Below are positions 1-41,446 of a DNA stretch of 41,446 bases, one piece after another (positions within the stretch are counted from its first letter, which is position 1; each line of letters begins with the position of its first letter). Below the pieces are notes generated by a model, which worked only from the letters and a program-made list of their open reading frames with translations, made no database searches and was not told where the DNA came from. The stretch comes from an uncultured Chloroflexota bacterium (GTDB lineage Bacteria; Chloroflexota; Anaerolineae; Anaerolineales; UBA4823): positions 1-41,446 of the forward strand of contig CAIQIV010000489.1 in the NCBI GenBank assembly GCA_903871905.1, written 5' to 3'. The translations under genes were made by a program, and so were the position numbers.

Positions 1-702
1 ATTCTTCCAGGCATTTTCCAGGTTTGCCTGGGCGACTTCCAGCTCATATTCATACTCCAGGCGTTTGATGGCCGAGTTGTAATCCGACTGCGCCTGGTCC
101 AGCAGGTCCTTTAGATCCTCACGCCTTTGATCGGTCGAATCATAGAATTTTACCTTGTCAAATGCAGCCCTGGCATCATCCAGGCGCTGTTTCATGGTTT
201 CCAGGGCGACGGTGATGGTCATCCCGGCCTGGTTGGAGGGGATGATGTAGTTATCCACCTGGAGCTGGGCATCCCGGAGGCTCTGCTCATAGGTCATAAT
301 ATCCTGCTGGGCTTTCAGGCGCGCCGTTTCGGCTTCAGTGTACAGGTCTTCCAGGGACTGTTGGGCGCTGACCAACTCTGCCTGAGCTGCAATGATGGTC
401 TGGGGGAGGGTAGTCTCTTTCAGGCGGGCCAGTACCTGTCCGGTGGTCACGGTATCGCCGACCTGAACTTCGACCGACTCGACTGTTCCCGATGTGCTCC
501 AGGCAAGCGTGGCAGTCTGATTGGGGCGCACGCTGCCTGTGGCGCTGACGGTAGAAACCAGGCTGCCTTTTTCCAGCGGGGCAGTCTCCAGTTTTGATTC
601 GGCTGCCTGGGCCTGCTGAGTGGCTCTATAGACAAAGAAGTAATACGCTCCACCCGCAATAACCAGGACTACTATTAATGCAAAGATGATTTTTTTGATC
701 AT
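1..702 (-). CDS. HlyD/MacA-type efflux periplasmic adaptor, 3' end outside window
   Basis: The minus strand reads as an uninterrupted 234-codon frame from ATG at 702 to the left edge, so the C-terminal part is missing. It starts MIKKIIFALIVVLVIAGG, an uncleaved N-terminal membrane anchor. A biotinyl-lipoyl-like half-motif follows at about residues 42-95 (ATGSVRPNQTATL, then VEVQVGDTVTTGQVLARL), then a long charged alpha-helical hairpin region. That order is typical of membrane fusion proteins (HlyD/MacA/RND adaptors), which link an inner-membrane ABC or RND pump to export. A GAGGAAAAG Shine-Dalgarno lies 5 nt before the start. The gene is divergent from a NarL-type two-component pair, a common arrangement for regulated efflux systems, so that pair may control it (inference). 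The pump gene itself would lie to the left. Family assignment is firm; substrate is unknown. Confidence 0.88.
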   Translation of the reverse strand, partial: MIKKIIFALIVVLVIAGGAYYFFVYRATQQAQAAESKLETAPLEKGSLVSTVSATGSVRPNQTATLAWSTSGTVESVEVQVGDTVTTGQVLARLKETTLPQTIIAAQAELVSAQQSLEDLYTEAETARLKAQQDIMTYEQSLRDAQLQVDNYIIPSNQAGMTITVALETMKQRLDDARAAFDKVKFYDSTDQRREDLKDLLDQAQSDYNSAIKRLEYEYELEVAQANLENAWKN

Positions 703-785
703 GCTTTCTTTTCCTCGACGTGCAAGATTCTCACGAAGGAGATCATACCTCACCATGCTCAGTTGGTAATAGTGTTCAGCGTAAC

Positions 786-817
786 CCCTTGTAAGGGAGG
801 CTTATGACTGTAGTCAT
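786..817. promoter_or_regulatory. Two adjacent inverted repeats, candidate operator
   Basis: The divergent intergenic region holds two back-to-back inverted repeats, each with a GT centre. They are CCCTT-GT-AAGGG (786-797) and ATGACT-GT-AGTCAT (804-817), with centres 19 bp apart, about two helical turns. NarL/LuxR-type response regulators bind short inverted repeats as dimers. The site between the adaptor gene and the two-component genes is therefore a plausible operator for the regulator encoded at 2144-2791. That link is inference. Only the symmetry is seen. Confidence 0.4.
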
Positions 818-859
818 ATCAGTTTGTTACGTCGGTCAATGCGCGTTTTGGAGAGAGTA

Positions 860-868
860 TGCTATGAT
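860..868 (+). promoter_or_regulatory. Extended -10 element, possible leaderless start for the histidine kinase
   Basis: TGC-TATGAT matches an extended -10. The next ATG at 876 lies 7 nt after the hexamer, where transcription would be expected to begin, so that ATG could start a leaderless message. This competes with ATG 864, which has GGAGAGAG 6 nt upstream but overlaps the proposed -10. Confidence 0.4.
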
Positions 869-2147
869 CTTGTTCATGCATAAACAGGAATTTGAACCCG
901 GGGTGCTGCAGGTTTTTCGCCTTTATGCCTGGTTGCAGACCGTCAGCTACCTGGTGCTGCCAGCATGGCGTTTGCTGTTTGACCGCAATATGCCCGATAT
1001 GTCCAGAAGCACCACGGACATATGGGCGTGGGTTCTGGTTACGTGTACGTATTCCATCCTTCTGCTCGTGATGCTGTATTGGACCTGGCTTCAGGAAAAG
1101 CTGGGTATATTCTTTATTCCGCTTGCAATCGGCCTTGCTACAGGCGGCTTGTTGTTGGACCAGCGCCTGTTTCATGGGCGGGCTTTGCCCTGGCAGGGAT
1201 ATCCATTTCTGACCATTCTGCTTATCCTGGTGGCCTGGCAGTATCGTTACCGTTACGTGGCCCTCTTTACACTGGGGATAGCTGCCTTTGAAACAGTTCT
1301 CAACCAGCTTTTCCCGGCACCGCTTTTTATCCGCGCCCCAGGACCTGATTCAGATCCTCAATCATCCTATGCTTTCCTGGCAGCCTATGCATTCTTATTG
1401 GCAAATACAGTAACCTTCCTGGTTATAGGTTACGTGGTAAACCGCCTGGTCAGTGCACAGCGTAAACAGCGCCAGGCCCTGGCTGAAGCAAATCAGAAGC
1501 TGATCAGCCATGCAGCGACGTTAGAGCAGTTGGCTGCCAGCCGGGAACGTGTGCGCCTTTCGCGCGAACTGCATGATACCCTGGCGCACACATTGAGTGC
1601 CCAGACAGTCCAGATTGAGGCAGTGTTGACTTACGGGGAGGCTATCCCAGCCCGTGCTAGAAACATGTTGGAGCAGATGTTAGATGCCACGCGCAATGGT
1701 TTGGACGAGACACGGCGGGTGCTCAGCGCGCTGCGCCCATCTGTGTTGGAGAGTCTGGGACTCCCGGCGGCGGTTAAAGCCCGGGCGCAGGACTGCGCTG
1801 ACCGTGCAGGGTTAAAATTACACATTGAAATAACTGATGAACTGGATGACCTGCCAGCAGAGGTGGAACAGTGTTTCTACCGCGTGGCACAGGAAGCTCT
1901 GGAAAATATCGCTCGCCATGCCGAAGCCACGCGATTAGAAGTGTATTTGACCCAACAGAAAGGGCATTTGCAGTTGATAGTGAGCGATGATGGGAAGGGT
2001 TTTACTTCCAGGCAGATCCAGGCAGACGACCAACTGGGGCTGCGCGGGATGCATGAACGAGCGGAGCTGATTGGAGCCGGGCTCGATGTGGACAGCCAGC
2101 CTGACAGGGGAACACGAGTACGGTTGGAGTGGCAGGCGAAACCATGA
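864..2147 (+). CDS. NarL-type sensor histidine kinase (HisKA_3)
   Basis: This is a membrane sensor kinase of the NarL/DesK/LiaS class, 427 aa from ATG 864. Several hydrophobic segments fill residues about 20-195, including the stretches around 53-73, 82-98, 114-125, 131-145 and 169-192. A coiled linker at about 195-228 leads to the HisKA_3 dimerisation motif RLSRELHDTLAHTLSAQ, with the phosphoacceptor His237. A HATPase_c domain occupies about 330-427, with N-box EALENIARHAEA and G-boxes DDGKG and GLRGMHERAELIGA. There is no recognisable periplasmic ligand domain, so sensing may be intramembrane. An in-frame ATG at 804 lies inside an inverted repeat and lacks a ribosome site. ATG 864 has GGAGAGAG upstream, and ATG 876 is a leaderless alternative. 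The stop overlaps the response-regulator start as ATGA, so the pair is translationally coupled. The signal is unknown. Confidence 0.9.
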   Translation: MILFMHKQEFEPGVLQVFRLYAWLQTVSYLVLPAWRLLFDRNMPDMSRSTTDIWAWVLVTCTYSILLLVMLYWTWLQEKLGIFFIPLAIGLATGGLLLDQRLFHGRALPWQGYPFLTILLILVAWQYRYRYVALFTLGIAAFETVLNQLFPAPLFIRAPGPDSDPQSSYAFLAAYAFLLANTVTFLVIGYVVNRLVSAQRKQRQALAEANQKLISHAATLEQLAASRERVRLSRELHDTLAHTLSAQTVQIEAVLTYGEAIPARARNMLEQMLDATRNGLDETRRVLSALRPSVLESLGLPAAVKARAQDCADRAGLKLHIEITDELDDLPAEVEQCFYRVAQEALENIARHAEATRLEVYLTQQKGHLQLIVSDDGKGFTSRQIQADDQLGLRGMHERAELIGAGLDVDSQPDRGTRVRLEWQAKP

Positions 2148-2791
2148 TTCGGGTATTGGTTTGTGATGACCAGGCGGTCGTGTGTGATGGATTGGAGATG
2201 ATCCTTGACGCTGATCCGGAGATTGAGGTGGTGGGGGTGGCATACGATGGAGTAGAGGCCCTGGAGAAGATATCCAGGACGCGCCCCGATGTGGTATTGA
2301 TGGACTTAAAAATGCCCGGGATGAACGGTATTCAAGCCACGCGGCATATTCACCAGGATTACCCGGAGGTCCGGGTGTTGGTGCTCACTACTTTCGGGGA
2401 TGACGAATGGGTGTTTGACGCGATACGCAGTGGGGCTGCGGGCTACCTGCTCAAGGGTACGCCGCGGCAGGAGCTTGTTCGGGCAGTTAAGGGAACTGCG
2501 GCAGGGGGGACGCATGTTGATCCGGCAGTCGCCGGGAAATTGTTCGCGCATGTCGCCCAATCGCCTGCACATGCTGAAACGACGCTGGTCAGCGATTTGA
2601 GTGAGCGGGAAATTGAGGTTCTGCAGCTTCTTGCTCAGGGGCTGACCAACGCTGAAATTGCAGACCGCCTGTTCCTCACCCGGGGAACCGTGCGCAACTA
2701 TGTCAGCTCTATCCTGGCTAAGCTGGGGGTTGAGGACCGCACCCAGGCGGCTCTTGCTGCCGCCCGTTATGGTTTCATCGCCAAGGATTAA
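2144..2791 (+). CDS. NarL/LuxR-family response regulator
   Basis: This is a DNA-binding response regulator of 215 aa, partner of the kinase immediately upstream (ATGA overlap at 2144-2147). The receiver domain (about 1-120) has the acidic pair Asp8-Asp9, phosphoacceptor Asp54 in VVLMDLKMPGMNG, the switch Thr in VLVLTTFGD and the conserved Lys in YLLKGT. A LuxR-type helix-turn-helix follows near the C-terminus (LSEREIEVLQLLAQGLTN, then AEIADRLFLTRGTVRNYVS). ATG 2144 is preferred over an in-frame ATG at 2129 because it gives the standard domain start MIRVLVCDD and the coupling overlap. A likely target is the divergent efflux adaptor, by position only. The gene converges with the cyclase gene, with 12 nt between the stop codons. 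Confidence 0.93.
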   Translation: MIRVLVCDDQAVVCDGLEMILDADPEIEVVGVAYDGVEALEKISRTRPDVVLMDLKMPGMNGIQATRHIHQDYPEVRVLVLTTFGDDEWVFDAIRSGAAGYLLKGTPRQELVRAVKGTAAGGTHVDPAVAGKLFAHVAQSPAHAETTLVSDLSEREIEVLQLLAQGLTNAEIADRLFLTRGTVRNYVSSILAKLGVEDRTQAALAAARYGFIAKD

Positions 2792-2803
2792 CAAAAACAG
2801 GGA

Positions 2804-5800
2804 TTATTTCAATAACTCTGCGCTTAAAGCCTGAAGTTTATCGGTTTCCAGACCAGCCCCCAGTTGGTTGAAAATTTCCCGGGCCTGCGACAAGAACTGT
2901 TGTACCTGTTCGTAATTTTGACTGGCATGCGCCAGGCGCGCCAGGCTGACGTAAGATCGCCCCAACTCAAGTGGATTGTGGATGGTTTCGAACACTTTAA
3001 TGCTTTGCTGGAGAAGCTCTTCTGAGCGCGGGTAATCCTGCTGAGCCAGGGCCACTTCTCCCAGCAGTCGTAATACCCAGCCCTGGTTTTCATCCGGAGC
3101 AGCAGGCCCGGCTTCTGACTGGGAACACAGCTTGTAAGCTTTATCGGAAACCAGCATTGCCTGTTCCAATTCTCCTAACCCCAAATAGGCCATTCCCAGG
3201 TAAGTGTTTGCTATGACCAGGTCATCCTGTGCGCCGATTTCCTCCAGGATTTGCAAACTCCGGTTGCCAAAATCCAGCGCATCCTGCCAGTTCTCGACCA
3301 GAATGGAAACGCGCGCCAGGTAGAGGTAAGCCAAACCGACGTGATAGGTGTGGCCAATCTGGCCTGCAATCGCGGCGGCTTTTTGGAGTTGAAGGGTTGC
3401 TTCCGGCACGTTCCCGCTGTCTAATTGAAGCAGACCCAGGTTGATCTGCACCTCGATCGTGCCCTCAACGTCACCCAGGTTCAAGTGCAGCTCCATGCTG
3501 CGGTTGAAGTTCTCCCGGGCAGCGTCCCAATCGCCTTGTTTCCAATTGAGCAGCCCAAGGTTATTGTAAGAGCGCGCCACTGCGACAGTATCTCCAGCCT
3601 CCTGCCGCAGTTCGAGGCTTTTGCGAACAAATTCGCTGGCCTGGTTAAGCTGGTCTTTCTGGTAGTACACCCCACCCAGGCGGTTATAGATGGAAGCCAG
3701 AACATCAAAACGTGGGGTATTTTCCAGAAGCGAGAGAGCGTCAATGAAGCTTTCCTGTGCATCGTCCAGGTTCCCGCGCCTGAACTGGATCCACCCGATG
3801 TCGTTCAGGATCAGGGCGTTTTCTTCGGGGGCAGGCTTATGCAGCTCGATCAGGATGTCTTGAGCGACAGAAAGGTCTTCAATGGCCTGCTCATATTCCC
3901 CCTGCCGTTCGAAGGTGATACCTACCTTGCGTCGCAGGGCGCTGCGCTCCTGGATATAGTCGGCTGGCTCCTGGTTCCCGATCAACTCCAGGGCTTGCAG
4001 GTAATGCTGGCGCGCCTGGGGGTATTCACCGGCCAGCACCAGGATATCTCCCAGGCCCATGTGAACCTGCAATTCCTGGTGGGGAGAGTGTTTGACTTTG
4101 GATAGGAGCTGCAAGGCTTCTTCGAAATGCTGTCGCGCCTGAGAGTTGGCATATCCCAATGCCGCTTTTTGCCCAGCCAGGATCAGATAATGCAGCGCGC
4201 GGTCCAGGCGGCTGCTGGCAGAAAAATGCCGGGCCAGGATTTCCACCTGTTCGTCCAGGCAATATTGGTAAATTGTCTCAATGGCTTCGGCTACCTGTTG
4301 GTGCATCTTGCGCCGGTCACGCTTGAGCAGCGTTGAATAGATAGCGTCGACCATTAAGATGTGGCGGAAGATATAGTTTTGTGCAACAGGGCTGGTAGGC
4401 GGGATCAGGAACTCACGTTCCACCAGTGTATCCAGCACATTTTCCGGCAGCGGCTGTTGGAGAACCTGGTTCAATACCGGCAGGCTGAAATCTTTGCCAA
4501 TCACTGCGGCTACCTGCAGGGTATGGCGGTGCAGGCTGCCCAGCCGGTCAAAGCGGGCCAGGACCAGTCCCTGGACGGTGTCTGGAACCCCCAGGTCTTC
4601 CAGGTTGGTTCCCGGGGTTACGCGCCAATGACCGTCCTCACGTTGGATAGCGCCCTGGTCCAGCAGCATGCGCAAAGTTTCTTCCAGGTAGAGGGGGATA
4701 CCTGCTGACCGCTGCAGGATCTGGCTGCGCAAGGACTGCGGGAGGTCGCGGATAGCCATCAACTCAAAAAGCAGGACTTCCGTCTGATCTGGGGACAGGC
4801 TGTGCAGTGGGATCAGATAAAAATTTGTTCCCAGGTTGTGCTGCGCCCACTCTACAGCCTGGTCTAGTGGCCCGGCCTGGACCTGGCGAGAGATGCCCAG
4901 GATGAAGATGGGCGCAAGCCGCAGAGCTTCAAGCAGAAAACGGAGCAGTTCCAGGGAGGCTTCGTCTGCCCAGTGCAAATCTTCCAGGATCAGCAGCACC
5001 GGGTGCTGCCTGGCTGCGCTGATAAGCAGGCTGCGCACCGCCAGAAAAGTTTGCTTTCGCAGCTGGCCGGCCTCTAAAAAAGCAATGCGGTCAGCCGATG
5101 CCGGATCGGAAAATGGCAAGGACAACAGGTTTTCTAGCAATGGAAGAATTGCAGCCGCCCGTCTTCCCATGAGAGCTGTGACTGATTCGTGCAGCCGCTG
5201 TCGGGTCATCTCGACAGGAGTTCCAGGGGTAATGTTCAGAAGATGGAACAGCACACCCTGGAAGACACCGTAGGAAATAGCGTGGCGGTGCGCCATGCTC
5301 TGGCCTTCCAGTACCTGGATGCCAGCCGGGTCAAGACTTTTACGAAACTCAGTAGTCAGGCGGCTTTTTCCCAGGCCCGCCTCACCCGTGATCAATCCAA
5401 ACTGACCACGCTCGTGATTGTATAGATCGTTGAGTGCCAGCTTGAGCTGGTTCAGCTCTTTTTCGCGCCCGATCATGGGGGCATGCAGACCCTCAATGCC
5501 GCGCACCCGCCCAGGGGCTGCTTTGGCTCCCAATATGCGGTAACTGTTGATGGCTTTACTGATACCCTTGAGCTGAAGACCAGAAAAAACCTGATAATCA
5601 AACAGGGCGCGGGTCTGGCGGTAAACACTTTCGCTGACCAGGGTTGTACCGGGCTGCGCGGCCTCCTCCAGGCGGTGAGCAAGGTTAACCGTATCGCCAA
5701 TGGCGGTGTAGTTCATCAGGAGGTTCGATCCAATCCCTCCGACAACTACTTCGCCCGAATTGAGACCGATGTGCATTCTCAAGTCCTGACCCAGTTGTGG

Positions 5801-6274
5801 AAAAAGCTCATGGCTAAGCTGGGACACGTCTTTTTGCATATCCAGGGCAGCGAGGCAGGCTCGTTCAGCATTATTCTCATGCATGATGGGCGCGCCAAAT
5901 AAAGCCATCAGGCCATCACCAGTCAGCTTGTCTACAATTCCCTCGTATTTATAAACACAATTGACCAACAGGTGGATATAGCGCTGGATCAGCTCGAATA
6001 TTTCTTCGCTGTCCATGCGCTCAGAAAGGGATGTATAGCCTGTCAGGTCAGCGAACAGGATGGTCACATTACGCCGCTGTCCGGAAGCCTCTATCCCAGC
6101 GCGGCGCAGACGCTCTGCCAGGTCAGCGCCCATCATCACCCCCAGTGTCTGGGATAGCTGCTCGGCCGGCGGGGTCTGCGAGGGGGCCTGGACCTCCAGG
6201 CGAGTTCCGCAGTTTCCGCAGAAGCGCATACCAGGGGGATTATCGAAGCCACATTGGTTGCAGTGTGTAGTCAT
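2804..6274 (-). CDS. Class III nucleotidyl cyclase - AAA ATPase - TPR regulator
   Basis: This is a 1156-aa multidomain signalling protein. A zinc ribbon opens it (Cys5, Cys8, Cys19, Cys22). A class III adenylate/guanylate cyclase domain follows (about 67-250) with metal-binding Asp76 (FADLTGYT) and Asp120 (DKLTGDGLMALFG), Lys116, and the Asn197/Arg201 pair in IGDTVNLAHR. The catalytic set therefore looks intact. An AAA/STAND-type ATPase is next, with Walker A GEAGLGKS (297-304) and Walker B VLLILEDLHWAD. The C-terminal half is a long array of TPR repeats (for example RSYNNLGLLNWKQGDWDAA). The architecture is common in Chloroflexota, Cyanobacteria and Actinobacteria as a soluble signal integrator; the product cNMP and ligand are not determinable. 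ATG 6274 is chosen over TTG 6310 because it begins the zinc ribbon; neither has a Shine-Dalgarno. Its promoter overlaps that of rplU. Confidence 0.92.
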   Translation of the reverse strand: MTTHCNQCGFDNPPGMRFCGNCGTRLEVQAPSQTPPAEQLSQTLGVMMGADLAERLRRAGIEASGQRRNVTILFADLTGYTSLSERMDSEEIFELIQRYIHLLVNCVYKYEGIVDKLTGDGLMALFGAPIMHENNAERACLAALDMQKDVSQLSHELFPQLGQDLRMHIGLNSGEVVVGGIGSNLLMNYTAIGDTVNLAHRLEEAAQPGTTLVSESVYRQTRALFDYQVFSGLQLKGISKAINSYRILGAKAAPGRVRGIEGLHAPMIGREKELNQLKLALNDLYNHERGQFGLITGEAGLGKSRLTTEFRKSLDPAGIQVLEGQSMAHRHAISYGVFQGVLFHLLNITPGTPVEMTRQRLHESVTALMGRRAAAILPLLENLLSLPFSDPASADRIAFLEAGQLRKQTFLAVRSLLISAARQHPVLLILEDLHWADEASLELLRFLLEALRLAPIFILGISRQVQAGPLDQAVEWAQHNLGTNFYLIPLHSLSPDQTEVLLFELMAIRDLPQSLRSQILQRSAGIPLYLEETLRMLLDQGAIQREDGHWRVTPGTNLEDLGVPDTVQGLVLARFDRLGSLHRHTLQVAAVIGKDFSLPVLNQVLQQPLPENVLDTLVEREFLIPPTSPVAQNYIFRHILMVDAIYSTLLKRDRRKMHQQVAEAIETIYQYCLDEQVEILARHFSASSRLDRALHYLILAGQKAALGYANSQARQHFEEALQLLSKVKHSPHQELQVHMGLGDILVLAGEYPQARQHYLQALELIGNQEPADYIQERSALRRKVGITFERQGEYEQAIEDLSVAQDILIELHKPAPEENALILNDIGWIQFRRGNLDDAQESFIDALSLLENTPRFDVLASIYNRLGGVYYQKDQLNQASEFVRKSLELRQEAGDTVAVARSYNNLGLLNWKQGDWDAARENFNRSMELHLNLGDVEGTIEVQINLGLLQLDSGNVPEATLQLQKAAAIAGQIGHTYHVGLAYLYLARVSILVENWQDALDFGNRSLQILEEIGAQDDLVIANTYLGMAYLGLGELEQAMLVSDKAYKLCSQSEAGPAAPDENQGWVLRLLGEVALAQQDYPRSEELLQQSIKVFETIHNPLELGRSYVSLARLAHASQNYEQVQQFLSQAREIFNQLGAGLETDKLQALSAELLK

Positions 6275-6282
6275 GATGATCG

Positions 6283-6318
6283 TTAAAAGCGGTTCGAAAT
6301 GAGTTGACAATCTGACAT
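6283..6318 (-). other. Possible 11-codon leader ORF upstream of the cyclase gene
   Basis: On the minus strand an ATG (first base 6318) lies 6 nt after a TATAAT hexamer. It opens a short frame, MSDCQLISNRF, ending at TAA 8 nt before the cyclase ATG at 6274. The cyclase start lacks a Shine-Dalgarno, so reinitiation after this short ORF is conceivable. The ORF is too short for coding statistics, so it is only a candidate. Confidence 0.2.
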
Positions 6319-6332
6319 AAGGTAATTATAAT
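6304..6332 (+). promoter_or_regulatory. Consensus sigma70-type promoter of rplU-rpmA-rpmE
   Basis: TTGACA (6304-6309), a 17-nt spacer and TATAAT (6327-6332) form a perfect consensus housekeeping promoter on the plus strand. Transcription would start near 6339, giving a leader of about 150 nt before rplU. A minus-strand TATAAT (6330-6325) for the cyclase gene shares bases with this -10 hexamer. Confidence 0.85.
6325..6330 (-). promoter_or_regulatory. -10 hexamer of the cyclase gene overlapping the rplU promoter
   Basis: The minus strand reads TATAAT here, sharing four base pairs with the plus-strand rplU -10. No good minus-strand -35 is visible at 17-nt spacing (CTGCCG). The two polymerases could not occupy the site together. 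Confidence 0.5.
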
Positions 6333-6342
6333 TCAACCTCAC

Positions 6343-6444
6343 TGCCCCGGCAGCCATTTGCTGGGGCAAAATCTTGCCTGAAATCTCCAACTTCCCCATC
6401 GAGCGGCGCAGTGTTGGTGTTGCAGATCTGAAATGGAACAGATC
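6343..6444 (+). promoter_or_regulatory. Structured 5' leader of the L21 operon
   Basis: The leader of about 150 nt between the rplU promoter and its ATG contains two hairpins. The first pairs TGCCCC (6343-6348) with GGGGCA (6363-6368) and has an inner AGC/GCT stem. The second pairs GATCTG (6425-6430) with CAGATC (6439-6444). L21 operon leaders that bind a ribosomal protein are known in Firmicutes. Whether this leader plays that role is inference, and neither hairpin is followed by a U-run. Confidence 0.35.
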
Positions 6445-6488
6445 CTGGTGCGGCTGGGATGGTGAAGTGAAGATTGGAGGAATGAAAA

Positions 6489-6809
6489 ATGAAGTATGCT
6501 ATTGTTGAAGACGGCGGGAAGCAGTACAAAGCCGTCGAAGGCGGTTACATTGATGTTGACCGCTTTGCAGCCGAAGCAGGTGATGCGGTTGACTTGAGCC
6601 GTGTCCTGTTGGTGGCGGATGGTGATGCGGTGCTGGTAGGCACCCCTGTGGTTGCAGGCGCCAAGGTGCAGGCGACCGTGGTTGAGGAAGTGAAAGGCCC
6701 CAAGGTGATTGTGTTCAAATACCGGCCTAAGAAGCGGTACCGTGTGAAGACCGGTCACCGCCAGAAGTATACTCGATTGCAGATTCATTCTATCACCGTG
6801 GGAGAGTGA
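6489..6809 (+). CDS. rplU: 50S ribosomal protein L21
   Basis: The 106-aa product has the usual length of bL21, a small beta-barrel protein that binds 23S rRNA domain I beside L20. It opens with the family signature [19 protein letters not shown]. It ends with the basic rRNA-binding stretch [19 protein letters not shown] followed by LQIHSI. A GGAGG Shine-Dalgarno (6476-6480) precedes the ATG by 8 nt. It is the first gene of rplU-rpmA-rpmE under a consensus promoter. In many bacteria rplU-rpmA is followed by obg; here L31 follows. Confidence 0.98.
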
Positions 6810-6816
6810 GGTAGAT

Positions 6817-7089
6817 ATGGCGCACAAGAAAGGTGGCGGTTCCAGCCGCAACGGTCGTGACAGTAAAGGTCAGCGCCTGGGTGTGAAGAAGTTTAGCGGT
6901 GAATTTGTTCGTTCCGGCAATATCCTGGTCCGCCAGCGCGGGACGCACATCAAGCCAGGCGAGAATGTTGACATTGGTAAAGATGATACCCTGTTTGCCA
7001 CGGTGGATGGTACCGTGGTCTTTGAGACCATTCGCGATGACCGTAAACGCGTCAAAGTGGTCCCTGTGGCGCAGCAGGTTGAGGAATAA
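6817..7089 (+). CDS. rpmA: 50S ribosomal protein L27
   Basis: The 90-aa product is a standard bL27, whose N-terminal arm reaches the peptidyl-transferase centre. It begins [20 protein letters not shown], so the mature-type N-terminus is encoded directly. There is no cleavable extension of the kind that needs the Prp protease in Firmicutes. The conserved core [20 protein letters not shown] and [11 protein letters not shown] is present. It sits 7 nt after rplU with a GAGAGTGAGG ribosome-binding stretch at the junction, so the two are co-expressed. Confidence 0.98.
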
Positions 7090-7146
7090 CATTGGGCGGT
7101 AGCGCTGTTCAACAGCGCACTGCAAAGATGTGTTGAGGAAATTGAG

Positions 7147-7620
7147 ATGAAACAAGGTATTCACCCCAACTATTACCCGGATGCGAAGGTGATCTGTGCA
7201 TGTGGTAACACCTGGAACACGGGTTCTACCAAGAAGGTGATCCACACGGATGTGTGCTCGAAGTGTCACCCTTTCTACACCGGTGAGCAGCGCATTGTGG
7301 ACACTGAAGGCCAGGTTGATCGCTTCTATAAGAAGCTGCAAGCCCGCCAGCAGTATGTACAGGAACTGGAAGCCCGCGAAGCGGCACGCACCTCTCTTGA
7401 CCGGTCAATCACAGAACTCAACCTGGGTGAGCGCGCCAATGAAGCGTTGGCTAAGGCTGGCATCACTACGGTTGGTCATGCCCTGGATAAGCTTTCACAG
7501 GGTGAGAGCGGCCTGCTGGCTATTGATGGCTTTGGGCGAAAGTCGCTGGCTGACCTTAAAAAGAGGCTGCGCCAGTTCGGTTATGACCTGCCCGAAGCGG
7601 CAGAGGAGATTATCGTCTGA
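7147..7620 (+). CDS. rpmE: Ribosomal protein L31 fused to an RNA polymerase alpha-CTD-like domain
   Basis: Residues 1-68 are a zinc-binding bL31: Cys17, Cys19, Cys37 and Cys40 occur in CACGNTWNT and [12 protein letters not shown], and VDRFYKK ends the domain. Ordinary L31 is about 65-75 aa, but this frame runs unbroken to 157 aa. After a charged helical linker (about 69-85), residues 86-147 read like the C-terminal domain of RNA polymerase alpha: [26 protein letters not shown], then [14 protein letters not shown]. By eye Arg96 matches E. coli alpha Arg265, and Gly130, Lys132 and Ser133 match Gly296, Lys298 and Ser299. Asn268 is replaced by Glu. The L31 part is certain and the fold of the tail is a strong inference. 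The gene follows rpmA and precedes a terminator and tdk. Confidence 0.93.
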
Positions 7621-7644
7621 TCCGGGTGGTTCTTCACCAGGCTT

Positions 7645-7688
7645 ATCAGCCGGCTGATCGTGATTGCGACCGCACAGGCGGTCGCAAT
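7645..7688 (+). terminator. Terminator after the ribosomal protein operon
   Basis: A perfect 11-bp stem, ATTGCGACCGC (7663-7673) with GCGGTCGCAAT (7678-7688), encloses the tetraloop ACAG and is followed by a weak TACTTTA tract. A perfect 14-bp palindrome, ATCAGCCGGCTGAT (7645-7658), lies just before it. The position after rpmE and before the tdk promoter fits transcription termination. Confidence 0.75.
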
Positions 7689-7712
7689 TACTTTAACCCA
7701 CCTGAATCGCGG

Positions 7713-7718
7713 TACAAT
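7713..7718 (+). promoter_or_regulatory. Probable -10 element of tdk
   Basis: TACAAT lies 40 nt before the tdk ATG and just after the rpmE terminator hairpin. No convincing -35 is visible at 16-18 nt spacing. Confidence 0.4.
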
Positions 7719-7758
7719 AACGATCATTCCCCCACAATTTTGAAGGCAAGGATTGTGA

Positions 7759-8334
7759 ATGAAACATCATACTGGCTCAATAGAAGTGATCACTGGTTCG
7801 ATGTTTAGTGGCAAGACAGATGAACTGATCCGTCGTCTGCGGCGCGCCACGATTGCCCGCCAAAAAGTGCAGGTTTTCAAGCCAGCCATTGATAACCGGT
7901 ATGCGGTAGAAAAGGTCACCTCCCACGCAGGCAGTGATTTTGCAGCACAGCCTGTGCGCAGTGCGAGCGAAATCTCTGTTCAAATGGTAAAAGGGACTAC
8001 CGTTGTAGCGATCGATGAGGCCCAATTTTTTGATGTGGGGATCATTGCGATATGCCAGGCTATGGCGGATCGCGGTATTCGCGTGATTGTGGCTGGTTTG
8101 GATACTGATTTCCGTGGGGAGCCGTTTGGTCCCATGCCGGTGTTGATGGCCCAGGCAGAAGTTGTGGATAAGTTACATGCCATATGCATGGTATGTGGTG
8201 AGCCAGCCAGCCGCACACAGCGCCTGATCGACGGCCGGCCAGCTAATTATGAAGATCCCGTGGTGGTGGTGGGCGCATCTGAATTGTATGAGGCGCGCTG
8301 TCGCAAGCACCACGAGGTTCCTCGCAACCTATAA
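7759..8334 (+). CDS. tdk: Thymidine kinase, type II
   Basis: This enzyme phosphorylates thymidine to dTMP in pyrimidine salvage. The 191-aa length is normal for the zinc-containing tetrameric class. The P-loop GSMFSGKT spans residues 13-20. The Walker B-like IDEAQFF carries the catalytic base Glu87, and the lasso-domain zinc ligands are Cys143, Cys146, Cys181 and His184. ATG 7759 has AAGG 11-15 nt upstream. The rpmE-tdk adjacency is also found in Bacillus. Together with hpt just downstream it makes a small nucleotide-salvage block. Confidence 0.97.
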
Positions 8335-8351
8335 CCCTCGGAAGGTGAAAG

Positions 8352-8906
8352 ATGCAAGATTATCGTGAATACCTGGATGAGATCCTGGTTTCATCAGATC
8401 AGCTGCAGACGCGGATCAAGGAGATGGGTGACCAGATCAGCCGTGATTATGCTGGCCAGACTCTGCATTTGATTTGCATTTTGCGCGGTGGCGTGTTATT
8501 CCTCACGGACCTGATGCGGCACATCACGGTGCCGCTGACCATTGACTTCATGGCTGTTTCTTCCTATGGGGTGAACCGCCAGAGCACTGGCCAGGTGCGC
8601 ATCACGCTGGACCTTGAAAGACAGATCCAGAACCTGAACGTCATGCTGGTGGAAGATATTGTTGACAGCGGGTATACCATCTCTGCAGTGCTGGATGTGC
8701 TGCGCACGCGACATCCCCGGTCACTGCGGGTGTGTACCCTGCTGGATAAGCCGGAACGGCGTGAAGTGGATGTGCCCATCGATTACCGAGGATTCTCCAT
8801 TGCCAACAAGTTTGTCTTTGGGTATGGGCTGGACATGGATGAGTATTACCGCAACCTGCCCTTTATCGCCACGGTTGATCTAAAGCGTTATCGCCCAGAC
8901 GGATAG
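8352..8906 (+). CDS. hpt: Hypoxanthine phosphoribosyltransferase
   Basis: This purine-salvage enzyme transfers phosphoribose from PRPP to hypoxanthine or guanine. The 184-aa length is typical. Visible motifs are ICILRGGVLFLTDL (PPi-binding loop), the flexible-loop region VSSYG, and the PRPP motif VMLVEDIVDSGYT with Glu101/Asp102 and Asp105. The C-terminal segment DYRGFSIANKFVFGYGLDMD supplies the base-stacking aromatic and binding Asp. A GGAAGGTGAAAG ribosome site precedes the ATG, and the gene starts 17 nt after tdk. In many bacteria hpt neighbours tilS/ftsH; here the cca-type gene follows after 9 nt. Confidence 0.97.
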   Translation: MQDYREYLDEILVSSDQLQTRIKEMGDQISRDYAGQTLHLICILRGGVLFLTDLMRHITVPLTIDFMAVSSYGVNRQSTGQVRITLDLERQIQNLNVMLVEDIVDSGYTISAVLDVLRTRHPRSLRVCTLLDKPERREVDVPIDYRGFSIANKFVFGYGLDMDEYYRNLPFIATVDLKRYRPDG

Positions 8907-8915
8907 AGGCGCGGT

Positions 8916-10397
8916 TTGTACCATCTTGAAGATCTGCTTGCCCAGGTTAGATCTGCGCTCCCCCGGCGGAAGGTTTATCTGGTCGGTGGTGCGGTGCGGG
9001 ATATGCTGCTGGGGCGCCCGGTCCACGATCTGGACTTTGTCCTGGGAAGTGGCACCATTCGTTCAAGCCGCCAGGTGGCCGATGCGTTGGGTGGGGCGTT
9101 CTTTGCCCTGGATGCAGAGCGAGATATGGGTCGGGTGATCCTGGTCAATCCTGGGGGAGAGCGGATGAAACTTGACTTTGCCGCGCTGCGCGGGGCGGAC
9201 CTTGAGAATGATCTTCGCCTGCGCGATTTTACTATTAATGCCATGGCTGTCGATATTGACCACCCGGAAGTGGTGCTCGACCCCCTGGGAGGGGCGGCGG
9301 ACCTGCGACAGGGGGTTATTCGTCAGTGTACATCCAGCGCCCTTGCTGATGACCCGGTGCGAATCTTGCGTGGAATACGCCAGTCGGTAGAATTTGGTTT
9401 TCGCATTCACCCTGAAACCATTCGCCTGATACGCCAATCTGCCCTGTTGCTCCCGTCTGTTTCTCCTGAACGCCTGAGGGATGAACTGTTCCATGTCTTT
9501 GAGGGTCCCCAGCCTGCCACGGCTCTGCGCGTCCTGGATACCCTGGGTATCCTGCCTTATATTCTTCCAGAACTTCCAGCTTTGAAAGGCGTTCAGCAAT
9601 CGGCCCCGCATGTCTCCGATGTGTGGACGCACACGCTGGATGTCATTCAGCGTTTGAACCAGGTGCTGCAGGTTCTTGACCTGGTCCCGGATGAAGAAAA
9701 TTCTGCTAACCTGGCTATGGGGCTGCTTTCTGTGCGCCTGGGACGTTATCGCCAGCAGATTCATAAGCATCTGGAACAATCATTGAACCCTGATCGATCG
9801 CTGCGCGGGCTTTTAGTGATGGCAGCGTTGTATCATGATGTGGCCAAGCCTGTTACCCGCCTGGTAGAACCGGGCGGTCGGGTGCGCTTCTTTGAACACG
9901 AACAGCGTGGCGCCTGGACCGTTTCAGAGCGCGCCCAAGAGCTGCGGTTGAGTAATGATGAAACCGGGCGGCTGCGCACAATTATTCACGGACACCTGCG
10001 CCCAATTCTGTTGGCACAGGTGGAGCAAGGCCCTTCCAATCGGGCAGTCTACCACTTCTTCCGAGATACTGGCCTGGCTGGGGTGGATATCTGCCTGCTC
10101 TCGCTGGCAGATGTGCTGGCGACTTATGGACCCGACCTGCCGCAGGATGTATGGAAAAGACAATTGGATGTTGTCAGGACATTATTAGAGGCCTGGTGGG
10201 AGAAGCCGGAGGAAAGAGTCTCTCCCCCGGCGTTGATTAACGGGACTGTGCTGATGCATGAATTTGGCTTGCAGCCTGGCCCTAAGATTGGGCAGCTCCT
10301 GGATGCTGTGCGTGAAGCCCAGGTCACTGCTCAGGTACATACCCGCCAGCAGGCACTGGACTTCGTACGCCAAAAATTGGAATCAGGGGTGGATTAA
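8916..10397 (+). CDS. cca: CCA tRNA nucleotidyltransferase / poly(A) polymerase family with HD domain
   Basis: The product adds or repairs the CCA end of tRNAs, or is a related class II nucleotidyltransferase. The head domain shows VYLVGGAVRDMLLGRPVHDLDF, with the G-S-like turn and the catalytic D-x-D, then the neck motif LRDFTINAMAVD and the ERLRDEL region. A C-terminal HD domain follows: LYHDVAKPVTRL, then IIHGHLRP. The 493-aa length suits HD-carrying CCA enzymes of the long bacterial class. TTG 8916 is chosen as the start because AGAGG lies 6 nt upstream and no in-frame ATG occurs before the VGGAVRD motif. The gene starts 9 nt after hpt. Its 3' end overlaps the convergent zinc-ribbon gene by 4 nt. 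CCA-adding versus A-adding specificity cannot be read here. Confidence 0.9.
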   Translation: MYHLEDLLAQVRSALPRRKVYLVGGAVRDMLLGRPVHDLDFVLGSGTIRSSRQVADALGGAFFALDAERDMGRVILVNPGGERMKLDFAALRGADLENDLRLRDFTINAMAVDIDHPEVVLDPLGGAADLRQGVIRQCTSSALADDPVRILRGIRQSVEFGFRIHPETIRLIRQSALLLPSVSPERLRDELFHVFEGPQPATALRVLDTLGILPYILPELPALKGVQQSAPHVSDVWTHTLDVIQRLNQVLQVLDLVPDEENSANLAMGLLSVRLGRYRQQIHKHLEQSLNPDRSLRGLLVMAALYHDVAKPVTRLVEPGGRVRFFEHEQRGAWTVSERAQELRLSNDETGRLRTIIHGHLRPILLAQVEQGPSNRAVYHFFRDTGLAGVDICLLSLADVLATYGPDLPQDVWKRQLDVVRTLLEAWWEKPEERVSPPALINGTVLMHEFGLQPGPKIGQLLDAVREAQVTAQVHTRQQALDFVRQKLESGVD

Positions 10398-10690
10398 GGG
10401 AAGATCTCTTCCAGGAAGGGCAGGTAAAAGCAGCGGCAGCCCAGGCTGTGTGAGCAACCCTCTACCGGCAGGACAGGAACCTGATCTTTAGGATATGCCC
10501 CTTCGACCTCATGGCACGCAGGGCAGCAGTTGGCATCTACCATTAACCGCACATATTTTACTCGCGGGTTTTCCTTAAATTGTTTAAGGGCCACAGCTGT
10601 ATTAGACCATTCACTCAAATCAGCCTGGCAGTTCACACACACAGCCGCCGTGTCCGGCGATTGGGCAGAGCATTTTGAACAGATCTGCAC
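10394..10690 (-). CDS. Small zinc-ribbon protein of unknown function
   Basis: The 98-aa product begins QICSKCSAQSPDTAAVCVNC after its start residue, a double CxxC zinc ribbon (Cys4, Cys7, Cys18, Cys21). A second Cys cluster follows (ANCCPACHEVEGAY, then EGCSHSLGCRCFYLPFLEEI), so at least two metal sites are likely. The C-terminal part looks like a short DUF-type ribbon seen in Chloroflexota, but I do not recognise a named family. The start is GTG 10690 with AGGAGG 7 nt upstream. Its promoter TTGAAG-N17-TAGAAT lies at 10746-10718. The stop codon overlaps the end of the convergent cca gene. A regulatory or scaffold role is possible; no enzyme motif is visible. Confidence 0.82.
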   Translation of the reverse strand: MQICSKCSAQSPDTAAVCVNCQADLSEWSNTAVALKQFKENPRVKYVRLMVDANCCPACHEVEGAYPKDQVPVLPVEGCSHSLGCRCFYLPFLEEIFP

Positions 10691-10717
10691 GACGAGCCTC
10701 CTGTGAAGATTTTCCCT

Positions 10718-10746
10718 ATTCTAACCTAACTTGATGTAGTCTTCAA
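10718..10746 (-). promoter_or_regulatory. Promoter of the zinc-ribbon gene
   Basis: Reading the minus strand, TTGAAG (10746-10741), a 17-nt spacer and TAGAAT (10723-10718) form a good sigma70-type promoter. The -35 lies in the last codons of the PEP synthase/PPDK regulator gene. Confidence 0.55.
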
Positions 10747-11573
10747 TCCAACAATCCAGAATCCAGCGGTTTGCGGTTGTAACGGCCAATTAGAGAAACG
10801 ACTTCTGCCGCAGTCTCTTCGATGGACTTGGCGGTAACATCCACCAGCGGCCAATCCCGGCGGCGGTCAAAGATTTCGTAAGCATAGGCTACCTCCCGGC
10901 GGATGTGTTCCAGGTCGGCGTACCCTTTGTCTTGAGTTCCCAGGCGCAGAGCGCGTATCTTTCGGAAATCAACCAATTGTTCTACCCGCGCAACCAGGGC
11001 AATTACCCGGCCGCGCGGCACGCTGAACAGTTCCTCGGGAGGCTCTACACCCAGCATCAAAGGGACATTGGCCACGCGCCAGCCGCGAAAAGAGAGATAA
11101 ATACTGAGCGGGGTCTTGGATGTGCGCGAGACACCTACCAGGATAATCTCTGCCAGGTCCAACTCATGGGTATTGTGCCCATCATCATGATGGAAGGTGA
11201 AATCGATGGCATCGATGCGTCGCAGGTAGGCAGAATCAAAGGGCTGGAACAACCCAGGTTCAGAGCGCGGCTGGATGGAGAGCAGCTCGGAGAGGCGCGC
11301 CAACAATGGTCCCATCAAGTCAATGGTGGTGATGTTGGCCGCACGCCCTTCGGTGAATATCAGGTGGCGCAAGGTATCCGATACCAGTGTGTGGACGATG
11401 ATCCCCTTTTTCTTCTCGGCCTCCTGTATTACAGCATGCACCTGCTCCGGGGTGCGCACCCCTCCATGGCGACTGATAGAGATAGCCTGACCGGTGAACT
11501 GCGTCAGGGCGGCGCGAATCACGTTTTCTGCCGTGCCGCCGGTGGCATCTGAGACAGCGAAAACATGGATCAT
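10743..11573 (-). CDS. ppsR: PEP synthase / pyruvate phosphate dikinase regulatory protein (kinase-pyrophosphorylase)
   Basis: This bifunctional protein phosphorylates PEP synthase or PPDK on Thr using ADP and reverses the modification by Pi-dependent pyrophosphorolysis. The 276-aa length is normal. Signatures are HVFAVSDATGGTAE at the N-terminus and the P-loop GVSRTSKT (147-154) followed by PLSIYLS. The family tail includes YADLEHIRREVAYAYEIF and PLVDVTAKSIEETA. ATG 11573 is chosen because it gives the standard N-terminus and has AGGAGGG 6-7 nt upstream; an upstream in-frame start would add 23 unrelated residues. The probable target class is encoded in part at the right edge of the window, but that gene is not adjacent. 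Whether the true substrate is PPS or PPDK is unresolved. Confidence 0.95.
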   Translation of the reverse strand: MIHVFAVSDATGGTAENVIRAALTQFTGQAISISRHGGVRTPEQVHAVIQEAEKKKGIIVHTLVSDTLRHLIFTEGRAANITTIDLMGPLLARLSELLSIQPRSEPGLFQPFDSAYLRRIDAIDFTFHHDDGHNTHELDLAEIILVGVSRTSKTPLSIYLSFRGWRVANVPLMLGVEPPEELFSVPRGRVIALVARVEQLVDFRKIRALRLGTQDKGYADLEHIRREVAYAYEIFDRRRDWPLVDVTAKSIEETAAEVVSLIGRYNRKPLDSGLLD

Positions 11574-11668
11574 GGGTGCCCTCCTAATCGCATATCTGAG
11601 GTAGAATAGTTTTATTACTTTCTCGATGAAAGGCAGAATCACAGGTGTTCCTGTGGTTAATTTAATTG

Positions 11669-11674
11669 TATAGT
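11669..11674 (+). promoter_or_regulatory. -10-like element very close to the surE start
   Basis: TATAGT lies 2 nt before ATG 11677 and 5 nt before the second ATG at 11680. There is no Shine-Dalgarno upstream, which suggests leaderless transcription from near 11680. Confidence 0.35.
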
Positions 11675-11676
11675 AA

Positions 11677-12489
11677 ATGATGCAAAAAACAACTCAAATA
11701 CTGTTGACGAATGATGATGGCATCCAGTCTCCAGGACTCATGGCGGCTGCAGGAGCGTTGAGTGCATTGGGTTATGTGACAGTGGCAGCCCCCCGCGACC
11801 AGTTTTCTGGTGCTGGTCGCAGTCTGCCCAGTACCTCAGATGGCCTGATCCATCCCCGGCAGGCTGGGGTAAATGGGGGGATGTGGCAGGTGTATGCGGT
11901 TGGTGGGACACCGGCGCAGGTTGTGCTGCACGCGGTATTAGAGATCCTGCCCGTAAAGCCGGATCTGGTTGTTTCGGGGATTAATTTCGGCGAGAATGTT
12001 GGCAGCGGTGTAACTATCTCTGGAACAGTTGGCGCGGCACTGGAAGCTGCAGCAATGGGGATGCAATCGTTGGCGGTATCGCTGGAGACGGATCCCCGGC
12101 ACCATCTTTCTTATTCGTCAGAGGTGGATTTCTCCACAGCCGCGTTCTTTACTGCCTATTTCGCCCGTTTACTGCTGGACCGGAAAATGCCACCCGATGT
12201 GGATGTATTGAAAGTGGACGTTCCGTGTGATGCCACATCAGAAACCCCCTGGGAAATGACCCGCCTGTCGCGTATGCGCTATTATGAGCCCATACCGCCG
12301 GCGCGCACCTCCTGGGAAACCCCGGCATCGGTTGGCTATCACTTGGCGTGTTGTCCGGAGGAAGACGCTCCCGATACGGATGTCTATGTACTGAGAGTCA
12401 AGCGGCACGTGGCAGTGACGCCAATCAGCCTGGATATGACCTCTCGGGTAGATTTGCAGGAATTTGACCGCCTGCTGCGCAACGGGTAA
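11677..12489 (+). CDS. surE: 5'/3'-nucleotidase SurE
   Basis: This metal-dependent nucleoside monophosphate phosphatase takes part in survival and nucleotide turnover. The 270-aa length fits. The N-terminal metal-binding motif ILLTNDDGIQSPG carries the paired Asp residues. The conserved loop SGINFGENVGSGVTISGTVG, followed by AALEAA, contains the family's Asn/Gly-rich active site. The typical AAPRDQFSGAGRS segment is present. Two tandem ATGs (11677, 11680) lie just after a TATAGT, with no ribosome-binding site. The gene is divergent from ppsR with 103 nt between starts, and convergent with the inositol-phosphatase gene with 21 nt between stops. Confidence 0.95.
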   Translation: MMQKTTQILLTNDDGIQSPGLMAAAGALSALGYVTVAAPRDQFSGAGRSLPSTSDGLIHPRQAGVNGGMWQVYAVGGTPAQVVLHAVLEILPVKPDLVVSGINFGENVGSGVTISGTVGAALEAAAMGMQSLAVSLETDPRHHLSYSSEVDFSTAAFFTAYFARLLLDRKMPPDVDVLKVDVPCDATSETPWEMTRLSRMRYYEPIPPARTSWETPASVGYHLACCPEEDAPDTDVYVLRVKRHVAVTPISLDMTSRVDLQEFDRLLRNG

Positions 12490-12510
12490 ATTTAAGGCAC
12501 CCCCCAGCGC

Positions 12511-13311
12511 TCAGTTTTCAAGCCGCTGAAATATCCTCAGAATCTGGGGGTGGATCGCCGGGTTGGCGGCCAGGATAGAGTAGGGGGGCTGCATATAATC
12601 AGGATCTCCCTGCACACTGGTGACCACCGCACCTGCTTCTTCGGCGATTAAACCCCCCGCAGCAATGTCCCACGGACGCAAGCGCAGCTGCCAGGTTCCA
12701 TCTAACCGTCCGGCCGCCAGGTAACAGAGGTCCATGGCAACCGCGCCAATGTGGATCACACCCTGCGTACGCACCATGAGAAAGTCATTTTGCGTCAGGT
12801 TGTTGGCCGGGTTTGTGTGCACATCAAAAGGGAAACCTGTGGACAGCAAGCTGCGTTCCAATCGGGCCTCTGATGTCACCCGGATGGGCTGGTGATTTAA
12901 CCAGGCGCCCTGGCCGTGCTGAGCTGTATACATTTCATCCGATATTGGATCGTAAATGGCTCCCATCTGCATCTTGCCATCCAGAGCAAAGGCAATGGAG
13001 ACGACAAAAAACGGTAAGCCGTGGGCAAAATTGATCGTCCCATCGATGGGGTCCAGGTACCAGACGAAGCGCCTGTCTCCGGCCAGGTGCCCGCTTTCCT
13101 CAGTCTCAACCATATGTTCCGGGAAGCGGCGCTGGATCTCTTCCAGGAGATAAGCCTCTGCCTGGTGGTCGGACTCAGTAACCGGGTCGACCACACCTTT
13201 GTATTCCACGTGCAGGTGATTCTCAAAACCAGGGCGAGGTTGGTATCCCTGTCGAACGATTGCACCCGCGCCGCGGGCCATGAGTTCCAGATCAGAGAGG
13301 GTTGGCAGCAT
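12511..13311 (-). CDS. Inositol-1-monophosphatase family protein
   Basis: The 266-aa product belongs to the SuhB/IMPase family of Mg-dependent sugar-phosphate phosphatases. It shows the metal-binding Glu pair in MVETEESG (Glu71/Glu72), the signature WYLDPIDGTINF with Asp87 and Asp90, and the second signature RPWDIAAGGLIAEEAGAVV. Substrates in the family range from inositol phosphate to fructose-1,6-bisphosphate, NADP and histidinol phosphate, and sequence alone does not decide. ATG 13311 lies one base after the stop of the upstream coiled-coil ORF (TAA-T-ATG), so translation is probably coupled. It is the last gene of a minus-strand run that also holds a receiver protein and an HD hydrolase. 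Confidence 0.93.
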   Translation of the reverse strand: MLPTLSDLELMARGAGAIVRQGYQPRPGFENHLHVEYKGVVDPVTESDHQAEAYLLEEIQRRFPEHMVETEESGHLAGDRRFVWYLDPIDGTINFAHGLPFFVVSIAFALDGKMQMGAIYDPISDEMYTAQHGQGAWLNHQPIRVTSEARLERSLLSTGFPFDVHTNPANNLTQNDFLMVRTQGVIHIGAVAMDLCYLAAGRLDGTWQLRLRPWDIAAGGLIAEEAGAVVTSVQGDPDYMQPPYSILAANPAIHPQILRIFQRLEN

Positions 13312-13312
13312 A

Positions 13313-13576
13313 TTATTGGCCTGTTTGATTTAGTCTTTGCAGGGAACGGTAGACTTCGTCCAGCTCATTCTGGATTTCATCACGTTGGGCACGCGCCTCG
13401 GCGAGCAGAGCCTGGTAAGCGGGTTTCTGGTCTTCTGGAAGTGTTTCCAGCAGCCGCTCGGTGCGAGTGATTTGTACATTTTTATAGTGAAGCTTGGACT
13501 CCAGGCGTTCGCGATAGCCGTGGATAAATTCACGCGTACTCAATGAGGATGTCTGTGTGGGCGGGGATTTGAGCAC
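13313..13576 (-). CDS. Small coiled-coil protein, unknown
   Basis: The 87-aa product is highly charged and predicted all-helical. Its core RLESKLHYKNVQITRTERLL and the following AEARAQRDEIQNELDEVYRS show heptad-like spacing of Leu/Ile with Arg/Glu, suggesting a coiled coil. No named domain is recognised. The start is GTG 13576, placed directly after the stop codon of the receiver gene (TAA-GTG), and the stop lies one base before the IMPase ATG. It is therefore tightly coupled on both sides. Being wedged between a lone receiver and a phosphatase suggests a partner or linker in that pathway (inference). Confidence 0.75.
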   Translation of the reverse strand: MLKSPPTQTSSLSTREFIHGYRERLESKLHYKNVQITRTERLLETLPEDQKPAYQALLAEARAQRDEIQNELDEVYRSLQRLNQTGQ

Positions 13577-13948
13577 TTATTCTACCATGTCCAGGAACTG
13601 CCCGGTATCTACTGGCTTTTCGATGAAGCGAGCTCCACCCAGGCTGAGGGCAAAAGCCTGGTCCTCAGGAGTCACATAGGTGGCGGACAGGAAGATCATT
13701 GGGATATGCCGGGTCCTGGGATTCATCCGCAGGCGGTGACCCAGGGCGTACCCATCCAGCTTTGGCATCAAGATGTCGGAAACGACCAGCGATGGCAGCT
13801 GGCGGTCGATCTTCTCCAACGCCTCCATACCATTTGTGGCGGTGACCACTGGATATCCCATGAACTTGAGCGCCACCTCTAACAGCTCGAGAATATTGGG
13901 AAAATCCTCAACCACCAGGATCGGTCCGCTGAGTTGTTTTATGTCCAT
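13577..13948 (-). CDS. Single-domain response regulator
   Basis: The 123-aa product is a stand-alone CheY-like receiver with no output domain. Acidic residues Glu14/Asp15, phosphoacceptor Asp58 (LVVSDILMPKLDG), the switch Ser in MIFLSATY and Lys in RFIEKPVD are all present, so it should be phosphorylatable. No histidine kinase lies next to it. It sits in a minus-strand run with an HD hydrolase upstream (16 nt) and a coiled-coil ORF that begins at its stop codon. Lone receivers act as phosphate sinks, phosphorelay shuttles or protein-protein switches; which applies here is unknown. Confidence 0.93.
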   Translation of the reverse strand: MDIKQLSGPILVVEDFPNILELLEVALKFMGYPVVTATNGMEALEKIDRQLPSLVVSDILMPKLDGYALGHRLRMNPRTRHIPMIFLSATYVTPEDQAFALSLGGARFIEKPVDTGQFLDMVE

Positions 13949-13964
13949 CTTATACTCTTTCTAA

Positions 13965-14621
13965 CTAAGAAATTCCCTGGTGCTCAGCCTCCAGGCGGGA
14001 AAAGAAATCTGCCAGGAAACGGTGGCGTTCTTGCGCCAGGGTGCGGCCTGTCTGGGTATACAGGCGGTCTTTTAGCTTTTGCAGCTTGAACAGATATTCA
14101 TGATAAGCACTGTACAACTCGCCGGGTAAGAGGCTGCCGCTGGCAACAAACTGCGGAGACGGCGGGTAGAAGGCCGGCATCCCTGCCTGCGCCGCATAAG
14201 CTACTGCCCGGGCCGCGCCTGTGGCGCCAATCGCATCCAGCTTGTCTGCATCGAACAACACCCTGGCCTCCAGGGTCGCGGGCGGCTCAGACGGGTTGCG
14301 AAAGCGGTGGGAGCGGATGCAGTGCTCCACCCGGGCAATGCGTTCCTCCTGCCAGTTTTCGGCCAGGAGCACCTTGCGGGCGAAGGAAGCGCTTGCATGG
14401 TGGTGGGTCTGGCGGTGCTCCAGGGATGCATCCGGACTGGCGGGTGAACAGGCTGGATCCTGGGCATCATGCAACAATGCAGCTGCAAATACAATTTCCT
14501 CATCAGCCCCTTCGGCCAATGCCAGGCGGCAGGCCAGATGAACCACGCGCTCAATATGATCAAATCCATGAGCTGGATCTGATGTTGGATACCATAGGCG
14601 GGCCTGTTCGAAGGTGATCAT
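13965..14621 (-). CDS. HD-domain metal-dependent phosphohydrolase
   Basis: The 218-aa product has the HD signature order. H-x(n)-HD ligands appear as HGFDHIERVVHLA near residue 18, then FAAALLHDAQDP, and later EHCIRSHRFRNP and LFDADKLDAIGATG. This resembles the YedJ/uncharacterised HD hydrolase group that acts on small nucleotides or phosphomonoesters. The substrate is unknown. It is the first gene in the tight minus-strand group with the receiver, coiled-coil and IMPase genes, and it starts 80 nt after hutI ends on the same strand. No clear Shine-Dalgarno precedes ATG 14621. Confidence 0.88.
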   Translation of the reverse strand: MITFEQARLWYPTSDPAHGFDHIERVVHLACRLALAEGADEEIVFAAALLHDAQDPACSPASPDASLEHRQTHHHASASFARKVLLAENWQEERIARVEHCIRSHRFRNPSEPPATLEARVLFDADKLDAIGATGAARAVAYAAQAGMPAFYPPSPQFVASGSLLPGELYSAYHEYLFKLQKLKDRLYTQTGRTLAQERHRFLADFFSRLEAEHQGIS

Positions 14622-14701
14622 GGTCAGAAACCTGGTTTGGCGGGAACTCTGTTGCAGTTCATACTACTGGATGAGGCAGAGTTGAGCCGGAAGCAAAAGA
14701 G

Positions 14702-15952
14702 TTACACGGGGTAGATCCGCCCTTTCTTGACCACGGTTTGCACCAGGTTGCTGCCGAAGCGGTAGCCCAGGTGACGGTAGTCAGCCACATGTAGCATCAA
14801 CAAGTCAGCCTGTTTTCCCGGTTCGAGCGAACCGACCCGATCAGCCATATGGATTGCCTGGGCAGAGTTAATAGTGGCAGCAGCGATCGCCTGTGCTGGG
14901 GTGAGGCGCATATAACGGCAAGCCAGGGCAATGGAGAACTGCATATTTTCGCACCAGGCAGTGCCCGGATTCAAATCTGTAGCCAGTGCGAGGATTCCGC
15001 CAGCATCCAGGATAGCCTGTGCCGGGGTGTACAGGTGCTCAGAAAGGCCAAATGGCGTGCATGGCAGGGCAACAGCCACAGTATTACTCTTTCCCAGGGT
15101 GGTGATGTCTTCAATTGAAGTTTTCACCAGGTGGTCTGCTGAGGCTGAGCCGATCTCTGCTGCCAGGGAAGCGCCTCCCAGGTTTTCAAATTCATCGGCG
15201 TGGATCTTGGTTGGAAAGCCCAGCTCTTTTGCACGGCTGAGCAGGCGGCGGGAGTGTTCAAGGCTGAAGGCGCCACGCTCACAGAAGACATCTACAAAAG
15301 GCAGATGAAAATCAGGAGCGTGATGCGGCCACCATTCCAGCAGGATGGGCAGGATCGTCTCGCACATTACATCTACATATTCATCCGGGCACTGGTTGTA
15401 TTCCGGTGGGATGGCATGTGCACCCAGAAAGGTGAAGCCCAACTCCAGCGGCCCTTCAGCGTTCAGCGCCAGAAGCGCCTGGAGCATGCGCAATTCTACT
15501 GCGGCGCGCAATCCGTAACCCGTCTTGACCTCAGCGGTAGTGGTGCCGAAATTGAACATATTCCACAGCCGGGGACGGGTTTCGGCCATCATTTTTCCCA
15601 GGGAAGCGGTGCGGGTGGCGTGAACGGTGGAGAGAATCCCTCCACCCGCCGCCAGGATTTCCATATAGCTTTTTCCCTGCAGACGCATCTCAAATTCTGC
15701 TGCCCGGTCCCCTACCCAGATGGCATGGGTGTGAGGATCAACAAAACCAGGCATAACCACTTTGTCACTGGCGTCCAGGCAGGGTTCATTAGGATAGGCC
15801 TGGCGCAGCTCTGCAGTCGGGCCGACTGCCAGGATTGTTTGGTCACGGAATACCACAGCGCCGTTGGGGATGATCCCCAGCCTTCCCAGATCATGGCCAC
15901 GCTGTGGGCCACCGGCCAGAGTGAGCAATTGGGATGCAGAGTGGATTAACAT
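14702..15952 (-). CDS. hutI: Imidazolonepropionase
   Basis: HutI hydrolyses 4-imidazolone-5-propanoate to N-formimidoyl-L-glutamate in histidine degradation. The 416-aa length is typical. The amidohydrolase metal motif is PGFVDPHTHAIW. The family-specific blocks are AAGGGILSTVHATR, AEVKTGYGL, FLGAHAIPPEY, KIHADEF, SADHLVKTS and LATDLNPGTA. ATG 15952 starts the normal N-terminus; the frame extends 61 codons upstream but that sequence is unlike the family. A TATACC lies 10 nt upstream with no Shine-Dalgarno. hutH, hutU and hutG are not in the window, so hutI is separated from the rest of its pathway here. It is divergent from the fumarase/aspartase-family gene. Confidence 0.96.
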   Translation of the reverse strand: MLIHSASQLLTLAGGPQRGHDLGRLGIIPNGAVVFRDQTILAVGPTAELRQAYPNEPCLDASDKVVMPGFVDPHTHAIWVGDRAAEFEMRLQGKSYMEILAAGGGILSTVHATRTASLGKMMAETRPRLWNMFNFGTTTAEVKTGYGLRAAVELRMLQALLALNAEGPLELGFTFLGAHAIPPEYNQCPDEYVDVMCETILPILLEWWPHHAPDFHLPFVDVFCERGAFSLEHSRRLLSRAKELGFPTKIHADEFENLGGASLAAEIGSASADHLVKTSIEDITTLGKSNTVAVALPCTPFGLSEHLYTPAQAILDAGGILALATDLNPGTAWCENMQFSIALACRYMRLTPAQAIAAATINSAQAIHMADRVGSLEPGKQADLLMLHVADYRHLGYRFGSNLVQTVVKKGRIYPV

Positions 15953-16057
15953 ATCAAGATTGGGTATACTGGAAGAGATAAGGTTCCAGAAATTATCCCA
16001 CGAATGGTGAAGTTTGGCAATCGGACAGAAGAGTGATTGATTATTGGAGTAATGGTA

Positions 16058-17509
16058 ATGATGACTGGTTTTCGAATTGAACGAGATTCGCTGGGGGAAC
16101 TGCAGGTTCCTGCAGATGCTTTGTATGGCATCCAAACGCAGCGTGCGGTGAACAACTTTCCTATTTCTGGGCTGCGTCCCTGGCGGGCTTTTATCTGGTC
16201 AATGGGGCTCATCAAGCGCGCCGCGGCTGAGGTGAACCGTGACCTGGGTATGTTGGATGGAACCCGCGCGGCTGCCATTGTCCAGGCTGCTCGGGAGGTG
16301 ATGGATGGCCAGTGGGACAGCCAGTTTGTGGTTGATCCCTTTCAAGCGGGGGCAGGCACCAGCCATAATATGAACATCAATGAGGTCATTGCCAATCGCG
16401 CTACCCTGCTCCTGGGCGGGAGCCTGGGTGAATACCGGGTGCACCCTAATGATCATGTCAATATGGCCCAATCGACGAATGACACCATCCCCACAGCCAT
16501 TCGTCTGGGGGTGCTTTGGCGGCTGGAGGAACTGCTGGCAGTTGTCTTCGAATTGGCTGCAGCTCTGCAGGAGAAATCTCGGGAATTTGACCCGCTGGTG
16601 AAATCTGGGAGGACTCACTTGCAGGATGCAGTGCCGGTGCGCCTGGGCCAGGAATTTGGCGCGTACGCCACTGCGGTGGAACGCGATGCCGGGCGCCTGC
16701 AACGAGCAGCCGATGGGCTGCGGCGCCTGGGGATCGGGGGCACTGCGGTGGGCAGTGGCCTGAATGCCCACCAGGAGTATCACCGGCGCATGGTGCGACG
16801 GCTTACGGAATTGAGCAGGCTCGAGCTGTATACTTCGGATAATTTATTTGAGAGTATGCAATCCATGGCTGATGCGGCTGACTTCTCAGCCTCGCTGCGC
16901 ACCCTGGCGATCACCCTGACGCGTATAGCCAATGACTTCCGCCTGCTTGCGTCTGGCCCTGCGACTGGCCTGGATGAGATCCGCCTGCCAGCAGTGCAGC
17001 CGGGATCTAGTATCATGCCTGGGAAAGTTAACCCGGTGCTGGCCGAAATGCTCAATATGGCTATGTTCCATGTTCAGGGCTGCGACCTGGTGGTGTCTCT
17101 GGCTGCCCAGGCCGGGCAACTAGAACTGAATGTGATGATGCCAATTATAGCTCACAACCTGTTTGAGGCGATGCAGGTGACCATTGCCGCGGTACGGGAG
17201 TTCACCGGGCGGTGTGTGCGGGGGCTGCAGGCTAATTCTGATAAGGCGGCTGGATGGCTTGAGCATAATGCCATTGTGGTTACTGCACTCAATCCTTTGA
17301 TCGGTTACCAGGCTGGGGCTCAACTGGTAAAAGAAGCCCTGGCCAGCGGTCGCACCGTACGGCAGGTTGCTGTTGAGCGGGCATTGGCGGGAGAACTGCA
17401 TGATCAAGCGGAGGGGCGTCCCATTTCGCAAGCGGAGGTGGAAGCAGCGTTGGGGAACATGCGCCGGCTGACAGAAGGTGGGATCTTTGGCGGGGGAATG
17501 GGAGGGTAG
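16058..17509 (+). CDS. Class II fumarase / aspartate ammonia-lyase family protein
   Basis: The 483-aa product belongs to the superfamily that reversibly forms fumarate from malate or aspartate. The signature GSSIMPGKVNP is exact. Other conserved blocks are AGAGTSHNMNINEVIANRA, VHPNDHVNMAQSTNDT and RTHLQDAVPVRLGQEFG. The tail LNPLIGYQAGAQLVKEALASG resembles fumarase C more than classical aspartase, while LQDAVP is aspartase-like, so I leave the specificity open. Divergence from hutI makes an amino-acid context conceivable but not proven. Of several in-frame ATGs, 16058 has GGAG 8 nt upstream. It lacks a fused C-terminal domain and has a normal length. Confidence 0.92.
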   Translation: MMTGFRIERDSLGELQVPADALYGIQTQRAVNNFPISGLRPWRAFIWSMGLIKRAAAEVNRDLGMLDGTRAAAIVQAAREVMDGQWDSQFVVDPFQAGAGTSHNMNINEVIANRATLLLGGSLGEYRVHPNDHVNMAQSTNDTIPTAIRLGVLWRLEELLAVVFELAAALQEKSREFDPLVKSGRTHLQDAVPVRLGQEFGAYATAVERDAGRLQRAADGLRRLGIGGTAVGSGLNAHQEYHRRMVRRLTELSRLELYTSDNLFESMQSMADAADFSASLRTLAITLTRIANDFRLLASGPATGLDEIRLPAVQPGSSIMPGKVNPVLAEMLNMAMFHVQGCDLVVSLAAQAGQLELNVMMPIIAHNLFEAMQVTIAAVREFTGRCVRGLQANSDKAAGWLEHNAIVVTALNPLIGYQAGAQLVKEALASGRTVRQVAVERALAGELHDQAEGRPISQAEVEAALGNMRRLTEGGIFGGGMGG

Positions 17510-17525
17510 TGGTTGGAGATTGGGG

Positions 17526-17531
17526 TATAAT
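17526..17531 (+). promoter_or_regulatory. -10 element of the acyltransferase/yqeY unit
   Basis: TATAAT lies 11 nt before ATG 17543, predicting a leader of only about 4-5 nt. No Shine-Dalgarno and no clear -35 are visible. Confidence 0.5.
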
Positions 17532-17542
17532 TTTTCTTTAAG

Positions 17543-18247
17543 ATGAAAACACTTGCCTATAAGATAGTCCGCTTCTTTATCGTCATTTTTGTGCGATTGA
17601 GTTCGCACATCACTTTACATGGGTTGGAAAACCTGCCCACTTCAGGTGCTTATGTTGTGGTTGCCAATCACCTGGGACGCATGGATGTCCCCCTTGTGTA
17701 CTATATTCTGGAGCGGACAGATGTGATCATGTTGGCGGCAGAAAAGTACCGTGAGCATTTCTTCACCCGGGTTTTCTTCCGCATGCTGGATGGAATTTTT
17801 ATTGACCGCTTTGGGGCTGATTTTGGCCCGGTGCGCGAAGTCCTTGCACGGATCAAAGCGGGGGGTGTGTTGGTGCTGGCCCCTGAAGGCACGCGCAGCC
17901 CGACCGAGGCGTTAATCGAAGGCCGGGATGGGGCAAGCTACCTGGCAGCTAAAACGGGAGTCCCGGTGCTGCCGGTGGCCTTGATTGGCACCGAGGACCG
18001 CATTGTCAAGCAGCGCCTCAAGCATTTTCAGAAGCTGGACATCACGATTTGGGCGGGTAAAACATTTTATTTACCACCACTCAAAGGCCGGAACCGGGAA
18101 GCACAGCTAAAGCAGCATACCGATGAAATCATGTGTCAGATCGGAGCGCTGCTCCCACTGCAGTATCGCGGCGTTTATGCAGATCATCCGCGCCTGAAAG
18201 AGATTCTTGCACAACAGGAGAAAGTGAACGATGGGACTCAGAACTGA
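17543..18247 (+). CDS. 1-acyl-glycerol-3-phosphate acyltransferase family (PlsC-like)
   Basis: The 234-aa product has the LPLAT motifs. The catalytic NHxxxxD appears as VVVANHLGRMDVPL, the glycerophosphate-binding block as LDGIFIDR, EGTR as LVLAPEGTRSPTE, and the proline block as GVPVLPVALIGTE. A hydrophobic N-terminal segment (FFIVIFVRL) suggests membrane association. The family makes phosphatidic acid or modifies other lipids; exact substrate is unknown. ATG 17543 follows a TATAAT by 11 nt and has no ribosome site, so the message may be nearly leaderless. The 3' end overlaps yqeY by 17 nt. Confidence 0.93.
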   Translation: MKTLAYKIVRFFIVIFVRLSSHITLHGLENLPTSGAYVVVANHLGRMDVPLVYYILERTDVIMLAAEKYREHFFTRVFFRMLDGIFIDRFGADFGPVREVLARIKAGGVLVLAPEGTRSPTEALIEGRDGASYLAAKTGVPVLPVALIGTEDRIVKQRLKHFQKLDITIWAGKTFYLPPLKGRNREAQLKQHTDEIMCQIGALLPLQYRGVYADHPRLKEILAQQEKVNDGTQN

Positions 18248-18674
18248 TCTTGAAGAGGGGCTGAAGGATGCTTTGCGTTCTGGCGATGAACTCCGCAAGC
18301 GCACTTTGCGCATGGCACTCTCGGCGATCAAGTTTGCTGAAGTGGAAAAACGTGTTCCCCTGGATGATGCTGCGATGACGGCGATCCTGCAGAAGGAGAT
18401 TAAATCGCGCCAGGAATCGCTGGCCGAGGCGCAGCGTTTCAACCGCCCAGACCTGGAAGCCGCGGCGCGGGATGAGATCGCCGTGCTGGAAGCTTATCTT
18501 CCAAAACAATTAGGCGCTGAGGAATTGGATTCCCTGGCGCAGCAGGCCATTGCGGATGTGGGAGCAACCACGATACGCGAGATGGGCCAGGTCATGAAGG
18601 TATTGATTCCGCGTCTACAGGGACGCGCCAGCGGCGATCAGGCCAGCCAGGCGGTTCGCCGCTTGTTGCAGTAA
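18231..18674 (+). CDS. yqeY: GatB/YqeY domain protein
   Basis: The 147-aa product is a stand-alone YqeY protein, related to the tRNA-binding tail of GatB. Its start GLRTDLEEGLKDALRSGDEL, the KRTLRMALSAIKFAEVEKR helix and the tail IREMGQVMKVLIPRLQGRAS are diagnostic. A role in tRNA-dependent amidation or translation quality is suggested for the family but not established. The ATG lies inside the end of the acyltransferase gene (17-nt overlap), with GGAG about 10 nt upstream. gatC and gatA occur 14 kb away in this window. Confidence 0.95.
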   Translation: MGLRTDLEEGLKDALRSGDELRKRTLRMALSAIKFAEVEKRVPLDDAAMTAILQKEIKSRQESLAEAQRFNRPDLEAAARDEIAVLEAYLPKQLGAEELDSLAQQAIADVGATTIREMGQVMKVLIPRLQGRASGDQASQAVRRLLQ

Positions 18675-18715
18675 GGGCGTCCTGGAAAATGCGGATGGCA
18701 AAGCCGACATAATCC

Positions 18716-20923
18716 ATGGTGGAATCCTCGGAGCCTACCACTGCTTCCCTCAACTTCAGAAGAGCCCGGGCAGCCCTTCTAGTGGCTTTATCCTGGATGT
18801 TTTTGGCTGTCGCTCTGCTGGCTCCGATCCTGCTTCACCTGCCGCCAGCCTCCCTCCAGTTGGGGGAGGTTGCCTCGCAGGATGTGCTGGCACCGCTGGC
18901 GATCACCTATACCAGCAATGTGCTGACCGAGATCCGGCGTGAGGCGGCTGAGCGTGCAGTAGCTCCGGTGTATTCACCACCGGATACGGGGATCGCCCGC
19001 CAACAGTTGGAGCGGTTACGCACAGCTCTATCCTATATCAACAACGTCCGTTCAGACACTTATGCCAGCTCAGAACAAAAGCTGAAGGACCTGGGGGCGC
19101 TGGATGCGCTGAAACTGGCACCCGAAACCGCTGCTGGTCTGCTGGATCTCAGTGAAGGCCACTGGCAGGCGGTGCAGCAGGAGTCGGTGCGGGTGCTTGA
19201 GCAGGTGATGCGCACCTCTATCCGGCCCGAGCGCCTGGAAGACGCTCAGGCTTCCATTCCAATGTTAATAAGCCTGTCGCTGCCTGACGCACAGGCCATA
19301 CAGATTGAGCAACTGGTTTCCCCCTTTGTGGTGGCCAATAGCTTTTTGAATGAAACCCTGACCCAGGCGGCACGGCAGAAGGCACGTGACGCGGTTGGGC
19401 CAGTTGTTGAGGCGTTTGTCCCTGGAGAATCGATCATTTCACGAGGTCGGGTGATCACCGCTGCTGACGTAGAGGCAATGGAACAGGTGGGTCTGATGCG
19501 CCCGCGCCTGCGCTGGCAGGATGTTGCCGGCGCCCTGTTGATCAGCGGTTTGATGCTGGCTCTGCTGGGTTTTTATTTGCGCGCCAAGCCGGCGGTTTCC
19601 AGGGAGCCTTACAGCTTAATGGTGATATCCCTGTTGTTCCTGGCTTTTCTGTTCGGCGGGCGCATGGCTTTTGACACCCGGTCGGCGTTTAGTTACGCTT
19701 ACCCGTTAGCAGCTTATACGCTGATCGTTTCGGCGCTATTCAGCACCCAGCCAGCCGTGGTTTCCTCGCTGCCCCTGGCGATCCTGGTGGGGTATGGTTT
19801 CCCTGACTCGCTTGAAATCACTTTGTATTATATAATGACCGGCTTGTTTGGGGCTTTTGCCCTGGGGCGCGGACGGCGTATTGGTTCGTTCTTCCTGGCA
19901 GGGCTGGCAGTCGCTTTTTCTGGGGCTGTCGTCTTAATCGTATTGCGGCTGCCGCTGTTGAGCACCAATTGGTGGGACCTGGGGATGGTGTTGGGTATCC
20001 CGCTGCTCAATGGCCTGGCTACTGCAGCGCTGACGCTGCTGTTGGAAGTGTTTGCTGCCAGCGGTTTCCGCATGGCGACTCCCATGCACCTGATGGAACT
20101 GACGCGTCCCGACCATCCCCTGCTGGGCATGATCCTGCAGAAAGCCCCGGGTACATATCAGCACAGTTTGCAGCTTGCCAACCTGGCGGAGCAGGCGGCG
20201 GAGCGTATCGGAGCTGATCCATTGCTCACTCGGGTTGGCGCCCTGTATCATGACGCAGGCAAAGCACTCAACCCATTTTGTTTTATTGAAAACCAGCTGC
20301 CAGGGTTCACCAACCCTCATGATGAGATGGATCCGCTGACTAGTGCCCAGGTGATCATCCGCCATGTCCCAGACGGTTATGAGCTGGTGAATAAATATCG
20401 CCTGCCGCGCCTGGTATGTGACTTTGTGGTCCAGCACCACGGCACCATGATTACCCAGTTTCAGTACCATCGCGCTCTTGAGGCAGCAGGAGGAGATGAA
20501 GGCAAGGTAGATATTCGAAAATTTCGTTACCCTGGCCCTCGTCCGCGCAGCAAAGAGACCGCTCTGTTGATGTTGGCTGATGGCTGTGAGGCGCGGGTCC
20601 GGGCTGAGGCGCCAAAGGACGAAGCTGCGCTGCGTAAGCTGATTAAAGAGGTGATTGATAATCGCGTTGCCCGGCGGCAGTTGGACGAGACTAATCTCAC
20701 CTTGCGTGACCTGGACACTATCCTGGATTCTTTTACTTCGACCCTGCGTGGCTTTTATCATTCCCGGGTAAAATATCCTGCCTTAGAGAGCCCTGGCGAG
20801 CAGGTCCCCAGCCTGGCACCTTCCAGCCTGGATGTTTCAACTAACCCTTTGCGCTCGAGCCAATCCTCCCCCTCAACGGCTGAAGCCAGACCGGCCGCAG
20901 CCCTAACCCCAAAGAAAATGTGA
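18716..20923 (+). CDS. pgpH: 7TM-HD phosphohydrolase, PgpH/YqfF family (probable c-di-AMP phosphodiesterase)
   Basis: The 735-aa product has one N-terminal membrane segment (about 20-40) and a large extracellular 7TMR-HDED region. About seven further transmembrane helices follow (roughly residues 265-450), then a cytosolic HD domain. His512-Asp513 occur in ALYHDAGKALNPFCFIENQ, and further ligands in VIIRHVPDG and VVQHHGT. Characterised PgpH proteins hydrolyse c-di-AMP. The order pgpH-ybeY-dgkA is conserved in many bacteria and supports the assignment. ATG 18716 has no clear Shine-Dalgarno. The tail of about 50 residues is Pro/Ser-rich and disordered. The stop codon shares one base with the ybeY ATG (TGATG). 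Confidence 0.94.
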   Translation: MVESSEPTTASLNFRRARAALLVALSWMFLAVALLAPILLHLPPASLQLGEVASQDVLAPLAITYTSNVLTEIRREAAERAVAPVYSPPDTGIARQQLERLRTALSYINNVRSDTYASSEQKLKDLGALDALKLAPETAAGLLDLSEGHWQAVQQESVRVLEQVMRTSIRPERLEDAQASIPMLISLSLPDAQAIQIEQLVSPFVVANSFLNETLTQAARQKARDAVGPVVEAFVPGESIISRGRVITAADVEAMEQVGLMRPRLRWQDVAGALLISGLMLALLGFYLRAKPAVSREPYSLMVISLLFLAFLFGGRMAFDTRSAFSYAYPLAAYTLIVSALFSTQPAVVSSLPLAILVGYGFPDSLEITLYYIMTGLFGAFALGRGRRIGSFFLAGLAVAFSGAVVLIVLRLPLLSTNWWDLGMVLGIPLLNGLATAALTLLLEVFAASGFRMATPMHLMELTRPDHPLLGMILQKAPGTYQHSLQLANLAEQAAERIGADPLLTRVGALYHDAGKALNPFCFIENQLPGFTNPHDEMDPLTSAQVIIRHVPDGYELVNKYRLPRLVCDFVVQHHGTMITQFQYHRALEAAGGDEGKVDIRKFRYPGPRPRSKETALLMLADGCEARVRAEAPKDEAALRKLIKEVIDNRVARRQLDETNLTLRDLDTILDSFTSTLRGFYHSRVKYPALESPGEQVPSLAPSSLDVSTNPLRSSQSSPSTAEARPAAALTPKKM

Positions 20924-21393
20924 TGATTGAACTTCAATTTGCCGATGTGATTGTCCCAGAAATTGAGGCCCTGCCTGGCTGCCAGCAGTGGCTGGAAATT
21001 GCGGCCCAGGAAGTCCTGCGCCTGGCTGGTGAGGATGCCAGCGATAATATGACCATTGTGCTCTCGGATGACGATGAACTGCGGCGGCTGAACATGCAGT
21101 TCCTGGAGAATGATGTCCCAACGGATGTCCTTTCCTTTCCATCCGGGGAATATGATCCTGATACCCAGGCGAATTACCTGGGGGATATCATTATTTCCCT
21201 GGCACGCGCCCAGATGCAATCTACGCAGGCCGGACATCCATTGAAAGATGAACTGCAGCTGCTGGTGGTGCACGGTGTGCTCCATCTTTTAGGGTACGAT
21301 CACCTGGAAGAAGATGAAAAGGTAGAAATGTGGCGTGTCCAGGCGGAGGCGCTAGAACTTCTGGGCTGCTCGCCTTCCGCAATTCCCCGTTGA
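20923..21393 (+). CDS. ybeY: Endoribonuclease YbeY (rRNA maturation factor)
   Basis: The zinc-dependent RNase YbeY functions in 16S rRNA 3'-end maturation and ribosome quality control. The 156-aa length is typical. The metal motif HGVLHLLGYDH supplies His117, His121 and His127. The conserved TDVLSFP and YLGDIIIS blocks are present. The ATG at 20923 overlaps the pgpH stop, so translation is coupled. An in-frame GTG three bases upstream is a less likely start. Confidence 0.97.
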   Translation: MIELQFADVIVPEIEALPGCQQWLEIAAQEVLRLAGEDASDNMTIVLSDDDELRRLNMQFLENDVPTDVLSFPSGEYDPDTQANYLGDIIISLARAQMQSTQAGHPLKDELQLLVVHGVLHLLGYDHLEEDEKVEMWRVQAEALELLGCSPSAIPR

Positions 21394-21413
21394 GTTTTCC
21401 AGGATGATAGTTC

Positions 21414-21809
21414 ATGATCCGCTCCATCCTTGAGAAGCGTATGGAATCCTTTCGATGTGCCTTTGCCGGTTGGCGGCAGGTGGTTGAGAGCCAGCCCAAT
21501 GCTCGCATCCATGCCGTCGCTACCCTGCTGGTAGTGGGACTGTCTGTCTGGCTGGAGTTGCCGCGAGGTGATTGGGCGGTGTTGGTTCTGGGAATTGGCC
21601 TGGTGTGGACTGCAGAAATGCTGAATACCGCGATTGAATACTCGGTAGATCTGGCAAGCCCCGGACGGAATCCGCTGGCAAGGGCGAGTAAAGATGTTGC
21701 AGCAGGCGCCGTCCTGGCTGCCTCAGCCTGTGCTGTGGTGATCGGTACCTTAATCCTGGGGCCTCCCTTGTGGGAGAAGCTCAAGGTATTGTGTTTCTGG
21801 TTCTATTAA
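21414..21809 (+). CDS. dgkA: Diacylglycerol/undecaprenol kinase family membrane protein
   Basis: The 131-aa integral membrane protein matches the short DgkA/UdpK family that phosphorylates undecaprenol or diacylglycerol. The N-terminal amphipathic FRCAFAGWRQVVESQPNARI is followed by membrane helices near 33-48, 55-70 and 95-115. The catalytic motif is AEMLNTAIEYSVDL. In Gram-positive and many other bacteria this form is an undecaprenol kinase; the substrate is inferred. It follows ybeY by 20 nt, the usual neighbour order. Confidence 0.95.
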   Translation: MIRSILEKRMESFRCAFAGWRQVVESQPNARIHAVATLLVVGLSVWLELPRGDWAVLVLGIGLVWTAEMLNTAIEYSVDLASPGRNPLARASKDVAAGAVLAASACAVVIGTLILGPPLWEKLKVLCFWFY

Positions 21810-21833
21810 GTCTGGAGCCGCTGCGAGGTGAAC

Positions 21834-22697
21834 ATGTCTGGTTTCTCTTTTCGTTTTGGAACGGTTGGCTCGCCGCTCTCGACCCCTAAAAAGCCTGGTG
21901 GAAGTGTGGGGGCGGTGCTGCGGAGCGCTGAATTGGGGCTGGATACCCTTGAGCTTGGCTGGGTGCAGTCGGTGCGGGTCAGTGAAGAGACATGCGCCAG
22001 CATCCGCCAGACGGCTATCGAAAACGCTCTGCACATCAGCGTTCATGCACCCTATTTCATTAACCTAAATGCTGACGATGAAGAGTGGCCTAAATCGCGT
22101 AAGCGCCTGATGGATGCTGCCCATTTTGGCAACCTGGCAGGGGCGACCGATATCGTCTTTCACCCCGGTTCATATTTCGGACTCCCACCTGAGCAGGTGC
22201 TGCCGCGGGCGGTGGAGCGCCTGCGAGGCTGTGCGGAGGAACTGCAGCAGGCTGGCAATCCTGCCTGCCTGCGCCCAGAGACAATGGGCAAGTCTGCCAT
22301 GCTGGGATCCCTGGAAGACACCCTGACCATGGCGCAAGCTGTCCCCGGAGTGTTTCCCTGTATGGATTTTGCCCACCTGCATGCGCGCCCTGGAGATGGT
22401 TCCTTCAACACATTGGATGAGTGGTTGGCTGTCCTGGAAAGATATGGGAACAGTCTGGGTGAAGAAGCCCTGTACCATCTGCACGTTCACCTGTCTGGGA
22501 TTGAATATGGGAGTAAAGGTGAGAAGAATCACCTGAAGCTGGAAGAGGCAGACCTTGACCTGAAAGCCTTGTTCCGCGCTCTGCACCGATTTGGCTGTCG
22601 GGGGCGCATTCTATGTGAAAGCCCGGTCATGGAAGATGACGCCCTTAAAATGCAGGAAATATGGCAGGAAGTGAGCGGGGAAACCCGCGCAGCCTAG
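21834..22697 (+). CDS. TIM-barrel protein of the AP endonuclease family 2 (EndoIV-like)
   Basis: The 287-aa product has the blocks of endonuclease IV: HAPYFINLNADD, IVFHPGSYFG, LRPETMGKSAMLG, CMDFAHLHAR, HVHLSGIEYGSKGEKNHLKL and ILCESPVMEDDA. The zinc-ligand His, Glu and Asp positions of the DNA repair enzyme Nfo therefore appear present. Nfo excises abasic sites; related barrels are sugar isomerases. I favour a DNA-repair EndoIV-like role. ATG 21834 has GAGG 5 nt upstream; an in-frame GTG at 21828 is weaker. It ends the plus-strand run and converges with the next gene with 6 nt between stops. Confidence 0.85.
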   Translation: MSGFSFRFGTVGSPLSTPKKPGGSVGAVLRSAELGLDTLELGWVQSVRVSEETCASIRQTAIENALHISVHAPYFINLNADDEEWPKSRKRLMDAAHFGNLAGATDIVFHPGSYFGLPPEQVLPRAVERLRGCAEELQQAGNPACLRPETMGKSAMLGSLEDTLTMAQAVPGVFPCMDFAHLHARPGDGSFNTLDEWLAVLERYGNSLGEEALYHLHVHLSGIEYGSKGEKNHLKLEEADLDLKALFRALHRFGCRGRILCESPVMEDDALKMQEIWQEVSGETRAA

Positions 22698-22703
22698 CCG
22701 GGC

Positions 22704-23456
22704 TCAGCGCACCTGCTTGAATGAGATCACAATCAGATTTTTCTCGCACACATCATAAGTATCGAAGTAGATGCGGTTAGAGATTGGAAGCTGTGACTGG
22801 TCCAGCAGCTGCACCCACATTGACCCAGTAGATTTGATTGGCTTATCAGCAAGCACAAATTCATATCCTGATTGCCCATAGATCGGGGCGGAGCCAGATA
22901 GAGTCAGCTTCATCCCACTGATGTCCACTGGTTGCCCATCCAGCGTACCGCCCAGGGCAACGATGACCTGAGTCAGAGGGCCACCGCTCAGATCCTCGAT
23001 CTGACCAGCCACCCCCATCCAGTTACAGCTTAGCTCGCTGTGAGCGATGTTTGGGATGGCCAGGGGGCGCTCGCCCTTCAAGGAAAATTTATATCCTTCT
23101 GCGGATACCGGGGTTGAGGGGAGTGGGGTGGCGAAAACAAAGGGTGTGGCGCTTGCCTCAGGGGTGGGGGTATCCTCGGGTGTATTGGTAATGGTAGGCT
23201 CGAGGGTCATGGTTGGTGTCCAGGTCGGCGGCAGCACGTTGGGTAAAGTTGGGGTGAGGGTGGGCAGTTGGAGCACGGAAGGCAGGGTGGGAGGCGGGAA
23301 AGGGTTTAACCCGGAATTGGGGTTAATGAAGATCATAGTGGTGACAAATACCACATATAGCAGCACCAGTAAAATGATCACGGTCAAGATATTCCAGAAA
23401 ACATTCATGATCCGGGCTAATGGGTTGGGACGGTCTTCATAATCATAGTTATCCAT
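22704..23456 (-). CDS. Membrane-anchored protein with Pro/Thr-rich linker and terminal beta domain
   Basis: The 250-aa product has a cytosolic acidic N-terminus and one membrane helix (about 20-45, NVFWNILTVIILLVLLYVVF). A Pro/Thr-rich low-complexity linker follows (about 52-115), then an extracellular domain of about 130 residues with predicted beta structure. The domain has two Cys (ELSCNWMGVAG and YDVCEKNLIVI) that could form a disulfide, plus the block YGQSGYEFVLADKPI. I recognise this layout as recurring in Anaerolineae proteins but know no function. It shares an operon with the parvulin lipoprotein upstream (21 nt gap; GAGG before ATG 23456), so an envelope role is likely. Confidence 0.82.
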   Translation of the reverse strand: MDNYDYEDRPNPLARIMNVFWNILTVIILLVLLYVVFVTTMIFINPNSGLNPFPPPTLPSVLQLPTLTPTLPNVLPPTWTPTMTLEPTITNTPEDTPTPEASATPFVFATPLPSTPVSAEGYKFSLKGERPLAIPNIAHSELSCNWMGVAGQIEDLSGGPLTQVIVALGGTLDGQPVDISGMKLTLSGSAPIYGQSGYEFVLADKPIKSTGSMWVQLLDQSQLPISNRIYFDTYDVCEKNLIVISFKQVR

Positions 23457-23477
23457 GATAGCCTCTTTCTCTGTGAC

Positions 23478-24413
23478 TTAAGGGGCAAGCACCTGGATGT
23501 TTGCCTGGCTGCGGCGCTGCTGCAGCCACTGCTGCAGTGCCTGGCCCTGAAGCGAGCGAAGCATTTCGGGAGGAAGCTGCCGTTGTGCATCGCGTTCAAT
23601 CATCTGGAGGATATGATAACCGGCAGGAGACTGGATCACCGCCGTATATTGGCCCGGTTCCAGGGCAAAAACAGCTTTTTCCAGGTCCTGGTCGATCAGG
23701 TAGCCCTTTGGAAACCAGCCCAGGTCACCCAGAGTGAGCGGGCTGATTTCTTTTGCCAGGGTTGCAAAATCCTTGCCAGCTTGCAGCTGGGTATAAATTT
23801 CATTGGCCTGGGCTGGATTGTAGACCAGGATCTGGCGGGCATGGATTTGTACGGCGGCCTGGGGCGCTTGGGCAGCAATGCGATCACGCATCCAGGCAGC
23901 TTGTAGTGAGCGCTCCATAGCCTGGCGGAAGGAAGCCTCGGTGTAGTGATTGGCAGCCATCCAGCTTGCAAGGGCTTCCGTCCCACCCATTTTGGCAGCT
24001 AGTTGATCGATGTGGGTTTGCAGGACCGCCGGGTCGGGCTGGAAACTGTTTTCCTGTGCTCCCTGCGCCAACAGGACCTGGTCGACCAGGTCTGTCTGCA
24101 CCCGTTTTACTTCTTCCGGGCTCAGGTCTTTGCCAATGGCGCTGCGGTAGCGCTCCAACTCCGCCTGATATTCGGACAGCAGGATGCCCTCGCCGTTGAC
24201 CTGAACTGCCAGGGGGGCAGCTGCAGTCGCGGAAGCTGCGGGGAGCATGGTGGTTATGGAGGACGGTCCGACCTGGCTGGCAGCAGGAACTGGAGACGCT
24301 GCACCAGGCTCGCTGGTCTGAACACCGCTGCGGCTGCATCCAGTCATGACAGCAAAGGCCAGGAGCAGGCTGCTCAGGCAGGCAATTAATTTGATGTGGT
24401 GTTTCCATTTCAT
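23478..24413 (-). CDS. Parvulin-type peptidyl-prolyl isomerase lipoprotein (SurA/PrsA-like)
   Basis: The 311-aa product begins with a lipoprotein signal, KLIACLSSLLLAFAVMTGC, with the lipobox Cys at residue 26. A Ser/Ala/Pro-rich spacer follows. A SurA-N-like helical chaperone region spans about 75-190 (ILLSEYQAELERYRSAIGKD, DLVDQVLLAQGAQ). A parvulin rotamase domain follows at about 195-290 (IHARQILVYN, LGDLGWFPKGYLI, VIQSPAGYHILQMIER). It probably folds exported proteins outside the membrane. ATG 24413 gives the signal peptide; an in-frame extension of 20 codons is rejected. An extended -10 TGTTAGAAT ends 7 nt before the ATG, suggesting a leaderless start, although AGGGA adjoins the ATG. 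Confidence 0.93.
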   Translation of the reverse strand: MKWKHHIKLIACLSSLLLAFAVMTGCSRSGVQTSEPGAASPVPAASQVGPSSITTMLPAASATAAAPLAVQVNGEGILLSEYQAELERYRSAIGKDLSPEEVKRVQTDLVDQVLLAQGAQENSFQPDPAVLQTHIDQLAAKMGGTEALASWMAANHYTEASFRQAMERSLQAAWMRDRIAAQAPQAAVQIHARQILVYNPAQANEIYTQLQAGKDFATLAKEISPLTLGDLGWFPKGYLIDQDLEKAVFALEPGQYTAVIQSPAGYHILQMIERDAQRQLPPEMLRSLQGQALQQWLQQRRSQANIQVLAP

Positions 24414-24420
24414 TCCCTGG

Positions 24421-24429
24421 ATTCTAACA
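24421..24429 (-). promoter_or_regulatory. Extended -10 element with leaderless spacing before the parvulin gene
   Basis: The minus strand reads TGT-TAGAAT, then 7 nt, then ATG at 24413. The expected transcription start coincides with the start codon. Confidence 0.5.
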
Positions 24430-24495
24430 TCTCTGCAGGGAAGATACAATTGAGAAAAATGTACGGGGTGCATTGCAGGAGATTAATCCTCCTCC

Positions 24496-24525
24496 TTGAC
24501 AGAACACCTGAATCGCAGATAATAT
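24496..24525 (+). promoter_or_regulatory. Promoter of the T-box/pheST operon
   Basis: TTGACA (24496-24501) is followed by TAATAT (24520-24525, spacer 18) or GATAAT (24518-24523, spacer 16). Transcription would begin near 24530 and give a leader of about 330 nt before pheS. Confidence 0.7.
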
Positions 24526-24539
24526 GAGTGACAATTGAC

Positions 24540-24846
24540 CTTAAAATGTGACGACAGAGAAAAGTACACCAGGGGAAACCGCCAGGGAGGCAGGGGCAGA
24601 GATTGGAACCCTTGCCCGGTGAAAGCTGGTTGAAGTTCGCTCCCGAGCAGCCCAGGGGAACGCGCAGGGATGGTGCATATCCTTGTGCCTGTAGTCTGGG
24701 ACGTAGCCCCACCGTTATGAGGGGAGCTAATCGCCGTAAATGGTCGTTAGCTGCAGAGTGTGCCAGGCAGGCTTCCTGCCCGGTACAGCAAAGCAGGGTG
24801 GTACCGCGGGATAATCCCCGCCCCTTCGGTTGGGCGGGATTTTTTT
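24540..24846 (+). promoter_or_regulatory. T-box riboswitch, phenylalanine-specific
   Basis: The leader of pheS contains the diagnostic T-box sequence AGGGTGGTACCGCGG at 24795-24809. Its TGGT bulge (24799-24802) is complementary to a tRNA ending ACCA, as in tRNA-Phe with discriminator A73. Upstream, GGTGAAAGCTGG followed by TTGAAG-TTC-GC matches the distal part of Stem I and the specifier loop, with TTC (24636-24638) as the specifier codon for Phe. The region ends in an intrinsic terminator that competes with the antiterminator. The expected action is that uncharged tRNA-Phe binds and pheST is transcribed. The T-box call is firm, the specifier assignment strong, and the exact 5' boundary approximate. 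Confidence 0.93.
24817..24846 (+). terminator. T-box intrinsic terminator
   Basis: CCCGCCC (24817-24823) pairs with GGGCGGG (24832-24838) around CTTCGGTT and is followed by ATTTTTTT. It overlaps the 3' side of the T-box antiterminator region, as expected for switching. Confidence 0.92.
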
Positions 24847-24863
24847 GTTCTTTTGGAGGCAGA

Positions 24864-25925
24864 ATGCTGGAACAATTGGAAACGATCAGCCAGGACGCGC
24901 TGGCAAGCCTGAAAGATGTCCAGGATGAAGAGAGCCTGCAGCGCTGGAGAGTGGCTCACCTGGGGCGAAGCTCACCGCTGATGCAGGTGTTTGATCGGAT
25001 GGGTAGCCTGCCCAAAGAGGAGCGCCCGGTCGTGGGACGGCGGGCAAATGAGGTCAAACAGGGGTTGGAAGTAGCTTATACCCAGCAATCGGAGGCGCTG
25101 AAAGAGCTGGCTCTGGGGCGCTTGCTGCAGACCGAGCGCCTGGATGTTACCCTGCCAGGGAGAGCTTTATCCCACGGTCGCTTACACATTGCTACCCAGA
25201 CCCTGCGCCAGATCTACCAGATCTTTGCTGAAATGGGATTCCAGGTCTTCCGTTCACGGGAGGTGGAGACGGATGAGTTTAATTTCCAATTGCTGAATTT
25301 TCCTCCGAATCATCCGGCGCGGGAGATGCAAGATTCATTCTATATCCAAACTGGATCCGATCGCGGCGACGACCCGGTGCTGCTGCGGACCCACACCTCA
25401 CCCGGCCAGATCCATGCCATGCGCCAGTATGCAGCCATGGATCCTGATAATCCTCCCCCGGTGCGGATCATCTTGCCTGGGATGTGCTTCCGTTACGAGC
25501 AGGTAACTCACCGCCATGAGATGCAGTTTAACCAGGTGGAGGGGCTGGCGGTTGGTGAGCACATCACTATGGGGGATTTGAAAGGCACATTGAGCGACTT
25601 TGCCCGGCGTATGTTTGGGCAGGGTGTACGCTCACGCTTCCGCGCCTCGCATTTCCCATTCACGGAGCCGAGCGCCGAGATGGATATTGAATGTTTTGTG
25701 TGCGGCGGGGTTGGCTGCCAGGTGTGCAAGAAGAGTGGGTGGTTGGAGATACTGGGGTGTGGCATGGTCCACCCGGTGGTGCTGAGCAATGGTGGGTACG
25801 ATCCGCTGCGTTATTCGGGTTTTGCTTTTGGCATGGGACCTGAACGTATTGCAATGCTGCGGTATCGCATCGAAGATATTCGCTCGTTCTGGGCAAACGA
25901 CCTGCGTTTCCTGGAACAGTTCTAA
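24864..25925 (+). CDS. pheS: Phenylalanyl-tRNA synthetase alpha subunit
   Basis: PheS forms the catalytic core of the heterotetrameric synthetase that charges tRNA-Phe. The 353-aa length is typical. An N-terminal coiled-coil region (1-90) precedes the class II core. Motif 2 appears as GMCFRYEQVTHRHEMQFNQVEGL and motif 3 as GFAFGMGPERIAMLRY. The substrate block THTSPGQIHAM is present. An unusual CVCGGVGCQVCKKSGW Cys cluster, seen in many PheS proteins with a small zinc-like insert, precedes motif 3. ATG 24864 has GGAGG 6 nt upstream; the frame extends back through the T-box and that part is not translated. It is followed 14 nt later by pheT. Confidence 0.98.
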   Translation: MLEQLETISQDALASLKDVQDEESLQRWRVAHLGRSSPLMQVFDRMGSLPKEERPVVGRRANEVKQGLEVAYTQQSEALKELALGRLLQTERLDVTLPGRALSHGRLHIATQTLRQIYQIFAEMGFQVFRSREVETDEFNFQLLNFPPNHPAREMQDSFYIQTGSDRGDDPVLLRTHTSPGQIHAMRQYAAMDPDNPPPVRIILPGMCFRYEQVTHRHEMQFNQVEGLAVGEHITMGDLKGTLSDFARRMFGQGVRSRFRASHFPFTEPSAEMDIECFVCGGVGCQVCKKSGWLEILGCGMVHPVVLSNGGYDPLRYSGFAFGMGPERIAMLRYRIEDIRSFWANDLRFLEQF

Positions 25926-25939
25926 GCTGAGGTGTTGTA

Positions 25940-28492
25940 ATGAAGGTTGTACTTTCATGGGTTAAAGAATTTGTCGATATCCAGCTCCCGATTACCGATC
26001 TGGCTCATGTTTTAACCCTGGCTGGTTTGGAGGTGGAGGACATTCGCATGGTCGGGTTGGAAATGCCAGGCGCTGACCATGTTGAATTTAAGGTCAGTGG
26101 GCTGGCCTGGGATCCGGGCAAGATCGTGGTGGCGGAAGTTCAGGAGGTCATGCCGCATCCCAACGCTGACCGGCTGGTGCTATGCTGCCTGCTGGATGGT
26201 GAGCGTGAACATATTGTGCTTACAGGCGCGCCGAACCTGTATCCCTACAAGGGGCAGGGGCGCCTGGAAAAACCACTCAAAGTAGCGTATGCGCGCGAGG
26301 GAGCACAGCTTTATGATGGCCATCAGACCGGGCAGGTTCTCACCACCTTGAAGCGGGCTAAGATCCGGGGCGTAGAATCGTATTCCATGATCTGCTCGGA
26401 AAAAGAATTGGGGATCTCGGATGAGCACGAAGGAGTGATCATCCTGGATGATGACGCGCCGGTGGGCATGCCGCTGGTTGATTACATGGGGGATGCGGTT
26501 TTGGATATCGCCATTACCCCTAATATTGCCCGCAATGCAAACATACTGGGGGTAGCGCGGGAGATTGCAGCCTTGATTGGCCAACCGCTGCGCCAGCCGT
26601 CCTACGAGTTCCTGGCAGAGGGGCCTGAAATATCCCAGATGGTGAGCATCGAGATCCAGCAACCGGAGATGAACCCGCGCTTCGTGCTGGGTCTTATCCA
26701 GGGGGTACAGATTGGCCCCAGTCCATATCGGGTGCAGCGCCGCCTGCGCCTGGCAGGGATGCGCCCAATTAATAATATCGTGGATGCGACCAATTACTGC
26801 ATGTTAGAGATCGGTGAGCCGCTGCACGCTTTTGATTACGATGTGCTGGTACAGCGCGCTGGTGGGATGCCGACGATTATAACCCGCACGGCCCACCCTG
26901 GAGAGAGCTTAAAGACCCTGGATGATACAGAACGCAAGCTGGATGATTTTACGGTGCTGGTTTGTGACACGGCGGGAGCCCTATCGATTGCCGGTGTGAT
27001 GGGCGGCGCTGAATCCGAGGTGAGCGAGAACACACAGAACATCCTGCTTGAAGGGGCTGCCTGGAATTTTATTAACATCCGGAGGACAGTGAATGCGCAA
27101 CGTCTGCCGTCGGAAGCGGCATACCGGTTTTCGCGTGGGGTGCATCCGGCTATGGCTGAACGCGGAGTTCGCCGCTGCCTGGAAGCGATGCGTCTCTGGG
27201 CGGGTGGTATTGTTGCCCGCGGTTTAGTCGATAACTATCCGCTGCCGCCCACGGACCCGGTGGTTGAAATCACCCCGGCAGATGTCCTCCGTTGGTTGGG
27301 CATTTCACTGACGAGCAGTGAGATTGCTGAGCTCCTTGGACGCCTGGAGTTCCGTTCGACGATCCACGGAGAAACGGTGCGGTTCATCACACCGGATCAC
27401 CGCTTGGATATATCGGAAGGGGTGACGGGGATGGCAGACCTGATGGAAGATATCGCCAGGATTTATGGGTATGACCGCATCCCGGAGACGCGCATGGCAG
27501 ACGCCCTGCCGCCGCAGATGGGCAACCCGGAGCTTGAGCAGGAGGAAAAAGTGCGTGACATCCTGGCACGCCTGGGTTTGCAGGAGGTGATCAATTACCG
27601 TATGACCACCCCGCAGCGGGAAGCGCGGCGCCTGGTACCGGGGACGCTGTCGACCGAGAGCCTTTACACCAGGCTTGCCAACCCAATCTCCTCGGATCGG
27701 GATGTACTTCGGCAGAGCCTGTTGTCGAGCGTTTTAGAAGTTGTGGAACGCAACGCACGCCTGCGCCCACGCCTTGCGCTGTTTGAGATCGGTCCGGTGT
27801 TTCTGCATTCAGAAGATGGGGACCTGCCTGATGAGCAAACCCGATTGGTGATTGTGCTGGCTGGCAGCCGCGAGGTTCCTGGCTGGTTGAATAAGCAGCC
27901 TGAAGCCGTGGATTTCTATGACCTGAAGGGCATTGTCAGTGACCTGTTCAGTGATCTGCACCTGCAGGATGTGCACTTTGAGCCAGGCGTACACCCGACC
28001 TTCCACCCTGGCAAGTTTGCTCGCCTGTTATATGGGGAGATAGAGCTGGGGGTCATGGGTGAACTGCACCCATTGGTGACCCGGCAGTATGATCTGCCGC
28101 GCCGCGCCGAGTCCAGCGGTGGTGAGATGGCTATATTGGCGGCTGACCTGGACCTGGCAAGGCTGCTGGATAAAGCGGCTGGGCGCTACAATATCACTGC
28201 TATCCCTGAGTATCCACCTGTCCTGGAGGATCTGGCGCTGATTGTGGATGATGCAGTGCCTGCGGGTAAAGTGTCGCAGGTCATCCGCCAGGCAGCCGGG
28301 AAGATGTTGGTACAGCTTGAACTTTTTGATGTCTACCGCGGAGGGCAGGTTGGCGCCGGCAAGAAGAGCCTTGCCTACAGCCTGACTTACCAGGCGGTGG
28401 ACCGTACCCTGAACGATAAAGATGTGCTGGGCATCCGGCAGCGCATCTTGCGCCGACTGGAACAGGAAACTGGCGCCCAACTTCGCTCCTGA
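25940..28492 (+). CDS. pheT: Phenylalanyl-tRNA synthetase beta subunit
   Basis: The 850-aa product is a full-length PheT. An N-terminal B1 domain opens it, followed by an EMAP-like tRNA-binding OB fold (about 45-160; VVAEVQEVMPHPNADRLVLC). The B3/B4 editing region includes VDATNYCMLEIGEPLHAFD. B5 (about 440-515) and a catalytic-like domain follow (VINYRMTTPQ, LANPISSDRDVLRQSLLSS). The C-terminal FDX-ACB anticodon-binding domain is about 755-850 (PEYPPVLEDLALIVDD, KSLAYSLTYQAVDRTLNDKDV). GAGG precedes the ATG. It is co-transcribed with pheS under T-box control. Confidence 0.98.
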   Translation: MKVVLSWVKEFVDIQLPITDLAHVLTLAGLEVEDIRMVGLEMPGADHVEFKVSGLAWDPGKIVVAEVQEVMPHPNADRLVLCCLLDGEREHIVLTGAPNLYPYKGQGRLEKPLKVAYAREGAQLYDGHQTGQVLTTLKRAKIRGVESYSMICSEKELGISDEHEGVIILDDDAPVGMPLVDYMGDAVLDIAITPNIARNANILGVAREIAALIGQPLRQPSYEFLAEGPEISQMVSIEIQQPEMNPRFVLGLIQGVQIGPSPYRVQRRLRLAGMRPINNIVDATNYCMLEIGEPLHAFDYDVLVQRAGGMPTIITRTAHPGESLKTLDDTERKLDDFTVLVCDTAGALSIAGVMGGAESEVSENTQNILLEGAAWNFINIRRTVNAQRLPSEAAYRFSRGVHPAMAERGVRRCLEAMRLWAGGIVARGLVDNYPLPPTDPVVEITPADVLRWLGISLTSSEIAELLGRLEFRSTIHGETVRFITPDHRLDISEGVTGMADLMEDIARIYGYDRIPETRMADALPPQMGNPELEQEEKVRDILARLGLQEVINYRMTTPQREARRLVPGTLSTESLYTRLANPISSDRDVLRQSLLSSVLEVVERNARLRPRLALFEIGPVFLHSEDGDLPDEQTRLVIVLAGSREVPGWLNKQPEAVDFYDLKGIVSDLFSDLHLQDVHFEPGVHPTFHPGKFARLLYGEIELGVMGELHPLVTRQYDLPRRAESSGGEMAILAADLDLARLLDKAAGRYNITAIPEYPPVLEDLALIVDDAVPAGKVSQVIRQAAGKMLVQLELFDVYRGGQVGAGKKSLAYSLTYQAVDRTLNDKDVLGIRQRILRRLEQETGAQLRS

Positions 28493-28507
28493 TTGTGATA
28501 TAACAGC

Positions 28508-28548
28508 GATGATGCGGGTACTCAGCAGGCGCTGCTGCCCGTATCATC
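28508..28548 (+). terminator. Large hairpin after pheT, possible terminator or processing site
   Basis: Arms of 11 nt (28508-28518 and 28538-28548, one G-U pair) enclose a second 6-bp hairpin, CAGCAG-GCG-CTGCTG (28523-28537). There is no U-run after it (TCTGGATTTC), so it may be a weak or factor-assisted terminator, or an mRNA-stabilising structure between pheT and the next gene. Confidence 0.45.
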
Positions 28549-28582
28549 TCTGGATTTCATCTTACTGGAAGGAGACTATGGG

Positions 28583-28879
28583 ATGCAAAATCGGAATGCT
28601 GCGATTGCCTTGACCATTGCCTCAGTGGTGCTGTGCGGCTGCCCGGGATTATTGGCATTATTCATGGGAGCCCTGTTTGCCTTGATCAGTTTTATACCTG
28701 GAGCTGATATCGACATCGGCGGCAGCAACGATCCTCAGGCCGCGCTCATGTTTGGGCTCTTTGCCCTGTGCGTTGGACTGATTTTTGTACTTATACCGGT
28801 GGTCGTGGGTGTGGTCACCCTGCGCCGTAAGGCGGAAGTCCCTGCCAGTTTTAACGAGCCTATTCCGCCTGCTATCTAA
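28583..28879 (+). CDS. Small two-helix membrane protein, unknown
   Basis: The 98-aa product has two hydrophobic segments, about 8-40 (ALTIASVVLCGCPGLLALFMGALFA in the first part) and 52-80 (ALMFGLFALCVGLIFVLIPVVVGVV). A short acidic/Gly loop (PGADIDIGGSND) separates them, and a basic patch RRKAE precedes a Pro-rich tail. I recognise no named family. AAGGAG lies about 10 nt before the ATG. It follows a hairpin after pheT, so expression with pheST is uncertain. Its stop overlaps the end of the convergent phosphatase gene by 8 nt. Confidence 0.75.
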   Translation: MQNRNAAIALTIASVVLCGCPGLLALFMGALFALISFIPGADIDIGGSNDPQAALMFGLFALCVGLIFVLIPVVVGVVTLRRKAEVPASFNEPIPPAI

Positions 28880-29579
28880 GCGACTCATCCTCTGTTGTAA
28901 GCTCTTCTAACTCGCCGGGCTGGGGTACGCCTGAAACCAGCTCGGCGGCTTTCCCTTGTAGGTGCGAAGAGGATGACCAGCTAATCAGCTCACCAGAGAT
29001 TTTCCCGCGGTTTTCATGCAGCAGGATCTCGCTGATCGAGCAGTTTGCGCTTTCTTGGTGCAGGATGGCTTGCAGGTTGACGTGTGGGCACAGATCCTTG
29101 ATGGTCAGGGTAAAAATCCCTCCATGGGCGACGATCAGCAAGCTGCGCCCGGATTTGCCCTGGACTGCCCAAAGCAAACCGCGCAGCATCCGATCGCGCA
29201 ACTCAAAATAATTCTCGCCTCCCGGGAAGCGGGTTCCAGGATGCCCATCCAGCCAGCCTTCTAACACCTGGTTGTGACGGGCCCACAGCTCGGCACTAAC
29301 TGGTTGACCTTCCAGGTCACCCACGTTGATCTCGCGAAAATTTTCCATAACGGTATATCTAAGCCCAACCGCCTGGGCAATAATCTGCGCAGTTTGCACG
29401 GCGCGGCATAAAGGCGAGGCGTAGATCTCATCCACCTGCTGGTTTTGGAAGTAAGCAGCAGTTTGTTGGGCTTGCAGACGGCCCTTGTCGTTCAGGGGGT
29501 AGTCAATTTTCCGGTGGGATAATTCCTTTGTCAGGTTGGCGCGGTTTTCGCCATGACGGATCAGATAAATTCGATTCAT
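28872..29579 (-). CDS. Histidine phosphatase (phosphoglycerate mutase-like) family
   Basis: The 235-aa product opens with the RHG motif, NRIYLIRHGENRANLTKE, whose His is the phosphoacceptor. Further blocks are IYASPLCRAVQTAQIIAQ and LLIVAHGGIFTLTI with the second catalytic His. It belongs to the PGM/fructose-2,6-bisphosphatase/cobC superfamily and the substrate is not determinable. ATG 29579 is used because it begins the RHG motif; a 24-codon in-frame extension overlaps the upstream gene and is rejected. The start lies 8 nt after the upstream stop, with TGAGAG as a weak ribosome site. It is the last gene of a minus-strand trio with two membrane proteins. Confidence 0.93.
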   Translation of the reverse strand: MNRIYLIRHGENRANLTKELSHRKIDYPLNDKGRLQAQQTAAYFQNQQVDEIYASPLCRAVQTAQIIAQAVGLRYTVMENFREINVGDLEGQPVSAELWARHNQVLEGWLDGHPGTRFPGGENYFELRDRMLRGLLWAVQGKSGRSLLIVAHGGIFTLTIKDLCPHVNLQAILHQESANCSISEILLHENRGKISGELISWSSSSHLQGKAAELVSGVPQPGELEELTTEDESLR

Positions 29580-29587
29580 GGATGCTC

Positions 29588-30544
29588 TCAGGGTTGGGTG
29601 AAGATAAGTTTCCAACTGCCCGGGTAAGGCTTGCCGGAATCGTTGGGGCATTCAAAGGCCAACAGACCGGTGACCGGCTGGCCGCCTTCCGCCAGGCGCA
29701 GGGTATACGTGATACCCGAACTGATGGTGAAATCGCCATATCCCAGGCCGAGTTCCGGCTTGAGGCCGGTGAAGAAGTGCGCCTCGTTGTTTCCCCAGGT
29801 GACGATAGCCTCCAGTCCGGGGACGGCCTGGTCGGCAGAATCAAAAGCCTGTAGTTGAAGCTGGGATTGCCCGATTTTCGGGTCACAGACCTTTTCCTGC
29901 TTGCTGAGCACAAATGGGGCGCCTGGTGTGATGGTAGGGGTGGGGGATGGAGGCGGTGTTCCGGTTTGGGGGCGAGCTACAACAGTGGGTGCAATGGTTC
30001 CCTGTACCGGGGTGACAGGGGGGACAGGCAGTGTTGAGGTGGAAGGGGTGGTGCTGGTGAAAGCAGATGTCAGCGTGAGCTGAGCAGCGATGGCGGTCGG
30101 CGAGGCGGTGAGTGTCGGCGATTCAAGACTCATTGGGCTGGAGGCTGTTGGGGGCAGGCGCGTGGCGGTGGAAGCTGGTAGAATAGTGGGCGGCGGCGGA
30201 GTGACTGGTCCCTGGCCCAGCGAGACAGCCAGAAGCCCCAAGGAACGGGCCTCATCAGGGGCTTTACCCCCGGCTAGAGTGCGCTGCGCCTGGTCAGCCA
30301 GAGCGCGGTTGAGGTCCGGGTCACCTAACAGTTCCAACCGAGCCTTGGCGCGCACAATATCACCGTTTGCCTGGTAGGCCGCGGCGATCAAGGCGCGGAA
30401 GCGGTCTTTTTCTTCCGGGCTCAGCGCAGCTGGATTGGTGTCTACATATTCAACCGGCCATACAAAACTGGATATCAGGTAGCCAATCAGCGCCCCCAAC
30501 AGCAAACCTGTTAGCAAATACCAGTGACCGCGTTTTTTGTTCAT
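29588..30544 (-). CDS. Membrane-anchored protein with helical module, Pro/Thr linker and terminal domain
   Basis: The 318-aa product has a membrane helix (about 9-30, YLLTGLLLGALIGYLISSF). A short helical repeat-like module follows (about 38-110; DRFRALIAAAYQANGDIVRA, LELLGDPDLNRALADQAQ). A long Ser/Thr/Pro-rich low-complexity linker (about 113-210) leads to a C-terminal domain of about 105 residues with two Cys (EKVCDPKIG and LAFECPNDSG). The N-terminal module resembles that of the gene just upstream, suggesting duplication. No enzyme motif is seen. Its ATG overlaps the upstream stop (ATGA). An envelope scaffold or sensor role is possible; function unknown. Confidence 0.82.
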   Translation of the reverse strand: MNKKRGHWYLLTGLLLGALIGYLISSFVWPVEYVDTNPAALSPEEKDRFRALIAAAYQANGDIVRAKARLELLGDPDLNRALADQAQRTLAGGKAPDEARSLGLLAVSLGQGPVTPPPPTILPASTATRLPPTASSPMSLESPTLTASPTAIAAQLTLTSAFTSTTPSTSTLPVPPVTPVQGTIAPTVVARPQTGTPPPSPTPTITPGAPFVLSKQEKVCDPKIGQSQLQLQAFDSADQAVPGLEAIVTWGNNEAHFFTGLKPELGLGYGDFTISSGITYTLRLAEGGQPVTGLLAFECPNDSGKPYPGSWKLIFTQP

Positions 30545-30897
30545 GGCGTTGGAACCGCCTGGGTTGGAGGCAAAGCCTGTAGCGCCTGTGAGAGTTCGCG
30601 CAGTAGAGTCAGGTCGATATTCGTGTAGCCGATCCCTTCGGCGAACTCAATTGCTTGAACTGCCTGGGCAAGGGGGGGAGTTTTATCCAGCTCAGACAGG
30701 CGACGAGCAGCCAGAGGCAGGTCTTTATTAAGGTGGTATGACTCAGCAATCATCAATACACAGTCTGTTTTGTAGTCGATGCGTAGGGTCTGCGAGGACG
30801 GTCCGGGTGCAGCCGGGGGATACAGATACCAACCCAGGGCCAAACCTGCAGCACAACCCAGTGCGATCGCTATCAAGAAAGCTATCCAGCGTTTCAT
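30541..30897 (-). CDS. Short membrane-anchored paralogue of the downstream protein
   Basis: The 118-aa product has a membrane helix at about 4-25 (WIAFLIAIALGCAAGLALGW), then WYLYPPAAPGP, then a soluble helical module LRIDYKTDCVLMIAESYHLN followed by LPLAARRLSELD. The layout (helix, small WxxP-type segment, DY-type helix, A-x-RL repeat) parallels the first 110 residues of the next gene without the linker and beta domain. That suggests tandem duplication and loss or gain of the tail. The genes overlap by 4 nt (ATGA). No known function. Confidence 0.78.
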   Translation of the reverse strand: MKRWIAFLIAIALGCAAGLALGWYLYPPAAPGPSSQTLRIDYKTDCVLMIAESYHLNKDLPLAARRLSELDKTPPLAQAVQAIEFAEGIGYTNIDLTLLRELSQALQALPPTQAVPTP

Positions 30898-30966
30898 ACC
30901 CAGGGTATTGTCCCACAGACCTCCCCGGCAAGCAAGGGATGATGTAAAATTGATCTTTAGAAAAGC

Positions 30967-30995
30967 TTGCTTTTGAGTGAAAAATCCGTTACAAT
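30967..30995 (+). promoter_or_regulatory. Promoter of spoVS
   Basis: TTGCTT (30967-30972), a 17-nt spacer and TACAAT (30990-30995) form a reasonable sigma70-type promoter. A leader of about 65 nt would precede spoVS. Confidence 0.6.
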
Positions 30996-31067
30996 TTTTA
31001 TGGGACTGAGCGTTATTCCTTTACCCTAGCAACCATTTTCTTCACTCTTTGAAGGGAGGGAACCATC

Positions 31068-31328
31068 ATGGATGTCATTAAGGTCTCAGGAACTTCACGA
31101 ACATCGGCGGTAGCGGGAGCAATTGCTGGTGTATTTCGTGAAAACAAACGGGCCGAAGTGCAGGCGATTGGCGCAATCGCCGTCAATCAGGCGATCAAGG
31201 CACTTGTACTTGCCAAGGGATACCTGAAGGAAGATGGTTTTGAGATCGTGTTTTCCCCCGAATTTGTTGATGTTGAGATCGATGGGAAGACACGGACTGC
31301 GATTAAATTTATCATCGAAGCAAGATAA
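31068..31328 (+). CDS. spoVS: Stage V sporulation protein S homologue
   Basis: The 86-aa product matches SpoVS over its whole length: DVIKVSGTSRTSAVAGAIAG, KRAEVQAIGAIAVNQAIKAL and DGKTRTAIKFIIEAR. SpoVS is an Alba-like nucleic-acid-binding fold. In Bacillus it affects septation and spore coat formation, but homologues occur widely in non-sporulating Chloroflexota and Deinococcus-Thermus, where they may be DNA/RNA-binding regulators. A strong GGAGGGAACCATC ribosome site and a good promoter suggest high expression. It is monocistronic by appearance. Confidence 0.96.
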   Translation: MDVIKVSGTSRTSAVAGAIAGVFRENKRAEVQAIGAIAVNQAIKALVLAKGYLKEDGFEIVFSPEFVDVEIDGKTRTAIKFIIEAR

Positions 31329-31471
31329 CCGACCGGCACGGGAATTGACCAATCATCAATAGCCAGGCTTTGCTCCGCGAAGCTTCGGATAGGGGAGATT
31401 TGGTTATTTTTCGCCCGGGATTACAGCCTACCAATTTTGAAATTAAACCGTGATATGCGGCGCTCATCAGT

Positions 31472-31477
31472 TATACT
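31472..31477 (+). promoter_or_regulatory. -10 element with leaderless spacing before the esterase gene
   Basis: TATACT ends 6 nt before ATG 31484. The intervening GAAAGG could also act as a very close Shine-Dalgarno. Confidence 0.4.
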
Positions 31478-31483
31478 GAAAGG

Positions 31484-32434
31484 ATGTTGTACCGCCGCAC
31501 CATATATCTTGGTCACTTCTGCTTTTTATGCCTCTTGTGTACATTCCAGGCTGCCTGTGGCCTGCCACAAGCGCTAATCGAAGCAACTGTTAGTAGTCCC
31601 CCTACCCCACTGTCTACGGTGAGCCTGCAGAAGATATCGACATATCCGTCTGCTACTGCTACATCAACACCGGGGATCCTGGCAGGGCAAGGGTCGAAAA
31701 CACCAACCAGGGCGGCGGCGCCAGATTGTTTACACAAAGGGGGACGGTTTCTCCAGAAAAGCCTGGATACCAGCCTGCTGAAGAAGGCGTTAGAGTATCG
31801 TATCTATCTACCTCCATGTTATGATGAGCATCCCCAGCAGGACTATCCTGTTCTTTACCTGATCCACGGGCAAAGCTATACGGATGACCAGTGGGAGCGG
31901 TTAGGGGTGGGTAAGATTGCGGACCGGCTGATCGCTTCTGGAGAGATCCCACCTTTGCTGGTGGTTATGCCGCGTGACCGGGTGTGGACCCAACCAACCG
32001 AAGATATGTTTGGCGAAGCGCTGGCAACAATATTGATCCCTGCGATCGATGAGCACTTCCGTACCATTGCAGACCGCCCACACCGGGCAATCGGAGGTCT
32101 GTCGCGTGGTGCAGGGTGGGCTGTGCACCTGGGATTGAAGCACTGGCAGCTGTTTGGAACGATTGGGGCACACAGCCTGGCGGTCTTCCATGCGGACTCT
32201 TCCCATATCCGGGAGTGGCTGCAGGCAATCCCTCGCCAGGATCTGCCACGTTTTTACCTGGATATTGGAAGCAAGGATCGCCCAGAGATTATGCAGTCTG
32301 CTACCTGGTTTGAGCAGATTCTGGTTGGGCTGGATATTCCGCATGAATGGTACATGTTCCAGGGCTATCACGATGAAGCGTATTGGAGCGCGCATGTAGA
32401 GACATACCTGCGCTGGTATACGGCGGCGTGGTAG
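31484..32434 (+). CDS. Secreted putative esterase (PF00756-like alpha/beta hydrolase)
   Basis: The 316-aa product has an N-terminal export signal (YLGHFCFLCLLCTFQAACG). Cys25 might be lipidated, though the -3 residue Gln is not a canonical lipobox. A Ser/Thr/Pro-rich spacer follows, then an alpha/beta hydrolase of the Fes/esterase-D type: RIYLPPCYDEHPQQDYPVLY, LIHGQSYTDDQWE, the nucleophile elbow GGLSRGAGW (Ser207), Asp in DIGSKDR, and the terminal His in FQGYHDEAYW. Family members cleave siderophores, mycolates or feruloyl esters; the substrate here is unknown. It may be a surface hydrolase. The start follows a TATACT by 6 nt. Confidence 0.9.
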   Translation: MLYRRTIYLGHFCFLCLLCTFQAACGLPQALIEATVSSPPTPLSTVSLQKISTYPSATATSTPGILAGQGSKTPTRAAAPDCLHKGGRFLQKSLDTSLLKKALEYRIYLPPCYDEHPQQDYPVLYLIHGQSYTDDQWERLGVGKIADRLIASGEIPPLLVVMPRDRVWTQPTEDMFGEALATILIPAIDEHFRTIADRPHRAIGGLSRGAGWAVHLGLKHWQLFGTIGAHSLAVFHADSSHIREWLQAIPRQDLPRFYLDIGSKDRPEIMQSATWFEQILVGLDIPHEWYMFQGYHDEAYWSAHVETYLRWYTAAW

Positions 32435-32454
32435 AACCTGAGGGCTACTCATCG

Positions 32455-32463
32455 TGTTATAAT
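32455..32463 (+). promoter_or_regulatory. Extended -10 element with leaderless spacing before gatC
   Basis: TGT-TATAAT ends 7 nt before the gatC ATG at 32471, with no Shine-Dalgarno (CTCAGCC). This is the cleanest leaderless candidate in the window. Confidence 0.6.
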
Positions 32464-32470
32464 CTCAGCC

Positions 32471-32758
32471 ATGACCCTGACAATTGAACAAGTTGAATAT
32501 ATCGCCGACCTGGCGCGCCTGGAACTCAGCGATGAGGAAAAGGATCACTACCGCCAGCAGTTGTCTGCCATCCTGGAGTATGCCGGTCGCCTGCAGACCT
32601 TGGACACATCTGGGATTGCACCAACATCCAGCGTCCTTCCGCCGCGTAGTGTACTGCGTCCAGATCAATCTCGGGCCGGGCTGACCCGCCAGGCGCTGCT
32701 CAGCAATGCGCCTGACGCTGTAAAGGATCAATTCCGGGTTCCACTTATACTGGAATAA
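32471..32758 (+). CDS. gatC: Asp-tRNA(Asn)/Glu-tRNA(Gln) amidotransferase subunit C
   Basis: The 95-aa GatC wraps around GatA and GatB in the GatCAB amidotransferase that makes Gln-tRNA or Asn-tRNA from mischarged precursors. Signatures are TIEQVEYIADLARLELSDEE, the QLSAILEYAGRLQTLDTSGI helix and the tail APDAVKDQFRVPLIL. It lies 26 nt before gatA. An extended -10 ends 7 nt before the ATG. gatB is not in the window. Confidence 0.96.
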   Translation: MTLTIEQVEYIADLARLELSDEEKDHYRQQLSAILEYAGRLQTLDTSGIAPTSSVLPPRSVLRPDQSRAGLTRQALLSNAPDAVKDQFRVPLILE

Positions 32759-32784
32759 TCCAGCCATTCAAGGCGTAGTCATCC

Positions 32785-34275
32785 ATGTCCGACCTGACTG
32801 AGCTTTCATTGAGAATAATTTGTTCTGCATTGCGCTCTGGCGAAATCTCCAGCCGGGCGCTGACCCAGGCTTACCTGGAGCGGATAGAGAGGCTTGACCC
32901 CAAGCTGCATGTCTTCCTCGCGCTGGCTCCGGAGCGCGCCCTGGAACAGGCCGACCAGGCAGACCGGCGGCTGATAGAGTGGCGGCGCAATCCATCAGCT
33001 TCTTTGCCTTTGCTGACCGGTGTGCCGATGGCGATCAAGGATGTATTGGCAGTATCCGGTTTCCCCTGCACCTGTGGCTCGCGCATCCTGGAGGGATTTA
33101 TGCCTCCTTACAATGCCACAGTGGTGGATCGCTTGTTGGCGTCAGGGGTGATCATCCTGGGAAAGACCAATACGGACGAGTTTGCCATGGGTTCCTCCAC
33201 TGAAAACTCGGCCTATGGGCCAACACATAACCCATGGAATATCCAGCATGTCCCTGGTGGATCCAGCGGCGGCAGCGCGGCGGCGACCGCCGCTCACTTC
33301 ACGCCGGTTGCCCTGGGGACCGATACCGGAGGCAGTGTTCGCCAGCCGGCATCTTTCTGCGGTGTGACCGGGATCAAACCGACCTATGGGCGCGTTTCGC
33401 GCTATGGCCTGATCGCTTATGGCTCCTCGCTGGATGTGGTAGGCGTCTTTGGGCACTCGGCAGAGGACGTTGCCCAGGTTTTCACTTTGATGGCTGGTCA
33501 TGATCCACTGGATGCCACCACCCTGGATCAGCCTGTGCCAGAGATTCGGCTTGAGGCCCAGGGGGCCTCCGAAAGCCAGCCGCTGCTTGGATTGAAGGTT
33601 GGGGTGCCCAGGGAATATTTTATCCAGGGTATCCAGCCAGAGGTGGAAGAGCGGGTGCGCCGCGCTATCCAAACCCTGGAGATGCTGGGAGCAGAGGTTT
33701 TACCAGTCAGCCTGCCGCATACGGAGTATGCCCTGCCTGTCTATTACCTGATTGCACCAGCTGAAGCCTCGGCTAATCTGGCGCGCTTTGACGGCATCCG
33801 CTACGGCCCACGCGAGCAGTCTGACCGGATGTGGGACGTATTCCGGCGCACGCGCGGCCGCCGCTTTGGTCCTGAGGTCAAGAGGCGCATCATGCTGGGC
33901 ACCTATGCCCTGTCTGCCGGGTATTTTGATGCTTATTATGGCCAGGCGCAGAAGGTGCGTACCTTGATCCGGCGTGATTTTGAGCAGGCTTTCACCCAGG
34001 TTGACGTGGTGGCTGCTCCTGTGGCGCCGACCACCGCTTTTCGCCTGGGCGAACATACCGATGACCCCCTGGCTATGTACCTGGAAGATGTTTTTACTCT
34101 GCCTGCTAACCTGGCAGGTGTTCCCGGCCTGGCGTTCCCTGTTGGCTTTGATGCCCAGGGACTGCCGGTAGGGATGCAGTTGATGGGTGTCCATTTCCGG
34201 GAAGATGTGCTCTTCCGTATCGCACATGCGTACCAGCAGGCGACGGAGTGGCACACCCGCAGTCCCAACTTGTAG
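32785..34275 (+). CDS. gatA: Asp-tRNA(Asn)/Glu-tRNA(Gln) amidotransferase subunit A
   Basis: GatA is the glutaminase subunit that releases ammonia for transamidation. The 496-aa length is typical. The amidase Ser-cisSer-Lys triad is visible as Lys85 (PMAIKDVL), Ser160 (GGSSGGSAAA) and Ser184 (GTDTGGSVRQPASFCG). The GatA-specific KPTYGRVSRYGLIAYGSSLD follows. The C-terminal part (FTLPANLAGVPGLAFPVGFD) is complete. It follows gatC in an operon; no strong Shine-Dalgarno precedes ATG 32785, so coupling is plausible. Confidence 0.97.
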   Translation: MSDLTELSLRIICSALRSGEISSRALTQAYLERIERLDPKLHVFLALAPERALEQADQADRRLIEWRRNPSASLPLLTGVPMAIKDVLAVSGFPCTCGSRILEGFMPPYNATVVDRLLASGVIILGKTNTDEFAMGSSTENSAYGPTHNPWNIQHVPGGSSGGSAAATAAHFTPVALGTDTGGSVRQPASFCGVTGIKPTYGRVSRYGLIAYGSSLDVVGVFGHSAEDVAQVFTLMAGHDPLDATTLDQPVPEIRLEAQGASESQPLLGLKVGVPREYFIQGIQPEVEERVRRAIQTLEMLGAEVLPVSLPHTEYALPVYYLIAPAEASANLARFDGIRYGPREQSDRMWDVFRRTRGRRFGPEVKRRIMLGTYALSAGYFDAYYGQAQKVRTLIRRDFEQAFTQVDVVAAPVAPTTAFRLGEHTDDPLAMYLEDVFTLPANLAGVPGLAFPVGFDAQGLPVGMQLMGVHFREDVLFRIAHAYQQATEWHTRSPNL

Positions 34276-34342
34276 ACTGAAAGAATTGCCCGGCGCGCCA
34301 GGCACCTTATCAGCCGGTGAGCGGGGCGGAAAGAGGTTTAAC

Positions 34343-36046
34343 ATGGAGAACATATTGCCCCGGGATGCTGCGCAGTTCATGCAGTGGGAATGGTCCAATT
34401 ACGAGCCTTACTACCAGGACCTGGATGCGCAGAAACTAAGCCCAGAGAACGTTAATGGATGGTTGGCCGGGTGGTCCCGCTTGAAGGAGATGATTGCTGA
34501 GACCTCCTGGCGACTGTATGCAGCCGTCACGGTGGATACAACCGACGAGCTGGCTGATAAAAGCTACCAAAGCTTTTTGGACGATCTATTTCCCAAGGCA
34601 GAAGCGGCTAATCAACTGCTGAAGGAAAAACTGCTGGGCAGCGGCTTGCAGCCAGAGGGGTTTCACCTGCAATTGCGCAATCTCCAGGCCCAGGCGGAGA
34701 TCTTCCGCGAAAGTAACCTTCCTCTGCTTGCCCAAGAATTGAAGCTCAGCCGCCAATATGATAAGGTCATCGGGGCACAGACTGTTGAATGGCAGGGTAC
34801 CGAAGTTACCCTGGCGCAGCTCACCCCGGTTTTCCAGGATCAGCAGCGACCTGTACGTGAAGAGGCCTGGCGGTTGGCTGCTGAGCGGCAGCTCCAGGAT
34901 CGCGCAGAGATCAATATGCTGTGGCAGGAACTGTTGGACCTGCGCTGCCAGCAAGCAGTGAACGCGGACCTGCCCGGGTATCGGGCTTACCGTTGGAAGC
35001 AGCTTCTTCGTTTTGACTATTCGCCAGATGACTGCGTCAGTTTTCACCAGGCCATCGAGGAAGTAGCGGTTCCAGCTGCCAGACGCATCTATGAGAGACG
35101 GCGCCAGCAGCTGGGGGTAGAAACCCTGAGACCTTGGGATCTGAATGTGGATCCCCTGGGACGTTCACCGCTGCGCCCGTTCAAGAATGTGGAAGAACTG
35201 GAGGATAAAACGACGGCGATCTTTCATCGGGTTGACCCGCAGTTGGGTGAATACTTTGAGATCATGCGCCGCGAAGGACTGCTGGACCTGGAGAACCGCA
35301 AGGGAAAGGCCCCAGGGGGCTACTGCTCTGACTTTCCTGTGATCCGGCGGCCCTTTATCTTTACCAATGCAGTCGGTCTGCACGAGGATGTGATGACCCT
35401 GCTCCATGAAGGAGGGCATGCATTTCATGTGTTTGAGACTGCGTCCCTGCCCTATTATGACCAGCTTGAGGTAGGCAATGAGATGGCGGAAGTAGCCTCG
35501 ATGTCCATGGAACTGCTGGCTTCTCCATATCTTTCGGTCGAGCAGGGCGGATTTTACAACGCATCTGAGGCAGCCAGGGCGCGGATTGAACACCTGGAAG
35601 CCGCAATCTGTTTCTGGCCGTATATGGCGGTGGTGGATGCTTTCCAGCATTGGGTTTATGAGAACCCGGATGCAGCCAGGGAACCGGAACGATGCGACGA
35701 AAGGTGGGGCGAGCTTTGGGATCGTTACATGATCGGCCAGGATTGGAATGGGCTGGACAGTGAAAAAGTGACCGGATGGCAACGCAAGCCCCATATTCTG
35801 CAAAACCCATACTATTACATTGAGTATGGCATGGCACAACTGGCGTCTATCCAGGTGTGGAGTAACTCCCTGGCAGATCAGGCCGGGGCAGTGCGGGCGT
35901 ACCGCAGGGCTCTCTCGTTGGGCGGCACGGTTCGCCTACCCGAGTTGTACACGGCGGCTGGCGCCAGGTTCTCTTTTGGTGCCAGAACATTGAAAGAGGC
36001 GGTTGATCTGGCGGAATGCACGATCCAGGAGTTGGAAGCAGGATAG
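34343..36046 (+). CDS. M3 family oligoendopeptidase (PepF-like)
   Basis: The 567-aa product is a zinc metallopeptidase of the thimet/oligoendopeptidase F family, which trims short peptides in the cytosol. The catalytic HExxH is TLLHEGGHAFHVFE (His355, Glu356, His359). The third ligand Glu lies about 28 residues later in EVGNEMAEVASMSMELL. The C-terminal YYIEYGMAQLASIQVW block is typical. No signal peptide is present. ATG 34343 has AGAGG upstream; the frame is open for 52 more codons, but these overlap gatA in another frame. It starts 67 nt after gatA. Confidence 0.94.
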   Translation: MENILPRDAAQFMQWEWSNYEPYYQDLDAQKLSPENVNGWLAGWSRLKEMIAETSWRLYAAVTVDTTDELADKSYQSFLDDLFPKAEAANQLLKEKLLGSGLQPEGFHLQLRNLQAQAEIFRESNLPLLAQELKLSRQYDKVIGAQTVEWQGTEVTLAQLTPVFQDQQRPVREEAWRLAAERQLQDRAEINMLWQELLDLRCQQAVNADLPGYRAYRWKQLLRFDYSPDDCVSFHQAIEEVAVPAARRIYERRRQQLGVETLRPWDLNVDPLGRSPLRPFKNVEELEDKTTAIFHRVDPQLGEYFEIMRREGLLDLENRKGKAPGGYCSDFPVIRRPFIFTNAVGLHEDVMTLLHEGGHAFHVFETASLPYYDQLEVGNEMAEVASMSMELLASPYLSVEQGGFYNASEAARARIEHLEAAICFWPYMAVVDAFQHWVYENPDAAREPERCDERWGELWDRYMIGQDWNGLDSEKVTGWQRKPHILQNPYYYIEYGMAQLASIQVWSNSLADQAGAVRAYRRALSLGGTVRLPELYTAAGARFSFGARTLKEAVDLAECTIQELEAG

Positions 36047-36067
36047 AGTTCTGATACAAGGCGGCTA

Positions 36068-36232
36068 ATGCGTTTTAAAGTTAGGCGGCTGGGCTGGGGT
36101 GCAGCTATGGCGCAGGGATGGGACAAAGCTTTAATTGTCGCGGTCTCTTTTGTGTTGTTGGCCTTCACCCAGATTAATCCTGCTGATATTATCCTTGGAA
36201 CTGTCTTGTTGGGGTTCCTAATATATCGCTGA
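36068..36232 (+). CDS. 54-aa membrane peptide resembling the C-terminal end of a chromate transporter
   Basis: A 54-codon frame (ATG 36068 to TGA 36230-36232) fills most of the gap between the M3 peptidase and the ROK kinase. It has a basic N-terminus ([20 protein letters not shown]) and one hydrophobic hairpin, [13 protein letters not shown] then [18 protein letters not shown]. The W-x-KALIV...F-x-INP...ILG pattern recalls the last helix pair of ChrA-type transporters, so it could be the remnant of a larger gene. Alternatively it is a real small membrane protein: AAGG lies 7 nt before the ATG, and the frame is intact between its neighbours. The ChrA link is by eye only and uncertain. Confidence 0.45.
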
Positions 36233-36246
36233 GAGAGAGGAATAAC

Positions 36247-37131
36247 ATGGCAATTTTTGGCGGAATTGAAGCTGGCGGGACAAAATTTGTCTGCATGGTG
36301 GGCAGCGGTCCAGATGATATCCGCAAGGAAACCCGCTTTCCTACCACCACCCCGGATGAGACAATCGAAAAGGCGATAACCTTTTTCCAACAGCAGGGCG
36401 AGCCGCTGGCCGCGGTTGGCATTGCTGCTTTTGGTCCGTTGGATCCGGATCCGAACTCGCCGGATTTCGGAAAGATTACGACTACGCCAAAACCAGGTTG
36501 GGCTTACGCGGATATTGGGGGGAGGGTTGCACGGGCATTGGGTATTCCGTTAGGTTTTGATACCGACGTGAATGGTGCAGCTTTGGGGGAGTACCGTTGG
36601 GGAGCAGGGTGCGGTCTGGATACTTTTCTCTATCTGACGATTGGGACGGGGATCGGTGGTGGCGGGTTGATGAGCGGTAAATTGATGCATGGGTTAATTC
36701 ACCCGGAGATGGGACACATCCGCCTGCCGCATGACCTGGTGCGCGATCCTTACCCGGGTCACTGTCCGTTTCACGGCGATTGCCTGGAGGGTTTGGCCTG
36801 CGGGCCGGCGATCGAGAGCCGCTGGGGGGTACGCGGTGAGACGCTGGCGGCTGATCATCCAGCCTGGGAACTGGAAGCGGAATACCTGGCGCTGGCGCTG
36901 GTCAACTTTATCTGCACCCTCTCACCGCAGCGTATCATCCTGGGAGGTGGAGTGATGGCCCAGGAAGGATTGATCGAGAAGGTGCGCCAAAAAGTTCAGG
37001 GTTTGCTGAATGGATATATTAAATCCCCGGCAATCCTGGAGCAGATCGATACGTATATTGTGCTTCCTGGATTGGGGAACCAGGCGGGTGGTTTAGGGGC
37101 GATCGCTCTGGCAGAAGCTGCCCTCTCTTGA
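36247..37131 (+). CDS. ROK-family sugar kinase, fructokinase-like
   Basis: The 294-aa product is an ATP-dependent hexose kinase of the ROK family. [16 protein letters not shown] is the nucleotide-binding start. [17 protein letters not shown] holds the catalytic Asp, and [15 protein letters not shown] follows. The zinc motif is HPEMGHIRL followed by [16 protein letters not shown]. This pattern matches bacterial fructokinases (ScrK/GmuE type), and fructose or mannose is the likely substrate. AGAGAGAGG lies just before the ATG. The start is 14 nt after the small membrane ORF, so both may share a transcript with gatCA and the peptidase. No other carbohydrate gene is adjacent. Confidence 0.93.
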
Positions 37132-37153
37132 TGCGGCAGATCACTTTACCTGC

Positions 37154-38083
37154 CTAATGGGCTGCTTTCCTCTGGCTGCGCACGCGGAACACGCCAGCGA
37201 CACCCAGTAAGATCAGGGCAGTCCCGCTGATAGTCCAGAGAGTGATTGGCTCGCTCAGAATCAGCCATCCCAGGAGAACGGCAATAACCGGGTTGACATA
37301 GCCATAGGTCATCACAATGCTGATCGGCAGCAGGCGCAAGGCGCGCACGAAGGACGTGAAGGCCAGGACTGACCCAATCAGGACGAGATAAAGCCAGGCC
37401 ATCCAGGCGGCATGGCTTGGGGTTGGAACGGGCTCGTGGGTGATCAGAGCGGTAGCCAGCAGTCCAATTCCACCGGAAAGGTGTTGGTAGCCAGAGCTGA
37501 CCATTGGCTGCAGTCCAACCGGGCGGCGTGATTGCAGCAGGCTGCCGATGCCCCAGCTAAACGCGCCCACCAGCAGCAGGCCGATTGAGAGAATATCAGC
37601 CTGGATGCCGCTGCGTAGCACCGGATATGAAAGAACAATGATCCCGCTGAAGCCGATGAGCAGCGAGACGATTAACAGCAGAGAAGGGGGCTTGCGATCG
37701 ATGACCGCCTCGATCATAGCCACAAAGATAGGAGTCGCTCCAACAATCAGGGCAGCCATCCCGGATGCTGAGCGCTGTTCGGCCCAGGAAACCAGGCCAT
37801 TCCCACACAGCCAGAGAAGCAATCCCGAGGCAATTACGGTGATCAGCTCGGGGGTGGTGGGGCGCAGCCGCTGGCGTGTCAGCCCAGCCAGGACCAACAG
37901 CAGGGTACCGGCAGTCAGGACACGGCTGGATACCATGAAGAAGGGGGGAAATCCGGATCCTGGTCCCACCGCGATGCGGATTGCCAGATATGTGCTGCCC
38001 CAAACAAAATAGACAATGAACAGGCTGACCAACCCAGACCAGCTCAGCGAATGGTGTGTTTCAGATTGTGTGGAGGACGGCAT
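37154..38083 (-). CDS. EamA/DMT-family permease
   Basis: The 309-aa product shows ten predicted membrane helices in two EamA repeats. The first carries FIVYFVWGSTYLAIRIAVGPGSG and SWAEQRSASGMAALIVGATPIFVAMIEAVI, and the second carries GIGSLLQSRRP and MTYGYVNPVIAVLLGWLILSEPIT. The family exports amino acids or other metabolites; the substrate is unknown. ATG 38083 is chosen by helix position; an upstream in-frame start adds 28 polar residues and a stem-loop region. A TATACT/TATACC-like -10 lies near 38120-38130 on the minus strand. It converges with the kinase gene, with 22 nt between. Confidence 0.93.
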   Translation of the reverse strand: MPSSTQSETHHSLSWSGLVSLFIVYFVWGSTYLAIRIAVGPGSGFPPFFMVSSRVLTAGTLLLVLAGLTRQRLRPTTPELITVIASGLLLWLCGNGLVSWAEQRSASGMAALIVGATPIFVAMIEAVIDRKPPSLLLIVSLLIGFSGIIVLSYPVLRSGIQADILSIGLLLVGAFSWGIGSLLQSRRPVGLQPMVSSGYQHLSGGIGLLATALITHEPVPTPSHAAWMAWLYLVLIGSVLAFTSFVRALRLLPISIVMTYGYVNPVIAVLLGWLILSEPITLWTISGTALILLGVAGVFRVRSQRKAAH

Positions 38084-38136
38084 GTGGTTCTTGAAGCTCC
38101 TGAAGTGAGTATGAGAATGGTATAGTATATCAATAG

Positions 38137-38175
38137 AATAGACCTTGAAGGCTACTAACTCCTTCAAGGTCTATT
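38137..38175. terminator. 15-bp perfect inverted repeat, bidirectional terminator candidate
   Basis: AATAGACCTTGAAGG (38137-38151) and CCTTCAAGGTCTATT (38161-38175) form a perfect 15-bp stem with a 9-nt loop. It lies about 106 nt after the end of the UroD-like methyltransferase gene on the minus strand, and just upstream of the EamA gene's probable -10. The minus-strand arm is followed by CTATTGATAT and the plus-strand arm by TTATGG. It probably ends the methyltransferase transcript. Confidence 0.6.
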
Positions 38176-38281
38176 TTATGGGGCTTTCAGAGTTTAACTA
38201 TCTGCTTCTTGCGCTCAATATCCTGGCTGACCTTGTTTTGATAGATAGCCGGTTAACCCGGCTTAGCGCATGGATGTGGAA
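38176..38281 (-). other. Non-coding stretch after the methyltransferase gene
   Basis: No gene is supported here. A second short hairpin, AGCCGG-TTAAC-CCGGCT (38247-38263), lies 19 nt after the methyltransferase stop and before the large 15-bp repeat. Confidence 0.4.
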
Positions 38282-39451
38282 TTATGCAGCCGAATATCGG
38301 CCATATTCCTGTAAGGTCTCCCACATGGCCATGATATTCTCAGGCGGCACATTGCCCTGGATGTTATGGACGGTATTGAATACGTAGCCTCCTCCAGGCA
38401 TGAAATCTTCCAGCCGCCGCCTGACATCCTGGCGCACCTCTGCCGGAGTATGGCGCAGGTCAAAGGCATTCTGGGTGTCCACCCCGCCGCCCCAGAAAAC
38501 TAGATCCTTGCCAAATTCGCGTTTCAGTTCTTTGGAATTCATCCCATTGGCGCTGACCTGCAAGGGGTTGAGGATATCCACGCCTATCTCAATCAGATCG
38601 GGGATAATTGCCCGCACGGCGCCGCAGGAGTGGAAGAAGATCCGGGCATTACTCCTCGAATGGATGAAATCAAACATCTCTTTGTGCATAGGTTTGAGCA
38701 CCTGGCGGTAAGAGCGGGGTGAGATCAGCAGGTTGTTTTGACCGGCAAGGTCATCTGCCATCTGGACGACGTCAATTGGAATACCCTGCATCACTTCAAA
38801 CATCTTTTCCCAATAGGACATTTGCAGGTCCATGAACCGCTGCAGGATTTTCCTAGCCAACGAAGGGTCAGCGGCCCAATCGGCGTAGGCGTCTTGATAC
38901 CCGCGGGACCAGGTGAACAGTTCAAAGATGCCAGCAGACATGTTGCCGATGATCAGTGCGCGTTGCTCATCATTAATAACTTTCAACGCAGCCTCGCGCA
39001 GCCCGGTGAAGCGAGATGGATCCAGTGGATCGGGAAGTTGGTAGCGGGCTACATCTTCCTCAGCGATATCACCGGCCAACGGGTGATCAAACATGTCATA
39101 ATACATCCCACCTTCTTTGGGCATGCGCCAGCCGATTTGATATTCATCATGGAAATAGAGATATCTTTCATCGGCAGTCTGCTGGATATTAACCTGGAAG
39201 CTGGCAGTTGAGCGAGGAGCGACATTGTGCACATCGACACCCAGGTGGTCCATGACATCCAGATCCACCTGGGCTAACTGCTGCAATACATCAATGATTT
39301 TTATTTCCCGCTCAGGCAGACCCAGGTATTGTCTCAGGCGTTGATAGGCTTTGGCCTGGATGCCAGTGACAACTGTACCCCCCAGATCAAAAGGAACCCG
39401 GTCAGGTTCCCGGTGATCGAGTGCAGTGAGGATGCGTTCACGGCTGTTCAT
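38282..39451 (-). CDS. UroD/MtaA-superfamily protein, probable corrinoid-linked methyltransferase
   Basis: The 389-aa product has the uroporphyrinogen-decarboxylase fold signatures used by methylcobamide:thiol/pterin methyltransferases. It begins NSRERILTALDHREPDRVPF, then VVQMADDLAGQNNLLISPRS, then FFHSCGAVRAIIPDLIEIGVDILNP with the zinc-type H-x-C, and ends GGGYVFNTVHNIQGNVPPEN. The usual third Cys ligand region reads WGGGVDTQ with no Cys, so a classical MtaA zinc site is incomplete. The corrinoid protein gene is immediately upstream on the same strand, which supports a methyl-transfer role over haem synthesis. No partner substrate methyltransferase (MtaB/MttB type) is in the window. The substrate is unknown. 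Confidence 0.87.
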   Translation of the reverse strand: MNSRERILTALDHREPDRVPFDLGGTVVTGIQAKAYQRLRQYLGLPEREIKIIDVLQQLAQVDLDVMDHLGVDVHNVAPRSTASFQVNIQQTADERYLYFHDEYQIGWRMPKEGGMYYDMFDHPLAGDIAEEDVARYQLPDPLDPSRFTGLREAALKVINDEQRALIIGNMSAGIFELFTWSRGYQDAYADWAADPSLARKILQRFMDLQMSYWEKMFEVMQGIPIDVVQMADDLAGQNNLLISPRSYRQVLKPMHKEMFDFIHSRSNARIFFHSCGAVRAIIPDLIEIGVDILNPLQVSANGMNSKELKREFGKDLVFWGGGVDTQNAFDLRHTPAEVRQDVRRRLEDFMPGGGYVFNTVHNIQGNVPPENIMAMWETLQEYGRYSAA

Positions 39452-39517
39452 TTGCTGGGTCCGATCCTTGCCAGGAAAGCTGGCGAAGAGAGGCCTAATT
39501 CTAAGAGCCGTTCTCGG

Positions 39518-39551
39518 AAGAAACCTGGATGGGCCTTAGTCCAGGTTTCTT
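39518..39551 (-). terminator. Intergenic hairpin between corrinoid protein and methyltransferase genes
   Basis: AAGAAACCTGGA (39518-39529) and TCCAGGTTTCTT (39540-39551) form a perfect 12-bp stem with a 10-nt loop. It begins at the corrinoid-protein stop codon and lies 67 nt before the methyltransferase ATG. With a short TTTCTTCC tract it may act as a partial terminator or an mRNA stability element. Confidence 0.6.
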
Positions 39552-40182
39552 AGACCAGGAATTTGGCGGTGGAGGCTGCCCGGCTGGCGTCAGTGGCATA
39601 TCCATCAGCGCCTATGGATCTGGCATAATCCTCAGTCACCGGTGCGCCGCCGATCATTACCTTCACGTTCTTTCGCAGGCCCGCCTCGCCCAGGGCTTTG
39701 ATCGTCATCTCCATCTTGGGCATGGTAGTGGTCAGCAAGGCGGACATGGCGACGATTTGCGGGGTATGCTTCCGGGCGGCTTCGACAAATTTATCCGGAG
39801 ACACGTCGGTACCCAGGTCAACGATCTCGAAGCCTGCACCTTCCATCATCATAGCCACCAGGTTTTTACCGATGTCATGTAGATCGCCCTGGACGGTACC
39901 AATGATCACTTTACCCATAGAGGCGACATTGGAAGCTACGAGCAAAGGTTTTAAAAGAGACAGCCCAGCCTGCATGGCGCGAGCCGAGATCAACATTTCG
40001 GGGACGAAATATTCGCCGCACTCGAACAGGTTCCCAACTTCTGCCATAGCCGGGATCAAGCCCTGGGTGAGGATCTCTTCTGCTGATAGGCCGGCATCCA
40101 GGGCGCTTTGCACGTGTTGGTGAGAAGCTTTTTGATCGCCGTCAAGGATTGCTTGATAAACCGGTTGTAATTTGGGGTCCAT
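39550..40182 (-). CDS. Corrinoid (B12-binding) protein, MtaC/MttC family
   Basis: The 210-aa product has an N-terminal four-helix cap domain (1-85; LIPAMAEVGNLFECGEYFVP, EMLISARAM) and a Rossmann-like B12-binding domain. The base-off motif is GTVQGDLHDIGKNLV (Asp100, His102, Gly105), followed by DLGTDVSPDKFVEAARKH and VMIGGAPVTEDYA. It carries the methyl group between a substrate methyltransferase and an acceptor enzyme. ATG 40182 is chosen because AAGGAG lies 7 nt upstream; two upstream in-frame starts are less suited. A promoter with extended -10 lies at 40278-40249. The methyltransferase partner is downstream. Confidence 0.95.
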   Translation of the reverse strand: MDPKLQPVYQAILDGDQKASHQHVQSALDAGLSAEEILTQGLIPAMAEVGNLFECGEYFVPEMLISARAMQAGLSLLKPLLVASNVASMGKVIIGTVQGDLHDIGKNLVAMMMEGAGFEIVDLGTDVSPDKFVEAARKHTPQIVAMSALLTTTMPKMEMTIKALGEAGLRKNVKVMIGGAPVTEDYARSIGADGYATDASRAASTAKFLV

Positions 40183-40248
40183 TGTCATGCTCCTTATTGA
40201 TATTCCCAACTATTGATGCGGGATGTTAGCGTTCACGGTATCGCTAAA

Positions 40249-40278
40249 ATTATAGCAATTCGATATATTTCCGTTCAA
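40249..40278 (-). promoter_or_regulatory. Promoter of the corrinoid/methyltransferase operon
   Basis: On the minus strand, TTGAAC (40278-40273), an 18-nt spacer and TGC-TATAAT (hexamer 40254-40249) form an extended -10 promoter. The leader would be about 60 nt. Confidence 0.65.
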
Positions 40279-40286
40279 GTCTAAAC

Positions 40287-40305
40287 GTCATCACTTCATG
40301 ATGAC
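40287..40305 (-). terminator. Short hairpin after the deoxynucleoside kinase gene
   Basis: GTCATCA (40287-40293) and TGATGAC (40299-40305) form a 7-bp stem with loop CTTCA, 8 nt past the kinase stop on the minus strand and followed by GTTTAG. It is a weak terminator candidate. Confidence 0.4.
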
Positions 40306-40312
40306 ATTAATC

Positions 40313-40960
40313 TCACCCGATTTCCGGTGTTGGTGAGGGCGAATACTCACCCAGTTCCTGCCGGACCAGACCGACAATCCAATCCAGGTGCACCGGGTTA
40401 CCCATAAAATCTCGTTCATCAGTTGGCACAACCCGGAGTGGACACAGCGTACAGCGTGCGGCCCACTCCTCGTACAGCACATTCAACTGTTCCAGGTAGG
40501 CCTGGTCGATATCCTGTTCATAATCTCGCCCCCGGCTGCGAATGCGCTCCAACAGGGTGGGTACTGAGGCCTGCAAGTAGATCACTAGGTCTGGCGGCGG
40601 CAGGAATTCGGTCAGCACCTGGTAAAGCTCACGGTAGGCGCGGTAGTCGCGATTGTCGATCAGCCCTTTCTGATACAGGTTGTGAGCGAAAATCTCAGCA
40701 TCTTCATAGACGCTGCGGTCTTGGATCACTGAAGTGGGATGGTCAAGTAACTGGCGGTGAGCCCGCAGACGCCGGGTGAGAAAGAAGATCTGCGAGTGAA
40801 ATGCCCAGGCATGCATATCTTGATAAAAGTCAGCCAGATATGGGTTTTCAGCAACAGGCTCGTAGAACGGCTGCCACCCCAGGCGCTCACACAGCAGACC
40901 AACCAGGGTGGATTTACCTACCCCAATGTTACCGGCTACAGCGACAAACTTCTTGGTCAT
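40313..40960 (-). CDS. Deoxynucleoside kinase (dAdo/dGuo kinase family)
   Basis: The 215-aa product is a P-loop deoxynucleoside kinase in the dNTP salvage pathway. GNIGVGKS (10-17) is the P-loop. YEPVAENPYLADFYQD carries the base-catalyst Glu, RSVYEDAEIFAHNLY follows as the family DRS/E block, and the lid is IRSRGRDYEQDID. This arrangement is closest to bacterial dAK/dGK proteins rather than thymidylate kinase. ATG 40960 overlaps the stop of the preceding gene (ATGA), so the pair is translationally coupled. Base preference is undetermined. Confidence 0.94.
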   Translation of the reverse strand: MTKKFVAVAGNIGVGKSTLVGLLCERLGWQPFYEPVAENPYLADFYQDMHAWAFHSQIFFLTRRLRAHRQLLDHPTSVIQDRSVYEDAEIFAHNLYQKGLIDNRDYRAYRELYQVLTEFLPPPDLVIYLQASVPTLLERIRSRGRDYEQDIDQAYLEQLNVLYEEWAARCTLCPLRVVPTDERDFMGNPVHLDWIVGLVRQELGEYSPSPTPEIG

Positions 40961-41446
40961 TCATCCGGCTCCAGAAATGCCACAACTTTGCCCTGCTCAT
41001 CATCCATGATCAGTTCCAGGTGATGATCCGGGCGGAAGGTATCTACTTTGATCAGCCTCAAGCAGGCTGGAAAATTCTCTTCACCAGGGAAGATATTGGA
41101 CAGATGGTTCGGAGTATGATAGAAAAAATCACGGTTGAAGGAGGCATCTGCATCGTCCAGGTAAATGGCCAGGGGATAAATGTTGGATTCAAGCAGATCC
41201 TGGAAGAAATGGGTGCCGAAGGAGGGATCTGGCTCGGGCCCAATGCCCGTCCCGGTCAGTTCAACCAGGGCGCGGCTGTGATAAATGTCTCCGTACCCTA
41301 CCGAGATGCCCAGGTCAGGGGTGGATGTCCCCCAGCGTCCGGGGCCAATACAGATAAAAGTGCTCCCGGCAAGAGCAGCATTTAGGCGGCTGATTGCGAG
41401 GTTTAGGGTGGTGCGGGCTGCCTGGTTGGGCAGAGAGAAATACCCC
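40957..41446 (-). CDS. PEP/pyruvate-binding (PPDK/PPS N-domain-like) protein, C-terminal part only
   Basis: The last 162 codons of a minus-strand gene enter from the right edge. They carry IGPGRWGTSTPDLGISVGYGDI, then RALVELTG and SFGTHFFQDLLESNIYPLAIY. This block is typical of the C-terminal region of stand-alone PEP/pyruvate-binding proteins related to the ATP-grasp half of pyruvate phosphate dikinase and PEP synthase. Catalytic parts would lie outside the window, so activity cannot be judged. Its stop overlaps the deoxynucleoside kinase ATG by 4 nt. Confidence 0.8.
   Translation of the reverse strand, partial: GYFSLPNQAARTTLNLAISRLNAALAGSTFICIGPGRWGTSTPDLGISVGYGDIYHSRALVELTGTGIGPEPDPSFGTHFFQDLLESNIYPLAIYLDDADASFNRDFFYHTPNHLSNIFPGEENFPACLRLIKVDTFRPDHHLELIMDDEQGKVVAFLEPDE

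Follow-up and report, generated by a model that had tools for sequence, protein, structure and literature searches.

A conserved RNA with a predicted structure lies between the promoter and the rplU gene (ribosomal protein L21) of an uncultured Chloroflexota bacterium of the order Anaerolineales, and this RNA is most likely an unlisted L21 leader. The stretch of DNA that was analysed, referred to here as the window, is 41,446 nucleotides long. We consider it probable that a strong promoter is followed here by a conserved leader acting as a translational-feedback RNA of L21, with L21 as the putative ligand from the position of its gene, and that the cyclase gene running away from rplU is often its neighbour in the family and no part of the leader device. 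The features of the region are given in Table 1. Relatives were compared at 130 rplU loci, comprising 33 loci from the family, 78 further loci from the order and 19 from other orders of the class. The family was searched in 38 genomes, 34 of which yielded an rplU gene, and one locus at a contig edge was left out.

Table 1. Features around rplU, with positions in the window and strand.
Feature	Position	Strand	Description
Zinc-ribbon / class III cyclase / AAA ATPase / TPR protein gene, divergent from rplU	2804..6274	-	favoured ATG start at 6274
Consensus sigma-70-type rplU promoter	6304..6332	+	TTGACA 6304-6309, 17-base spacer, TATAAT 6327-6332
Minus-strand TATAAT	6325..6330	-	four-base overlap with the plus-strand -10; -35 with 3/6 matches; in 5/22 divergent loci
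rplU leader RNA (predicted)	6337..6479	+	matches the whole of covariance model R1, 85.6 bits (this leader, L002, was among the 37 sequences used to train R1)
P1, 5' hairpin of the leader (predicted)	6343..6368	+	begins a few bases past the expected start at about 6339 (start inferred)
Outer leader helix, 5' strand (predicted)	6387..6397	+	CCAA 6387-6390, CTTC 6391-6394, C mismatch, CC
Variable inner helix and conserved GC...GC core (predicted)	6398..6460	+	from alignment and covariation
Outer leader helix, 3' strand (predicted)	6461..6477	+	GG, U mismatch, GAAG 6464-6467, bulge TGAAGA 6468-6473, TTGG 6474-6477
Shine-Dalgarno GGAGG of rplU	6476..6480	+	leading GG paired when the leader is closed
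rplU, ribosomal protein L21	6489..6809	+	PF00829
rpmA, ribosomal protein L27	6817..7089	+	PF01016
rpmE-like, L31 fused to RNA polymerase alpha C-terminal domain	7147..7620	+	PF01197 + PF03118

The sequence-only reading of the window had described a perfect TTGACA-N17-TATAAT on the plus strand as the promoter of the ribosomal operon, and both parts of this description hold. The site is present upstream of the L21, L27 and L31 genes and is the sole one with 12 of 12 consensus bases among the nine promoter-like sites listed in window positions 1-12000. The strict 12/12 promoter is found in all 33 family loci, with a spacer of 17 bases in 31 of them and 18 bases in two, and this includes the 12 family loci that gave no cyclase hit (two of which have fewer than 800 bases upstream). 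The exact TTGACA-N17-TATAAT pattern occurs 22 times in the bacterium's own genome (G000, 6.1 Mb) compared with once for the reversed pattern; the consensus thus seems to be in general use in this genome, and the rplU promoter seems to be one of a set. As judged from the sequence, it is a strong, ordinary promoter of an rplU-rpmA-L31 mRNA. The rplU gene is the first of the operon, followed by rpmA and then by the L31 gene, and the E. coli rplU-rpmA operon has the same L21-L27 gene order; in a passage of a review, the E. coli operon is reported to be unresponsive to its products (PMC10931766). In 13 of 61 class genomes, own genome included, the best match to the L31 fusion protein of the window extends to residue 143 of 157 or beyond. 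In one class relative (genome G111, L261 277-816), L21 itself is fused to the RNA polymerase alpha C-terminal domain (PF00829 and PF03118); a third match in this protein, TLV_coat, is below its cut-off and presumably arises by chance.

The structure proposed for the leader is derived from an alignment. A rough motif matched 82 of the 130 loci, and 37 short, alignable leaders, all from the order, were chosen by hand. RNAalifold folded these leaders into a hairpin at the 5' end followed by a long helix, with double changes in 12 of 21 pairs. Four outer pairs (CCAA with UUGG) were added to this structure by hand; taken on their own, they are paired in 85.1% of cells and two of the four have double changes. 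In the full structure 93.2% of the cells are paired versus 83.6% in shuffled alignments, and double changes are seen in 14 of 25 pairs and in 89 cells versus 28.3 shuffled. None of five covariation measures was reached by any of 500 shuffles. Related rows can beat such shuffles without any structure, and the slid registers thus matter too; sliding the register lowers the paired cells to 37-47%. In the leader alignment 16 columns are invariant and another 16 nearly so; several of these columns fall in the GC core and the bulge strand, and the pairs between them vary freely. When the window leader was folded by itself, it did better than shuffled sequences, with a z value of -2.5 and 3 of 200 shuffles as good. 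A pairing of GGGG in P1 with CCCC before the core was considered as well and rejected, as the two are not associated (40, 11, 21 and 6 loci; Fisher p 1.0).

The covariance model R1 was used to follow the leader among relatives. At E<=0.001, a threshold to be taken as rough since these E-values depend on the number of bases searched each time, R1 matches 94 of the 111 order loci (37 of which are its training rows), including all 33 family loci, and two of the 19 loci from other orders of the class. Of the 17 order loci that R1 misses, nine are from genus g192 of family f65 (L061, L063, L064, L065, L067, L068, L071, L093 and L094). A hairpin like P1 is kept in all nine and the strict promoter in eight, and from these sequences the long bulged helix seems to have been lost in this genus. 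Other f65 loci do match R1 (L075, L078, L095 and L098). Whole genomes were also searched with R1 under stricter filters, with which weak matches are lost. In the class, 24 of 298 genomes have a match, one each, and comparison of coordinates showed that all 24 directly precede rplU; 21 are from the same order, own genome included, and three from others. In the phylum, 27 of 301 genomes have one match each, all from the same order. A context-free scan of genome_contigs (84,980 genomes) with a motif returned 77 records, which are not wholly independent, as the pattern was built from the leaders of the order, two isolates occur twice and overlap with the loci already examined is likely. All 77 titles are of Chloroflexota, with Chloroflexi/Chloroflexota or Anaerolineae-type names plus Aquidulcis and Villigracilaceae. 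The rplU gene lies within 60 bases downstream in 76 of the 77 records, and the remaining record (L219) stops 37 bases on, at the contig end. The strict promoter is upstream in 72 of the 76 records with rplU; of the remaining four, three have TTGACG and one lies on a contig that is cut off. In the samples searched, the predicted leader is confined to one order and a few relatives.

How does this RNA compare with the leaders already catalogued? It occupies the 5' UTR ahead of a ribosomal protein gene and its structure is backed by covariation, two features of ribosomal protein leaders, and it would probably act as other such leaders do. No family of Rfam 15 matches it, and nothing in the window reaches a gathering score. 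At E<=10, positions 6270-6560 of the window give three chance-level matches to other families, and L21_leader is not among them. The loci of 14 relatives searched at E<=0.5 give four matches, none at the leader and none to L21_leader. The Rfam L21_leader, which we take to be RF00559 with its home in Firmicutes, is likewise a 5' leader RNA of the rplU operon; however, its covariance model matches neither the window leader (E<=10) nor the 14 relatives' loci (E<=0.5). The four matches in the relatives include a sub-threshold L20_leader hit at L021 2547-2677. Ribosomal protein leaders such as the 20 candidates of PMC7247131 are likewise covarying RNAs directly before a ribosomal protein gene and near the ribosome-binding site. 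The main text of that paper contains neither 'L21' nor 'Chloroflexi', and 'rplU' appears there in the reference list only; the main texts of three further papers on RNA discovery (PMC2864571, PMC11109978 and PMC8632094) name neither L21 nor rplU. No report of the leader was found in the mostly open-access literature searched.

A mechanism can be suggested from the arrangement of the predicted helices. The mRNA would start near 6339, and P1 would fold first. The long bulged helix would then close; its UUGG (6474-6477) overlaps the Shine-Dalgarno sequence, and the pairing would sequester this stretch, including the first two Shine-Dalgarno bases. We infer that free L21, when in excess over 23S rRNA, would bind the conserved bulged helix and keep it closed. 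Ribosome entry would be blocked by the closed helix, and L21, plus L27 and L31 encoded downstream, would in this way be realigned with rRNA. Control at the level of translation is likelier than attenuation because no terminator-like site between the promoter and rplU is among the sites listed for window positions 1-12000. Several points count against this mechanism: just two Shine-Dalgarno bases would be paired, through outer pairs that were placed by hand, the E. coli operon is reported to be unresponsive, 17 order loci lack an R1 match, and the aligned rows were a hand-made selection.

The identity of the ligand was approached through the 23S rRNA. By eye, GAAGUGA of the leader resembles a stretch of domain II, which we take to be helix 46, contacting L21. 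When five leader segments were compared with the 23S rRNAs of two relatives by local alignment, nothing beyond chance was obtained (p 0.29 to 0.88), a negative result for mimicry at the sequence level; one segment aligned best to that domain II stretch in both rRNAs (p 0.55 and 0.68). In passages of two papers, bL21 is named together with uL13 and bL20, beside H41 or with missing domain II helices (PMC9687910, PMC10460392). Since the sequence comparison gave nothing beyond chance, it is from gene position only that L21 is put forward as the ligand. A more specific proposal is that the bulged helix mimics the 23S rRNA site of L21 in shape and not in sequence, and that the resulting L21-binding switch sets L21, L27 and L31 to the supply of rRNA; this is offered tentatively and we regard it as rather doubtful.

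The leader might instead be a regulatory RNA with a ligand other than L21, for example L20, L27 or some other factor. The failure to find the 23S rRNA site in the leader by sequence, together with the naming of L21 from the position of its gene, leaves room for such a ligand, but rplU is directly next in 76 of 77 records and is the first gene of the operon in the window, and we think that another ligand is unlikely. It has also been considered that the structure works with no ligand, P1 shielding the mRNA at its 5' end and the efficiency of translation being set by the long helix. The position of P1, a few bases past the expected start, would suit a protective role, as would the retention of a similar hairpin in all nine g192 loci that lack the long helix. 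However, the invariant and nearly invariant columns of the bulge strand and GC core stand amid pairs that change freely, and this argues for recognition, making a ligand-free structure quite unlikely. A translational-feedback RNA with L21 as the putative ligand is the reading that we prefer.

The remaining question concerns the divergent cyclase gene. Its start is favoured to be the ATG at 6274 over an alternative TTG at 6310, as the alignment of cyclase homologues begins at the first residue encoded from the ATG in 20 of 21 loci and at residue 4 in the remaining one. The sequence-only reading had proposed that the promoters of rplU and the cyclase share a -10 tract, that initiation from them is mutually exclusive, and that ribosomal protein synthesis is in this manner linked to expression of a signalling enzyme. 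The minus-strand TATAAT is indeed the reverse complement of 6325-6330, with the four-base overlap that had been claimed, and this shared site outscores every other minus-strand promoter-like site before the cyclase in the window. The best minus-strand -35 at 16-18 bases, for which the earlier reading had named no sequence, is CTGCCG, with three of six matches; it has another possible cause because it is the reverse complement of CGGCAG inside the P1 hairpin. As TATA is its own reverse complement, just the two bases AT before TATAAT are needed to create the overlapping minus hexamer, and AT is found there in 11 of the 114 loci that have TTGAC[AT]-N16-18-TATAAT. A switch-like promoter feature can thus be a by-product of a self-complementary -10 box.

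Of the 130 rplU loci, 22 (the window included) were found to have a divergent cyclase, 21 of them in the family, and this count may be low because 68 of the 130 loci have fewer than 700 bases upstream. The sequence-only reading had suggested that the region be compared in related genomes, where loss of the minus hexamer would speak against it, and the hexamer is mostly not conserved: at the 22 divergent loci it reads TATAAT in five and TATACT in two, and the final T is absent in 15 and present in seven. The shared site is the top minus-strand promoter-like site in six of the 22 and ties for first place in L028. Loci with a cyclase have AT before TATAAT more often than the others (5/22 versus 6/92, Fisher p 0.036), but four of the five loci that keep the hexamer (L010, L016, L028 and L128) have CTATTATAATTCAGCCCGC in common, and L030 also carries CTATTATAATTCAGCCCGC yet has no cyclase hit within 1500 bases. 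In genus g19, the best minus site in five of six loci (L018, L026, L027, L031 and L069; not L127) is CATAGT or TATAGT. It is located 46 bases off the shared site and 12 bases from the start of the cyclase gene, and its -35, GTGTCA, falls opposite the rplU -35 on the other strand. Both hexamers and their overlap are real features of the window; their conservation beside the cyclase fails, and a conserved switch coupling ribosome synthesis to signalling is left unsupported. The two promoters are not kept together at the 22 divergent loci, and a shared -10 that makes the rplU and cyclase starts mutually exclusive is rejected as very unlikely. There may be weak minus-strand use of the shared site in this one genome.

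Leaders have evolved repeatedly in ribosomal protein operons, and each new one is another way for RNA to recognise a ribosomal protein. If the leader described here does bind L21 by mimicking the shape of its rRNA site, it would be, according to Rfam 15 and the literature searched, the first feedback RNA for L21 to be described from Chloroflexota.
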